Shown: positions 1 to 64,000 of the stretch, piece by piece
Position numbering within the stretch: position 1 is the first letter of the stretch
Layout of the letters: each line of letters opens with the position of its first letter
Origin: Membranipora membranacea
Taxonomy: Eukaryota; Bryozoa; Gymnolaemata; Cheilostomatida; Membraniporidae
Reading direction: 5' to 3'
Assembly (NCBI GenBank): GCA_914767715.1
Contig: OU612073.1
Span: 17,732,001 to 17,796,000 of the forward strand
DNA length: 64,000 nt
The notes under the pieces: generated by a model
What the model saw: the letters and a program-made list of their open reading frames with translations, nothing else
Told to the model about the DNA's origin: nothing
Database searches by the model: none
Made by a program: the position numbers and the translations under genes

Positions 1-418
1 GCAGAAAGTGGAAGCAGAAGAGCTGAGGAGATAATGGACGTGAGGTGTGCACAAGAAAAAAGAGAGCTTTAATCCAAGAGTGCATTATAATACCAAATCA
101 CTTGATATTAGTATCACTTCTAAGCATACTGTCTCCACTGCAGACTTGGAGTCTATGGTTGAGGTGTAAAAAATCTTTTTCAAAAAATCCTTATAATTTC
201 GGAGAATTTCTGAGCATCTTGAGAACCTGTGAGCTTTTATAAATTTTTGAGCTCTTTAAAATGCAGGCTCACCATATTATAGTGAGCCCGCATCTGTCTT
301 TCTGCTTTGATATGCACTTATATTTGGCAATTTATTTGTTTAATTTTTTTATTTGGCATGATACTGTATGAAAGCATTTCAGATTTAGGGATTAAGCGTG
401 TAATGGGTTATAACTTAC

Positions 419-3400
419 TGGAGATAACTCTTTCCTTCCGTTTCCGACCAAAGCCAAGCAGTCACTCCCCAATGTGCAAACATAGCCACAGCTATAATAA
501 ACATTCCAATGGCAGGCATTCTACAACAGAAAATGTGTCATGTCAAATCATGTAAGAGGTTTAAAAATTTAAAAAAAAGGCTTTAGCTTATGGAAAGTGT
601 TCACCGCATCATCACTCATAGCTAGGCTTACAATCAGTTTACTACTAGTTGATATGTTACCGCATCCTACTACATTTTTTGCAAGTAAAAGGAAATACTG
701 CCAAAAACATGAACCTATTAGAGAATTATGTAGAGAATTTCATCCTCAATCATGCTGTTACACATGAACGCATAATATGCAATATGCAAAATATGCAACA
801 CTCAAAATATGCAAAACATGCAAAATATGCAATATATAAAATATGCATTTTACCACAATATTTTTGCATAACTTACAGAAATAGAGGAATCAGCATAAGC
901 GGAGCCACTATATAAAACTGCATATCATTTGAGAGATACCAACTCCATCCCAAGCACTATAAGAAAACCTCGAAATTTCAAATTTTTACATTATGTCTTG
1001 CTTTGTTATTCTCAAATCGATCAATCATCAACCATTTCTATGTGGGAGAGGCACAAATGTAACTTTCGTCATTTCCAATGTTACATTTTGAACCAATAAT
1101 GGATCTAGCTAGTTTTACTATATTTGTTTGGACATGACAGTGCGATTGTAAACTCAATGTAAGTTACATGCAGACAGGGTAATTGGTAAATATCTACAAC
1201 AAAGGTGGTCATGTAAACAGTACAGTAGACTGGCCTTTGTTATGCATCGAAAGAAAACCCATTGTATGAAGTAAATAACTCACCATTTCTCTTGGGTTGA
1301 CAAAGTTATTGATGAATAGTAGGTTAGCCCACCAGTTGGTGTTGCAGTCTCGTACTCGATCGCTCTGCCAGTTAAAGAGAGGCCCAGAGCCGAGATATTT
1401 ACCAAAGGCAGCGTACACAAGTATCAGCACCCCATATAAGGGTAGGATTCTACAAGCATGATAGCAGGGTAAAGTCAGCTTTCATCACTAGGCAGCAGTG
1501 AATAATATAAACTCTATCCATCTAGCGGCGACATAATTCATAGACGCAATCGAGAATTTTCCATTGACTTGAAGCAGGCAAAGATTTGGACATATGAATC
1601 TATGGTATGAATGATACAGACTGAAGCAACTCAACGTCAACCTTTTTTCATCAGACATTTTTGCTACGTCCCAAAATCACGCTAATTTGAACTCAGTCAA
1701 ATTGACTCCCTTGACCATTGCTCTATCCATTGTGCTTCATATTCAAAACCAGTATGACGAATCAAGGGGTTAGAGGGACCACCCCTCCATATGTTGGAAT
1801 GACAGACTTGACAGTGGCCAGCAGCTAACTTTGTTGCATAGTGATATTCTCACCTGATAAACCTGTGTACATAGTATAAGACCATCTGTTTTATCCATAT
1901 ACCGGCGGGATTAGATTTCTTACTGGTCTTCAGAAATAAGTAGGATACAAGAAGTCCACTACAACATACATACATGACTATGTTAGCATTGGGATGACTT
2001 GATATTCATTATTCCAAGCTTTTTAGGACAAGCTCAATGTTCTGTCTGCTAAAGCTAGTATTAATGTAATAGGAGCATTCAAAATCAGGCTTGTAGTTGC
2101 TCAGATTTGCGCATTCCGCTTTGCAAATCCTTCATACTGTAAAAAAAGCCTGATTATAAGATCGAGTAAAAGTGTACAAACCTAATGAAGAAGAAGCTAT
2201 CGACAGCCAGCATTCCATTAAAAACACCCATATAGGTGGGATCTTTGATTTTCTCAACAGCCAACTTAGCATTTGCTGAAAGATAAAAATGCAAATCAGT
2301 TTTAATTCAATTTTAAATCATGATTATCTCACTCACTGGTGTGGTTATTTGTGCCACTATATGAGTCTTTCTTGACAAGTTTTTTCTTGGATGTTTGGAT
2401 GCAGTTTGGAAAATTGTCTTTCAATTAAAAACAGCCGAAATAGCAATCTGATAGCTCGCTCACAATGAGTGAGTGATACCTGCTAGGGTGTCATTCAGAA
2501 ATCGCTCATATATTGATGGGACTATATACATATGAGAGAGTGATTTGGGAGCGATTTTGTCTAATTGAAAGACCAAGTGAGTGATAATTTTGAGTTATGT
2601 GATAGTGATCAATTGCTTTAGTAATGCGTCGCTCATTCTTATTGAAAGATCTCCCCGAGTCACACAGTTGAAGGTATATAGATATAAAAGATACTTACAC
2701 ATAGTCTCAGGAATAAACACAGCACCGATACTGTATACATGGCCGAGAATAATCCAATTCATGTTGAATACTCTGAGGGCGTCGAGGGATTTGATCGCAC
2801 TTTTTGATTGCTTTGTGGACATGAGTGCAGGTACATTCGTGTAGAGGCTGAAAGTTTTGACAAGCTGCTTAAAGAAACCTGAAAATATGGGAGACCATGC
2901 ATTATAGTTAAATATAACATATGATAAATGCATAAGATATCAAGCAGTAATCATTCAAACGCCATGTTTCTTCATCTTGATTGAATAGTTTTTTTCCGTT
3001 TTTTCGTGATGACTGATTTCGATAAATATTATTTTACAATGAAAGCCATTTTAATGAATTTTAAAAAAAAAATTTCTTTTTTTATTATTTTGAATCCATA
3101 GTGCCATAGCCTAGTGTCCATAGTATGCTACCATGCGTGCACTGTCTTGTCCAATAAGATCTCTCCATATATCACATTCAAGATGCATTATTCTGACAAA
3201 CTGATTGCAACAAATGAGATAGCAACATTAAATAATCAGTAGTTTTACACGTAACAACGTACTGTCTTTTGGAGGTGATGACTTTGGAGTATCAGCAGCC
3301 ATACTTTGTGACTGATTTATCGAGGTTGCTCCATTCTGATATATCTTCCCTCCATCACCGTTAATCTAAAACAAAATTTGTGTAAAGTTGTTGTAATATG

Positions 3401-6400
3401 CATTGAAAACACTTATAAAAGTAAAATAGATTTCTAAATGATGAATTAATCATTGAAACCGATCAAGGATTGTCCTCGCTCGACTTATGAGAGGGCGATT
3501 CCAGATAAATACTGAGTATCAACAGCATACCTCCATTTCCTTGCTTATTTTGTCAGATGGGTGGTGATGAAATCCTCCATTAGCATTTCCATTAGCCTCA
3601 GTCTTTGCAGCATCCAGAGATGTCTGACCCTGTTTTTTCTCTTCAAGCCCATAATCATACTCAAACCAGAAGCAACCTTCTATCAGAGTGGCAAGAACAG
3701 TCAAGATAACGAATGTTCCTAAAATACCCCTGTGAGTAAAAACAGCAACATCATTGTAGGTGTGCAGTGGCTTAAAGTATACCCGGTGTCGATCATAGGA
3801 TTGCAGGATCATGTAGGGTCACTCCTTTAAAAGCAATGCTTGTTGCAGTGGAGCGGAGAGCAGTAGTGGTGTGTACAAATATACAGGGATAGCAGCTCAC
3901 CGAATACCTATTTTGAATGATGACAATATTTTGGAAATTGTATGTCATGTTGAACTATGATTAATACTGTACAGTTTTTTACTCTTTTGCTTTTTATTGG
4001 ATTTAATACATGTTTGTCCTCTCTGTTCTTATGGCCTGAGGACATTGACAATATTCATCAAAATGCAAAATTCCATTTCAAGCAGTGGATTAAAAAATCA
4101 TTTGTGGTTCATATCATTGAAATTTCATGATGGAGGAAGAAGAAACTTACGATGCGACATGAGCGAGTACATCAGTGGAGAATTCACCAGAGGTCATCGG
4201 AGATTCATTGTGGCATCTAGTCTTGTCAATCTCAGGGAACTGATTACCTGCTATCTTTATGTCTGTCAAAATAAATATCAATTTTATTCCTGGTTAGCCG
4301 ATGTGTTGAGATGGGATGTGATTGGAGAACAGCCAATCATCAGAGCCAATCACCAGAGATAGCACATTGGCTAGTCTTAGTACACTGCGAGAGACAGGGG
4401 TTGTGAACAAATTACAGATCTAGGTGGACTGGATACTAGTAATCAGTCATTTATGCTCTATCTGATGTAGTAAGCAGCCTTGTTTGGTCTCGGCTCAGAG
4501 ATCACTCCTACCTCTCACCACTAGGTGATACATGATGATCATTTGGACGGAATTTGTTCCAACTAATCTAAACGTGAATGATTCTTTGTTATTCTAATTA
4601 TTATGAGATTTTTTGATGAAATTGATATGGGGTTTTTATAACTTACTTTGCATGATTTTATGTACATCACCAGAACTACATGTACTTGGCATGCACAGGC
4701 CAATCTTCAAGAACAGCTTCTGACCAGGCTGTTAAATAAAAAGAAAGAGGTTACTGAGTAACAAGTTCTCAATCACAAGTCACCAAAATTTACTCAGGTA
4801 AAACTCGAGTTGCCACTCAACCTGAGTTCACATTTCTGAGTTGAACAGATAAGTGCCTGACCCAGGAAAGATCACATTGCAAATCCTGAGGAACGATTCA
4901 CAGATTTTACTCATTGACACAGCGGAGTTCTACTCCTTAATGCTAAAATGCGATCAGTGACTATCCCAAGATTGATACCTACTCTTCAAACTAGTGGGGG
5001 AGGGGGGGGGGTTAACTTTAACATATCATTTATCAGAGATATTAATTTGCAACCATCAAGATGACTAAAATTGTCAAGTTTTGTGAAGAGACTGTACTTA
5101 CTGCTTTTGGAATATCAACGCCTGGCAAAGCTTTATCAGTATCCATAGAAATATCACAGTATGATCCCTGAAACACATTCTTCTCGATGGTTTCCTGGGT
5201 TGAAATGTCTGATCTTTCTGCTTCTATTTTATAGCATTGGTCGTATTGTCCAACCCAGTTCAAGTTGCCCTGGAACAAGCCAATAGGTGGCTTTCCTGTC
5301 GAGTCCAGCACTAGAAACACAGATGAAAAATAAAATAGGTTAAATAGGTAAATTAGGTAAAATAATTAAAAGAAGTAAAGTAAGTACAATAATTAAAAGA
5401 AGTAAAATAAATAAAATTAGTAGAATAAGAAAAAAGGTAAACAAGTAAAATAAGTAAAATAAGAAAAATAAGTAAAATAAGTAAAATAAGTAAAATAAAT
5501 AAAATAAGTAAAATAAGTAAAATTTGCAAATAGCATGATCATGAATGCTTAGCTATGTTGTACTTGTTGGTGCTTCAGTCTTACAACAAGGATTATGGGC
5601 CTGTCACTAATAACATATTATCATCATTGGCTGACTGAAGCGGTTGGATCTCCATCAAAAGGGCAGTAAAAAAAAGTGAAATAGTGAAGCCTGACGAGAT
5701 ATGGTGGCTAGTGGAGCCGTTATTTAATCATGTTCACAGCAGTTTTGATGAGAAGATTACTCACTTTCGATAGCCCATTGTTTGCCGATGTACAAACTCC
5801 TGATAGTGTGTACTACATCAGTATAACATTGATCATTCACACCACCAGGCTTGTATTGTTCATATCTAAAACAGAATCGTCAAGACTTATTTGTCAATAT
5901 CAATCTCACAACTCAGAGACAGAATTGCTTTCCTCTCTCTATTCTGCAACTTTGTAGAGCTTATCAAACTTCTTGTACTGAGATTATTTTTACTATAGAG
6001 ATTTCCCATATCAGTGTTTTCTAGAAATAGTTTGCACAAACTATCGTGGGTCTGTGTTGTCAATGTATCAAGATATCAACGAGACATGGGACTTGAAGTA
6101 AATTCCAAAGACTTTGTTGATGAATCCTCATTGGTATGCAATATTGTCGCTCATGATGTCTATGGGCTCGGAATCACAATATTTTATAAGCAGATATCGA
6201 CTGACACTGACAATGGTTTTCTCTTATCAATAAACAGGTGTGTCATTCCAGTATGATATCATGGGAAATGTGGGATGCGCACCCTGTCCCATATGGATAT
6301 TCAAGGTGAGGCAGAGTTGATAAGCTGCCCACAAAGCTGTCTTCGATATGCGCGGAGCCCTATAAGTCAGCCAATTGTGCAATCATAAAAAAGCACCAAA

Positions 6401-8329
6401 CCAGTACTGTATTGAAGGACCAAACCAGTACTGTTGATTTCCTCTACCCCACTCCTAGAACTGAATGTTACGGAAGCAGTTTCTACTTAAAACAATTAGG
6501 AGCAACTTTGTTCTATAAAAAATTATATGACAATCTCTTTTTCTGTTAAGCAGACTCATCGGCCATTATTTGAAGAAAGTGACTTGTGACTTGGCTAGCA
6601 GATCAACTTACGGAATGTTGATGAGATATTGAAGGATGAGAAGGTATGTTCTCCTCACTAGGAAAACTTGCTGCCAGTTGAATTTGGACATAAGCCATTT
6701 AGGTCGGTCAAGATTCTTCTGATCAAGGTCATAATAAGACGTCTCGTTTCGTGCCGCACTGTTGTAAAAGCTGTCCTGTGAAAATGAAAATATTGTTGAA
6801 ATGCTTGTGTAATTTTCTCTCCAGCCTAATTACTACAGAAGAAGCCTAAGCAAAGTTTGTACCAGGAGCTGGGTGTACCTAGACTAAGTTTGACCAATTG
6901 CCTGCATTCGAAGTCTCTCCTGATCCACTGGTCACCAGTGGAAGGGAGCAACTGGAATGCAGGCAATTGGATTAAACGTGATCTAGGTGCACCCAACAAT
7001 CTCAAATGCAGAGGTACTTTATAAGGAAACATGATGAGGGTATAAATTATCTTAAATTAGCGTAAGATAGAAGTGACTGGTAGATGTAAAACTAGATAAA
7101 AAAAGGATGCAATATTAATTGTCTTGATCAACTCATTTTCTTAATCAATTTATGCTGAATGTCATTTGATACACTCACTTACCTTAGCATGCTCAAACAG
7201 CTGATTTTCTGTGTCGTTTGCGTAGAGATAAGATATACCCTGACTATTTGGATCACTTAGCAAGTCAGGTAACAAAGCAAAATATCCTCTCAGCAGCTAA
7301 AAGAGAAAACATAAATGATTAGTTCGGAAGAACATCGGTTTCATGATGAAGATTGTTGTCCATAACTGTTAAAAAAAATCAATATGAACTGCCTAATTTG
7401 TCATGGAGGACACAGCTGACTGCCGACATCTACCTTTCATGTCTCACATCAAATATCTTTACTGGCAGAATGACATGAATCATCATACCAAGGTTGTAGG
7501 CTCCCCTGACGAGAGTCTGGGGGGCTCAGACTAGGAAACAATTGAAAATAAACCAAACATTAAAATTCGCAATCGTGACAGCTGGTCCTCATTGTCACCT
7601 TGGAATGGAGTTACAAACTGCAAAAGGGCAGCAAGTAGAACCAAATTTTTTTGGGGTTATTAAATGTTGTTTCAAATATAAGCCATCTATAGCCAGCATA
7701 TAAAATAAACAGTGCATTCTATTTCCATAACTGTATTCTCACCTGTGGTAAAAACTCAAAGCCTCCCATACCTCCAGCCATGGCGTCCTTTGTCATAGTC
7801 ATCAGTCTCTGTACAGTATAGCGCTCATATGGGTTAGAGGATAAAACACCGAGCACGGTCTGTCCAAATGAGTTGGGGTTCTTCTCCCAATCATCAAGGC
7901 TAAACACATCTGGTACTGCAATGTTTGCTGGTGGACTACACTGTGGCAATGTGGAGGCAACAGATTGTGCTGCATTTGTGGTTTGGCCATTGCAAACCTA
8001 AAACAACAAATTTTATAACATTCTCAAAATATATATGTGAAAAAAAGTGACTCAATTTGCTTGACGGTGAGTGTTTATGAACAATAGTATCATAACATAT
8101 TGTTTATTATAGAAGTTACCTGAAATTGCTGTGATCAGCAATGTATGATTGAAATGCAACAGCTATCTATATAAATTGGATCACTAGCATGAGCAAAAGC
8201 CGTTCCAGGAAATTTCAAAGAAGATTTTTTCATGTTAATTTATAAAAATACAGATGACAACAAAACGAATATAACAGCACTTACCGCTAGGAGTAAGGAA
8301 AATACAGGGAGAAGCTTGAGCAGCATCAT
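419..8329 (-). CDS. NRF-6-like acyltransferase (nose resistant to fluoxetine family), 3' end outside window
   Basis: Multi-pass membrane acyltransferase 3 family protein with an extracellular NRF domain; the nematode relatives move lipids across epithelia. The substrate here is unknown. Exons, 5' to 3': 8329-8285, 7997-7743, 7296-7183, 6775-6612, 5865-5765, 5310-5102, 4728-4647, 4262-4151, 3729-3531, 3365-3263, 2878-2699, 2275-2182, 1958-1854, 1449-1284, 956-877, 520-419. All phases agree, giving about 703 residues before the left edge. Exon 1 encodes a signal peptide starting MMLLKLLPVFSLLL. The NRF domain lies at about residues 190-360, with NDQC, KQWAIEMLDSTGKPP, GNLNWVGQYDQC and GLCMPSTC. 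A first membrane helix (GILGTFVILTVLATLIEG) follows at about 362-380, then a polar linker. The acyltransferase core starts near 490 with LDALRVFNMNWIILGHVY, and later shows LAVDSFFFISG, KYLGSGPLF and CLGWSWYLSNDMQFY. The terminal helices lie off the left edge. Family sure; exon edges are inferred. Confidence 0.9.
773..847. repeat. AT-rich microsatellite built on AATATGCA
   Basis: The words AATATGCA and AAATATGCA recur about eight times with small changes. It lies in an intron of the NRF-6-like gene, between the last two recognised exons. No coding potential is seen. Confidence 0.8.
2417..2649. mobile_element. MITE-like element, copy A (about 230 bp)
   Basis: It begins TCTTTCAATTA and ends TTATTGAAAGA, giving short terminal inverted repeats. 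The interior matches 58794-59021 along its length, including GCCTGCTAGGGTGTC-like, GACTATATACAT and TGGGAGCGATTT blocks. It holds no open frame of its own and sits inside an intron of the NRF-6-like gene. The second copy lies in an intron of an unrelated gene 56 kb away, which supports transposition rather than local duplication. Confidence 0.7.
5330..5524. repeat. Tandem repeat of TAAAATAAG-type units
   Basis: About 195 bases of imperfect AGTAAAATAAG and AGGTAAAATAA units, strongly purine-rich on the plus strand. It starts about 20 bases beyond the 5' edge of the exon at 5310-5102, so it sits near the acceptor and branch-point side of that intron. Confidence 0.85.
6870..6995. repeat. Fold-back (long inverted repeat) element
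   Basis: The arm starting GGGTGTACCTAGACTAAG and CCAATTGCCTGCATTC at the left is mirrored by GAATGCAGGCAATTGG and CTAGGTGCACCC at the right. The two meet at a centre near ACTGGTCACCAGT. The whole unit can fold into one long imperfect hairpin. It lies in an intron of the NRF-6-like gene, just beyond the exon 6775-6612. A degenerate relative may lie at 13996-14120. Confidence 0.7.
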
Positions 8330-10516
8330 AATTGCTTGAACTAGAGACGAAAACATGGAAATCCCTACATGAACTGTTATCCTTCTATGTTACGTATAAA
8401 CTGACTTGGCTTCTTTAATCCAGTTCCTGCTGGGGTTGGTCCTGAACTGTTTTATTTAGTAATTGTGGTGAGAGCTTCATCAAGCCAAACACACCTAGGG
8501 TGATTTTCCCTACAGTCAAGTTTCAAAACCTGGGTGTGTTTAGCGTTACTGTTGGTCTTATCTGAGTAAATTGGGTAAAATTTGAATAATCGACTGTAAT
8601 GACCAGTTTAAATTGCGTGGTGAAGATAACACCTTGAGTTATACAATATAAATTGACTGGGGCTGAAGGGAAAGTTAATATTGCGTAGCTGATAACGCAG
8701 CATATAGCTGATAAAAGCTACCATTTAACATAAACTTGGTGCCAACATCATATTCTATAAGGTTATTACCCGTTTAACAAGCCAATGTACCTGATATAAC
8801 AAACTGGACAGCAACCTTTGTTGATCAGCCATAGAGAAAGCGCTTTGGCCTAAGTGGCTATCTTACCACCTATTAGCTAGTCACAACAAGGGATGTGTTG
8901 GTATTTCAAAACCTAAACTGTACCCATAGACATATTAATAATATTATTGAGTTGAGTCTATGCCTACACCGAATAAAGGTACTGAAATGCTACCAATTAT
9001 AACACAATCATGGGGGGACAACCTTGAGCATATCCTCTGACGAGGCATTGCTCATATCGATAGAACAATAAATAAAGTGCTTGCTATGTTTGTGATCTGA
9101 TTTGACCTCCACAGCACATGAGGTGAGAAACTAATCTTAACATTGATGGCATAACCACCTATACAACGGCCTTACATGGACTGACTCTAGGGTGTGCTGG
9201 GGGTGTTGTCATGTTTCACCAATCACCGCAAGCTGCCAACAGCGCAGATGGGATTATGGTGCGACAATATAGGCCACTGCAGGACCTATCTTCCCTAACA
9301 CCTTGAACTATGTTAATCCCACCGGTGAATAGTGCACAAATGCTCCAACCCAAAAGTTAGCAATCTCCATAAGCCGATTTAGAAGTTACAAAACACATTC
9401 TCTGGACTGTCTGGAGGGTTCAAAAATACAAATGGCCTACATTTCCAAGCATCTATCATGATCAGCTGTCAGCAAAACAACCATACAATCCAAAACGCAA
9501 ACCTTACTATCTATAAGAGGTGATTTTCACGGCACTGGATGTCCACTAACAACAATATTTATCTGTTAAGAAGCTTAAAAGCAAAAAAAAAAGAAAAATG
9601 CCCTGCTTCCAAATAATCCTTCATTATCGGCAGCAAACTAGCCAGAACTGCATCCGATTTAGTGCTGACCCACCAACAAGTGTACAGTCAACATCATATT
9701 GACAGATTTGAATGGGATATTTATAAACAGGGTTCGACAATATTTGCTCTGGAGTAGATAAAACCCTCATTTTATCATCAGTGTATTGTTGGGTTACCAT
9801 GCGTTGAATTAGGTCGTAGGCATGAGGTGATGCTGTGATTTGACCAATCAGGATGACGCAAGCGGGTCAAGTGGCCAATCAGGAGCCATTAAGCAGTTAT
9901 TGAATGGAGTGGCGACCTGTTCCGTAAATCAGGTGTGGTCAGGTGTTTGGGATTAATCATGATTCATTTTAATCCAAAAATCACCTTGTCATGTTGAAAG
10001 TCATGTTGATGTAGTCTCTAAATAAAATTAAGTGGTACTGATCCAAAAAATTTTTCCCTGGAATTCACCTACCTAGGATGGCTTGTCCACCTCTAGGTTG
10101 ATTCCTTTACAGAAGGACCAACTGCGTGTTCAATGTTTCATATAGTCTCTACAAATTGTAATTCTACTTTCATGTCACTGTATTCATTAAATAGTAGGAA
10201 GAAAAAATAATTAGATTCCATTAAAACATATTTTTTGAAGAATGTTTGCACCGTATACTTGTATATCATATTGGGTACACTGTATTTTATCATATCCATA
10301 TAGTGGAGGCGTTTGAAAAAGTTGAAGATCACACCAAAACATCTGTCTTATTGCCTTCTCTACTTCACATTGTTATTATTAGACATGTGAAATATAGAAT
10401 CATCAAAAACCTGTGGGGAATAATGTTGTCTGTGTAAACCCCTGACATCAATTCTCTTTCCATGATTGGTCCACTTAGCACTGCAGTTCAATTCCAGCTC
10501 TATGTTATTGTTAGGG
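8330..10516. other. Intergenic: upstream of NRF-6-like gene, 3' flank of COPB2
   Basis: Both neighbours are on the minus strand. This stretch should hold the COPB2 3' UTR at the right and the promoter of the NRF-6-like gene at the left. I see no conserved open frame, RNA gene or clear transposon. The few short open frames are AT-rich and show no family resemblance. Confidence 0.6.
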
Positions 10517-13500
10517 CTAATCATCTCCAAGTAAATCATCAAAATCTACATTCTGCAAACAAACAATGGATAATCATGAGGATGTAGCTAAACATACAGC
10601 GCTAGAATCTGTAGAACAACATAACTGAACTATTAAACATTACACGACAGCCCAGCTATGACAGTAACAATGAAGGGACCAACTGTTTGCCCCTTCATGG
10701 TTACAGTTGTGAGGGGACGTTCACTATTAAAGACAGTAAATTGCCAACAGTTGAATTGGTCCATGCGTTCTGTTATGCTGGTTCAACTTCTGGATTAATC
10801 CGACAATAGGTAGAAATCTGAAGTTTAAAGCTGCCCTATGGAGGCCAACACCACATTGCTCTCAGTTAGATGGCAGCTTGTAACTAATGTCCAGAGCACC
10901 AATAGAATGGCGTCGTCAGCAGACTACATAGTAAATTACTCCAGGACCTCCCAACACTCGCCTATTCTCTAACAGACTGATTCAACTCCTACTCCAAATT
11001 AGCTGTAATTCTCAATACTCAAACCAATAAAAATCATAAGTAAAATCACAAAATAACGCTGGAGGATGACTTACCGATGTGTCTATATTTTCATCTATCT
11101 TCATATTTTCCAGGTCTAGTTCTAGTTCATCTTCTAGTTGTTGTGTGGTGGTGGTGGTGGGGGCTGTAGGGGGTGGTGCTTTAGCCTCAGGAGGCGGAGA
11201 TTTACTTTCAGGTGGTTGACTTGGAGGGGGTTGTGTAGATTGAGTAGACGTCACCGGGTCACCTAATCCCAGCAGATCATCTGTCTCACCCGCCGCAGCC
11301 TGGATAAAAAAATAACATTCATTGTATAACAACAGGCCAAGCTAACCATATTCCGTCACTAGGACTGTAACCTGGAATTCCCAGGAAGTCAAGGATAAAG
11401 TCACCCCCTTGAAGTAACTGGGAATTCTGGTAAATTGCATTGTGGGATACTCCTCTATCTATTGTGCCCTATAGAAGATTTGTCCATCTATTAGTACTAA
11501 GCTTATTCAAGTGGATGGAGCTATATACATTTTTCTGCTGATGGGACAGTGAACTGTACAGAGTATTCTAATCGCAGCACATTTTCAGAAGCCAAAAATA
11601 TGAAACAGACAACTCAGTCCTACATCAGACGTGAGTATACATAGAAATATCAAATGTAACTTCTAGAAGAGAAGTCAGATACAGAGTAAATATCACCAGA
11701 CCGACCTGTGGTTTGTTGTCAGCAGCGACAGCTCCTGGAGCAGCATCTGATGATGTATCAGCTGCCGGGTTAAATCTACCTGATGTCGTGGCTTCTTCTA
11801 ATTCTTCCTCTACGTTACGCTCTGAGTTAATCTGCAAATCAGTAAATACGATAATTATCTGATTATATTTATTGCATTCATTAACCAAGCCTTTAAACAC
11901 AATTGATATTCATGTTGTACACAATGTTGTTGTGCAGTGGTAGGAAATCAGACAGAAATCCTAATCTCCCTATCCTGCCAATATTTTATCTAGCGCTGTG
12001 CCTAGTGACTTCTATACTGAAGTCAACCAGCTGCTCACAATGCAGAATACAGGTTTCAGTACAATATTATGTATCCACAGTAAGTTATAAGAAAACTAGT
12101 AGGTGAAGTTGGGCTTTAACTCAAAAGTAGAGAGTTTATGCTGCCTAATTGCTCTGGCCTCAAATAACGCTTCTTTTTGTGTGAAGGCCAACCCTAGCAT
12201 TTTGAGGAAGTATTGACATAGCGTGGGGATGTGATTACAACCGTTTAAATCAATAGGAACCCCCACTCCCATTGTTTTGGCGCAAAAACAAAGAGTCGAA
12301 CACAAGGAAGTGTATAACAATCAGAGCTCAGATAACTACACAGATAAACATTAGGAACAACATGTCTGGCTGCTTCAGGTCCAATAGGGTATGGTATATA
12401 ATAAATAAGCATGAGTTCTACACTGAGCACTCACAGTGAGAGTAGGGAAGGCGCGAGCAGGGAGCCGTCTTTTCCTCTCTTGTGTCAGATATTTCTCCGT
12501 AGTCTCAGATTCCTTCAGCCCAGGGAACAGATTATCGTACTCCGCAGGATCAGCCAGAGTAGCTGCAAGCTTAGGATGATTCTCAGCTACGCTTTCCTTC
12601 CACAACTTTGATACTCTACGAGATAAAAAGTAAATATTGTCCGATGTGCTTCGTTTGGACATGGGGAGAGAAATTGCAATTCTCATAGCATAAGATCAAA
12701 AATGATGCTTTGAAGCGTAAACCATTTAAATGAATGCGATCAATAAGTGACCTTTTCTTTGAGGAATCTATATCACAGGAGGAGACAACTTCTAGTTTTA
12801 TTCTAACTTGCAGGGTGGAGAGATCAAAACATTTCATGGAATTCTTTTCTGCTCCTTGGGTACCCCTTGGGTGCGCTATATGCACGTTGCTTTTCAATAG
12901 TTAACAGTTTTATGTAGTTTTTGTAATGATTTCACTATCTGAGGTTTTGCTCTCTGCATGAATTCTCAGCTTCATCGTCCTTAGTACTACATTTTTCATG
13001 CAAGTGCTTGCATCAAATCTGATATTTGATATTTAAAAACCTTGAGGACAGAATGTCATTGGTCTGAAGGTTACTGTTCCCAGATAAGATGGTATTGATA
13101 GCAGCGGATAAAATTTCTTGCTAATAAAAGTCTTGGAGGCCCTACTGCAAATGGAGTCAAATTTTATATGAGTTCTCCAATACATTTAATTTCATATTTT
13201 CAACTCAAACATATTCAAATACTGCTGCCCAGAACTAATTAATTTTGCCTGAAACATGATGTTTCTATCCATATGATAGTTGGTCGACCGAGTTGATGAC
13301 CGCCTTGACCACGGCCTTGAGCTCTCGGATCTTCTTCAAACAGACCCTATCACGACCCGTGACAAGCAATCCCGAGACGTTCAAACAAGCGAGCATTCCT
13401 CAGACATAAAATTATGTCGATATCTTTCTCGCTACCATTATGAGGATGACAAATGTCAATAGATAGTAGATAAGCGAAGATACGGTTCATATGTAAATCT

Positions 13501-16500
13501 CAAAGTCTAATTGCTGTTGGTAAATTACTCATTTTGTGTTCATCAATGTTTTGCATGTTCGATGATGCTGTAAGCGCCCAAAGGTTCGGGTCGCATGCAC
13601 TGTTTGAAGTTCAGTCAGTACAAAAATTTGGTTGTGATAATCAATATCTTACCGAGATGTGCATGCGATTTTTGACCCCATTTAATCAAACGAGGCCGTC
13701 ATTTTCCTAGTTATCTCTAGTGAATGGTCTTTTTCATTGCAGTATTTTCCCAATCTCATAAGATGAGGCCCCTAATGATATGGGCAGACGATGAACCTTT
13801 ATATTTAGATAAAGGAACGTAGTAGCCTAGGATTTTCCAGTTTTTGAGGTATGGAACCCCCAGAGACATACAGAGCCATACAATTTTTTTCTTGTCCTAC
13901 TACTTGACCCATGACGTTAATATTTCATTATCATTTTATCATATCTGCTGATTGTTGCAGCAGAGCGCCATAGACAGATGAGTCCCATAATCGCAGCTGG
14001 TCCATGTCTTACTTAGATCAACCATGTTCCAATTTGTCTGCATTTAGATTTTGAGCCACCGGTAGAATGAGAATGAGAATGATTGGACTGCGGGCTAATT
14101 GGATTAAGCTGGGTCTATGTCTCACCTAGATGTTTGACTAGGTAGATACGTTCTAGCAAAGAAAGCAGCCTCAGGGAGTCGTCCTGTGGTGATCAGTAAC
14201 TCGAGGCATTTCTCTGTCTCTCCCAACATGAAGTATGACAAGAATGATACATTATTATGTCCGGCATCTCGTGACATATCCGCCAGTTTACCAACCTGGA
14301 TAATGAAGACAAGTCTTGGTAACATGTTAAAAGAAACCTGCCTATTAAATTAGTAGGTGGAAGTATGTCATATAGTTTGATCAAGGAGTTAGAGTCTATA
14401 ACTCCTTGGTTTGATTAATTTCAATTTTTCGTTCATTCTGTATCACCTCTTTATGGAGAAGTGATAAAATATTACACATTTCTTGGATAAAGAAAGTACA
14501 ACTATTATTTTCGAACATATAGGCTATCACTTCACTGTTGAAAGTGGTGGTATAGTTATGATGTATTACATTGTGTTATTGTGCAGTGGTAGGAAACCAG
14601 GCACAGATCCTGATCTCCCTATCCTGCCAATGTATTATCTAGCGCTGTGCCTAGTGACCTAACTTCAAGCTTGAAGTCAACCAGCTGCTCACAATGCAAA
14701 GGTTCTCAAATTGTAGTCAATCAAAGTGCTTAAGGTTGCTCCTAGAATAGCCAACATCTTGAAAAGCAATTTAAAATTCAATGAATTAATTTCTCACCAT
14801 GTCGACATTTCCAGCCGATGTGGAGAGTAGAAGTAGACCTCCGAAGTCTTTAGCTCTCTGAAGAGCCTCCTGAGCCAAACCAAACTCTGATTTAGACAAG
14901 GCTAGATCAGCTAACTGTTTCCATTTTGTGTCCGTCTACAAAATTTAAGTGTATCATTAGCATTAGCCACACAGAGACAAATAGAAAGTTTCTAATCACA
15001 ACTGACAAAGAAAGCCTGCTTACTTATGTGGTTGACCATGCCAATCGACTAGATGCAAAGCCGAGGCAATTATATCGATAATGTACAAGTGTGATCAACA
15101 CAAAGTATCAGAAATTCCTTTGTTAGTGAATTGTCGGAAATTCAGCCTTTAGTTGGTGCTGTTTTCCTTCCGGTATGGTTCACTTTTATTTATCTAGCAC
15201 TGTGTCTAGAGGATTGACCGAATTGTCTCAGTCAACCAGCTAAACACAATGCAAACTTTCTTCTCTATCTCCCAACCTTGTTTACTAAATATGCTGGGCA
15301 AGATAAGTGATTTTTACAATTGACCAGAATATATTTTCGAGCTTCACTATGACATCATGAACAGTGAGCTGTACTCACATCTTCATCAGAGGCTATGCTG
15401 TAAGCTGTCTTCATATCGGCGAGCTGCAGAGCCAACTCAAACTTGTGTTCAGGGTCGCAGGTCACGGCCATCGCCTGTGGTTTAAATCCCTGCTTCTCAA
15501 GAAAATGTGCAACTCGGTTGCGCTGCTCTTTGGGTATTATAGGTAAGACCTGAAAACAAAGAATGTATAATATAATACAAGTTTGAAATAATTGATACAA
15601 TATAGTTCATAAACCGGAAGTTGCTTCACCATAGCAAAGGAGCAGACAACTCCAAGCAGCTTTTCTGATAACAACGCTAATCAAACAACTAGGTCCTCAA
15701 AACCCAAAATTATATACCCATTAGGTGGGAGGGCATTATGAAGCAACATATTCATATTATGATATTTTTATGTTACCGTGCAGTCGTAGAAAACAACACA
15801 AGTTATCTGATTTTCTTTGGTAATTGCCAATTTTTTTATCTAGCATTGTGCCTAGTGGCTCAACTACTTCATAAGGTGGAGTCAACCAGCTGCTCACAAC
15901 GCATGTTCATCATCGAATCAGTATATATATATACATTAAGCAGTACACTACATGGGTTAAAATGGTAGTGTGTACGGAATCACTTAAGTTAGTAATTGTT
16001 CCTAATTGCTCTACTCCAGTAAAAGTCTCTACTACAGTAAAAGTCTCTACTACAGTAAAAATATGAAATCGCAGCTGGTATTTATACCTTGTCGGCTGTG
16101 TCAAAGTCTTTCCTCATGACAGCAGTTTGATATTCTAACACAGATAAAAGTAGTGAGTAGCTGACAATGTTCAGTTCTTTGTCTCCTAGGTATAGTCTGT
16201 TCTCTTTGGGTATATATCCTAATACATACATCACTCTGTCCAAATGAGCTATAATAATAAAGGGATTGAAGGTTAACGCTTTGTGAGTGTATCCACAATA
16301 TGGAATAGCGTTAATTTGAGATCAAAACGCATCAACACAAGATATAATGTAAGTGGCCAAGAAACATGAAACATTACTTATACATAATTATCTGTAATTG
16401 TGCAGAAGAAAGAAATCAGGAAGAAATCCTAATCTCCCTATCCTGCCAATACTTTATCTAGCGCTGTGCCTAGTAACTAAACTGCTATACCGAAGTCAGC

Positions 16501-19500
16501 CAGCTGCTCACAATGCAAGGGATTTAAACGCGATTCTAGCACATTACCTTATAGAATAAGCCAAAATTTCCAATACTCATTCAGGCATAGGACGTAGCTT
16601 TTCAAGGCAACTTCAGCCAAAATTTCAGGATACATCATTTATAAATGACCACATGGAGTTGCAGAGTACTGTATCCCTCAACTAGTGCAAATCTCATGTC
16701 ATCACTGTTATCCACTCATACATAATCTCTACTACTCTCCGAAGTGAGGAACATACCCATATATAAGGGATTATAAGTATAAAACACCAAAACCTACCTA
16801 TAGTGACTAGTTCACCTCCGACGTAATAATTGAGTCTGTTGACAGAGTTAGTGTAGATAAAACAATCACCGACCCAGCATCCTGTCTTCACTACCTCCTC
16901 CACTTCTCCTACAACCTGTTAAATAAAGTTAAAAAACAAACTTAATTTGAGGAGTTGTGCACTCGCATTCATAAACTAATTAAGCGCACACAACTCTTTA
17001 TGTTGACACTCAATCGTAAGCCCTGTTTTACACAAGCCTCGTTCATACTTCTCATTTCTATGATAAGGGTGTCTGTATAAATTACAATGTAATTGTGCAG
17101 TCGTAGAAAACCAGACGATGATCTAACTTTCTTTGGTAATTGCCAATATTTGCTCTAGCATTGTGCCTAGGGGCTAAACTTCGTTATATTGTGAAGTTAA
17201 CCAGCTGCTCACATTGCAAAAATTAAAAAGAAATTCATCCACAATAATGGTGGATGAGACGTGGGATGTGAGAAATATTACTAAGACCCTGAGTGTGATA
17301 ATTAGGCATTTTAATCATACTATAGTTGACAGTGTCCATGGATCATATGAACACCGTCAAACATAGTATTCAATGAAAACATTAGTTCAGATAGAAAGCC
17401 TCAGACACTTACCTCAAAGGCATCTTCGATACCATCAGGGGTCATAAGTTCAGGGTCAGACTTAGCAGCTTCCACAGCATCAGGGCAGTATTTGAGAATA
17501 AAGAATGATTCCTCTGTGGCTATGCAGACATGTTCTCCAGATTCTGACCACAGTACCTGAGCAAATCAATCAGACACCTTCAACCATGTGATACAATCTA
17601 GGCTTTTAGTCTTTTCAAATTAAAATGAAAAATGTAACAGACAAATCAACAGTAGAAATATCTTACTACATTTCAATTTTAATTGGAGCGCTTGAAATAT
17701 CAAACTATAGCTTCTAGTGGCAATTTAATTGAACTTGAGGAGTTGAGCAGGGTTAATCTTTTCGAGAGTAAGCCATTCTCACATATCACATACCTGTTTG
17801 GGTGCAATCTCTATTCTTCTGACAAGTTCTGTATTATCCCAGTCATAAAAAGCCAGACCTGATGGTGTTCTTACTCCGAGCATAGCTCCTCCATAAATAC
17901 CTGAGGAATTAAACAGACATACATGATGGGAAAAGTGGGACTCTCAGAGACAGGAAATACAAATGATTTATCTCATTCTATGCAAATTTATTTTTATTGT
18001 CATTGTGCAGTGGTAGGAAATCAGACAGAAATCCTGATCTCCCTATCCTGCCAATATTTAATCTAGCGCTTTACCTAGTGACTGACCTTCAAACTTGAAA
18101 TCAACCGGCTGCTCACAATGCAAAATTGTAGTGATTCAAATGCAAAAAAAATAGAACAACACATAATTTTTCTGGCTCATAAGTTGAGAATTTCGCATGT
18201 GTGCATGATCAGAGTGTACACATACCATTTTTTAGTCACAAAATAGGAGTTTGAACAATAAGTACCTTCTGCACCAAACTCTGGTTTGAATGAGCGGATC
18301 TCTTTGAAGTTTTTGAATAGTTTGACACTGGTGGTGCCTTCTCTGATGGCGTAAAGAGCAGAGTCGTTACTCCAGATAAACTCCTGGGCTGAACCAAAGC
18401 TTTTATTACGCAGCGCCATAGCTGTATATATTATATACTCTCCATCACCACAAACTGTCACAAATCTGCAGAGAAAAAGACGTAAACAATAGACAATCGT
18501 GCATCAAAAGTTCTAAAATGTTGACACCTAGACATCTGAAGCCCCATATGTAAATGTGACGTAAATTTATATGTGATATTTTCGACGTTTGGATATTGAG
18601 AGCCCCTTACTCAATGGGTGTACATGCTCAAGTTTTGAGGTCACTTCAATTTTAAGAGTAAAATGTTGGCCAGGCACACCTTATGAACAATGGTATTGTG
18701 TAACTATACACAACAATGTTACTGTGCAGTGGTAGGAAATCAGACAGAAATCCTGATCTCCCTATCCTGCCAATATTTTATCTAGCGCTGTGCCTAGTAA
18801 CTAAACTTCTATACGGAAGTCAACCAGCTGCTCACAATGCAATGGAAAGATTCTTCTCATGTGAATAAATCCTTATTTACAACTACATCAACACCCTTTA
18901 GTGATAAAAATTAAGTCTCTGTTCAGTAAATAATGTTTGAAACTATCCTAATGTCAGAGAACTGAGTCTCAACATGCAAATAGATTAGGATTGGCCCCTC
19001 TTATTCCTCCAATACCAGTAGACTTCAAAACAAACATTGAGATACACGCTATGACCTGACTATAATATCAGCTCACCTGCCGTTAGGGTTATGAGCGATA
19101 CTCTGAGGGTAGATCTCACAGCTGCCCATATCTTTGATAGCCAGTGGCAGCCTCTCACCGTCCTTGACCTCAGCGTCAGCTAGAGCCTTAATATTAGCCT
19201 GTTGTATCTCAGCATGCTTAGCCCAGATAATCTTACCTCCGGAGTCCATAGACATGGCTGGCTCCTCTCTACCCAGCTGTTAAAATACAAAAATTGCTAT
19301 ACATTATGATATATATATACATCTAATGTCTTACAATATAGTATTACTGACATCTAATGTCTTACAATATAGTACTGTTTCGGAACAAGGATATATATAT
19401 ATATCAAACTTCTTTTGCAAGACAGTAATAGAAAGTTTTGCCTACATCAAAATTTGCTGCCTGATTTAGATTTAATGATTACCAAATTATAGCCAGAAAG

Positions 19501-22500
19501 AAGCAGGAATGTTTAATTTATACTCAATACTGGGCTGCAAGTCTGTTAGAAAACAGATGCACATATATATCAACAGTAACATGATAACATGATTTTGAAC
19601 TTACAGAAATAACGATGCTGCCTTCATCATAACCTATTGCCACATTGTTACTTCCTTTCATACAGGTGATAGACCACGCCCTCTCCATCCCATAGTTCAG
19701 TGTGGACTCCAGTCTGTATGTGTTTGCATGCCATATCCGTGAAGTGCCTGTAAAAAATAAGAAAATAACCTCAATATCACAGCCATTAAGTTTTTTTTTT
19801 TACAAAGCAAACTAACTTAACAAGACACCAAGACAAGCTGCAAGATCTTGATGAGTAGCTGTTACTGTGGGTGCATAACAATGACAGACTGCCTTGCAAG
19901 AGCGTAAATACTGTTGGAAATGCACCAGCATTAAACTAACAATTGTCAAAGGAGGATAACACTCAAAGTTAATATGTACAGCAAGCTATGTTAGAGAGTG
20001 TCTGTCTAGTCATAACTCATACTGTGAAAATAGTCAATCACAATCACATTAGCTCACTTACCATCCTCGGACCCTGTAATGATGATCGGTAATTCTGGAT
20101 GGAATGCTACACAAGTAATGTTCTGTGCATGGCCTTCTAATGTCTGCACACATGTTTTGTTCTGTAAGAAACAAGATTTAATATGTCTGAGTATACCACA
20201 ATATAAGCATATAAGAATCAGAGCATGACAGTAATTCAACACTAACTACAACACTGAACCTGATTGTCATCCATGAGATTGAAAGAGAAGTCCTGTTGAT
20301 ATAGAGCCTCAATGCTAGTCATTCAGATTGTGTCTGTGATTCCAGTCATTATTTTGACTTGCTTAGTGAAGATATCAATATATCTCTGCTGGAAATTTCA
20401 AAGAGTTATCCTTTCTTACCTGATAATCCCAGATTTTGGAGGTTCTGTCATCAGCACCCGATATTAAATAAGGTTTGTCTCCACCTGAGTAGTAGTCTAA
20501 AGCGTTTACACCTTTCTCGTGGCCTTCTAGTGTGAAGTTTGGTACGGGTGATCCTAGTGACCATACCTGCAATCAGACCCAGCAAACAAGGATAATATTG
20601 AACTTGATGAGTTAATTGAGAGATACAAGGTCTAAGGTCTAAGCTGTAGTCCAAGGTGTAGAAGTAAAATGAGGAGCTTTATATACAGCCCACGAGATTT
20701 AGCAAGCATTGAATAAATACTCCTTTAGATTTTAGGGCGTTGCTGCAGCATTTTCATATGATCCCAGCTCGGTTCATTAAGCTATATATATAACATATCC
20801 AAAAATATATAGTTAACCAATAGACTATAAATAATAATTATTAATTCTATAATATTGCTAGCCCCAAATTAAAATACCTTTATAGTTTTGTCGAGCGATG
20901 CACTGGCAAATGTGTTATTGTCTTTAGGGTTGATTTTGATCTGCATCACATAATGTGTGTGACCTTCGAATACTTGTATGCAGGACCATTTCTTTTCCCA
21001 GTCCCACAGTTTGATGGTGGAGTCATCTAATAAAACATAAATACACAAATTACACCAATTCACAGACTGGTAAGCTTACATCAGTAGCTGCAGACGTTCA
21101 CCTCATCACTTCTGCAATACTCATATGAATGTCTGAACCAAAATAAGAATGGGCGTACATATCGGAGCTTATTTCAGGACTATGACACTATTGTTTATTG
21201 GTTTATGATTATATCAATGTGAACTGTTGGATGTTATTGCGCAGTCGTAGAAAATAAGACAGAACATCAGATTTTCTTTGGTAATTGCCAATATTTGCTC
21301 TAGCATTGTGCCTAGGGGCTAAACTTCGATATATTGTGAAGTCAACCAGCTGTTCACATTGCAAAAAATAGAACTTTTCATCCACGTATGGTGGATGAGG
21401 CTTGAAAAACAGGAATTAGATCCAGAGTTGGATATTTAGCCATTTTATCAAACATGAATATGTTGCTCAACTTCTTTGTGAACAGAGGTTAGCCAGCTGA
21501 TCAAAACACAATTGAGGGATTTCCATAAGTAATTACTGTTATGCTAAGCAATATTTGGTATTGGTGCAATATGTAAGCTTTGGAAACAGTTTCAAGAAAT
21601 AAATCCGACCAAGGGCTGTTTTAATTTAAAGATGATATTGTGCATCATCAGCAATTACATCAAATCAACCAGGTACCTGCATCTATGCAACTTATCAAAG
21701 AAAAGCAATGAGAAGCATTATTAACCATTACCATTCAAGGTGACACATAAATAGCCAACACAATAATGCCAACTCACCACTACTAGTAAGGATGTAAGGT
21801 TGTGTGGGGTGTACTGCGATGCTTCTTAGGTAATCACTATGCGCTTCAAAAGCATGAACTTTTTCCGATGTGTTGTAGTTGAATATTTTAACTTGCATGT
21901 CATCCTGGAATATAAGTATATTAAATTAAAGAAATATACAGACTGTGGCTATACTCGCGGGAGTATGACTACAAACAGAGTTGTCCTTGTTGACAGAAAT
22001 CATGATGCAATATTTGCCAACAAAATGCAGAGAGAACACAAGAGGTAATCATTTAAATAACCTGCTTTATCACAATGCTTAAATATCAATGCATCTAACT
22101 CACCGAGCCAGTAACAATCCAGTTCTTCCTGGTGATAAAACTGGCTGCTCTTACGGGTACATCATTTGCTACTTCAAATGTCTTGATCAGTGTCTGCAAT
22201 GAAAAAAAAAATGGCAAATGGTTAGGAGACTGCTTTATGTAATCACTAACATGTATAACCGTTGCAACCATTCTGTAGAAAGGTTTTGCATAAAGTAAGG
22301 TAATCACCAGCTGGTGTTTGGGCTGTACACCAAGCCCTCCCATCCGTAAATGATTATCTCTCAACTCAAATGGTAATGAAAAAAACCGTATGTAGGAGTG
22401 AATCAGTAATTCAGTAGATAAGAATATGATTAGTTTGCACAATAAAAAGGTTATGTTGCTGAAATCTCACCTGAGTTTCTATATTCCACACATGCACGTT

Positions 22501-23216
22501 TCCGTTATAGAGACTGACAAGCATCCATGGATAAGTTGGATGCAGATCTGTGCATTTTACTCGATCTGATCGAGCAGACACTCTCCGCTTCACGTCCAAC
22601 TTCAGCGGCTAAAACAATAATATACTTTGAGTACAGGGTACTAAATACATTTTGAAATTGCATACAAATTTATCAGATTCAGTTTGACTTTGAGTAGGCG
22701 ATCCGTCAGGAAGTGAGATAATAATTGTGTGACTTGATTGATATGGTAACAGCAGAACCAGTATGTATTCATCATGAGAGATTATCTTGGCATGTCCACC
22801 CATGATTTATTTGTTCTGTCAGTTTTAGTTAAGGGTGTGGTTGTTTATTAATCATTACTGGTCTCACTCACTGCATTGCTGCTGTGGAAGTGACAAGTCA
22901 AGTGTAAGCAATTCAAAACAATATGACCACAGCAAAGATTGAGCTGTTGCAGGGAGTAGCTGACTTTCTACTTTCCTTGCCCTTTTATTTGTCAGTATGA
23001 TGCTAAGTAGCATGCTGCCAATTTATCCTAACTGAACAGGCAAGGGTGATTCTCATGTTTTTACAGCAAAAAGAGGAAGCAAGCTTCAAAGACAAAAAAC
23101 AGAATGAAAAAATATTTTGGACCTAATCTTTCCCGGCAAACACAGTGCAATGTGGCTCGATCTTTCAACAAGTTATGCACATTGGCCAATTTTTCAGTTT
23201 TCATTAAACCTACCAT
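10517..23216 (-). CDS. COPB2: Coatomer subunit beta-prime (COPI coat), complete
   Basis: WD-repeat subunit of the COPI coat, acting in Golgi-to-ER and intra-Golgi transport and recognising dilysine cargo signals. Exons: 23216-23214 (ATG only), 22608-22471, 22193-22104, 21904-21778, 21026-20878, 20566-20420, 20161-20062, 19747-19605, 19276-19077, 18465-18266, 17900-17794, 17556-17413, 16915-16798, 16248-16088, 15549-15379, 14935-14798, 14295-14126, 12615-12435, 11831-11706, 11299-11075, 10552-10517. Every junction keeps phase, giving 957 residues against about 906 in human. Diagnostic blocks include [126 protein letters not shown] and [13 protein letters not shown]. The C-terminal tail (exon 11299-11075) is proline- and threonine-rich and accounts for most of the extra length. 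The stop follows FDDLLGDD. Nine introns carry an snoRNA-like element. Confidence 0.97.
11928..12043 (-). ncRNA. Candidate box H/ACA snoRNA, copy 1 (type A)
   Basis: Lies within the COPB2 intron 11832-12434, in the sense orientation. The 5' hairpin has the stem TGACTTC/GAAGTCA. Exactly 14 bases separate it from the hinge AGATAA (11991-11986). The 3' hairpin has the lower stem GCAG/CTGC and upper stem AG-capped pairing, followed at once by ACA (11933-11931) and three bases. This fits the H/ACA layout. A palindromic-ended transposon is the alternative. Confidence 0.6.
13280..13440 (-). other. GC-rich island with a 43-codon open frame inside a COPB2 intron
   Basis: Within the longest internal COPB2 intron (12616-14125) the composition changes abruptly. 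On the minus strand a frame reads about 43 codons with coding-like content, including [22 protein letters not shown] and INSVDQ, ending at a stop. It is not a COPB2 exon, because the flanking exons join in phase at the conserved [13 protein letters not shown] site. It may be a decayed insertion or chance. Confidence 0.25.
13996..14120. repeat. Degenerate fold-back element next to a COPB2 splice donor
   Basis: The left side (ACTTAGATCAACC, CCAATTTGTCTGCAT) and right side (GGACTGCGGGCTAATTGG, TCTATGTCTCACCTAGA) are imperfectly complementary. They resemble the arms of the fold-back at 6870-6995. The right end runs up to the donor of the COPB2 exon 14295-14126. Confidence 0.35.
14577..14698 (-). 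ncRNA. Candidate box H/ACA snoRNA, copy 2 (type A)
   Basis: In the COPB2 intron 14296-14797, sense. The apical stem is enlarged (ACTTCAAGCTTGAAGT) but TGAC/GTCA still closes it 14 bases before the hinge AGATAA (14640-14635). The 3' half is type A and ends CTGC-ACA, with ACA at 14582-14580. Confidence 0.6.
15129..15253 (-). ncRNA. Candidate box H/ACA snoRNA, copy 3 (type C, unique 3' hairpin)
   Basis: In the COPB2 intron 14936-15378, sense. The 5' half resembles the other copies, but the stem is TTGACTG/CGGTCAA, paired by different bases. The hinge is AGATAA (15195-15190). The 3' half is unrelated in sequence to types A and B. Yet it folds with upper stem CAGC/GCTG and lower stem CGGAA/TTCCG directly against ACA (15134-15132). 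Structure is conserved without sequence conservation here. Confidence 0.55.
15774..15903 (-). ncRNA. Candidate box H/ACA snoRNA, copy 4 (type B, ACA changed)
   Basis: In the COPB2 intron 15550-16087, sense. The hinge is AGATAA (15841-15836). The 3' half is type B with the stem AGAAAA/TTTTCT. The terminal triplet reads ACG instead of ACA, so this copy may be decaying or may not be processed. Confidence 0.4.
16000..16062. repeat. 19-bp tandem repeat near a COPB2 splice donor
   Basis: The unit CAGTAAAAGTCTCTACTA occurs two and a half times, ending about 25 bases from the donor of the COPB2 exon 16248-16088. Confidence 0.7.
16396..16517 (-). ncRNA. Candidate box H/ACA snoRNA, copy 5 (type A)
   Basis: In the COPB2 intron 16249-16797, sense. 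The hinge is AGATAA (16459-16454) and ACA lies at 16401-16399. TGAC pairs with GTTA (one wobble) at the same distance from the hinge as in copy 1. The 3' half is type A, with a change next to the terminal CTGC. Confidence 0.55.
17091..17218 (-). ncRNA. Candidate box H/ACA snoRNA, copy 6 (type B)
   Basis: In the COPB2 intron 16916-17412, sense. The hinge is AGAGCA (17156-17151), which differs from AGATAA but still fits ANANNA. The 5' apical stem is AACTTC/GAAGTT with a new loop. The 3' half is type B and ends CTGC-ACA (17096-17094). Confidence 0.55.
18001..18122 (-). ncRNA. Candidate box H/ACA snoRNA, copy 7 (type A)
   Basis: In the COPB2 intron 17901-18265, sense. The hinge is AGATTA (18064-18059), again fitting ANANNA. 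TGAT/GTCA closes the 5' stem. The 3' half is type A with ATCAG/CTGAT above and GCAG/CTGC below, then ACA (18006-18004). Confidence 0.6.
18720..18841 (-). ncRNA. Candidate box H/ACA snoRNA, copy 8 (type A)
   Basis: In the COPB2 intron 18466-19076, sense. The hinge is AGATAA (18783-18778) and ACA lies at 18725-18723. TGAC/GTTA closes the 5' stem at the conserved spacing, with GACTTC/GAAGTT inside. This copy is close to the type A consensus. Confidence 0.6.
19318..19378. repeat. Two-copy tandem repeat of about 29 bp in a COPB2 intron
   Basis: The unit ACATCTAATGTCTTACAATA followed by TAGTA occurs twice in a row within the COPB2 intron 19277-19604. A short AT microsatellite lies beside it. Confidence 0.7.
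21235..21363 (-). ncRNA. Candidate box H/ACA snoRNA, copy 9 (type B, ACA changed)
   Basis: In the COPB2 intron 21027-21777, sense. The hinge is AGAGCA (21301-21296). The 5' half has GACTTC/GAAGTT. The 3' half is type B with AGAAAAT/ATTTTCT. The terminal triplet is GCA instead of ACA. Similarity to copy 6 continues for about 90 bases on the 5' side of the RNA, so the two arose from a longer intronic duplication. Confidence 0.45.
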
Positions 23217-23440
23217 GTTCCTTTCAGTAAGTGTGGCTGGTTGATGCTCTTCTTATAGTTATGTCTGCCAAATCAATGAAAATTTGTTAAACCGGGAGTG
23301 TACGTGGCCTGGCCTTTGCGCATGTGCAAAGTCTTTCTCTGTTTTAAGTCTTTATGTATGTCGTAAATCTGTGATAAAGCCTAATATATTGTGGCAAATT
23401 ACAGTAGGCATTCTTCATTTTCACAACATCCGGTCTAAAC
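23217..23440. promoter_or_regulatory. Bidirectional promoter between COPB2 and SPCS1
   Basis: The start codons of COPB2 (minus) and SPCS1 (plus) are separated by 224 bases, which must hold both 5' UTRs and promoters. Near the centre lies the palindrome-like TTTGCGCATGTGCAAA (23315-23330), close to the NRF-1 consensus TGCGCATGCGCA. CCGG-containing, ETS-like cores lie at about 23293 and 23430. No TATA box is well placed. This is typical of housekeeping bidirectional promoters; site function is inferred. Confidence 0.6.
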
Positions 23441-26400
23441 ATGGCAAGTCTTGAATTTCTTATTGATATGCTCCCTGGACCTCTTAAGAGGATACCTACA
23501 CATATGGTAAGCTATGCAACTTGAAAAAGGTCAACATAGTATATTTAAGAACATGAAATTGTAACTCACAATGTAATTAAGCACATCAACCTTGCAAGTT
23601 CAATGGCAATTTTCTGACTCTGTTCATCATCATCATGATGTGTGTTGGCTGAGGATAGATTAGTACACATCATCACTATTTCTCAGTACAAATATATTAG
23701 TTCTTAGTGAAATAGAGTGGATTTGGGGTATAAGATTACACTTAAGGGAAGCTGAGTGCTAATGTGCCACCACTTGCTATAAATAAAGAGCCATGTGGCA
23801 CCACCAAGGTGACATAGGATAGGACATGTCATATACCACTGCAGCTTGAGCTTGCAGACTATACTATAATACTTACTAGCCTACAAGATAGCACTTGATG
23901 ATCATTATTCATGTTTTAGATATTATGAAATAGATTGTGGTGGTTTCATTTATAGTGAAACTGTTAAGTAGTATATGACATGGGCGTCAGAAGGATTTAC
24001 CAAGGGGTGCCCATTTTAGCTGTGGAGTAGTTAGTGGCATGTGTAAGCGGGGAGGGGCGCCCAAGCGCCCTCCCGCTGACGAAAATTTTTTGAAATTTGA
24101 GACCCAAAAAGAGACATTCTGGTACATACCAGCCAACTTTTATGGATGAGCAACACCAACCATGGTACCAAAAATATTTAACAGCAACAGCCTCTTGCCC
24201 CGGCCCCGATTGAAAGTTCTAACGATAAAAGAAAACACTGAGTTCCCTGGTAGTAGCCTAGTTAGATAGTTTATTCATGAACAAATTTAAATAATGGTTG
24301 GATTAAAAACAGACCAAAGAGTACTTAGTGAACTACCAGTAAATACATACAGCATTCTTGCACCTACAAGACCATTATTTATTAGACCTTATTTGATTGA
24401 TTATTAGTCATGAACTCACTAGCATTGGTTTACATTAGACTTAGACTTACACTTGCCTATGTTATTATCCTATGTGGAAGTTGAGTCAAGTTAGTTGAGG
24501 ACTGGGTGGGACTGGACTAGTATTTCACTTCACCAGGGAATGTAGAAGCCACCCCCTCCCCCTGGTTTCACACATGGACTTCCTGGTCACTAGTGGGTCA
24601 GTGCTATTATATAGGCCTTGGGTGATTGGGTCATAGTCATAGGGATCTGCAAAAGCTGCCAGTAAATACACTATGCTCACACATCTTCCTCTCCCACACA
24701 ACTTTTTTTTTATAAAAGTTTGATAAATGTAGATAATTGATCAGATGAAATATTAAGAATTTATGTTGATTGGGCAACAACAACAACAGGGCAAAATGAT
24801 TGGCCCAGTTATCGGCTACAAGGAGTTCCTCTGACACTGACAAGGATAAACGACTCCAATTGTTAAAAAAAAAAATTTGAAACCTCCCAAGGGGTGCTCA
24901 CTTGAGCACCCTGAGCACCCCTTCTGACGCCCATGGTATATGATAATAGATTTCTATGCATAATGATATGTGCTACAGAAAAGATGAGCCATAATCTTAT
25001 CACTGAATAAGTATAAGATTCTTTTTCATACATACATTTGTCACCAACCTGCTATCAATGCCAATAAGCAGAATGTACAGAATTGGTGATCTTAATCGAC
25101 CCTCTTACATCGACTTTTAGGCTGACATAATTCCCATATACTTTATTTGCAATCACTCCCATGAAAACTCTTATCAGCTCCTCTGTATGCTGTATCGATT
25201 GATAATACTTGACATAATACTGGTCAACTTTCGATAAAGAGCAGAGCTAGAAGACGAATCACTCTCAAATGTTAGCTGTTTGAAGAGAAGTTAGTAATGG
25301 GCAACGAGTGATGACCTGGCTGGCAATTCAGTATCGTTCCTTGTCTGTTCAGAAAGCATTTTGTTTCATATCGATTTGGTATATATTATTTACATTATAT
25401 TCTGTTGCTGATAGCTGGTAGTTTGCTATCCTTGAAAATTCACAATAACTTAACTAATAAAAGGAATGTTTCTCTCACTTACAGGACTATAAAGGACAGG
25501 AGAGAGCAGAACGAGTTTTTCAAGTACTTATCACCATCTGTGCTGTATGTATTTTTGCTAGTGCCATCAAATCCTACTGATATTCAGTTAGAGACATCTT
25601 TTTTTTTTCAAATTTACAATATCACTAAAGGTTATGCATCATGTAGGCTAAGTTAAGAATAAAGTTCTTACCTGTCTGATTTTGTATACAAATTATACCT
25701 GAACATGCTATGGTGCTGAATGAAATAAACTTCCTTTTTGTGTTGTGTGATGTGAAATATTCTCGCCTTGACTCATCGTGGTTTAAAAAAAATAACAAGT
25801 TTTTTTCCATTTAACTTAATGTATCAAACGCTACGATCTAGGCAACAGAAATATAGTTGGTTACAAATATTCTTCATCCTTTTAGGTTGTTGGATTTCTC
25901 CTGGGTTACAAGGAGCAAAAATTCTCATACACTGTATTCTGCACTCTTGGAGGTTTCTTTGTGTCTCTCATTGTAAGTATATCCCACCCTCCCTGGTACC
26001 AGAGAGTTTGGGACTGTCCCACCCTCCCTGCTTGTACAATATCGCGACTATATTGATAATTCAGAGTTGTCTCATCGCTGTGCAGGAAAGTATAACTCTT
26101 AGTTACTCACTCAAATCAATTAGAAACTCAGAAAACATTATCATCCAGCTGAATGAAATAAGTCTTTTAGCTTATGCCTAGTTGCTACAGATATTTCGCA
26201 TTAGAACCATGAATAGTTTTCATACCATATAATCATGTTAACATGAAAAAGTATGCCATGCATCAAAACTTATGTGTTGGGAAAAGCAGTGCTTTCAAGG
26301 AGTTGGTCATGTAAACATTGAAACTGTAATCTTCAGCCCCCTTAAAAGTATTGCTTGCAGAAAGATCCTTTACAGTATACCTACTGGTCGTCACATGACG

Positions 26401-27992
26401 TCATTCAGCCAATTGTCCTCTCTGTAATATGAGATTCATAGATATCGGTATTCTAAACCTTGATCATACTATTCACTTTGCCTGATTCAATCCCTGGTCT
26501 AATATTCTGCCAATTACCACAATACAGGCCAGAACACTGCTATTAAAATCCATTAGCCATGCGATTAGCAAAGCTAATAAAAAACATGAATGAGTAGGAC
26601 TTTGTATTTCCTTTTAGACCATTCTTGTACTATAGCTGTATTTTGTGGGCCCATTGACTTATACATCCCGTGGGCTAATGAAAAATCTATGGATTACTAT
26701 CTTAACTGCCCTAATATGGAAGCAGCATGCAGACTTGGTATAGGTTAGCAAACCTTGTGAATGAAAGGCTTAGGCCTACATAGCAGGAAAATCTGTGACG
26801 ACAGCAAGCTAGCTTGTTATAGGATTAAGGTACATTCTCACCTGTCCTGCTGCCGCTGTGCTCACGGCAGCATGTGGGTGCCACTCGAAATTAAATCCAG
26901 GTTTTGAATTTTTAATTTCCATACATCATGTGGAACCATTTGCAGTCCCAAAGGTGTACTTGAACTTTCAATTGCTACTGGGTCGTTGACCAAGCTGAAA
27001 TTTAGATCGGTGTGGTAAATTGTCCTGCATGTTTATTGGTAGGTTATTAGCAATACAAATTAATATTAAAATTTAAATTCCTTTAACAAACCTCACCTTA
27101 ATTGGTGCTTGTTTGTGACAATACCAGGGCACTGACATTATTGGTCAATAATGGCCTTGTGTAAAGATATTCAATATCACAAACTTTTTTTCCTGATATA
27201 TGTAATTAAATCAATTTTATAAGAGGTTTTTGATTGATACATAAACAACCTAATTGTATTTTCATGTAATAATAAAATAGGGAGAACAAAGGTATAAACA
27301 TCATTGCCCAGTAACAGCAAATGAGGAGGGTTGCTATGCCTAGTATATTCTCTATATCTCGAACAAACACATTTTAAGCCTTCTGCCCAATTGGATAGCT
27401 CTGGCCTTGTCACGCGCAAAACAAAAACATCAGCCGCGTGACAAGGCTAGGATAGCTCAATTTATATCAACTGTATCAAAAACGTGACACAGACTTTGTT
27501 TAGGCGTGTGTACAAATATTATTCTTGTTGTCTCCAGCGATGTGGCAATCCCAAAAGAAATTGTTTATCATCATTTATAATCTTTGATATTGTCATGCTC
27601 AAATATTGAAGACGATCAGGGAAAAATCAATTTTCTGACAGCGATGATCAAACATGTTTCTATTATCAGTAGCTGTTGGCACAATGTCGTTACGACACTG
27701 TCAAAATATTTATTCAGGCTTGTATCAGTTACAATTTAATTGTTCTAAAATAAATATTGTCACGTCTTGGTATCAGCTCCCTTTTCTTACCTTTGTGCTA
27801 CGTTAGTACATAATAGCTCCTTTATCGATTTATAATTTCTTATTTTTTGTTTCCTCGTTTTAGATTATGCTATTTCCTCTGCCGTGCTATAGAGTAAGAA
27901 AAGATCTAGTATGGCAAAAAGTATTGGAAGAAAAGTCAGAAGGCTCCGAGGATGGAGCTGAAACTGACTCCAAACAGAAGAAGAAAAAATAG
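23441..27992 (+). CDS. SPCS1: Signal peptidase complex subunit 1
   Basis: Small non-catalytic subunit of the ER signal peptidase complex, which removes signal peptides from secretory proteins. Exons: 23441-23506, 25485-25544, 25886-25972, 27864-27992; all introns are phase 0 and the product has 113 residues. It begins MASLEFLIDMLPGPLKRIPT, then DYKGQERAERVFQVLITICA (the family's DYKGQ motif). Next comes VVGFLLGYKEQKFSYTVF, then LGGFFVSLIMLFPLPCYR. These give the two membrane helices in a hairpin, as expected for the family. The C-terminus is charged and ends in four lysines, a cytosolic tail. Length is close to the usual 100 or so. Intron 1 carries a hAT-like insertion. Confidence 0.93.
23979..24935. 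mobile_element. Non-autonomous hAT-like DNA transposon, 957 bp
   Basis: The ends are a perfect 16-base inverted repeat, CATGGGCGTCAGAAGG at the left and its complement at the right. It is flanked by identical 8-base duplications GTATATGA (23971-23978 and 24936-24943). Eight-base duplications and CA-starting ends are hallmarks of the hAT superfamily. No transposase frame remains inside. It sits in intron 1 of SPCS1. The perfect ends and duplication suggest a recent insertion. Confidence 0.85.
27390..27460. repeat. Short inverted repeat in SPCS1 intron 3
   Basis: GCCTTGTCACGCG is mirrored by CGCGTGACAAGGC about 15 bases later, flanked by further partly mirrored GATAGCTC words. It may be a small fold-back element or a structured intronic segment. 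Confidence 0.5.
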
Positions 27993-30480
27993 ACGATCAC
28001 CATGAATATAATAGCTATTGTTTATGTTGCTGACGGCCATCTCTCCCTCAATCTCACATGTTGTCCCGGTTTAAGAGCTCCAACCTTGTCATCAGCGGTG
28101 TACCATAATCATCGACATTGATGATTGAAGAACTTTGGTTCCATATGACATAGTTTGAGCTCTTAAACACAAGACACCCTAAGCTCTCCTTTTTTCATTC
28201 GCACATCAGTTCCGCGAACGAGCCCATTTGTTTGCCTGTAAGAACTGGTTGGAAACACATCGCAATATACTGGTATCAAGGCTAGACTTTTGTTAAATGA
28301 TCTATGATGAGAATATCTAAAAGTTTACCAAGAAGAAGTATATATATATATAAAGTTCTGACTGGTACTAATTGATCTAGACAGAGCAGATCAGGGATAA
28401 AGCAGCATTCAGGATTCATGTCAGCACTTATATTTTATGTAACTTATGGGTTTCAGTTGATTTCAGTGCTCAAGCCATGCAACTGGTATTAACTGCATCC
28501 TTACAAGGTTAGTGTGTCTTGGAGTCAAGTCATTGTTTTGTTGTGAACTTTTTCTATATCCAAAGCTGGGATATTTTATATGGTTCTATTTCTTGTTTTG
28601 TTATGAAACGGTAATCTAGGCTTTTAGCACAGCATGTCGTGTCTAAATTGTACAGTCTTGTCCAAAAAATTTAATCCTGAGAATATATTTTGTAAAACAA
28701 TGCAACGCAAATGTTTAGAACTTCTATTCATTTCTGTGCTCTGTGTGCACAGAGTAGAAGGAATCCAGTTTATGACCTGGAAACGTGTGTGGTATCTTAA
28801 AACTATATCGATTGAAATCAGCGAGAGCGTGGGAGAATGACTATAAAAAATGAACTCACAGGAAATGAACTAATATAGCATGTTGCTCGGCTTCCTGGTT
28901 GACCTGCATAGTGTGGCTCAATTAATCATTTCTACGTAAATCAATTATGTGGACGGGTCGAAAGGATGTCCAAGACTGGCATTATATACCCAGATGTAGT
29001 GAATACCAATCCCCAGTATGGTCAGAACAGACATGTGCTTTCCTGTGGCCGTTATCTCATCTGGTCAATCGCGAAAGGTTTGATTTTAATTATGACAGAT
29101 TCCCGTAAAGTGTACACAATTTGATTTCTGATAACCACAGCTAATCATGTGATGCTGCCTGTAGTGACTGATTACAGTACATATTGTGACACCAACACGT
29201 GCCAACTGCCAATAATAGTTGACTTATAAAATAGTGCCAGCATGAAAACGACACAGATGCAATTGTCGCTCTGATCCGCATTGATCTCAGAGTTATATAG
29301 AAACCAAACTTTGGCATCAAGTGCTGGTGCTGGTATACCTGCTGTGTATCCATCATAGATATAGAAAAGGTCATTCGATATCTTAACACAATAGATCGAT
29401 GCCAGCTGCAAAGCCTCCGTGACGCCCCTACCAAACAGGGGAACACAACAACTCATCCAACAGTTGCTTATTTAAATGCTTGCTGCAACGAGCTCACTCA
29501 GGCCTCAATGTGATGCTGCTGGCAAGATTTACTAACATCTATGTTGTTGCATCATAATGTGGGGGTTGTCCCTGTGTTTGTTGGTGTCTCTGATATCACA
29601 TTTACTAAAATAAACATCATCCCAGTCATACCAGCCGAGTTGAACACGTATTTCCATTGTTTCACAGAGAACTATTGATCTATATTTACAGTTTGTAGAA
29701 TTATTATCAGAATTGCGTCCAATAACGCCCAGTACATTGTGAACTGTGATTGTGATGCGGCTGGTTTGACGTCATACAGGTTTGCTAGCACACACCTGAA
29801 TATAACACTTTCATGCCGCATATCATAACAGGAAAAATGTCGTCAGAGCCCTTTATTTAAAATTTATATTGAGTCCGATAATTTCCATTTTAGTTTATTG
29901 TGTAAATTGTTTGGTGTACTTGAGACAGAAAAACAATGCTATTGATATGTACGTACTTCAAGTGTAACTGAAACTTCAATTGACAGTTTAGAAAAGCTTT
30001 GTCTACATAACTGCCATAGATGACATCAGTATTATTTGATATGTTAAAAAATCAGGCAATATAAAAACAATCTATTTACGTCACGTCAGTAGCACCAAGA
30101 AACAAAAAAGTTGTTTTGATACAGTATATACAAGCGGACTGTGAGCTAGCATAGTCATACACTAATTGTTGAATCTGTGTGCTTCTTGAAATTATAATGT
30201 AAATGATATGAAAACAACATTTATATTATATATAGATGAAACTAGTGAGTACATGCATTTTACATTGCAGTGAGACCTTCACACACTTAATATAGACCAA
30301 TAGGAAGGTTTAGATCTGATCAGGTCACTTTGATAGCATGCTTGTCAGGGTTAAAATAATTAATTCCGTAGTTTAATGATGATTTCAAAATATGTATATA
30401 TATAATATAAATTATGAGTTAGACAGCTCAAAATACAGATGACGCAAGTTTGAACAATGCTCATTATAATTTTCAGGCGT
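27993..30480. other. Intergenic between convergent SPCS1 and the 344-residue gene
   Basis: This holds the 3' UTR of SPCS1 and the 3' flank of the minus-strand gene that ends at 30481. It contains a short TA microsatellite near 28340. I see no convincing gene. Overlapping minus-strand frames at 29141-29456 have no family resemblance or paired splice sites. Confidence 0.55.
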
Positions 30481-33400
30481 TTAATTGATACAATCTTGTG
30501 GTTTCACCTGCGCTCTTCTTAGATGCCTTGCATTGCGTTTAGCCTGGGATGGTGGTCTTGGCTGAAGCGGTGGGGACGGTAGAGGCATGCCCTCACTAGT
30601 CACCCTCGGTGACATGTTACAATTATCTTCACTGTCAGTTGAGGTAATTGAGGATATCCTGTCTCTAGGGCTAACCGGTTCAGTGTCAGGTGAGGTAGCT
30701 CTCTGTAACCTTGGACTGTTTGTGGCTGTGGACATCTGAGTGGTTCTGTAAGCTGGAGATAGTGCTGGTATGGTGCTGTTTGGTGACATGAGATCAGGAA
30801 GAGGCTCCTTAGCTTTCTTATCAACATAGTCTGAGATCTCCTGCCGCACTAGCTCACTCATGTTTGTTACAGATCTGCTCATTCTTCTACCTGCAATATA
30901 AAACACATTTGTTTTAACTCTCATCTGATGGGAAGACCTCAAATTGTTCATCTCTGGATTGCTTGTGACACAATTTCCCTCCACATCTGGGTTCATTGTT
31001 ACTCTCTGTTGTTCGGCTCTCATTTTTCACACCTATCTAGGTATCTCTATTCCAAACTCTATTAACAAACTATCATTCTCCATTTTTCCAATCACAATGA
31101 ATAAGCAGATAGGGTTGAAGTGCACCATATATTACTCAGCAAAACTATATCATTTGAGTTTATATTGTTATTAGACTAACCTCTCTGTAATACAGATTTA
31201 GGGATATGGGTGTCGTCTCGTGTCGCTATGATTACCTCCCCATGTCTAGCCTTCATTCCTGACATTGGCTGTAAAGTTGTTGATGTGGAATCTGTAAATT
31301 TGAGTAAACAAAGGTTGAAATGCAGAAAAATAGTGCTGATATCCTCATGGCTCTACCTAATTAACCTGTTACCCTGATTTCTCCTTTTCAGAAATAGGCG
31401 AGCGAGGGCCATAAATTCAATATTGGAGTGTGGAGATTATGTGGAGTGGAGAGTGTGGAGATATTGGAGTGTGGAGATTATGACTTGCTTAAATGTTTTG
31501 AGGGATTGAGCGGGATGTATTCAAAGGTCTAAAATTAAAATGAAAATTTGGTTGTAATTTGTCTCATTAAGTAAATTTTTTCCTTTGGAATTGCAAATTA
31601 TATGGCAATTATTCAAACTATATAAGGGAAGTTAAAAAAGTTTTATTAATTAAGAGGAATTCAAAATTGGTTAACTCCACATATATTACTTACCCATTAG
31701 TTTGCTTGTATTCAGATTCACACGCAGAGGAGTTTTTAATCCTGGTGACCTCCGCTGGCCGTCTAACATTTTCATATCAGTGTTGTGACGACTGTGATCC
31801 ACGGGAAGTGAGACGGTGACTGATCGCTGCCGCTGGAATTCTCTCCTTAAAGTTGATCCGCCTGCTTGTAATTCTGCTGCTAATGGTGACGAAGACAGGT
31901 TGTTACTGCTCCTGCCCGTTTGACATGGGTCACTGGTTGTACGTGTTCTGTTTTTGTTTTGTAATTCTTGCCGTCGTCTGAGAAGCTGGTATTGCCGCTG
32001 CTTGAATATGTGGATATTGGCGTTTAACTGAATATTAAAATAAATAGAGAAAACAGGTTTAAATCAAGTGTAATTGGTCAAAAGGTTGAAATGTCTGATC
32101 GCAATCAAACTCAATCAGTGTTCTTTATAGAGCTGCCCGCAACCTTCTGTGCTAATGCTGACGCTATTGTGTCTCTGATTGGTGAATTATGGAAACAATA
32201 AGGGCCTGAGGCTATTAGAATCAGCATACATGGGGATCAATACCTGAACAGCATGCTAGGTTATTCACAGTGCAGACTTTATAATATACTGCAGGAAAAT
32301 AGTGTGAATGGTATAATTTATGCTATTGATTAGTAAGCTGAGCAGCTAGAAAATTCGCTAATCCATTTATACTTATTCAAACCACACACGTTTCTGACGC
32401 ACCATTTTTAATTATTATATTACCTGGAAAAAAGATTGCGTGCTGCCCTGATGCCCAATATGACAAACCTACCCTGTGACTTCACATCAACGCGATGCAG
32501 TGACCTTATCTGGTGTCATGCCTAGATTTCAACTTATCTAAATCAAACTACTTAGACAGGCTGATATACCTATAGGTTTTATATAAATGTCAAACTCAGT
32601 TTGGTGTCCAAAAATAGATCTCTGTCTCACTTAAGAACCTCTAAATCGCCCTGAGACTTTTGCCATGTGCTGCCTCTACTTCCTGACACTCAATTTGGAT
32701 ATCAGACACCGGTCATACTAACTCATATTATGAATAATATTAAACTTTCGGCTTCTAACCGCTAAAACGCCGAACGATGATGTAAGAAATGATGGAACAC
32801 AAAGATAAAGCAGACATGGTGTAAGAACATCACTTATGCTGCAAACTTGCTAATTTTATAGATAAAGCATGGTCATAAAGGTTGTTTGCCTTCATTACAC
32901 TCCGATCATCATCAAAGGGTATACCTCCACAGAGGTATCCGAGTATATAATAATATATCACCTTATCTTACTGTTACCAACCATACACATGTTCATTTTG
33001 TGTTAAGAGATGGGCGGTTGAGAATAACAACATTTTCAAGACCTTAAATTAATTCCAAAATACGATGCAAATGCTTGCGTTCTCATCCTGAAAAGCGTTG
33101 ATCTGCAGTTTCAACAAGTTACTGCATAATTGATATTATTAAATTGTCACTACCACCCTTACTCTCCTTATTGACGCAAACTCAATATTGAGGAGCCGGC
33201 GATGCCTTGGCAAGGAGCGCCCCTTGGTCTAGTGAAACCGAACCATCTTGGGAGTTGTGAACCTTATTTTCTGGGGATGATAACTCTGTTTAACTAAGTT
33301 GTTTTTGCTCTATTCAAACAGTGAAAGGTGTTGTTCGTTATTGTTTGATTTACTAACCAGAAACTGAACGCAATAAACTAAGCTTAACTTATTTGCTGCT

Positions 33401-33637
33401 TTACATTTTCAATTTCCACCATAGACTTGATATATTAAATCTATGTTTTCCACTCACATGTTTCTCAACAGTATGTTGAGCTCTGCTTAGACAAAACATG
33501 CCGTTTGCCAGGCTCTGTCTGCATATTCTTTTCTGAGTGTCTTGTGTTCGCCACTCTGCCAACTCTTGTAACTGATATCTCTTGGCAGGTGCCCTTAACG
33601 TCTCCTCTTTTTTAGGATTTTCTTCAGTAAGCTGCAT
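30481..33637 (-). CDS. Unrecognised 344-residue protein, complete
   Basis: Four exons, 33637-33458, 32027-31694, 31291-31181 and 30890-30481, join with consistent phases and good GT-AG sites; 344 residues. I do not recognise the family. Residues 1-60 are charged and helical (MQLTEENPKKEETLRAPAKR, then ELAEWRTQDTQKRICRQSL). The next exon begins with a very basic coiled stretch (IHIFKQRQYQLLRRRQELQ), followed by Ser/Arg-rich disordered sequence. A conserved-looking segment EVIIATRDDTHIPKSVLQRG follows. The C-terminal exon has SELVRQEISDYVDKKAKE and then Ser-Pro-rich sequence (ATSPDTEPVSPRDR) with many proline-directed kinase sites, a polyproline patch and a basic end. There are no membrane segments. 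It is likely an intracellular adaptor or regulatory protein; that is inference. Confidence 0.75.
31425..31485. repeat. GGAGTGTGGAGAT tandem repeat
   Basis: GGAGTGTGGAGATTATG and shortened forms recur three times in an intron of the 344-residue gene, between exons 32027-31694 and 31291-31181. Confidence 0.7.
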
Positions 33638-34557
33638 TATTGTGCGTCAAGAACTAAAGATACTGGTGTCCTGTTCGAGCTCGAGAGATGTTATGGCTGT
33701 CAACTATAATTACGACAAAATAAATAGTGCTGCCTTATCACCATTCATGGAAAAATATTAATGGCATCGTTCTGTTTTGAAATTGAGAACGGGCAAAAAT
33801 TAATTGAGTATTTTTTCTTGTGATTTCCACCTTGCCTCACAACACCAACACTCTTATCAAATTCCATGAACACAAACAAACGCAAACAGCACATTTTCAG
33901 GGAAAATACAGCCTAAACAAGATTACACACAGAGGGGGGCCAGGAACTCTTCCTTATAGTCCAGTTTTACCGGGGTCAAAATCCACATGAAAAGCTTAAA
34001 AGATACAAAATGGGTTTGAACAGGTGGTGGTTGCAAAGAGAGTGATGCCAATGTCCTGGGGTAGATTTTTTATCAGGTGAACTTTTTGTTAGAAAACTTT
34101 ACAGCCTTGACTTACAAGCTTTAACACAAAAAGTTGAGGTTACTTATGAAAATGATGATGAATGGTGCTATTCTGTTGTCATCTGTTTGGATCTTTTAGG
34201 GGCACTTCATTTCCTCGTCAGATGTTATGGTTCATTTTGAAAAAATCTTAGAAAAATTAATGCCTTTGTCTGGATTTCCAAATCTGGCACGCCTACTCCT
34301 GAAAGATCACCTTGATGGAAATCCTTAATCGTCGATAAAATCCCCTCATTCAACTCACTATGTTCTCAGGATGAATAATCATCAGAATCAAGATTAAAGT
34401 CTGGCCGTTCGATAAATCTATAGTTTTATTGTCACTCACATCAAGAGGCTCAAAATACATATATTATTTTGTTTGACACGAAAAGCTTAAATTGATTATC
34501 CCAAAGAAAAAAATGCTGCAGTTAGCAAGGCGAAAATTATGAGTTGTCAGAGTTCCA
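33638..34557. other. Intergenic: upstream of the 344-residue gene, 3' flank of the next gene
   Basis: Both flanking genes are on the minus strand. The stretch is AT-rich and should hold the promoter of the gene starting at 33637 and the 3' UTR of the gene ending at 34558. No open frame, RNA gene or clear transposon is seen. Confidence 0.55.
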
Positions 34558-36977
34558 CTATGATGCAATACTTCTCTTGCGCCTGCGATTGGATGGATTG
34601 TACATTTGGTGGATCCTGATTGTTGCATACATGGCGCAACGTCGGAACGGCAGATTTCCACCTCTAGTGTAAGAACTTGTCAGCTCCCCTACAAAAAAAA
34701 CAATTGTGTTAATTTGTTGAATTACATAACTCATAAAATAAGTTATTTTATTTTTCTTGAAACACAATCCATTGAGGAAAAGATATCCTATAAGGCATAA
34801 GCCACCAATAACAGTTGAAAATAAAGTTGCTGCTTAATACAACAATATATGTATTAATTCTATGCAGTAATTTATTTTGTGACTTTAGTTGAAAACATAC
34901 TGTGAAGTAAATCAATCATTAATTTATGATTAAATGAATTTTTTTGATAATTTTTGGTGTAATTTGCTCTAATTTTCGATTTGTGTACTCGCGCAAGCAT
35001 TAGACCCACAAGTGACAGTTTATATGTATATACCATAGACTATAAAGTCTATGGTATCTTTATCAGTTAGGATTACTCACTGATTGACTTGATATTATTA
35101 TTATTGTTGGTGTTATCCTCGCTCCAGGGAAAGAGAGGTGGTAATAGAATTTCATTCTCAGGTACTGTAGTTACATCTCGTAAGGAATCATCAGTCACAC
35201 CTTCCGCCTGCAAACATGCCTTATATAACTGAGCTTGGCTGTATGCCAATAAGTGTAACATATTACACTAGGAAGGATGGGATATATTACCCTTCTTGAT
35301 CACACCAAGCAGTTAGAGACACACACAAGTATAATCTGATTACAACATGGAATAAGTTGTCTTCTCTGTCAAAAAGAGCAGATAACCCTTTACTAAAATA
35401 ATTTAAAATCGTATATACAAATCTGGGTTGGTCATTGATATAAATGACATCAAGAGATGCGGACTTCAAAATGACAATTAAGTTTTTGGGTATTTGGAAC
35501 TACATTACATCAGATGTCTGGTATATCTTCTATGGCTATCGAGGATTGCACATAAACATGGTACTTCAGGCAATAACTTTGAAAATGATTGCTTCTCAAC
35601 TATTTACCTTGAGTATTTCATTCGAAGCTGTTGTTTCACATTCATCATAGATCAGCCGACAGGACACCCCTCGATCATGTGTTTGTGTGACAACCTGCAC
35701 ACTACTGTCAGCAGTAGCTGATGATACATCTGCAGGTGTCCGCTGGGTGTCAACTGTGTCTGTCTGCTGAGATTCGGCCTCTAAGATTTGTGCCAAAACG
35801 ATCGAATCAGCTATCGGGTTTAGCTCAGGTAAGTTGTTGAGAATGCATTCATCATCACAATCCATGGCATCATCGCTTGTTTTTAGATTGCTTTGGTCTA
35901 AACAAAATAAAGCACAATATGAAAAGATCGTTTATGTCCAGTCAAAACTTTTGTGAAATCTCCCACCATGCTAAAAAAGCTTTTATCAAACTACAAGCAT
36001 TGCTCCATGCACTGTTTTTAACAAACCTTTCTCACTGCATTGAGTTGCTGCTGGTGGTATGATTTCAGTATTCATGGAGACAGTACCATTGTTCTGAATG
36101 TTTGAACCTTGACAGTCTGTGATATTGACTGTCTCTACTCCGCTGGTGATGAAGTCATCTACAGGTGCTGCAGTATCTGCCTTCTCACAACCTGCAGTTA
36201 CAAGAAGATTTATGTTAGCATTGAATATGACTTATGTGTTCGACCCTATCTATCTGCCTGTATATTGTTTATTTTTTTATTCAGTTCAAGCTAGAGCAGC
36301 AGCTAAATGCCTAGGAGTATGAGTTACTCTGCTTTTTTGCCTTGGTCTAAACGGACTAAGCTAAGCTATAAACGGTGTCTTGCTTCGATCACTAAACATC
36401 AGCAAATATTGTTCAGAGTAACATAGACTTGAAAGTTTCAGGTCCCACCATCGAATCGTTGAGATTGATGGTGTAATTCAGTATACCTTTCACAGCTTGT
36501 TTTGGATTCCTCTTTGGTCGCCTGCTCCTTCTGATGTCGATATATCCATGGTTTCTCATGTTCCAGTGCAGTCTGCCACATCCATACCTGGATCGCCAGC
36601 AGGGACTAACTTCACGACTTCTGTATTTCCTCTTAGGTTTTCGTTTTACTCGCTTTTTTTGACTCTCCCCACCCTAAAGAGCGCAAATATGCAAATATCT
36701 TTTTTGCCGATAACTGATGGTAGAATAAGGTTGTTTACATTGTTAGACAAGCTTTTCAGCAGGCATAGGCACTCACTCTCTCAGAAGCCGTCACACACAC
36801 CTATCACCACCTTTCACCCAGCAAACCTCAAACTGTTGAAATAGGAATCTACATATTAAAATGGAGAATCAGCGACTCCAGTGTAAGATTCATTTTGTTA
36901 CTACTCACCGTTTGATTGCATGAGCTGTTAGATATGGATTTGTTTCTTTTTAGTTGTCTTCTCTTGATTCGTGCCAT
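34558..36977 (-). CDS. Unrecognised protein, about 322 residues, basic N-terminus
   Basis: Six exons, 36977-36909, 36673-36487, 36191-36027, 35897-35608, 35207-35081 and 34688-34558, join in phase. The chosen start ATG lies two bases inside the first listed exon. An unspliced reading could start at 37034 instead, and more 5' exons are possible. I do not recognise the family. The N-terminus is extremely basic: MARIKRRQLKRNK, then KKRVKRKPKRKYRSR and RRSRRPKRNPKQAVK, which would serve as nuclear localisation or nucleic-acid-binding patches. They enclose an aromatic and Cys patch (PCWRSRYGCGRLHWNM). The middle is acidic and Ser/Thr-rich (DDAMDCDDECILNNLPELNP). A hydrophobic motif EILLPPLFPWSEDN precedes a poly-Asn run. 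The C-terminus is basic again (NPSNRRRKRSIAS). A nuclear protein is the likely reading. Confidence 0.65.
35030..35057. repeat. Perfect 12-bp-arm palindrome
   Basis: ATACCATAGACT and AGTCTATGGTAT are perfect complements around a four-base centre. It lies about 25 bases beyond the donor of the exon 35207-35081. The CATAGAC core recurs in the larger palindrome at 63662-63706. Confidence 0.75.
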
Positions 36978-38123
36978 TGCTGAAAACCTGCTTGCGAAAA
37001 CTGACTGCAACGTCATAAACTGGGATGTCATCAAAACATGATAACACAGTTTTTGATGAAGCCATCTTTGTTCCGTTTATTATTATTTTGGTAGAGCGTT
37101 TTTCTATTAGGTTTTCTCAGGTTCAATTCTTTTCATCAAATATTTTACAGAGTATATAAAAAAATAGCTACATAAATATATACATACATAAATGCATATA
37201 TACTTTATAAACACAACCAAAGCATTCAGGCATTTGAGGACCATGTGAAGAATAATTTGTTCACTGGTTTCAGTATAGGACTTATGTAGTTGTAGTTCCT
37301 ATTTATGGTCATATAATATATTGGACAACAAATATATTGGACAACAATATATTGGCAACAAATTTTGCTGCTCACACCTACCTATTCATTGCTGGTGAGT
37401 GGCGGACCAGCACTTTTGTGAAGAGGTTTCTCTCAGCCTTCATCCAGATTGTATACTGTACACTGCACTGCAGTGCTATTTATCAGCTGCATTCTCCTGT
37501 TCAAAATCTCTGTTTGTTTGCAGACTATCCTGAAAGCTGATTCTTGTGCAGTGTAAAAAAGGATTGATTTCATTTTGGGATATTTTTCGATTTTGAAAAC
37601 AATATCATTTCAAAATCAAAAATTAGCATTGTAAGATAAGATAAGATTTTATTGAGGCTCTCGCAGGAACCATGGGGTTAACAGTGGAGTAGTTGTTAAA
37701 AGAAAAAAAGCAAAAATTTCGAAAATGTATGGTGACACAAAACTACATAGCATATCTGACATAAAAGCTGTTGGCATACTTGGTAGTGCAGCATTTAGGT
37801 ATACAGCTCTGTCCATTATTGCGCAGTGTTCGTGTGGAGCTGTTACATTGGACTATAATGTAGAGGATGTTTCTCATCCCTAAGCCTGTTCTGGTAATAG
37901 ACAGAGCTCCTGTCATGGAGAAGTAGAGAAATGCAAGGTACAGCTAACTCCCACAAACTCTGAAATGATACAGTATAAAAGTGCTATAGATTGAAGAGAG
38001 CTGACATAAATATATCTATGGTGTAAAAAGCAACCACTTACAAAATTAGGATGCAAAGATATTGCAGTAAGTCATATTAATTAGCGATTACATATTCAAA
38101 AACACATGACGCATGGACTGCCA
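36978..38123. other. Intergenic or 5' region of the 322-residue gene
   Basis: This lies between two minus-strand genes. It contains an AT-rich stretch with a three-fold ATATTGGACAACAA repeat at about 37318-37360. Further 5' UTR or 5' exon sequence of the 322-residue gene may lie here, but I could not identify it. Confidence 0.5.
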
Positions 38124-39118
38124 TTAGCAGTCAGGTAGCACGAGGCTGTGGTTTATCAGCTTTGCTGGGAGAGGCCTTGAGCTATAGGATCCTTCTGTCC
38201 GAACTACTCGTTTACCTCTAGGAGGAGTATAACTGTCAGCCTACAGAAACATGAAAAATCAATATTGGAGTTTATTTTTGTTTACGATTCGAAGATTATG
38301 ATCGGGTTGATGGCGGTGGATCAAAGCTGCTGTTTCGTTATAAAGCAATATATGAAGTCCCAACAAGAAGCTCTCTGGGCAATATACAATGAATTTGATA
38401 TACATATATATCCAGGGTCTGTTGTGATTGACATTAGCATAGTTGAAGACTGCCGTCTTATATCTTGTTTTTACCTGTTTAAAGAGCTGTGTGGCAGTCG
38501 GTGATCTCCATAATGGTGGATTGCTAACACCAGCTTCATCATCGCTGCTCATCAGGGTAGAATCGAGGTGCAGCTCCATAACTGCCTTCACTCCAATTAT
38601 TTTCATAAGCCTTGTCTTTCTGCGCTTGAGCTTCTGCGAATATGATAAATAAATGTTCTTTTTAGTCACACCTAGTCATTTGATAAGCCCAACACTGATT
38701 TTGTTTTAAAACAAAGCCAGTGTTGGGCCTATGATAGGTCTAAGTCACACCTATGTTCTCAGTTTAATAATAATGACTAGCTGAATTGCTACATTGTTAA
38801 TCTCCGAGCACTGTTACCAATACTGTTTTTTCACTGTTGCCAATATGATGAAAAAAAGTACATGCATACACTTGCATGCATACACATCAACAAAAATCAT
38901 AGAACCATGTGAGCTGTATGAAGAAAAAAACTATACCTACATCGGATTTTAGTGTAGCTCGGTTACTGTTTCTTCTCGCCTCTGACGAACGGTTCTTCAT
39001 ACCTTTTAGATTTCTGAATCGGGTGTGTGCGATTCTGTTAGTTTCTTTAGCGTCTATATCCAAAAGCTCCATAAGCTTGCCACTATACTCTTGAGCTACT
39101 GCTTGATTAATCTCATCC
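38124..39118 (-). CDS. Unrecognised gene, three 3'-terminal exons; 5' end not found
   Basis: Exons 39118-38941, 38633-38475 and 38240-38124 join in phase and end at a stop, giving about 150 residues. The first listed exon starts in mid-codon, so upstream exons are missing. Visible sequence: DEINQAVAQEYSGKLMELLD, a basic region (RNLKGMKNRSSEARRNSNR), KLKRRKTRLMKIIGVKAVM, SSDDEAGVSNPPLWRSPTAT, then PPRGKRVVRTEGSYSSRPLP and AKLINH near the end. The tail pattern (basic residues, SY, P-L-x-x-KL) loosely recalls the C-terminal motif of shugoshins, but this is weak. A 21-base exon at 39697-39677 with a strong donor, and a 56-base exon at 41576-41521, are possible upstream pieces; I could not join them with confidence. 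Confidence 0.5.
38677..38722. repeat. Hairpin with 12-bp arms
   Basis: GCCCAACACTG and CAGTGTTGGGC flank TTTGTTTTAAAACAAA, itself palindromic. It lies in an intron of the gene ending at 38124, and copies of TAGTCACACCT-like words flank it on both sides. Confidence 0.6.
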
Positions 39119-39711
39119 CTGTAACTAAAATATCCAAGTTCTAGTTATAATGTGTGTTGAAAAAAACAAAATTGTCCCAAAAATGGTTCTTCCAACAACA
39201 ATTATCTAGACAGGGCAAAGAAAGATAATGGCATGTCTAACAACCTTGGTTGCAGGGTAATTAGCATGGACACTGTAGCAGTTTAATAAGATACCTGATT
39301 ACAGCCAAACACCGAAACTCATTTGTAATGAAGTAGTTGTCTTATAGACAGTAATTATTTCCCATTTTTTCATAATACATGTAGACAATTTCTTTTCTTG
39401 TTTGAATAAAATATCATTACATAAATTTGATCACCTATATCCCAACATGAATAATTAGCATGAATAATTAACATGGCTAGTGGGAACAAAAGGCAAATTG
39501 ACTTGAACTGTCTGGTTTTGACATCTGTTACTAGCAATTACATAACCAACTAGGCATTCAAAACATAATCTTGCACAGTGCACAGACAACTTTCTAATTT
39601 ACACCAATGTCTTTAGAATGTTCGGAGGAGAAGAATGATATGTGAAATGATAAATTTGGTCAATAAATCATCAATATCTCACCTACGTAATGATTTCGAT
39701 TTTCTAGTAAA

Positions 39712-39749
39712 TGTTATTTTCGTTTGTTGATAACAAACTCATACATATG
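39712..39749. repeat. Half copy of the 42127-42196 palindrome
   Basis: TGTTATTTTCGTTTGTTGAT and AACAAACTCATACATATG match one arm of the palindrome 2.4 kb away with few changes. The second arm is missing. Confidence 0.7.
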
Positions 39750-39791
39750 AAAACCATGATAGAGCTGAAGAAAAAAAACATCAAAAAAGTC

Positions 39792-39863
39792 AGCCGACAC
39801 GGGGATATGAACCCCAGTCATAGGCGTTAGAGTCTTTGATGACAACCGCTTGGCTATGCCAGC
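39792..39863 (-). tRNA. tRNA-like sequence, probably degenerate or SINE head
   Basis: On the minus strand, GCTGGCA pairs with TGTCGGC (two wobbles) as a 7-bp acceptor stem over 72 bases. TAGCCAAGCGG fits the pol III A box, and GGGGTTCATATCCCC resembles a T arm and B box with a changed position in the loop. A T run follows within about ten bases. No clean 5-bp anticodon stem with a 7-base loop forms, so I assign no anticodon. It may be a tRNA pseudogene or a tRNA-derived SINE. Confidence 0.45.
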
Positions 39864-40029
39864 CTCACTGTAATGCAAGCCGATATGTGCAAGCTGAACC
39901 TTGGAGCTCAGGGCGAGCTCGGAGCCATTTCCATAGCTCGAAGACCATCGAAATTAGCCTCAGGCCGATCTCAAAATTAACATGGAAACCCAGTGATTGT
40001 GTCAGTGATCATCTGACATCCGTCTAGAA

Positions 40030-41289
40030 CAGCTGTGGGCAACCTGCAGCCTTTTTGCCAGTGCGGCCTAATGGGTAATCTTTTGCAGGCTCATTGTGGC
40101 ATTTTGCCTAAAAAAATTACTACACATCAACTTTGATTCCTCTTTCGTTATGTGGAGAACCAAGTATGCATAGCCCTCTGTAAGTACAAGATATTTCAAA
40201 ATAGTGGCCATTTTCTATTATGCATGTAGCAAAGCTTCCCCAGCCACTTTACACAAAATCATCATAACTGTGGTACTGGTGCCAATGACTTACTCAAGTT
40301 GTTTCTCTTTTGAAATAACTCAAAACAGTTATCTTAGGATGTTAAAATTACAAAGTTCTGTAACAGAATAGTAATTATTATTTTTTGCAAAACCGTCATT
40401 TTGAACGAAAGGCAGATATCATATCTGCCTTGGACAAAGGAGTGTTATACAGTAATATTGTGTGGGCTAATGTCACTCTTCAATCAGAAGGCGGTAGCCC
40501 GGAGGCAGGTACACAGTCTATGCCATGAGAGTGACTGTGAGGTGATCAACATTGTTTCTATCCTCTTCCTGTTTAAAAGGGGAATGGGAGTTATCCTCTC
40601 AAAAATGAGGTATGATGATGGAAAACTCAAAAATAAACGGTGCGGGTCGGTATTATTATATCCAACTTCATATACCGAAATACAACGGTGATCGGTGCGG
40701 TTTGGAGTTGCCTCCTGTCGGTATCAGTTTGAGAAGACAACTCAATACTCAAAAAGCCTCTTTGTTACAAGTGCTCCAACATTATGGATGAAATGTTCCA
40801 TATTGGTTTTCATTTCACAACCATTTGCAAAAAGATTTGAGGTTGGGCGCTGTTAGATGAAAATTATGACAGGGCTTCAACTTCAAAAAAAATTTCGCTT
40901 CGCGAATAAACTTTCTTCTCCGTCACAACTGCGTTGTTATGAATTTGGTCACACTTAAGCTGCTAAAGGGCGCTACATAACCCTCCCACACCCACCCTGC
41001 CCTTTGTCATACATATGAAACACAGGGATAAAGACACATACAAAATCTAAACATGAGGTAAAATTATGTCACAAAACTCCAGAAGATTAGATGGACCGAT
41101 AATTCTGCTGATTTGAAAGTTCTTTCAACATACTGCAGTCTGTGCACAAATCTGTTTTAGTATTTACAAAATAGGAAGTGCCAAAATTGTTACTCCAGTT
41201 CCAATTTATCCCTGAAGGATATTTTGCGGCCTTTTGAGCTGAGCCTGGGTAAAATGTGGCCTTTTTCAAGAAAAGGTTGCCCACCCATG
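40030..41289. mobile_element. Non-autonomous hAT-like DNA transposon, 1260 bp
   Basis: The left end CAGCTGTGGGCAACCT and the complement of the right end, CATGGGTGGGCAACCT, match at 13 of 16 positions. Flanking 8-base words GTCTAGAA (40022-40029) and GTCAAGAA (41290-41297) differ by one base and look like an aged target duplication. The GTGGGCAACCTGC-type terminus is common in animal hAT elements. No transposase frame is left. It appears older than the element at 23979. Confidence 0.75.
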
Positions 41290-42126
41290 GTCAAGAACCA
41301 CAAGACTAAGATCGACTGTCCTTTTCTCAATTTTCTCAATAAATATTGGTTAGATGGTTTGATGGTTAGATGGTTTGTTTCTGTCCGAACTTCAAAGACT
41401 AAGAAGTAAAGAAGAAGAGCCATATTTGGCTCAAAGATAGTCTCATCACGTATGGGACACCATCACCAATTTGTCCACCCTAGGATTCTTTAAACATATT
41501 CCAAAATTGATCAAACTTACCAAGGCATCATCTTTTGTGCTGACACTGCTCAAACAGTAATGCATAGCTCTGTGTTCTATAAATCTGCCAAATGAAATAG
41601 TGTATATTATTATTTAATATACTGATCTGTGTGGTGATTCCATTCATGTAAAACAGAAAGCTTAGAAAGCCTCCATAGCATGTGTACAAGGATAGTTTTA
41701 CTCTCTGTTGATGACTGTGATATACCGACTGTCCCGACTAAATATCGAAGGTATAAATTTGCACTCAATGTTATGTGTTTAAGATGTGCTTAAAATTTTT
41801 TATCCTGGTAACTGGTAAGACCATGAGTGCCATGACTTGCTACAAGTGTTTGACAAAGTTGGCCAAACAGACTTTTCCAACAAGCTGCTTTTTAAAAAAA
41901 GTTATTTAATTGACATCTTTATTTATCCAGTTACATCAAGTATAACAAAACAATCGTAAGTTATGGTTATTTAAAATGAAAATAGTATTCGTTTTTTGCT
42001 TCATATATTTTTCAACCTGTGACTCTCTGTCTTCTTGCGAAGAGGTTCTGATATTTATGTCTGATAAATCTATATTACCATTCATCAATCTTACTTTCAA
42101 TTTTACAAACCTTTAAACAATATTAC

Positions 42127-42196
42127 TGTTATTTTCGTTTGTTTATAACGAACTCATACATATGTATGAGTTCGTTATATACAAACGAAAATAACA
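42127..42196. repeat. Near-perfect 70-bp palindrome
   Basis: The arm TGTTATTTTCGTTTGTTTAT plus AACGAACTCATACATA is mirrored almost perfectly, with the centre at ATACATATGTAT. It is a probable miniature fold-back element; a half copy lies at 39712-39749. Confidence 0.85.
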
Positions 42197-44267
42197 ATGT
42201 TATGAAAACCTCAATAAACAGATAAATAAAATATACAATTAAAAAGATCTATCCATTTCTCCTCCTCATAGTTTTCCCCCAACAATGGCTGCAATTTCTT
42301 TGGCACACTACGTCAAACATCTGATCGTGACGATATCGTATAATATATAGTATAGTAAAATAGTATAATAATAGAAATCTAATGAAATCAGTCAGCGCTA
42401 GCAGGGAGTTTGGCACCCTGGTGTTAGTAACCAAGCAGTCAGCTCATTGTGAGGACAGACCATCAGCATTTCAAATTTGACCAATATTTAGACCAGAAAT
42501 TATGGTCATCGTTCTTGCAGTTCTGAATAGCCAACAATGACTACTGTGGGCAAGATAAAAATTAAAAGTTTCATATGACAGCTGAAGCGCAATATCCATT
42601 TGTCCTAGACTCCCTGTAGAAATTATCCCTTTTTAAAAATTTAGGCTTCAGAAGAAGTTGTCTTCTACTGAGTGAATTAATGAATAGATAGTTATCTTCT
42701 CTTGATATAATTTGTTGTTCAGGAAAGGATTTAGCCTAATATCTGGAAAGTCACAAATTACGGGTTCACCAATGAAAGCCCAACCTAATATGTTTGACAA
42801 TATTCTGAATTTCAGTCTGTGTATGCCAGTCAATAAAAAAAAGTTGACAGGTGAAGCAAGTATCTAAACTTTGACAGTAGTGAACTGATATAACAGAATC
42901 CTGATCTACCAGTGATCTTGACAACTGTGATTGATACAAATCATAACTAAGAGTACTACACATGATCTTTATCTCAGAAGGTGAGTAGAAACTCAAAGCA
43001 AACTGGTAGTCTTTTAGTTACACAATTTTATTGCTTGCTGTCAGAGAGTGTCAGTAATTACTTACTTACTACTTTTTAATTAATTGATTGATAGGAGAGG
43101 GAGCCTTCTTAGTACTGACAAGTTGATCAAGATAACATGATGTCTTCCTTCATGTCTGCCAAGACAGAAATCATCAATATCATTTTATTGAACCTTGGCT
43201 TTCAATCAGAGCAAATCAGAGCATGAAATCTAAACTATCCATCTGCTCCAACAAACAGTCCAGTCCATAGGTGAGCACTGTGTGTCGCCTCCACTGCTGC
43301 TGATGCTCCTGTTGCTGTTTACTTCCAGCTTAATTGATCAAGCGAGCAACAATCTATTAATTTCTCCCTCTCTCTGTGAACTGTAAATCAAAATGGGTCA
43401 ATATCGACCTGATTTCATCTCATTTGTAATATCAAGGAGGTTACTCCTTGGTATTATTCATTGTTAGTATCTCTCTTTGATTTTTGCTCATACCACAGTG
43501 CTCAGAAAAGCCAATACCTGACCATTTGGCCATACTTTATGAGGTGGTGGTTACTCCGGTGCTGAAGATTGGATTGTATTGCTGACCCGAGTTTTTTAAA
43601 GCCTCAACTTAAATTCTCAACTCCTTGTCTGTTGAGGTTGAAGTCCTAGAAAAAAGCACTACTGTGGCTTAAGATCACGTCCACATGTGAGCACTGGGGT
43701 CCTGGTTTCTGTCTGGACTGAGTTGACATAGTGAGGACTATACATGCCAGTGTAAAGGAAGAGGGAGAAAGAATGACCCAAAATCTTAGGCTTCATAGAA
43801 GCGAGGATGAATGATTAAATACACTCCCATGGTGGTGCTGTCCTGAAAAGTGGACTAATTATTTCTTAACCTCACCATGACGCAACGATTTTGTCAGCCG
43901 AGTGGTTTTTGGAGTGAGGTTATCAGCTTCTTTTCTCTGTAATGATACACACGCCCAGAGGCTACCAAAATCAGCCCTAACCAGTCCTGCGTATAATGAT
44001 AACCTGCAATTATTGCCGAGTAGGCTGTGATGATCATTCTTTCATTGTGTGACTGAAGCTTATTGCTTTTTACCCAGGTTAAGCTGACTGATAAGGAGAG
44101 AAATTTGCTGATTTTCCCTACAACAGAACCCTGTTATTAACAGCAGTGGTGCTCTGTTACCGAAGGTTGGATCAGGCAGCTTCAGGTCTCGACTTTGTTA
44201 TTTCATAGCTAAAATAGGATATGGAGATCTAACCATGGATTAAAACTTAGTGAGCTGCACAAATAAA

Positions 44268-47200
44268 ATGGCTACAACGAGACCTGCCACCAAACCTCCC
44301 ATAACGAAGCCCAAACCTCGTGGCATCAATGTCAAGGCTTTTGTGGAGAGCGTTGAGTCTGGCTCCAAACCTCAACCGGATTTCTTTAAAGGATCTTCGG
44401 TGAATAAGGGGAATAAAAACATCAAAGATGAACAGCAAAAGCGTCATAGCAATGAAACACCAAAACCTGAGACTGCTAACAAACCTGCAACAACTCCCAG
44501 AAAGACAAGCTTGAACAAGCCGCCTATTATGCACAAAAAGCCAAGTCTTACCACAAGCAACAAGCCAACGGATATTATTAAACCTTCTATACCTCCTCCG
44601 GCACCTCCTCCGAGTACCTCAACATCTGGTGTGTCTCCTCAGGCAGAAGAGGAGGTGGCCAGTGAGGATAGTGGTCACTCAACATGTGATCTCAAATATA
44701 GTGGTAAGTAGAGTCTACACTCCTAATAACTATCATTGTCTGAGGACTGTACACAGTCTAGAAGACCAGACTATTTACCAAGACTGAGCTTAGGCTTCTA
44801 GACCCAAGACACATTAATGAAGGCTCATATCTTTTGAATTTCATCGCGAGCCGCTCTTGAGCTGAAATGAGATATTTTACCGAATAAACCTAAAATTTAG
44901 CTTGATATGCTTAGTCGTTCATCTGAGGAATATGGTATAGTAGACACTTAGAGGAAGGCTAACGGCAATGGTGGGTAGGTTATGGTTAGGTCTGAGACAA
45001 CACTGAGTTGACTGACATAGAAGACTCATTTGAGGGACAAGGTGATAATCATGAGGCCAGTTTGTGGTCTGCTGTTAACAAACCCTGAGTCCAGAGATTG
45101 TTCAGGATTTTGCTCATTTATCCAGGAAGTTAGAACATTTAGAACTAATTTGATAGGCACAAAACTAGGTCTACTTGAGTTGCAAACTACTGCGAATGAC
45201 GTTAATTCACTGGGGGAAACAAAGACTGATGACAACTGCATTTTATCCTGTTATGGGAGTGTTCAATGTGATTGCATAGGGAAGGTATTTATCTTATCTG
45301 GGGTACTACGCAAAATGTTAGGCCATACATTGTAAAATAAGACGTCATTTTCTTATCTCTAATACCACTCGATCAAACTAAAAAGTTCAAGATGCACAAA
45401 GAGTTCGCAATTATAAACCATAAAAGGAGTAGAATTACAGAAAATTGGATACCTGGTTGAAGATTGCACAATCCTCATTCAATAGTAACTGTAATTAACC
45501 TCACCAAGAATGGTGTAGAGTAGGACCTAACCATGCGTTGGCTGCCGTACAATGAGTATCGCAACTTTTACTCATCAAAGTCATATTTATTGCCACGACT
45601 TTGCAACTTTTCAGACACTTGGCGGCCTAAAGGGCCAAAAATCCCCTATAATGAATAAATAAAATGTAATCTCAACTTTTCCTGGTTATGGTCGTCTCAC
45701 CTATTATGAGTCAATTATCTACTTGATAAGACTATAACAGTGTACTTGTACAGTGTGTATTCACTTGTATCAGGAATTTAACAGTAAGCTATTATATAAT
45801 TCACATACAAAACCTCACAGTACAGAGCCTGCTATCTAAACACGAGAACAAGAGGTATATTGTGTGATCAAATTCCCTTTACTTAGAAGCCAGAGACTGC
45901 TTTGTTGATTGAGATTAAAATCTTGACCTCTCAGTAAAAAGTACTGACTGCTGCAGAGGTGCAAAAACTAAGTGAATTTTAGACTGGAGTTGTTACTGGC
46001 AGCTTGAATGGGGAAAAGTCAGGCACACAGCCCAGTGGCGTTCTGTAACAGTCAGGAGATTGGAGTCAATGAGTAGTTGGCACTCTGACTACAAACCCAG
46101 ACCTACTGTTCATCTATTCAAACACTGTATGGTTTGTGTGATGTAGTCATCACTTTCCTACCTACTAAGTCTTTGACAAATTGCCAGCCTGGAAATAGAC
46201 CCTTGTCCAGGGATATCATGTAGGAGGTATATGCATAGTATACTGTGATTCATTCATAGCCAAATCCTAAGCTGTGAGCCAGAAGCTTGACATGTTTGCA
46301 TGACAACCAAGGCTAATGGCAAAAGATCTGTGATCACGCATAATTTTCGTACGAAACTAAATGATTACAAAAAAGTTACATTTCATATCAGGATGTAAAT
46401 TTATGATAATGCGAAAAAGCAAAATGCTCTTTGGAGTGCTTCTGGTGCTATGGTTTGTAACCACAATACAAATATAGAGTGTCACTGTGAATAACAATGG
46501 AAGTATCAGTGGGTTGTAATGAATTTGATATATTTTTATGGCAAAGCTACTAAATACTTTTGATTGGTTATGGTGGTAGTGATAATCTTGATATCATGTG
46601 ACCACTGTTATAATATACAAACCGCAAGACCAAACCACCCTCATAATGTATAGCTGTAAACTTTGGGCATTCCAGTAAATATGGTGGCAAGCGTTTCCCA
46701 CATTTGCTATAGTGCCTTAATCGTCCACGGTCCTAAATACAATGTCTCTACAGTTTTACAAAAGAAGTTAGATCAGAGTATATTGTCACTGGTTAGGCGT
46801 CAGTGTAGAGCCACTGCACGCAAATTTGGGGTTTCTCAAGATTTTCTCACACTTGATGCACTTAAATGTTACCAGTGCCGTCTTTGGTCAGAACTCTGGT
46901 TTTTTCAGCCCATGAACCATATAGATCACTTCAGTAGCTTCATAACCAGTATTATTACCTCAGGTCAAATTGACAGCAAACAGGAATTCCATTACCAATA
47001 CCACAGGCCTAGTAAATTCTTTTAGCCATATCCAGTGTGATATCCTTGTAATTACATTCATGGCAAAATACTCCAAACCATCTCATTCACAATAATGTGA
47101 GACTTAATAATTGCCCTTATAGCCCATTAGCAGTGATGGCTATCTCACTCTAGTCACAGCTCTGGCCTGCGATAAACCGGCAGCCTTGATGAGAGTGTTC

Positions 47201-50200
47201 ATCTGCTGTGATTGAGCGGGTAAAATATAATCATAGACCTAATCTTCTACCACATCAGGCAGGGCTCTGCTGGTGTGTCTAACTTTTAGGCTTTGCACCG
47301 AATCCAAGACCAAGATCCTTTTGAATATTTGAGCCCTACCACATGGACTCGAGGGTGTCTTTCTGTTGGTAATTTGTAAGAACCACTATTTTTAGCAATG
47401 CACTTTATGATTACTATAATTTTTTGGTGAACAACCTGTCATGATACCTTGCAAGCACCTGCACACACATAGCCATCATAACAACAAAGTCTCCTGAGAG
47501 AAATCTACACAATGGTGACTCATATTCTTCTAGGGCACCCTCAGAGCTTATTATTATGTGTGAACAAATTAAATCTATACAATATCAACAAGACAAATTC
47601 CACAGAGTTAGCATAATACCAAATCCACTATATACACCACACTGGGTAATCATCTATAATTTTATTGGGTTCCATCAGAGACCGAGGCAGTACTAGATGC
47701 ATGTACCAGTATAAGCAGTGACTATAAGGAATATTATACTCTGCATACTTGTGATTATAGATTTTTGTTTTGATGACTCAGAATATCTAGCTTTGAGCGG
47801 GACATACATAGAAGCATGAGCTGGAAGTACCTTGAAGCTAAAATCTCTTATTCTCTCATTGCAAGTCAGCGAGAGAAATCAATAGAGTAAAATTCAACTT
47901 AGTCTACTCTGTCTGGCAGCAAAACAAATGAATACAACAATCAAGGAGTTGGATTGACTCCTTGATACAAATTTATACTACGTTTTCTAGCATGAAATCC
48001 ATGTAGTAGAACATACTTCGTTGTGGAGGCAATCCATTTGTTTTGAGTGACACAGTGCAATTACTGATAAATAAACTAATTGATAATTACATACAATAAG
48101 TGTTTTTATCTATGTTTACACTTGAACACAATGTGCTGCCTCAATGCATCTAAACAAAGCTTGTTTTTGAGCAATAATGTCGAGCGCCATCATCCTATTT
48201 CCTATTTTTATCTAGTAATAAAAATTCCATGTGTTAAGTGCTTAGAGTGGTCATAAGGGAGTAGGGATATAAAAGTGTCTCACAGGGATCTTTTTGTGTC
48301 ACATGAGGAATGCATAGCATGGCCGAGGTGGGCTGGGAGAAGAGTCTGGAGGCTCAGAATTCGTTTGACCATTACCCATCTGATATCCTGCTCTGACAAG
48401 CTTTTCTAGTAGAGATGGTATTTTCTCTCCTACACATCAATCATTCTAAAACCCTAGGTTAAGCCTGGGGCAGCCAATGTTAAAAAAAAAGTCTTATAAC
48501 TCCAATATTTATTTTCAATTGTTGAATGTGACATAACCACTGCTACCACAATATTATGAAATGAAGGCCTTCCATAGTCAATAGAATGAAGACGATAGAC
48601 AACATAGACAACATAGACAACATAGACAACATAGACAACATTGACAATATCATCTTTTTTATCTTTTTTCAGGATCCATTTCAAGTAATCAAAGCAGCAG
48701 TCACGATCCACACTATCAGGCATTGTCAGAGTTAGATGATGGTTACTCTGAGCACATGTCCAGTGTGGAGGGCGCTGTGACAGTACACGAGCCCCCACAA
48801 TACTCAGATCCAGCCGCTGCAGGTATTACAGCTAGTCTACCAAGTCTGCTGGAAACACAACCAAGTGGTGAGTTTGTGGGAACCAAGTGGGAACTTTATG
48901 TACGGGATATTGGCGGAACCAGTCTTAGAAGGCCTAAGGGGCATCAAATCTCCTTACTAGTAAACGTCATTTCATCCATCATTTCATCAATGGATTGATA
49001 GAATCACACACCAATTTTCCTAGTTTTCAGTAGGGATAAGGGACACCCCATACATCAGGAAAGAAAAAAATCGATCGACACAGGCATGCTTTCCACTCAA
49101 TCTCACATACACTTGAGGAGTGAAGACGTATTAACAGGAGGAAAAATTTACCATCTGAATTTTTGAAATTCAATCTTCCACCACAGCCAAGGAAAATTGG
49201 TAGAGATTAATTCATAAGTTTGATGACTATGAATGTCTTGTAACACCAATTGACTCTGGCTGTGCTGAGAGTATGGATTTAGAAAATCTAAGTTCAATTG
49301 CCAATATTTTCTTCCTGTACTACTTCTCCTCTAGGGTCCCACTCTCCCTGTCTAAGCTATGAACTGAGAGGGAGTTCATTGGTCTAACTAAGGTAACCAC
49401 GCGCGTTCCTCATTCATTCAGAGTTGTGCCCCCTCTCACAGTCTTCCATTGAGTTTTACTGAGATTGCCTGCTGTGAGTTGCCACTTTCAGTGATTATGT
49501 AATGGAGTGTCCTCTTCAGAAAATTGTCAGGTTGCCTTCCAGCGTGACTGGTGGCATAACAACGACTTATCCCTCTGTGTCTCGGTGTTATTAAGCACGT
49601 GAATTTACATGTATTATCAGCGTAAGTGACGCATAAAATTTTATGATAATGAGTACTCCTCCTTTGAAATATAACAGGGCTTGGTGTTTGTCAGTTATCT
49701 TTTGGTTACATTCTTGAATAACAATGGAAGCCAGAATGTGGTTATGGCAGTTTGTGAGTAGGAGAGTGTTGCACTTAGGTTGAAGTTTGGAGTTCTGGTT
49801 GTTGGCTTATCTTTCATCAAAATCTGGTGGACATACATCATCCAGACTGAGCTGATCAGATATCTCGATGAACATTCTCTCTAACAATCTGGAAATAAAA
49901 GAGACTGGAAAACATTAATCGATTTTGGCGACAAAAAAACTGCTAATCTGAGGTGGGAAAAGGATTTGTAGTAAATGACTTGATGACTCAGGGTGATAGT
50001 TCGACTGACAATCTAGTCGTGATTTGTGATTGTGGACTCTATCTGATTTGGATTTGAGGTGGAAACATGTGGCACTTCAACTACTCTCATTCACCTCTAA
50101 GTGAAAGTATTCAGCTGAGTAATAAAATCCTACACAGCCAACAATCTGTTGAGAGACTCATTCAGAAAGGTAGGACTGATGATCGGTTATAGGCACAACT

Positions 50201-53200
50201 TTAATGCTCGCAATCGAGATAATTATTGTCTCACTTGACTTAGGTAAGATGTGGCTTCTGTTGCGGCAACATTTTCTTATCTCTTCTCCGGAATTTAGCT
50301 GTGGGCAAATTTCCAGGATGTTTGACTTGGTTTCTTTCTCTTCCTTTGTCATTGCTTACACTCAGTTGGATAACTCCAGCTGCAGGTTCTGTAAGTTGTT
50401 ATTTCATTTTAATAATCAAGTAGGCTTAAACCACCTTCTACACACGCCATGCTCATGCCACTTCCATCTGATATCATCTGATGTCATCTACGTTCTGATG
50501 TATTTCAACAATCATCATATGCGAACGATCTCTCAGGTTCAAGTTTAATCTCTGCCTCCTAATTCTCCCCTATGGCTGACGATAGGCTGAGGCATTGGTA
50601 ACATGTCATTACCTTAATCTTATCCAATAATGGGGGTAATTTCTACCCAGATCTTATTTGGCGATAATGTACTATCTACACCATCATCAGGCTCCAGTCC
50701 TGTTATTTTGACATTATATCGACAAATTAAAATAGTTGGGGTCTGTCGGATCGGCCCTCAAGGCTTAGATTATCCCTATCACATCTGCATGCGTCTGGTT
50801 CATGAGTCTCTATGCAATGTCATGCCATACATGTGGATCACAGTAGCTAGGATAGATAGAGTTCTTGCACCCCTTCCCTGCATTGTAGGCTGAATTGAAT
50901 GTCGGCCATCGTCGATAAGACAAAAATCCGGAATCCTGATGTCAAGCCATGGTGTATGTCTTGCTGGCTCTGAAGATATATATACAGAATGAGTAAAATT
51001 GAAGATTACAGATTCATTCAACGCTTACATCTGTATTAAATTTCGCTGAAGTCCAGACGAAATTGTGTGAAATGTACCTGAAGATCAGCGTGTCTGTCAT
51101 AGCAAGGATATGTTTCCTTACCATGACATGCACGCTTATCTTGTATCAGTGGATTAGCTGGTTCCTAGCATAAAATTGTATGCCCTGTTAGTTGTGCACC
51201 TTTATCATTGTCATGATTGCATGCATTATCATGTCTTGATGTACTAACCGCTAGCATGGCTCACTTCCCATCTTCTTCAAGGTTCTGCAGCATTGAAGAC
51301 GACTCATACCAACCACTATAAATACCATGTACCCAGCAAGGTCGCTGGAACTCTGCCAAGAGACAAGAAAAAAGCTGCTGCTATCGGTAAAGCTGTTGCC
51401 AAAGGAAGAAGTACTATCAAAAAGAAGATTGTGCCACCAGCCAACAAGGTAGGCCCACAATTTTTATAATTGTTTCAAGTAGTCCAAGTTGAAGTTCTGC
51501 TCAAATCTGAATCTCGTAAACGGGAAAAGACCGAGTTTGCTCTACGTACTGATAGACATGGAGGACAAAGTAGAGAGAGAAAAGCATAATACGATGAGGC
51601 ATTCTGTTACGTAGCTTCACTCTTTACCCCACGAGACTTTTCAGCAGCCTAATTTGCCCACTTTCACTGGTGGTGGTGACCTGCTGATCTCACCTTCCAG
51701 TGCTTTGGTAGAGAACACCATCATGGTAGGATGATTTGCCAGAATCGCCTGTAGACAAAATAGATGAATAATTTGGCATTAGCAATAAATGGGTGGACAG
51801 TTTGAAAAATAATGCAGGCATGTAATTAGAATGGTTTCTATGTTCTGTTCAAAAAGATTCAATCAATTTGTATTGTTCTATGATGCAATGATTGACTAAT
51901 TTGAAAAGCTTTTGGAGAATATCATTCCCTCAGCCCAAATTGTGGTAATTGTCACTTGAGTGTATATGTGTTTTTCCAAGAATGCAAATGTGAAGGAAAC
52001 AGCAGTTTTTTTCATGACTTGCTATACCCTTTTATTATCACCTCTTATTGTAAACCTACTATGTAAAAAATGTGAGCCATTCAGCAATTTTATGCTAAAT
52101 TCCTAAATCCATCAGTGATCAAAGAGTGGTTTTTGTTATCCTGTGTAGTTGACCGAATTTTTGAATCAGAATTAGTAACTTTGGCCTCTGGGGTGAAATT
52201 ACTGTCAAAAAAGGGGCCCACTGTTCCATGTGTTAGTTGCTTAGGAAACGTAAATTTAGCGTATAGGAAGCACCTAGAATGATGCAAGTGATTACCTGTT
52301 GTTATCAACAATCAAATAAATATGACATGTGTTTCCTTGCTTGCTGAGACAAATTAAACAAGCAAAACATGTGAATGAAAACACAACTATATCAGGCATC
52401 ACTTCTAAAAAAACAACAACGCTGACTCGCTCAGGACAGCATTGGCCAGGAGTGACCCATCCCAGTAAATAGAAACAAAGACAAGATTGTGTGTGCTGCT
52501 TGCAAAATATAAGAATGTAGCAAATTAAATTGTGAGTCATGCAAATCATAGAAGCCAGAGATCGGCCATGTAACGGATCACCCTGAAACAAATGAGCCAT
52601 AATCTATCAATCAATTAGAACACTGACCTGATCTCATTCAAATCAAGACTGGATGGTAATGTGGTATTGTAAATGGTGTTGAAGTTTGATGCCTTGCCAA
52701 GAATGTTGTCTAAAATGTAATTGATCCATCTTAAACCAAAGTGACACCACCAAGCCTACTCCCCTCTAAAGTAGGGAAATCCGCCTGAGTCAGGAAGAGC
52801 ATGAATCATCACAGAGCCGTCTGGACATACATAAATCCTACTTTATGGGTTTAAAAAAAAGTATCATTTGCCTGATCATTGGCCGCAAGCATTTTTTCCC
52901 AAACCGCAAACCATACATTGAGCCTACCTACAGCAAAATACTCAAATCCCTACCATAAACCTAATGACCCGCCAACCTTGAGCAGCATGACTAAAATCAG
53001 GTTTTTATTGTAGTGACAGTGTAATCCTGTATTTAACTGATTTCAAAATAGTTATAGCACTAATGTGGTTTCTACAGCCAGTCATGCTCTGTCTAATTAT
53101 ACACCGACTGTCACTGATGATTCCTGGTATATGTTACAGTCATCAAAATGTTATGATTCTTTCATTGCCTCGTAGGTTGAGGAGGACACTACGTCGAGAC

Positions 53201-56200
53201 ACAGCGGCGGTATAAAGGATAATACACTCAAAGCCTCCGAGTCTGCTGCTGACGGAACAGAACCGATCATGTCTGATCCTGATATATACTCTGATGAGTA
53301 CTGCGACTATAGTGACTTTGACGTAAGTACTACCACGGACTCACTCTACTGTAGATTAGCTGAGTACACTAAGTCACTCTACTTTGGATAACCCATGTTC
53401 ACTAAAAAAATCACTCCACTTTTATTTTAGCCGGAATTTTGGCCTTTACCAGATACCATAGATATTTATACACTATATTCTTTGGTTCCATTGCCTGAGC
53501 CTGTTCGGTTAGAGACTGTAAACTGTCAAAAACTCTTGATGTCTTCTCCAAGGGTTGTGTTGGGGAGTAGTTGTTACCATAAACATGGACAATATACATG
53601 CTTGTTAACTACGAGGGTTTGGGGTATCTATGGTCTGAGCAATACTTGGCCTAAATCCGTAAACATGTAATGCTGGAAGTGATCAATCAGGTATAAAGCT
53701 ATATATTCGTATATTGCATTTAACTCTGCTGCTTACAGTCCGACTCTGACTGGGAGACCGATGGTGAACAGAGTAACCAGAGTGGTGTCGACCAAACTTC
53801 TGACAATCATTCAGCAAGTGCTCTACCCAATGCTCAAATAAACAATAACGACTACATCAACACCACCTCAAGTCAAGGACCAACCCCTCTCAGTCGAGAG
53901 GAGAGCTTGAAAAAAGGGTTCAATGATAGTGATTATGACACTTTTATGGAGAAACATGGCCATGAAATACTGAGGAGAAAGTCCTCTAGACTTGCTGAGA
54001 CCAATCTTCAAAGGAAATCTAAGTCTCATTTCTATGATGACGAGCAGATCGATTTGGAGGACTCGCAAAAGTTGGTAACACTGATGAGAGAACACAACAC
54101 AAAGAAAGAGAAAAGTCAGAGGCTCAAGAGAAGGTACGCCGAATTTAGTTGTCTTCTTGGATGATCATAACATGAATCTTTTATAGTAAGAAGAAAGGTC
54201 CACTCTAGGTTAGAAATGAGAGCGATTGCAGATCAACCAGACTTGTAAAGTGGTTTCTTGATAAGCCTTAAAGTGTCACATCAATGTTGATAGTAGTCTG
54301 ATACTTTATTTCTTCAATCAATTTTTTTAATATTTCAAGATTTAGGTGTTTCCATTGCAAGAAGTATGGCAGCTTAGATTTGCAAAAATTCCTTTATATT
54401 TGAGATCACAAATTGTACATGTGAAATTTGCATGTCATCCCTTATTTTACAACTGATCAACCGAAATTACATGTCCCACCTCAAACAAGCGGGAAGTTTG
54501 TGTCCCAATGGGTGAATCATTGCAAGGAAGTTTGTTTGGGCCCAGAGTGATTCAAATTCTGATTTAGGGACTCCTTCCAGATAGATAGAATTTATGATCA
54601 GTGGTTTATAAATTTGAAGCTGACAGTTCCAACTCTCTAGAATTGTCTCCCCGTGCTTTTACAACTCAAGATTACAGATAGTATACATAATATTTGTCTT
54701 AGATAACTCACATGACTATATCGCTCATTGTTCGATTGGTTTGAACGCAAGCTCATTACCCATAATACCGCACAGCTCTTAGACTCACTGTCTGTAGTAC
54801 GATATGAGTCCATATCTTCACTCAAGTACCTTACTTAGTCTGTAGTTTGCATGTTATGTATCTAGATCAAATATTGAGTCAATTTTGATCTGCTCGATTT
54901 GGACTGCATGGTTAGCTTTTACTGCTCGTTTAAATATTGGCTGTTAACATCATCATGTTTGCATGCAGCGAAACAACAGGATCCTCAGATTTTAGTGCGG
55001 AGTAAGTAGTTTCTTTTTTCTTTTGGAATACCGGCTAAGGGTGAGATTTGAACCTGAGTGTACCAAAGAGGGGTTGAATGGGTATTTCAAAAGTTCTTTT
55101 CTATTAGCAACCTTACGATAACTTTTTGTTTATGGAACAGGTTAGAGTTAGTGTTGGCATTAATAAGAGTTCCATGTGTGAAGGCTGTCCGTATTAAATT
55201 TACTGTCTATACCATGTATTGTACTTACGAACGAAATCTTAAACTTTAATTTGAATTTCCTGGTCTAGGCTTAGTTGGATAGAACCACGGTATGATCATT
55301 ATAACCCCTCATTTTTATGTCTAAACAAGGAAAAGCAGGTTGTTGTTCCTCTATCCACCACGCGAGCGCTACACCCAAGCAACAGCGCCCCAGGCCTCAT
55401 GCTCTCACAACAGGCATTCATCGCACATTGGCATAACCTTTTGAAAGCCTTTTGGTGATGCACGCTAATACTCACTTAATCTAGACAAGATAGTCTTGTG
55501 GTCATTCAAGATAGAGAGCCTAGAATTACAATTTATTTATCTAGTTTTGTGAGAGCATGAGGGCATGTAACATTGTACATCTGGCGTCACCTCATATATA
55601 ACAAGTCATCCCTTTACACTGGACAATAGCACCTCCTCTACAAAATTCAACCTTCTAGCTGCAGAAATCACACACGCATGTCAAACAAACTACTGCTTTT
55701 CTGCAAATCGCATGCTTGTATATACACTCGTCTGCCCCTTTTCTGGATGATTGGGTAAGTACATGATATAACTTAAGTAACTTATGACACTTCAATCACA
55801 AGTATTTCGATTTGAACTGTTACTTTTGTCCTCGTTCTAGGTTGAGACACTTACGAGGTAATATAAAGGACCTGAAAGACAGAGCAACTGTACAAAAACA
55901 GAGCTTAGTCAAATTTATTGGTAAAAAACTGAAGAAACCTAATGTGCCTAAGCCAGACTATGCATTAGACTCTGAGACCATTTGTGAAGAAGATTCTGAT
56001 GCCCTGGCTACAAGCATGGCGAATAAACCTCGCCAAATGAGCACATTTTCCACTGGCTCACATAGTGACTCACAGAGTGATATCCACAGCATATCTAGTC
56101 ATCACAGCAGTGTTAATCTGCATCACAGCAGTAGCAGTTTGCATCATAGTAACTCAGCAGCTTCAGCGGACCAATTACCTCACGCCTTTACCCCTAGGCC

Positions 56201-59200
56201 TAAGGCTTCAACCTCCAGCTCAGCTGATGTGAGACAGAAAACAAAAAGCTTGGGGGCTTTGCTGGTGCCCCCTCCTCTGCCACCCAGAAACACCAGGTCT
56301 CAATACTTGTAAGTGTGTCTGTGATAAGTCAAGTAGCCCTTGTGTCTGCAACATGTTTGTACCATGTGTCAACATCCTGGCCACCTAAGTTAGAGTACCC
56401 TTGTGATACTGAAGAGCAAAGAAAATACTTATCTTAGGCCTACTTCTTTGGTAGGAAGGTAGTTCAATTTGCCACCCATGCAGAGTTGGAACACTTAAAC
56501 TGGTTACAAGCCGAATAGGTGTTGGTTGCCATATCCAACTCTTTGGTTGGATACTGAATGAAGCACCCAATATTTCTTTACTTTAACACAGTCGTGTCTG
56601 TATAACTTGTATTTCATTTGAAAACGGTAGTTTGGGTTGATACTAGTAGGCATTTAATTTTTAATAAGATTTTGTGACTATCCATGTTTTATATCTTCAG
56701 TCCCTCAACTGAGAATTTAGCAGAAGACTTGCCGCCTCCCCCTCCACCGGTGAGAAGCACATCTCTTGCAGTATCTCCCTCTGACGACGGACCAAATGTC
56801 CTGGTCAACACTAATCTCTCTGTATGCAGATCAGACTCACAGGCCAGCTCTGCTGCTAGCACCTCATCTGGGTACGTGAAATTGCATATCTAGCAGATTT
56901 TTCCCTACTGTATATTTGAATTTTCCTACTGAGTAGAAGAATTCAGTGATACAGAAAAATAATTTGGTTCAACAGACTGTGCTAATAATGAACCTAAACA
57001 AATAATTAATTCATGTCAACCAAATGTAGGAAGCAACCAGTCGACCTAGAGTTCACATATTTTTCTGCTTGAGCAAATTCACCATCCACATGAAGAGATG
57101 AAAACAGAAGAAATCCAGATTAGTGATTCATAGTCATATCACCTCTCGCCTTGAAATTGTTGTGGTAGTAGGCATCTTCATCAGAACTTAAAGCTTATCA
57201 AAACAGAGACATTTTCTGAGTCACGGAGTAATCATTGATGATGATGCAGGGTAGTACAACCAGATAACATATATAGCTTTATGTGGTCTCCATTGCATCT
57301 GAAAGTTCCTAATGGCCAGTGAGAAGTTCCCTAATAAGATAGGGGGAATTTTATGGCACTGATGGAAAAACCAACCACACAGCTGGTCACCTCATAATTT
57401 CTGTGTCATTTTTTGTATCCTCATGGTTTTTCTACAACTGAAAAACTGGGCTGAGACAAACAAGGCTGAACCTCCTTTATATAGATCCAAATATATTTGT
57501 ACTTGTCATCACAGATCACTCTTCTTTTTGTAGATACACTCCAAAGTTTATCAAAGCCCGCCCACAAGCCTCCCCTAGGTCACCCAAGGTCACCTCGCAG
57601 CATAATGATGCATCACCTCGTCTTTCTATATCATCAACACATATCAGTGAAAGTACTGAACTTCACAAGACTCACAGGTGAGCATGAATAATGTCAAGGT
57701 TACAGAAAGTGAAATTGTGTAGGACATGGATCATCTAGCCAAAAAAATAACCCCTAATGTTTTGCAATCACGGATTGTGAATAGCATATGATAACAGTCC
57801 AGTGTTTTGTACCACTTTGCGCTCAAACTTGGCTTCTCAAACAATATGGACCTGGTCATGGGTATGGCTACAGTAATAACAGATAATCCTATTTCCAGAC
57901 AACAAGATTCAAAGGCCAGAAAATCTTGCAAAATCATTACTATATTTCATCACAGAGTAAGGATATAACAAACTCTGTGATTTCATCTATGAGCCCAGTT
58001 CCTGATGCAAGGCTATCTGCTCAACAATTCCTTTTTGGCACAACATTGATCTCGATTTCATCGTCAATAACATCTTGGTCTTAACTCAAGAACTGGTTCA
58101 GTCATTATGTTTACCCACTTGAATGAGAACTTTCTCAATGCTTACATTTTTTGTACCTAGCAGTGAAATGAAATCACAGCCTCTCAAGTATTTATATTCA
58201 CACTGGTTGAACCTTTGACTATCAGTATCATTGATACTTGTTATGAGTTAAGCAAACAGTTATATGTATACAAAAAGAGTTGAACCTTCTTGAGTAGATT
58301 TTCATACAAGGGAGTGGGAAGAGGCTACCAGTACCAGCATGATAATCTATGAAAGGAATTGGATGTTGACATGACGCTAATATTGACTAGGTTGAATAAT
58401 CCTAGATGCAGTCACTGTTGCGCCACACAAAGTCTCTATGTACACCGTCTGCTAGAGTTTATATTTAATAGAATATTTTCACCCAGGAATGCCATTAAGT
58501 AATCTTACTCGTATGCTCATGAACCAATGATCTAACCTTGCCTTCTTTCTTTTTGTAGTTCACCAAATATACCCTCATCACCCGAGGGACGCACACCATC
58601 CGTCCCCGTCAGGAGGGAGAGCTGTAAATCACTGGTTGTAGGCAGCCAACCTGATGATGAGTCAATAAGACGCAGGAATGAAATCATCTCTTCAGCCGCC
58701 AGAACTAGTATCATAAGAAAGAGCAGTCTCAACGCTTCATCAATTACAATAGGTAAGAGAAGGCATTCATCTCAAACTGCAATCCTGGGGGTATTTCAAT
58801 TAGAAACAGCCAAAATAGCAATCTGATTGCTCACTCAGTGAGTGAGTGAGGCCTGCTAGGGTGTCGCTCATACATCGCTCACTCATTCATGGAACTATAT
58901 ACATTCTGAGTGAGCGATTTGGGAGCGATTTCGTCTAATTAAACGACCAAATGAGGGATAACTTTGAGCCATGTGATAGTGATAATTTTCTTTTGTAAAG
59001 CATCGCTCAATCTAATTGAAAGATCCCTCCTGATTGATATTAGGTGAGGGCTGTTCTGGCGTGAGAGCATGTCAGGATTTTCTGAGCCGCAGGAGTATAA
59101 TAGTTAGTGTTACTGACTGTCATCTCAGAGCAATGGCAGGTGACAACCATTATATATGGTCCTTCCCATGTCTTCTACCTTTACATAGCTTTAGGCTGGA

Positions 59201-62200
59201 TATTGACATGGTCAACCATCTGCTATCTCTAGCTATTAGGCGATAAGCATGATAACATGAATTATGGTAATTGGCGAATTGTAATCTTTGATTTCATTTT
59301 GAGAACATTCCAGTTCCAGAATAACAGCTCGGTATCATCATTATCACGTTAGTGATTGGCTGAGGGAAATAGAATTACACATCGATCACATTTATATTAA
59401 TCATATCCATTACCTCAGCTTCTGGCCTGGTCCGGGCTGGTTAGGATTTATCCACCATGAAATGGGTAATCAGGGCTTACAAACAACCAGAACCTTGAAT
59501 CTTTCTGTTGTACATAAAGACCTTGAATGCTCTACAAATCAAATAGTTGTAATATCGAGGGGTCTTGATCAGTATGCTCTTGTAACCAATAACATTGCTT
59601 GTTTTGTAGATGAGGAATCCCAAACCCCATCACTCAGCCAATCAGCTCCAGCAGAGAGCCTGTCAGTGCCTTCTGGTGACAGCGATGGATCTTTGATAGG
59701 AGGAGGTAACACTAGTCACGATAAACTAATAGAGGATGAACCCCTCTATCAGGAATATCATGAGTGTATGCTCAGTCATGTCAAGGCAAACTCAATCAGT
59801 AAAAGTGAGTTATAAAATCCTATTCTTTTAAATGTTTCACCATTCCTGCTGATGGTATGACTATGTGCCAAAATCAGAGATGTGTCTGTTTTTCTGTGGC
59901 GCTCTTTCTTCATTGATACAAGATGGAGGAATATGGGTATCCCTTTTCCTCAGACCATACCACTTCATAGTTCAAAATTCGTTTGTGTCAGCTTGAATTG
60001 CCTCAAAACAGCCTGCTTTTTCGAAGTCCACTTGTGCGAGGGAAATTATTCAACAAGTGGCTGATATCCTCACAATTCATCTCTTTATTCATTGTGGGAA
60101 TTTCTAGGTGGTGACAGAACAGATGATGATGAAGGTTTGTCAACCTTTTCTTCTTAGAAAATTGAGTCATTTTCCACTCTATAAAGTCTCCAAATGTTAA
60201 AATTACATGACATTGTCTCCTTGGCATAGTTCCGGAGTAATTGCCATGAAATCGATTGTTCTCATACTTTGCAAGTAGTAATTTTCATTTTTAACTCTGT
60301 TACATAATAGTCTCTTAGTGAGATACTTAGCATGTCTAAGGCTTGTCGAAGTTGAATCACAGCAAACAGTTACACTCTAACACAGCAACACTGTAAATTC
60401 TGTCACATCGTGCTTGTAAAATGAGTAACACTGGGGCAGGCCTACGTCAACAGCACACAACATGGTGTTTGAGTAATAGTAGAATAATAACACCTTACAG
60501 ACTGCACATTGTTTTGTTATGTCACTGCATAGCATGTCTCAACATCACCACAATAACAAACACCCACACCATCACTCAACGCTAAACGCAGGGGAAATTG
60601 ATGTTCATTAGGTGAACATTATTGCAGACTTGATATTTTCTTACTCCCCTCATAGAATGACTCAATTTTAGCTGGCTAAAAGTGTCATGTGAATATTGGC
60701 CCAACATGAATGAAACATTTTGATTTAGCTAGATATGCATGGAATGATATTGTAATAAATATAGTAAACATAAATAATGGCGTAGATTGTTCCCTAAGCT
60801 CATAGGGCCTTTTCTTTTATATCCTTTAGTAAAAGTAAAATGATTTAGTCTTCAACCATGTTATAGGTGGGATTTAAAGTCTGAACTGACTGAATTTTTT
60901 GTGCCAAGTTTGTTTCTCACTCTTTCATCTCAGTTCCCTGTCTATTTTCCTCTTATCTATCACCTTTCTCACCAACATAGCCGGTTTTCAGTTTGATAAG
61001 GGGGTACAACTCCTAATCATCAATCTGTAACTAGAATGATGTGTGTTCTTGTGGGTGGGTAAAGGACATTTAACATTATAATTATATGTACTGGTGAATT
61101 ATACAATATGATTTGGCCCTATTTTTGAAATAAAGAAAAAGCACATCACTCACACCGATTACAAATATAAATTGTTAACTAATACTTTTTACACATGTTT
61201 ATATGTTTCCTTCCTCGATGATCACATATTGACTCTTTTTTCATTGTAGCATCTACATTGATGAGAGGCGGACAGCCATCCCTTTCTCTCTGGTCGACCA
61301 CGGCGCAGGTTATAAACACAGGTGTTCTCGATCATATGAATCAAGAAGAGATCAAGCTACAGGAAGCCATGTTTGAGGTATGTTTGAGCCTTGCTCAATA
61401 CTCAAGTACAAAACAATGGATTATAAGTTTGGCAGAATTCCACTATCTCAACATTGCATGCATATCTTAAGCCCTATGTGAAGCCTGAACGAACCAGCGG
61501 CACACTGTATACAATGAGTATTTTTAATCTTTGCTGTATATGAATACATGAATATTTTATTTTGCTCTAAGTATACAAGACATTCATTGTCTGTAGATCT
61601 GCCTGGAAAAGTTTCCGAATGTAAAGATTGTCAGTTGTGTGATTTTTTGATTAAATCGTTAGATGATCAACCATTGAATGTCAGTTTTACTGTAAAATGT
61701 GTTTCCTATGGTCTCATGGTCAAGGCTAAAAGCTAGTCAGAAAGTGAAATCCATCATACCCAGTAAACAAACTTCTTTCCATCTGTACGCAGGTGATCAC
61801 CTCAGAGGCATCCTACCTAAGAAGTATTAACATGCTGAACAAAATATTTGTCAATTCTGAGGCATTCTGTAACGAGGAGATTCTTACCTCCAGAGATAAG
61901 AAAGCTCTCTTCTCTAATGTACTAGCTGTACAGGAAGTTTCAAACAGGTATGTGTGAGAAAACAATGGTAGACTTATAATATGGTCAACTAAATGTATGG
62001 GACCATCATATTGACAAAATGTAGTGGTTAGAGGAAAACCGCTATTACCAAAGCAGTACGAATCTTGGACCCCTTTTATTATACCATTGTTAGAAGTTCT
62101 AACCCAAAAGTTGTCTCCAAGCTTTCAAACCCTTGGTGGTATACTAGAGCAGCTGTTGACAAACTAGAACCAGAATGAAATTCATTGGTTAAAATATTTC

Positions 62201-64000
62201 CTGGATTCACATGAGGACCAGGTCCAGGATATGTTGTTGGCTGACTGACTGACTGACTGACTGACTGACCCCCTTGAACTTTTAGTGGATTCCTTTCACA
62301 ATCATTATAAATAACAATATCTCCCTTGTTTTGTTTATAATTCTGACCATAACCCATATCATTAATGCACAAGTGTGCCGGCCATCAGATAAAATCTAGG
62401 GCCATGTAGAGACGGTCGCTCACTAATTATTGGCCTATTCAATCTGATCGATTTAGTAAACTACTTATGTTTAATTAACATTGGAAAGTTGCAGAAAGCA
62501 AACTACTACTTTAAAAACTCATGCAATGATTAGCAGCTGTTTTGTTATAATGTCTGAAGAGGAATGTTTATTGCTGGTTGACAACTAGGACAACCCCTAA
62601 ATACATGAAAGCTAAGTTATATACTATAGCTAAGTTATACACTATAGCTAAGTTATACACTTAGGGAACCTATTGCCCTTGAGAACAGTGCCACTTGACA
62701 CCTATAGTAGGGGGTATGATAATGGGTATTCTCAACTGCCTGCAGGCTAAACACAATGTCTGCACCTGAGGTAGTAAACTTTGATAGATTTATGTAGCTG
62801 CATATTGCTCACAGACAGTGCATGAAACTTCAAAATCCATGACCGAAGTCAAACCACCGATGGAGTCTAATTATAACACCACACTTAAATACAATTTGAT
62901 GATTTCTTTGTCTGTTGGCAGATTGTTCAATGAGCTGGAGATTCACTGGAAACAGAATGTAATTCTCACAGCAGTTTGTGAGATAATTGCTGGCTACGCT
63001 CATCGTGATTTGGATGTGTATATAAAATACTGCAGTAACCAAGCATTCCAAGATCGTACACTCAAAAAACTTCTCAGGTACGCACACCCCCCCCCCTTCC
63101 GCAACGTTCAGCTCTTTTTGTTCATATCCCAGGTTTATCCTGCAGAACTTCACATAAAATAATTCATTTTTTAGTTAAGTACAGACCTTGAAAAAGAAAT
63201 AAGTTGTACTGGTTATATTGCCTGCTGGTGAATGGTTTGAGCGTAAATGTTGTTATCACTGAGAGAATATGTGAGCAGTTTATTGTCTCCAAGATAAGAT
63301 AATGTTATGAAACATGACACACGCATAGATAGCCTCAAATAGTCTGATTGCCTTCATAGTTAGTCCCCATCAACGCAAGGGTTACTGGGCAAATTGAAGG
63401 TTAAAAGTTGAGTTAATTAATCCTCTTTGCTTATGTAACATGAAACCTAATCTGTCTTTTATTCATCAAAATAAATAAAGGTACATCCATCACTATTTAG
63501 ATATTTCACTTCCAGCTTCTCAAAAGTAGTAGTACATTCATTAAAATTTCAACATTACACTTCCAGGTGTCAATTTAAGCAGTAACTATGGGCTGAAGAT
63601 ATTCATGAATGCTGCAGTCAGAGCCATAGCTCTATGACCCTATGACTCTATGGGTGTATGTCATAGACCTACTAATAATAATAATAATATTATTAGTAGG
63701 TCTATGGTGTATGTCCAAAGTTCTATAGCTCTGATCACAATCAATGCAAAATCTCTCAAAAGAATGAGTTTACAAAAATTACTAAAGCGAGAATAAAATT
63801 GAAAATGACAATTTATATCAAATTTGTTTGCTCTCAATTCAATTTTTTATCTTTGTAGTCAAAATCCTCGGTTCCAGGAGGCAGTTGCACAGCTTGAGAG
63901 GTCGCCTGAGTGTCACGGTCTCTCCATGTCATCGTTCCTTCTACTACCGATGCAGCGAATCACCCGGCTTCCACTGCTGCTGGACGCTATACTCAGACGT
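44268..64000 (+). CDS. Ephexin-like Rho guanine nucleotide exchange factor, 3' end outside window
   Basis: Activates Rho-family GTPases through a DH domain. Exons: 44268-44703, 48673-48867, 51282-51448, 53176-53322, 53739-54133, 54969-55001, 55841-56308, 56701-56871, 57534-57677, 58559-58752, 59610-59804, 60108-60134, 61250-61377, 61793-61947, 62922-63077, 63859-64000 (open). All phases fit; 1,051 residues so far. The first about 880 residues look disordered: Lys/Pro-rich start (MATTRPATKPPITKPKPRG), proline clusters (PPPAPPP, PPPLPPR, PPPPPPVR) that could bind SH3 or EVH1 domains, acidic Tyr-rich patches, and His/Ser repeats. EDEPLYQEYHECM resembles the ephexin LYQEY motif. The DH domain starts near 890 with EAMFEVITSEASYLRSI and reaches LLPMQRITRLPLLLDAI at the window edge. 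A PH and SH3 region would be expected beyond the edge. Ephexin-type is inferred from the DH sequence. Confidence 0.88.
44704..48672. other. RhoGEF intron 1 (4 kb), with a possible relic open frame
   Basis: The intron is mostly AT-rich and featureless. At 46663-47025 a 120-codon plus-strand frame includes VLQKKLDQSILSLVRRQCRA and FLTLDALKCYQCRLWSELW, which looks more protein-like than its neighbours and could be a transposon-derived relic. It has no splice signals in phase with the RhoGEF. Confidence 0.35.
48596..48652. repeat. ACATAGACAAC tandem repeat next to a splice acceptor
   Basis: An 11-base unit (GACAACATAGACAACATAG) repeats about five times and ends about 20 bases before the acceptor of the RhoGEF exon at 48673. 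Confidence 0.85.
55394..55564. repeat. Inverted repeat, 17-bp arms
   Basis: GCCTCATGCTCTCACAA at 55394-55410 is mirrored by TTGTGAGAGCATGAGGGC at 55547-55564, about 135 bases apart. It lies in the RhoGEF intron between exons 54969-55001 and 55841-56308, and may be a small non-autonomous element. Confidence 0.6.
58794..59021. mobile_element. MITE-like element, copy B (about 228 bp)
   Basis: It starts TTTCAATTAGA and ends TCTAATTGAAA. The interior matches copy A (2417-2649) throughout, including AATAGCAATCTGAT near the left end and TGGGAGCGATTT inside. It is inserted just after the RhoGEF exon 58559-58752. Its inverted ends are longer and cleaner than those of copy A. Confidence 0.75.
60108..60134 (+). 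other. 27-nt in-frame microexon of the RhoGEF
   Basis: Between TTTCTAG and a GTTTGT donor, 27 bases (phase 1 on both sides) add nine residues, SGDRTDDDE, just before the segment leading into the DH domain. Skipping it also keeps frame, so it could be alternatively spliced. The donor is weak. Confidence 0.5.
62235..62270. repeat. GACT microsatellite
   Basis: Six consecutive GACT-type units lie in a RhoGEF intron between the DH-coding exons 61793-61947 and 62922-63077. A three-copy GCTAAGTTATA(T/C)ACTATA repeat follows at about 62609-62660. Confidence 0.8.
63662..63706. repeat. Perfect palindrome with 18-bp arms
   Basis: CATAGACCTACTAATAAT and ATTATTAGTAGGTCTATG are exact complements around an AATAATAAT centre. 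It lies in the RhoGEF intron preceding the exon at 63859. Confidence 0.8.

Follow-up and report, generated by a model that had tools for sequence, protein, structure and literature searches.

Nine introns of the COPB2 gene of Membranipora membranacea carry related elements of 119–132 nt (first G to ACA), which are candidate box H/ACA snoRNAs. This reading, put forward in a preliminary description of the region, is well supported by alignment and folding tests. Together with a COPB2-derived array on C11, the elements very probably constitute an intron-encoded box H/ACA snoRNA family, which would have been copied within COPB2 and for which a duplicate on C11 may have turned into a non-coding host.

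Related elements in the introns of COPB2

The covariance model R1 was trained on 14 copies, the nine COPB2 copies among them, and was searched against the window, i.e., the whole 64-kb stretch of DNA that was analyzed. It returned nine strong matches between positions 11925 and 21362 (71.8–134.9 bits; Table 1), all on the coding strand of COPB2, and thereby recovered the nine copies in nine different introns which had been described before. The next best match reached 15.8 bits and lies on the plus strand over E1. The encoded COPB2 shares 89% identity with two bryozoan COPB2 proteins, and the last exons of the gene are located below position 12435. As the exon map places the gene on the minus strand like all nine elements, their orientation had correctly been called sense.

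Table 1. Positions of the host gene, the intronic elements, and the predicted guide arms in the window.
Feature	Position	Strand	Basis
COPB2 host gene, exons 1–17 as mapped	12435..22608	-	tblastn with human COPB2 query
E1, type A H/ACA-like RNA, 5′ hairpin 5 nt shorter	11925..12043	-	116.8 bits
E2, type A	14574..14697	-	130.2 bits
E3, divergent type C, other 3′ half, 5′ pocket closed into near-perfect hairpin	15121..15252	-	71.8 bits; fold z -7.5
E4, type B	15771..15902	-	118.5 bits
E5, type A, right arm of 3′ guide altered	16393..16516	-	121.3 bits
E6, type B	17088..17217	-	122.8 bits
E7, type A	17998..18121	-	122.2 bits
E8, type A, reference copy	18717..18840	-	134.9 bits
E9, type B	21232..21362	-	132.1 bits
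Decayed tenth copy, same intron as E9 (intron 3)	21396..21509	-	weak model match sets ends; 9.9 bits, E 1.7
Left arm of predicted 3′ guide in E8, UUGGCAGGAU	18764..18773	-	complementarity to 18S
Right arm of predicted 3′ guide in E8, ACCACUG (target-pairing part ACCA)	18727..18733	-	complementarity to 18S

Intact copies are found in 9 of about 18 COPB2 introns, each in a different one (P = 0.048 for length-weighted placement, with intron lengths entered by hand from the exon map), and the probability of a single orientation for 9/9 copies is 2^-8. The claim of exactly one copy per intron holds for the intact copies, but intron 3 additionally contains a decayed one. Its local alignment exceeds shuffles for four of the five copies compared, with scores of 48 (E4), 42 (E8), 37 (E6), 33 (E9), and 23 (E3), which were reached by 0, 0, 0, 1, and 23 of 300 plain shuffles each, respectively.

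In the sequences flanking the elements, identity falls to background within 3 nt. A repeated unit with such sharp ends could be a SINE- or MITE-type mobile element which landed repeatedly in COPB2. However, two genome-wide DNA searches (339 Mb) yielded at least 13 and at least 11 matches, all of them in COPB2 or the C11 array and on one strand. The preliminary description had named hundreds of copies dispersed in either orientation as speaking against snoRNAs; these were thus not seen, and since relatives were found at only one place besides COPB2, the elements do not form a dispersed repeat. In addition, inspection of the flanks by eye revealed neither a poly(A) nor a target-site duplication common to the copies, and the element is conserved inside decayed COPB2 duplicates, so that a mobile element is extremely improbable. 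An origin of the elements from a tRNA was dropped, as no tRNA was found in the 64-kb window.

Since the elements are confined to the introns of COPB2 and to introns derived from them whose splice sites are kept, they could also represent a structured intronic element with a cis effect on the splicing or expression of COPB2 instead of a free RNA. This explanation is highly improbable: the elements are absent from about half of the COPB2 introns, they lie at variable distances of about 85 to 279 nt from the 3′ splice site, and the H/ACA boxes and their spacing would be left unexplained.

H/ACA anatomy, folding, and the divergent copy E3

In H/ACA snoRNAs, 14–16 nt separate the upper stem from the H or ACA box. 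The alignment used here comprises 14 rows, namely the nine COPB2 copies and five full-length array copies, and leaves out the truncated third type A copy of the array. The consensus folds show two hairpins, a single-stranded hinge and a tail. The hinge fits ANANNA in all 14 copies, as proposed before, and the tail carries an ACA in 13 of them (9/9 in COPB2 and 4/5 in the array, p2_B having CCA instead). This conserved ACA sits in CAAUaACA, whereas the ACA indicated earlier, within GCACAA, is not conserved and lies one motif too early. Measured from the consensus upper stems in the fixed columns of a single alignment, the spacer is 15 nt to the hinge in 14/14 copies and 14 nt to the ACA in 13/14 copies, with 12 nt in E3; in E1, where 5 nt are deleted, the pairing may differ by one base from this count. 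The values of 14 and 13 described earlier for type A have to be replaced by 15 and 14. At gathering score, no Rfam snoRNA family (0 of any family) matched in the 64-kb window.

The consensus of the nine COPB2 copies folds into two hairpins with a z-score of -7.4 and that of all 14 with -6.4, and none of 200 column shuffles was as low; across all five groupings z ranges from -5.1 to -7.4. The antisense alignment folds worse (-8.84 vs. -23.72 for nine copies and -5.85 vs. -18.72 for 14). Within a structure derived from the same sequences, 94.5% of 470 cells are paired, compared with 37–47% with slid partners. Covariation is modest, with five pairs showing two-sided changes, a measure equaled by 69 of 500 shuffles. 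Both p1_A and p2_A have U-A in place of a G-C pair in their lower 5′ stem, a shared compensatory change which was not seen in the nine COPB2 copies. Folds of single copies are weak for type B (z -0.99, -1.39, and -0.01) and for E7 (z -1.44).

The arrangement of 5′ hairpin, hinge, and 3′ half, previously ascribed to all nine copies, holds in alignment and folding, except that the 3′ half of E3 differs. The 5′ hairpin of E3 is near-perfect (z -7.5) and matches the Rfam family mir-34 with 29.3 bits (E 0.0037), below the gathering score of 53.4 and with two seed bases changed. This would be expected if the elements were a set of intronic microRNA precursors with E3 as a mir-34-like member. However, a perfect mir-34 core is located on C1 beside sub-threshold matches to mir-277 and mir-317, and the core with three mismatches, as in E3, occurs at eight other places in the genome. 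Moreover, E3 retains hinge and ACA, and the other eight copies show open pockets, hinge, and ACA, which makes microRNA precursors very unlikely. As a mir-34 gene, E3 was rejected because of the perfect core on C1 with its neighboring matches, its sub-threshold score and its altered seed. The empty genome search with the Rfam mir-34 model is uninformative here, since a pattern search then found the perfect core.

Predicted processing and target in 18S rRNA

Following established H/ACA biology, the COPB2 pre-mRNA would be spliced and the excised introns then debranched. The H/ACA core proteins dyskerin, NOP10, NHP2, and GAR1 would shield a two-hairpin RNA of about 120–135 nt, while exonucleases would trim the remainder.

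The 3′ pocket of type A is predicted to guide pseudouridine formation at U9 of the 18S rRNA. Going by complementarity, it would pair with 18S nt 5–8 and 11–20, and U9 would be converted to pseudouridine. With the 18S of the species itself, the left arm forms nine Watson–Crick pairs and one G-U pair and the right arm four Watson–Crick pairs. In the first scan of the species' own rRNA, this pocket was the top of eight guide variants and was reached by 2 of 300 shuffles. With longer arms its score was reached by none of 400 shuffled guides, that of the p2_A variant by 1 of 400 and those of the other six variants by 63–321 of 400; these probabilities are optimistic, since the first result was known when the arms were extended and the variants depend on one another. 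As the left guide arm extends into the lower stem, part of this stem would have to open for pairing.

For the 5′ pocket, which is conserved and has CCUAGU-UN-AGCUGCU as its predicted target sequence, and for the type B 3′ pocket, no target above shuffles was found in the species' own 18S and 5.8S rRNA, nt 1–971 of its 28S rRNA, and its U2. A scan of human rRNA and snRNA sequences gave no target above shuffles; another scan of human sequences was run without shuffles and began at nt 11, with U9 out of range. In the first 10 kb of the unplaced contigs C12–C17, an Rfam scan found no rRNA and one tRNA, and word probes for rRNA over all loci then covered were negative as well.

The array on C11 and known snoRNA host genes

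The array on C11 consists of tandem decayed duplicates of COPB2 exons 2 and 4, which carry elements; only pieces of these two exons were found. Stops are present in three of the nine pieces translated, and all 16 splice sites (AG, GT) of the eight pseudo-exons read by eye are intact. A further exon-2 match of 31 bases on C11 (local positions 16615–16585) lies outside this splice-site reading. Units 1 and 2 of the array share 121 of 123 positions in the type A element (98.4%), compared with 521/635 (82.0%) in the homologous intron (p = 1.6e-7; 76.6% on a shorter stretch) and 124/153 (81%) in the pseudo-exon (p = 1.5e-6). The type B element exceeds the intron in conservation between these units only marginally (p = 0.045), and it does not exceed pseudo-exon 4 (p = 0.15). 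The pair B2/B3 (118/129; intron 49.7%) is partly non-homologous and was excluded from the comparison.

Exons without coding constraint are thus combined with kept splice sites and intronic elements, as is expected of a non-coding host, and the array resembles a non-coding host of snoRNAs which arose from a COPB2 duplicate. The copies may have spread between COPB2 introns by local duplication, and a partial duplicate on C11 would have lost its coding capacity, kept splice sites and RNAs and become a non-coding host gene. As a tentative proposal, which may well turn out otherwise, the array can be seen as such a host at its birth: a partial tandem COPB2 duplicate without coding function, kept for splicing and for its intronic H/ACA RNAs, of which type A guides 18S U9.

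In another explanation compatible with H/ACA snoRNAs, the C11 array would be a dead pseudogene, whose elements look alike through gene conversion or recent copying. The closest element pairs between COPB2 and the array (E8/p1_A, E9/p1_B, and E9/p3_B) are 90–93% identical, the similarity of E8 and p2_A extends about 100 nt beyond the element, and the stops are confined to the three pieces mentioned. The array is also losing copies, since p2_B lacks the ACA and only a truncated 56 nt of the third A copy are left. This explanation is nevertheless rather unlikely, as it has to accommodate the compensatory change shared by p1_A and p2_A, elements far more alike between units than the homologous introns, and intact splice sites in the pseudo-exons read.

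As an H/ACA family, the elements would be new, of a known kind and unusual in arrangement. With animal intron-encoded box H/ACA snoRNAs they share the hairpin-hinge-hairpin-tail order, ANANNA, ACA, pockets of 14–16 nt, the sense strand, one intact copy per intron and a distance to the splice site which is not fixed; the passages of PMC10234308 on expressed H/ACA snoRNAs report no intronic preference. They differ in that no Rfam family fits and in that nine related copies and a relic reside in one coding gene, whereas the part of PMC8178906 on human H/ACA families gives a share of only 7.3% whose expressed members all belong to one host gene. A single coding gene would hold an H/ACA family of nine copies, with a specific and testable 18S site. 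No description of the COPB2 set was found in the openly licensed literature on snoRNAs and COPB2 introns or on bryozoan snoRNAs, and a full-text search of openly licensed papers yielded no bryozoan snoRNA study. With its closed, pre-miRNA-like 5′ pocket, E3 resembles the human miRNA precursors with H/ACA features described in PMC2730528, but it keeps hinge and ACA.

The array shares a decayed coding gene with kept transcript-like structure with the lncRNA fossils of protein-coding genes treated in PMC5577775, whose main text uses neither the term "snoRNA" nor the term "host gene". Non-coding snoRNA hosts such as GAS5, for which PMC4739325 states higher indel rates in exons than in introns, likewise combine decayed exons with conserved intronic RNAs. 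In contrast to these hosts, the array, as a putative host, has its coding parent COPB2 in the same genome, which makes its origin directly readable. How non-coding hosts of snoRNAs arise has long been asked; since parent, decayed duplicates, and shared intronic RNAs occur here in one genome, the path that leads from a coding gene to such a host is directly testable.

Elements in COPB2 and their distribution in the genome

COPB2 of M. membranacea is 89% identical to its counterparts in Bugula neritina and Watersipora subatra in the protein comparison; every other match among the best 120 listed reaches at most 79%. The gene and its nine H/ACA-like intronic elements (E1–E9) share the minus strand, in agreement with the sense orientation reported in the preliminary description. 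A covariance model built from these and five full-length copies of an array on contig C11 found nine matches in the window (71.8–134.9 bits), the next best scoring 15.8 bits. Since E1–E9 are part of the training set and therefore match by construction, the model contributes the absence of further strong copies in the window. The earlier statement that the 64 kb contain no other copies holds to this extent, but intron 3 carries a decayed copy upstream of E9 and thus departs from the claimed single copy per intron.

The elements have sharp edges, with similarity between copies at background level no more than 3 nt outside the element on both sides. They fall into three kinds: A (E1, E2, E5, E7, E8), B (E4, E6, E9) and C (E3), the 3′ half of which is unlike A and B. 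E6 and E9 have their upstream flank in common and therefore probably arose from a duplication larger than the element itself.

The genome search covered 339,339,785 bases on 18 contigs, with the window at G000:C9:17732001-17796000, and its match counts are lower bounds. The type A query hit at least 13 places (8 in COPB2, 5 on C11) and the type B query at least 11 (6 and 5, respectively), each on a single strand. Dispersed copies in both orientations, named beforehand as evidence against snoRNAs, were not among these matches, and a dispersed repeat was rejected on these lower-bound counts. Because the counts are minima and E3 was missed by both queries, diverged relatives may exist outside COPB2 and C11.

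In E3 the pocket is closed into a hairpin, and 19 of 22 bases resemble mir-34. In insects, mir-34, mir-277 and mir-317 form a known cluster, which is resembled by three adjoining matches on contig C1. E3 was therefore rejected as the mir-34 gene of this genome and, with mir-34 located elsewhere, its likeness is most likely due to chance.

Coordinates of features in the window and the genome (G000)
Feature	Location	Strand	Remarks
E3 5′ hairpin	window 15197-15252	minus	almost perfect 23 bp, miRNA-precursor-like, z −7.5
E6/E9 upstream flanks	window 17218-17262 and 21363-21407		common flank with CATCCACC..GTGGATG inverted repeat
mir-34, mir-277, mir-317 matches	L024 1460-1933 (G000:C1, about 2.678 Mb)	one strand	adjoining; all below Rfam thresholds
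Decayed COPB2 exon-2/exon-4 duplicates	G000:C11 about 15,433,450-15,441,600 (L009, L010)		tandem array
U2 snRNA matches	G000:C6:14,621,734-14,660,556		thirty, in tandem array, period near 1.29 kb
18S matches	G000:C11:23,199,576-23,355,581; C10 first 67 kb; C6, C3 starts		near contig ends

H/ACA anatomy and predicted target

The consensus 5′ hairpin consists of a lower stem of 8 bp, a pocket and an upper stem. The hinge (UAGAUAA, UAGAGCA and near variants) fits ANANNA in all 14 aligned copies, as had been proposed. The 3′ hairpin, with the lower stem AUUGgCAG/CUGcaCAAU in type A, precedes a tail with a terminal ACA (13 of 14). For the spacers described as 14 (hinge) and 13 nt (ACA) in type A, 15 nt in 14/14 and 14 nt in 13/14 copies were counted in fixed alignment columns.

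Column shuffling gave z-scores of −7.4 (nine copies), −6.4 (14 copies), −6.2 (13 without E3), −5.6 (type A) and −5.1 (type B), and the observed fold was reached by 0 of 200 shuffles in each of these five groupings. Single copies fold unevenly (z −7.5 for E3, −1.4 to −3.8 for A, −0.01 to −1.4 for B), which counts against the two-hairpin anatomy. Covariation is modest; its clearest instance is the replacement of G-C by U-A in the lower stem of the 5′ hairpin, seen in the type A elements of array units 1 and 2 (p1_A and p2_A).

Targets were sought in the 18S, 5.8S and U2 of this species and in the first 971 nt of its 28S (the remainder of that stretch being N). By complementarity, the type A 3′ pocket is predicted to fit the start of 18S. 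Its right arm ACCA pairs with UGGU (nt 5–8), followed by U9-G10, and the left arm UUGGCAGGAU with AUCCUGCCAG (nt 11–20; nine Watson-Crick pairs, one G-U). The score of 33.7 was reached by 0 of 400 shuffled guides (mean 18.8, sd 3.3, largest 31.7). Each arm is identical in six of seven full type A copies; the exceptions are p2_A on the left, where the single change retains a G-U pair, and E5 on the right. The left arm shares bases with the lower stem of the 3′ hairpin, only the inner part of which would have to open for seven of the ten pairs to form. We know of no report of a pseudouridine at 18S U9. The 5′ pocket retains CAGCU in 12/14 copies and CUAGG likewise in 12/14, and no target above chance was found for it in the four scanned sequences. 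RNAalifold pairs AG with CU across this pocket, and target binding would require displacing these pairs.

As 18S matches lie near several contig ends, the rDNA arrays are probably terminal. The stretch L028 is partly N.

The array on contig C11

Exons 2 and 4 of COPB2 occur as decayed copies at about 8.4–16.6 kb of a 30-kb stretch (L009–L011), and self-similarity continues to about 20.4 kb. No other COPB2 exons were found in the array by translated comparison, and three of the nine translated pieces listed contain stops. Interspersed with the pseudo-exons are three type B elements and three of type A, of which two are full and one is truncated. All eight pseudo-exons read by eye, five derived from exon 4 and three from exon 2, have kept AG and GT (16/16 sites).

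The pseudo-exons are 69–82% identical to COPB2, except for one 31-base piece (94%). The best element pairs (E8/p1_A, E9/p1_B, E9/p3_B) reach 90–93%, and E9 and p2_B 85%. In homologous stretches of units 1 and 2, 121/123 positions of the type A element agree, compared with 521/635 in the intron (Fisher p 1.6e-7) and 124/153 in the pseudo-exon (p 1.5e-6). For type B, 115/129 positions agree between units 1 and 2 (intron alongside 230/283, p 0.045; exon 4, p 0.15) and 121/129 between units 1 and 3 (intron 330/433, p 2.3e-6; exon 4, p 0.0005; exon 2, p 0.0012). The simplest reading would be selection on RNA and splicing, not on protein, with a clear case in type A and a weaker one in type B; the main alternative is gene conversion confined to the elements. 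The array appears to be a daughter host gene.

By the sequence tests run here, the elements of COPB2 and C11 are predicted H/ACA snoRNAs. They would form a new family of an already known kind of RNA, and its expansion within one gene, COPB2, is unusual.
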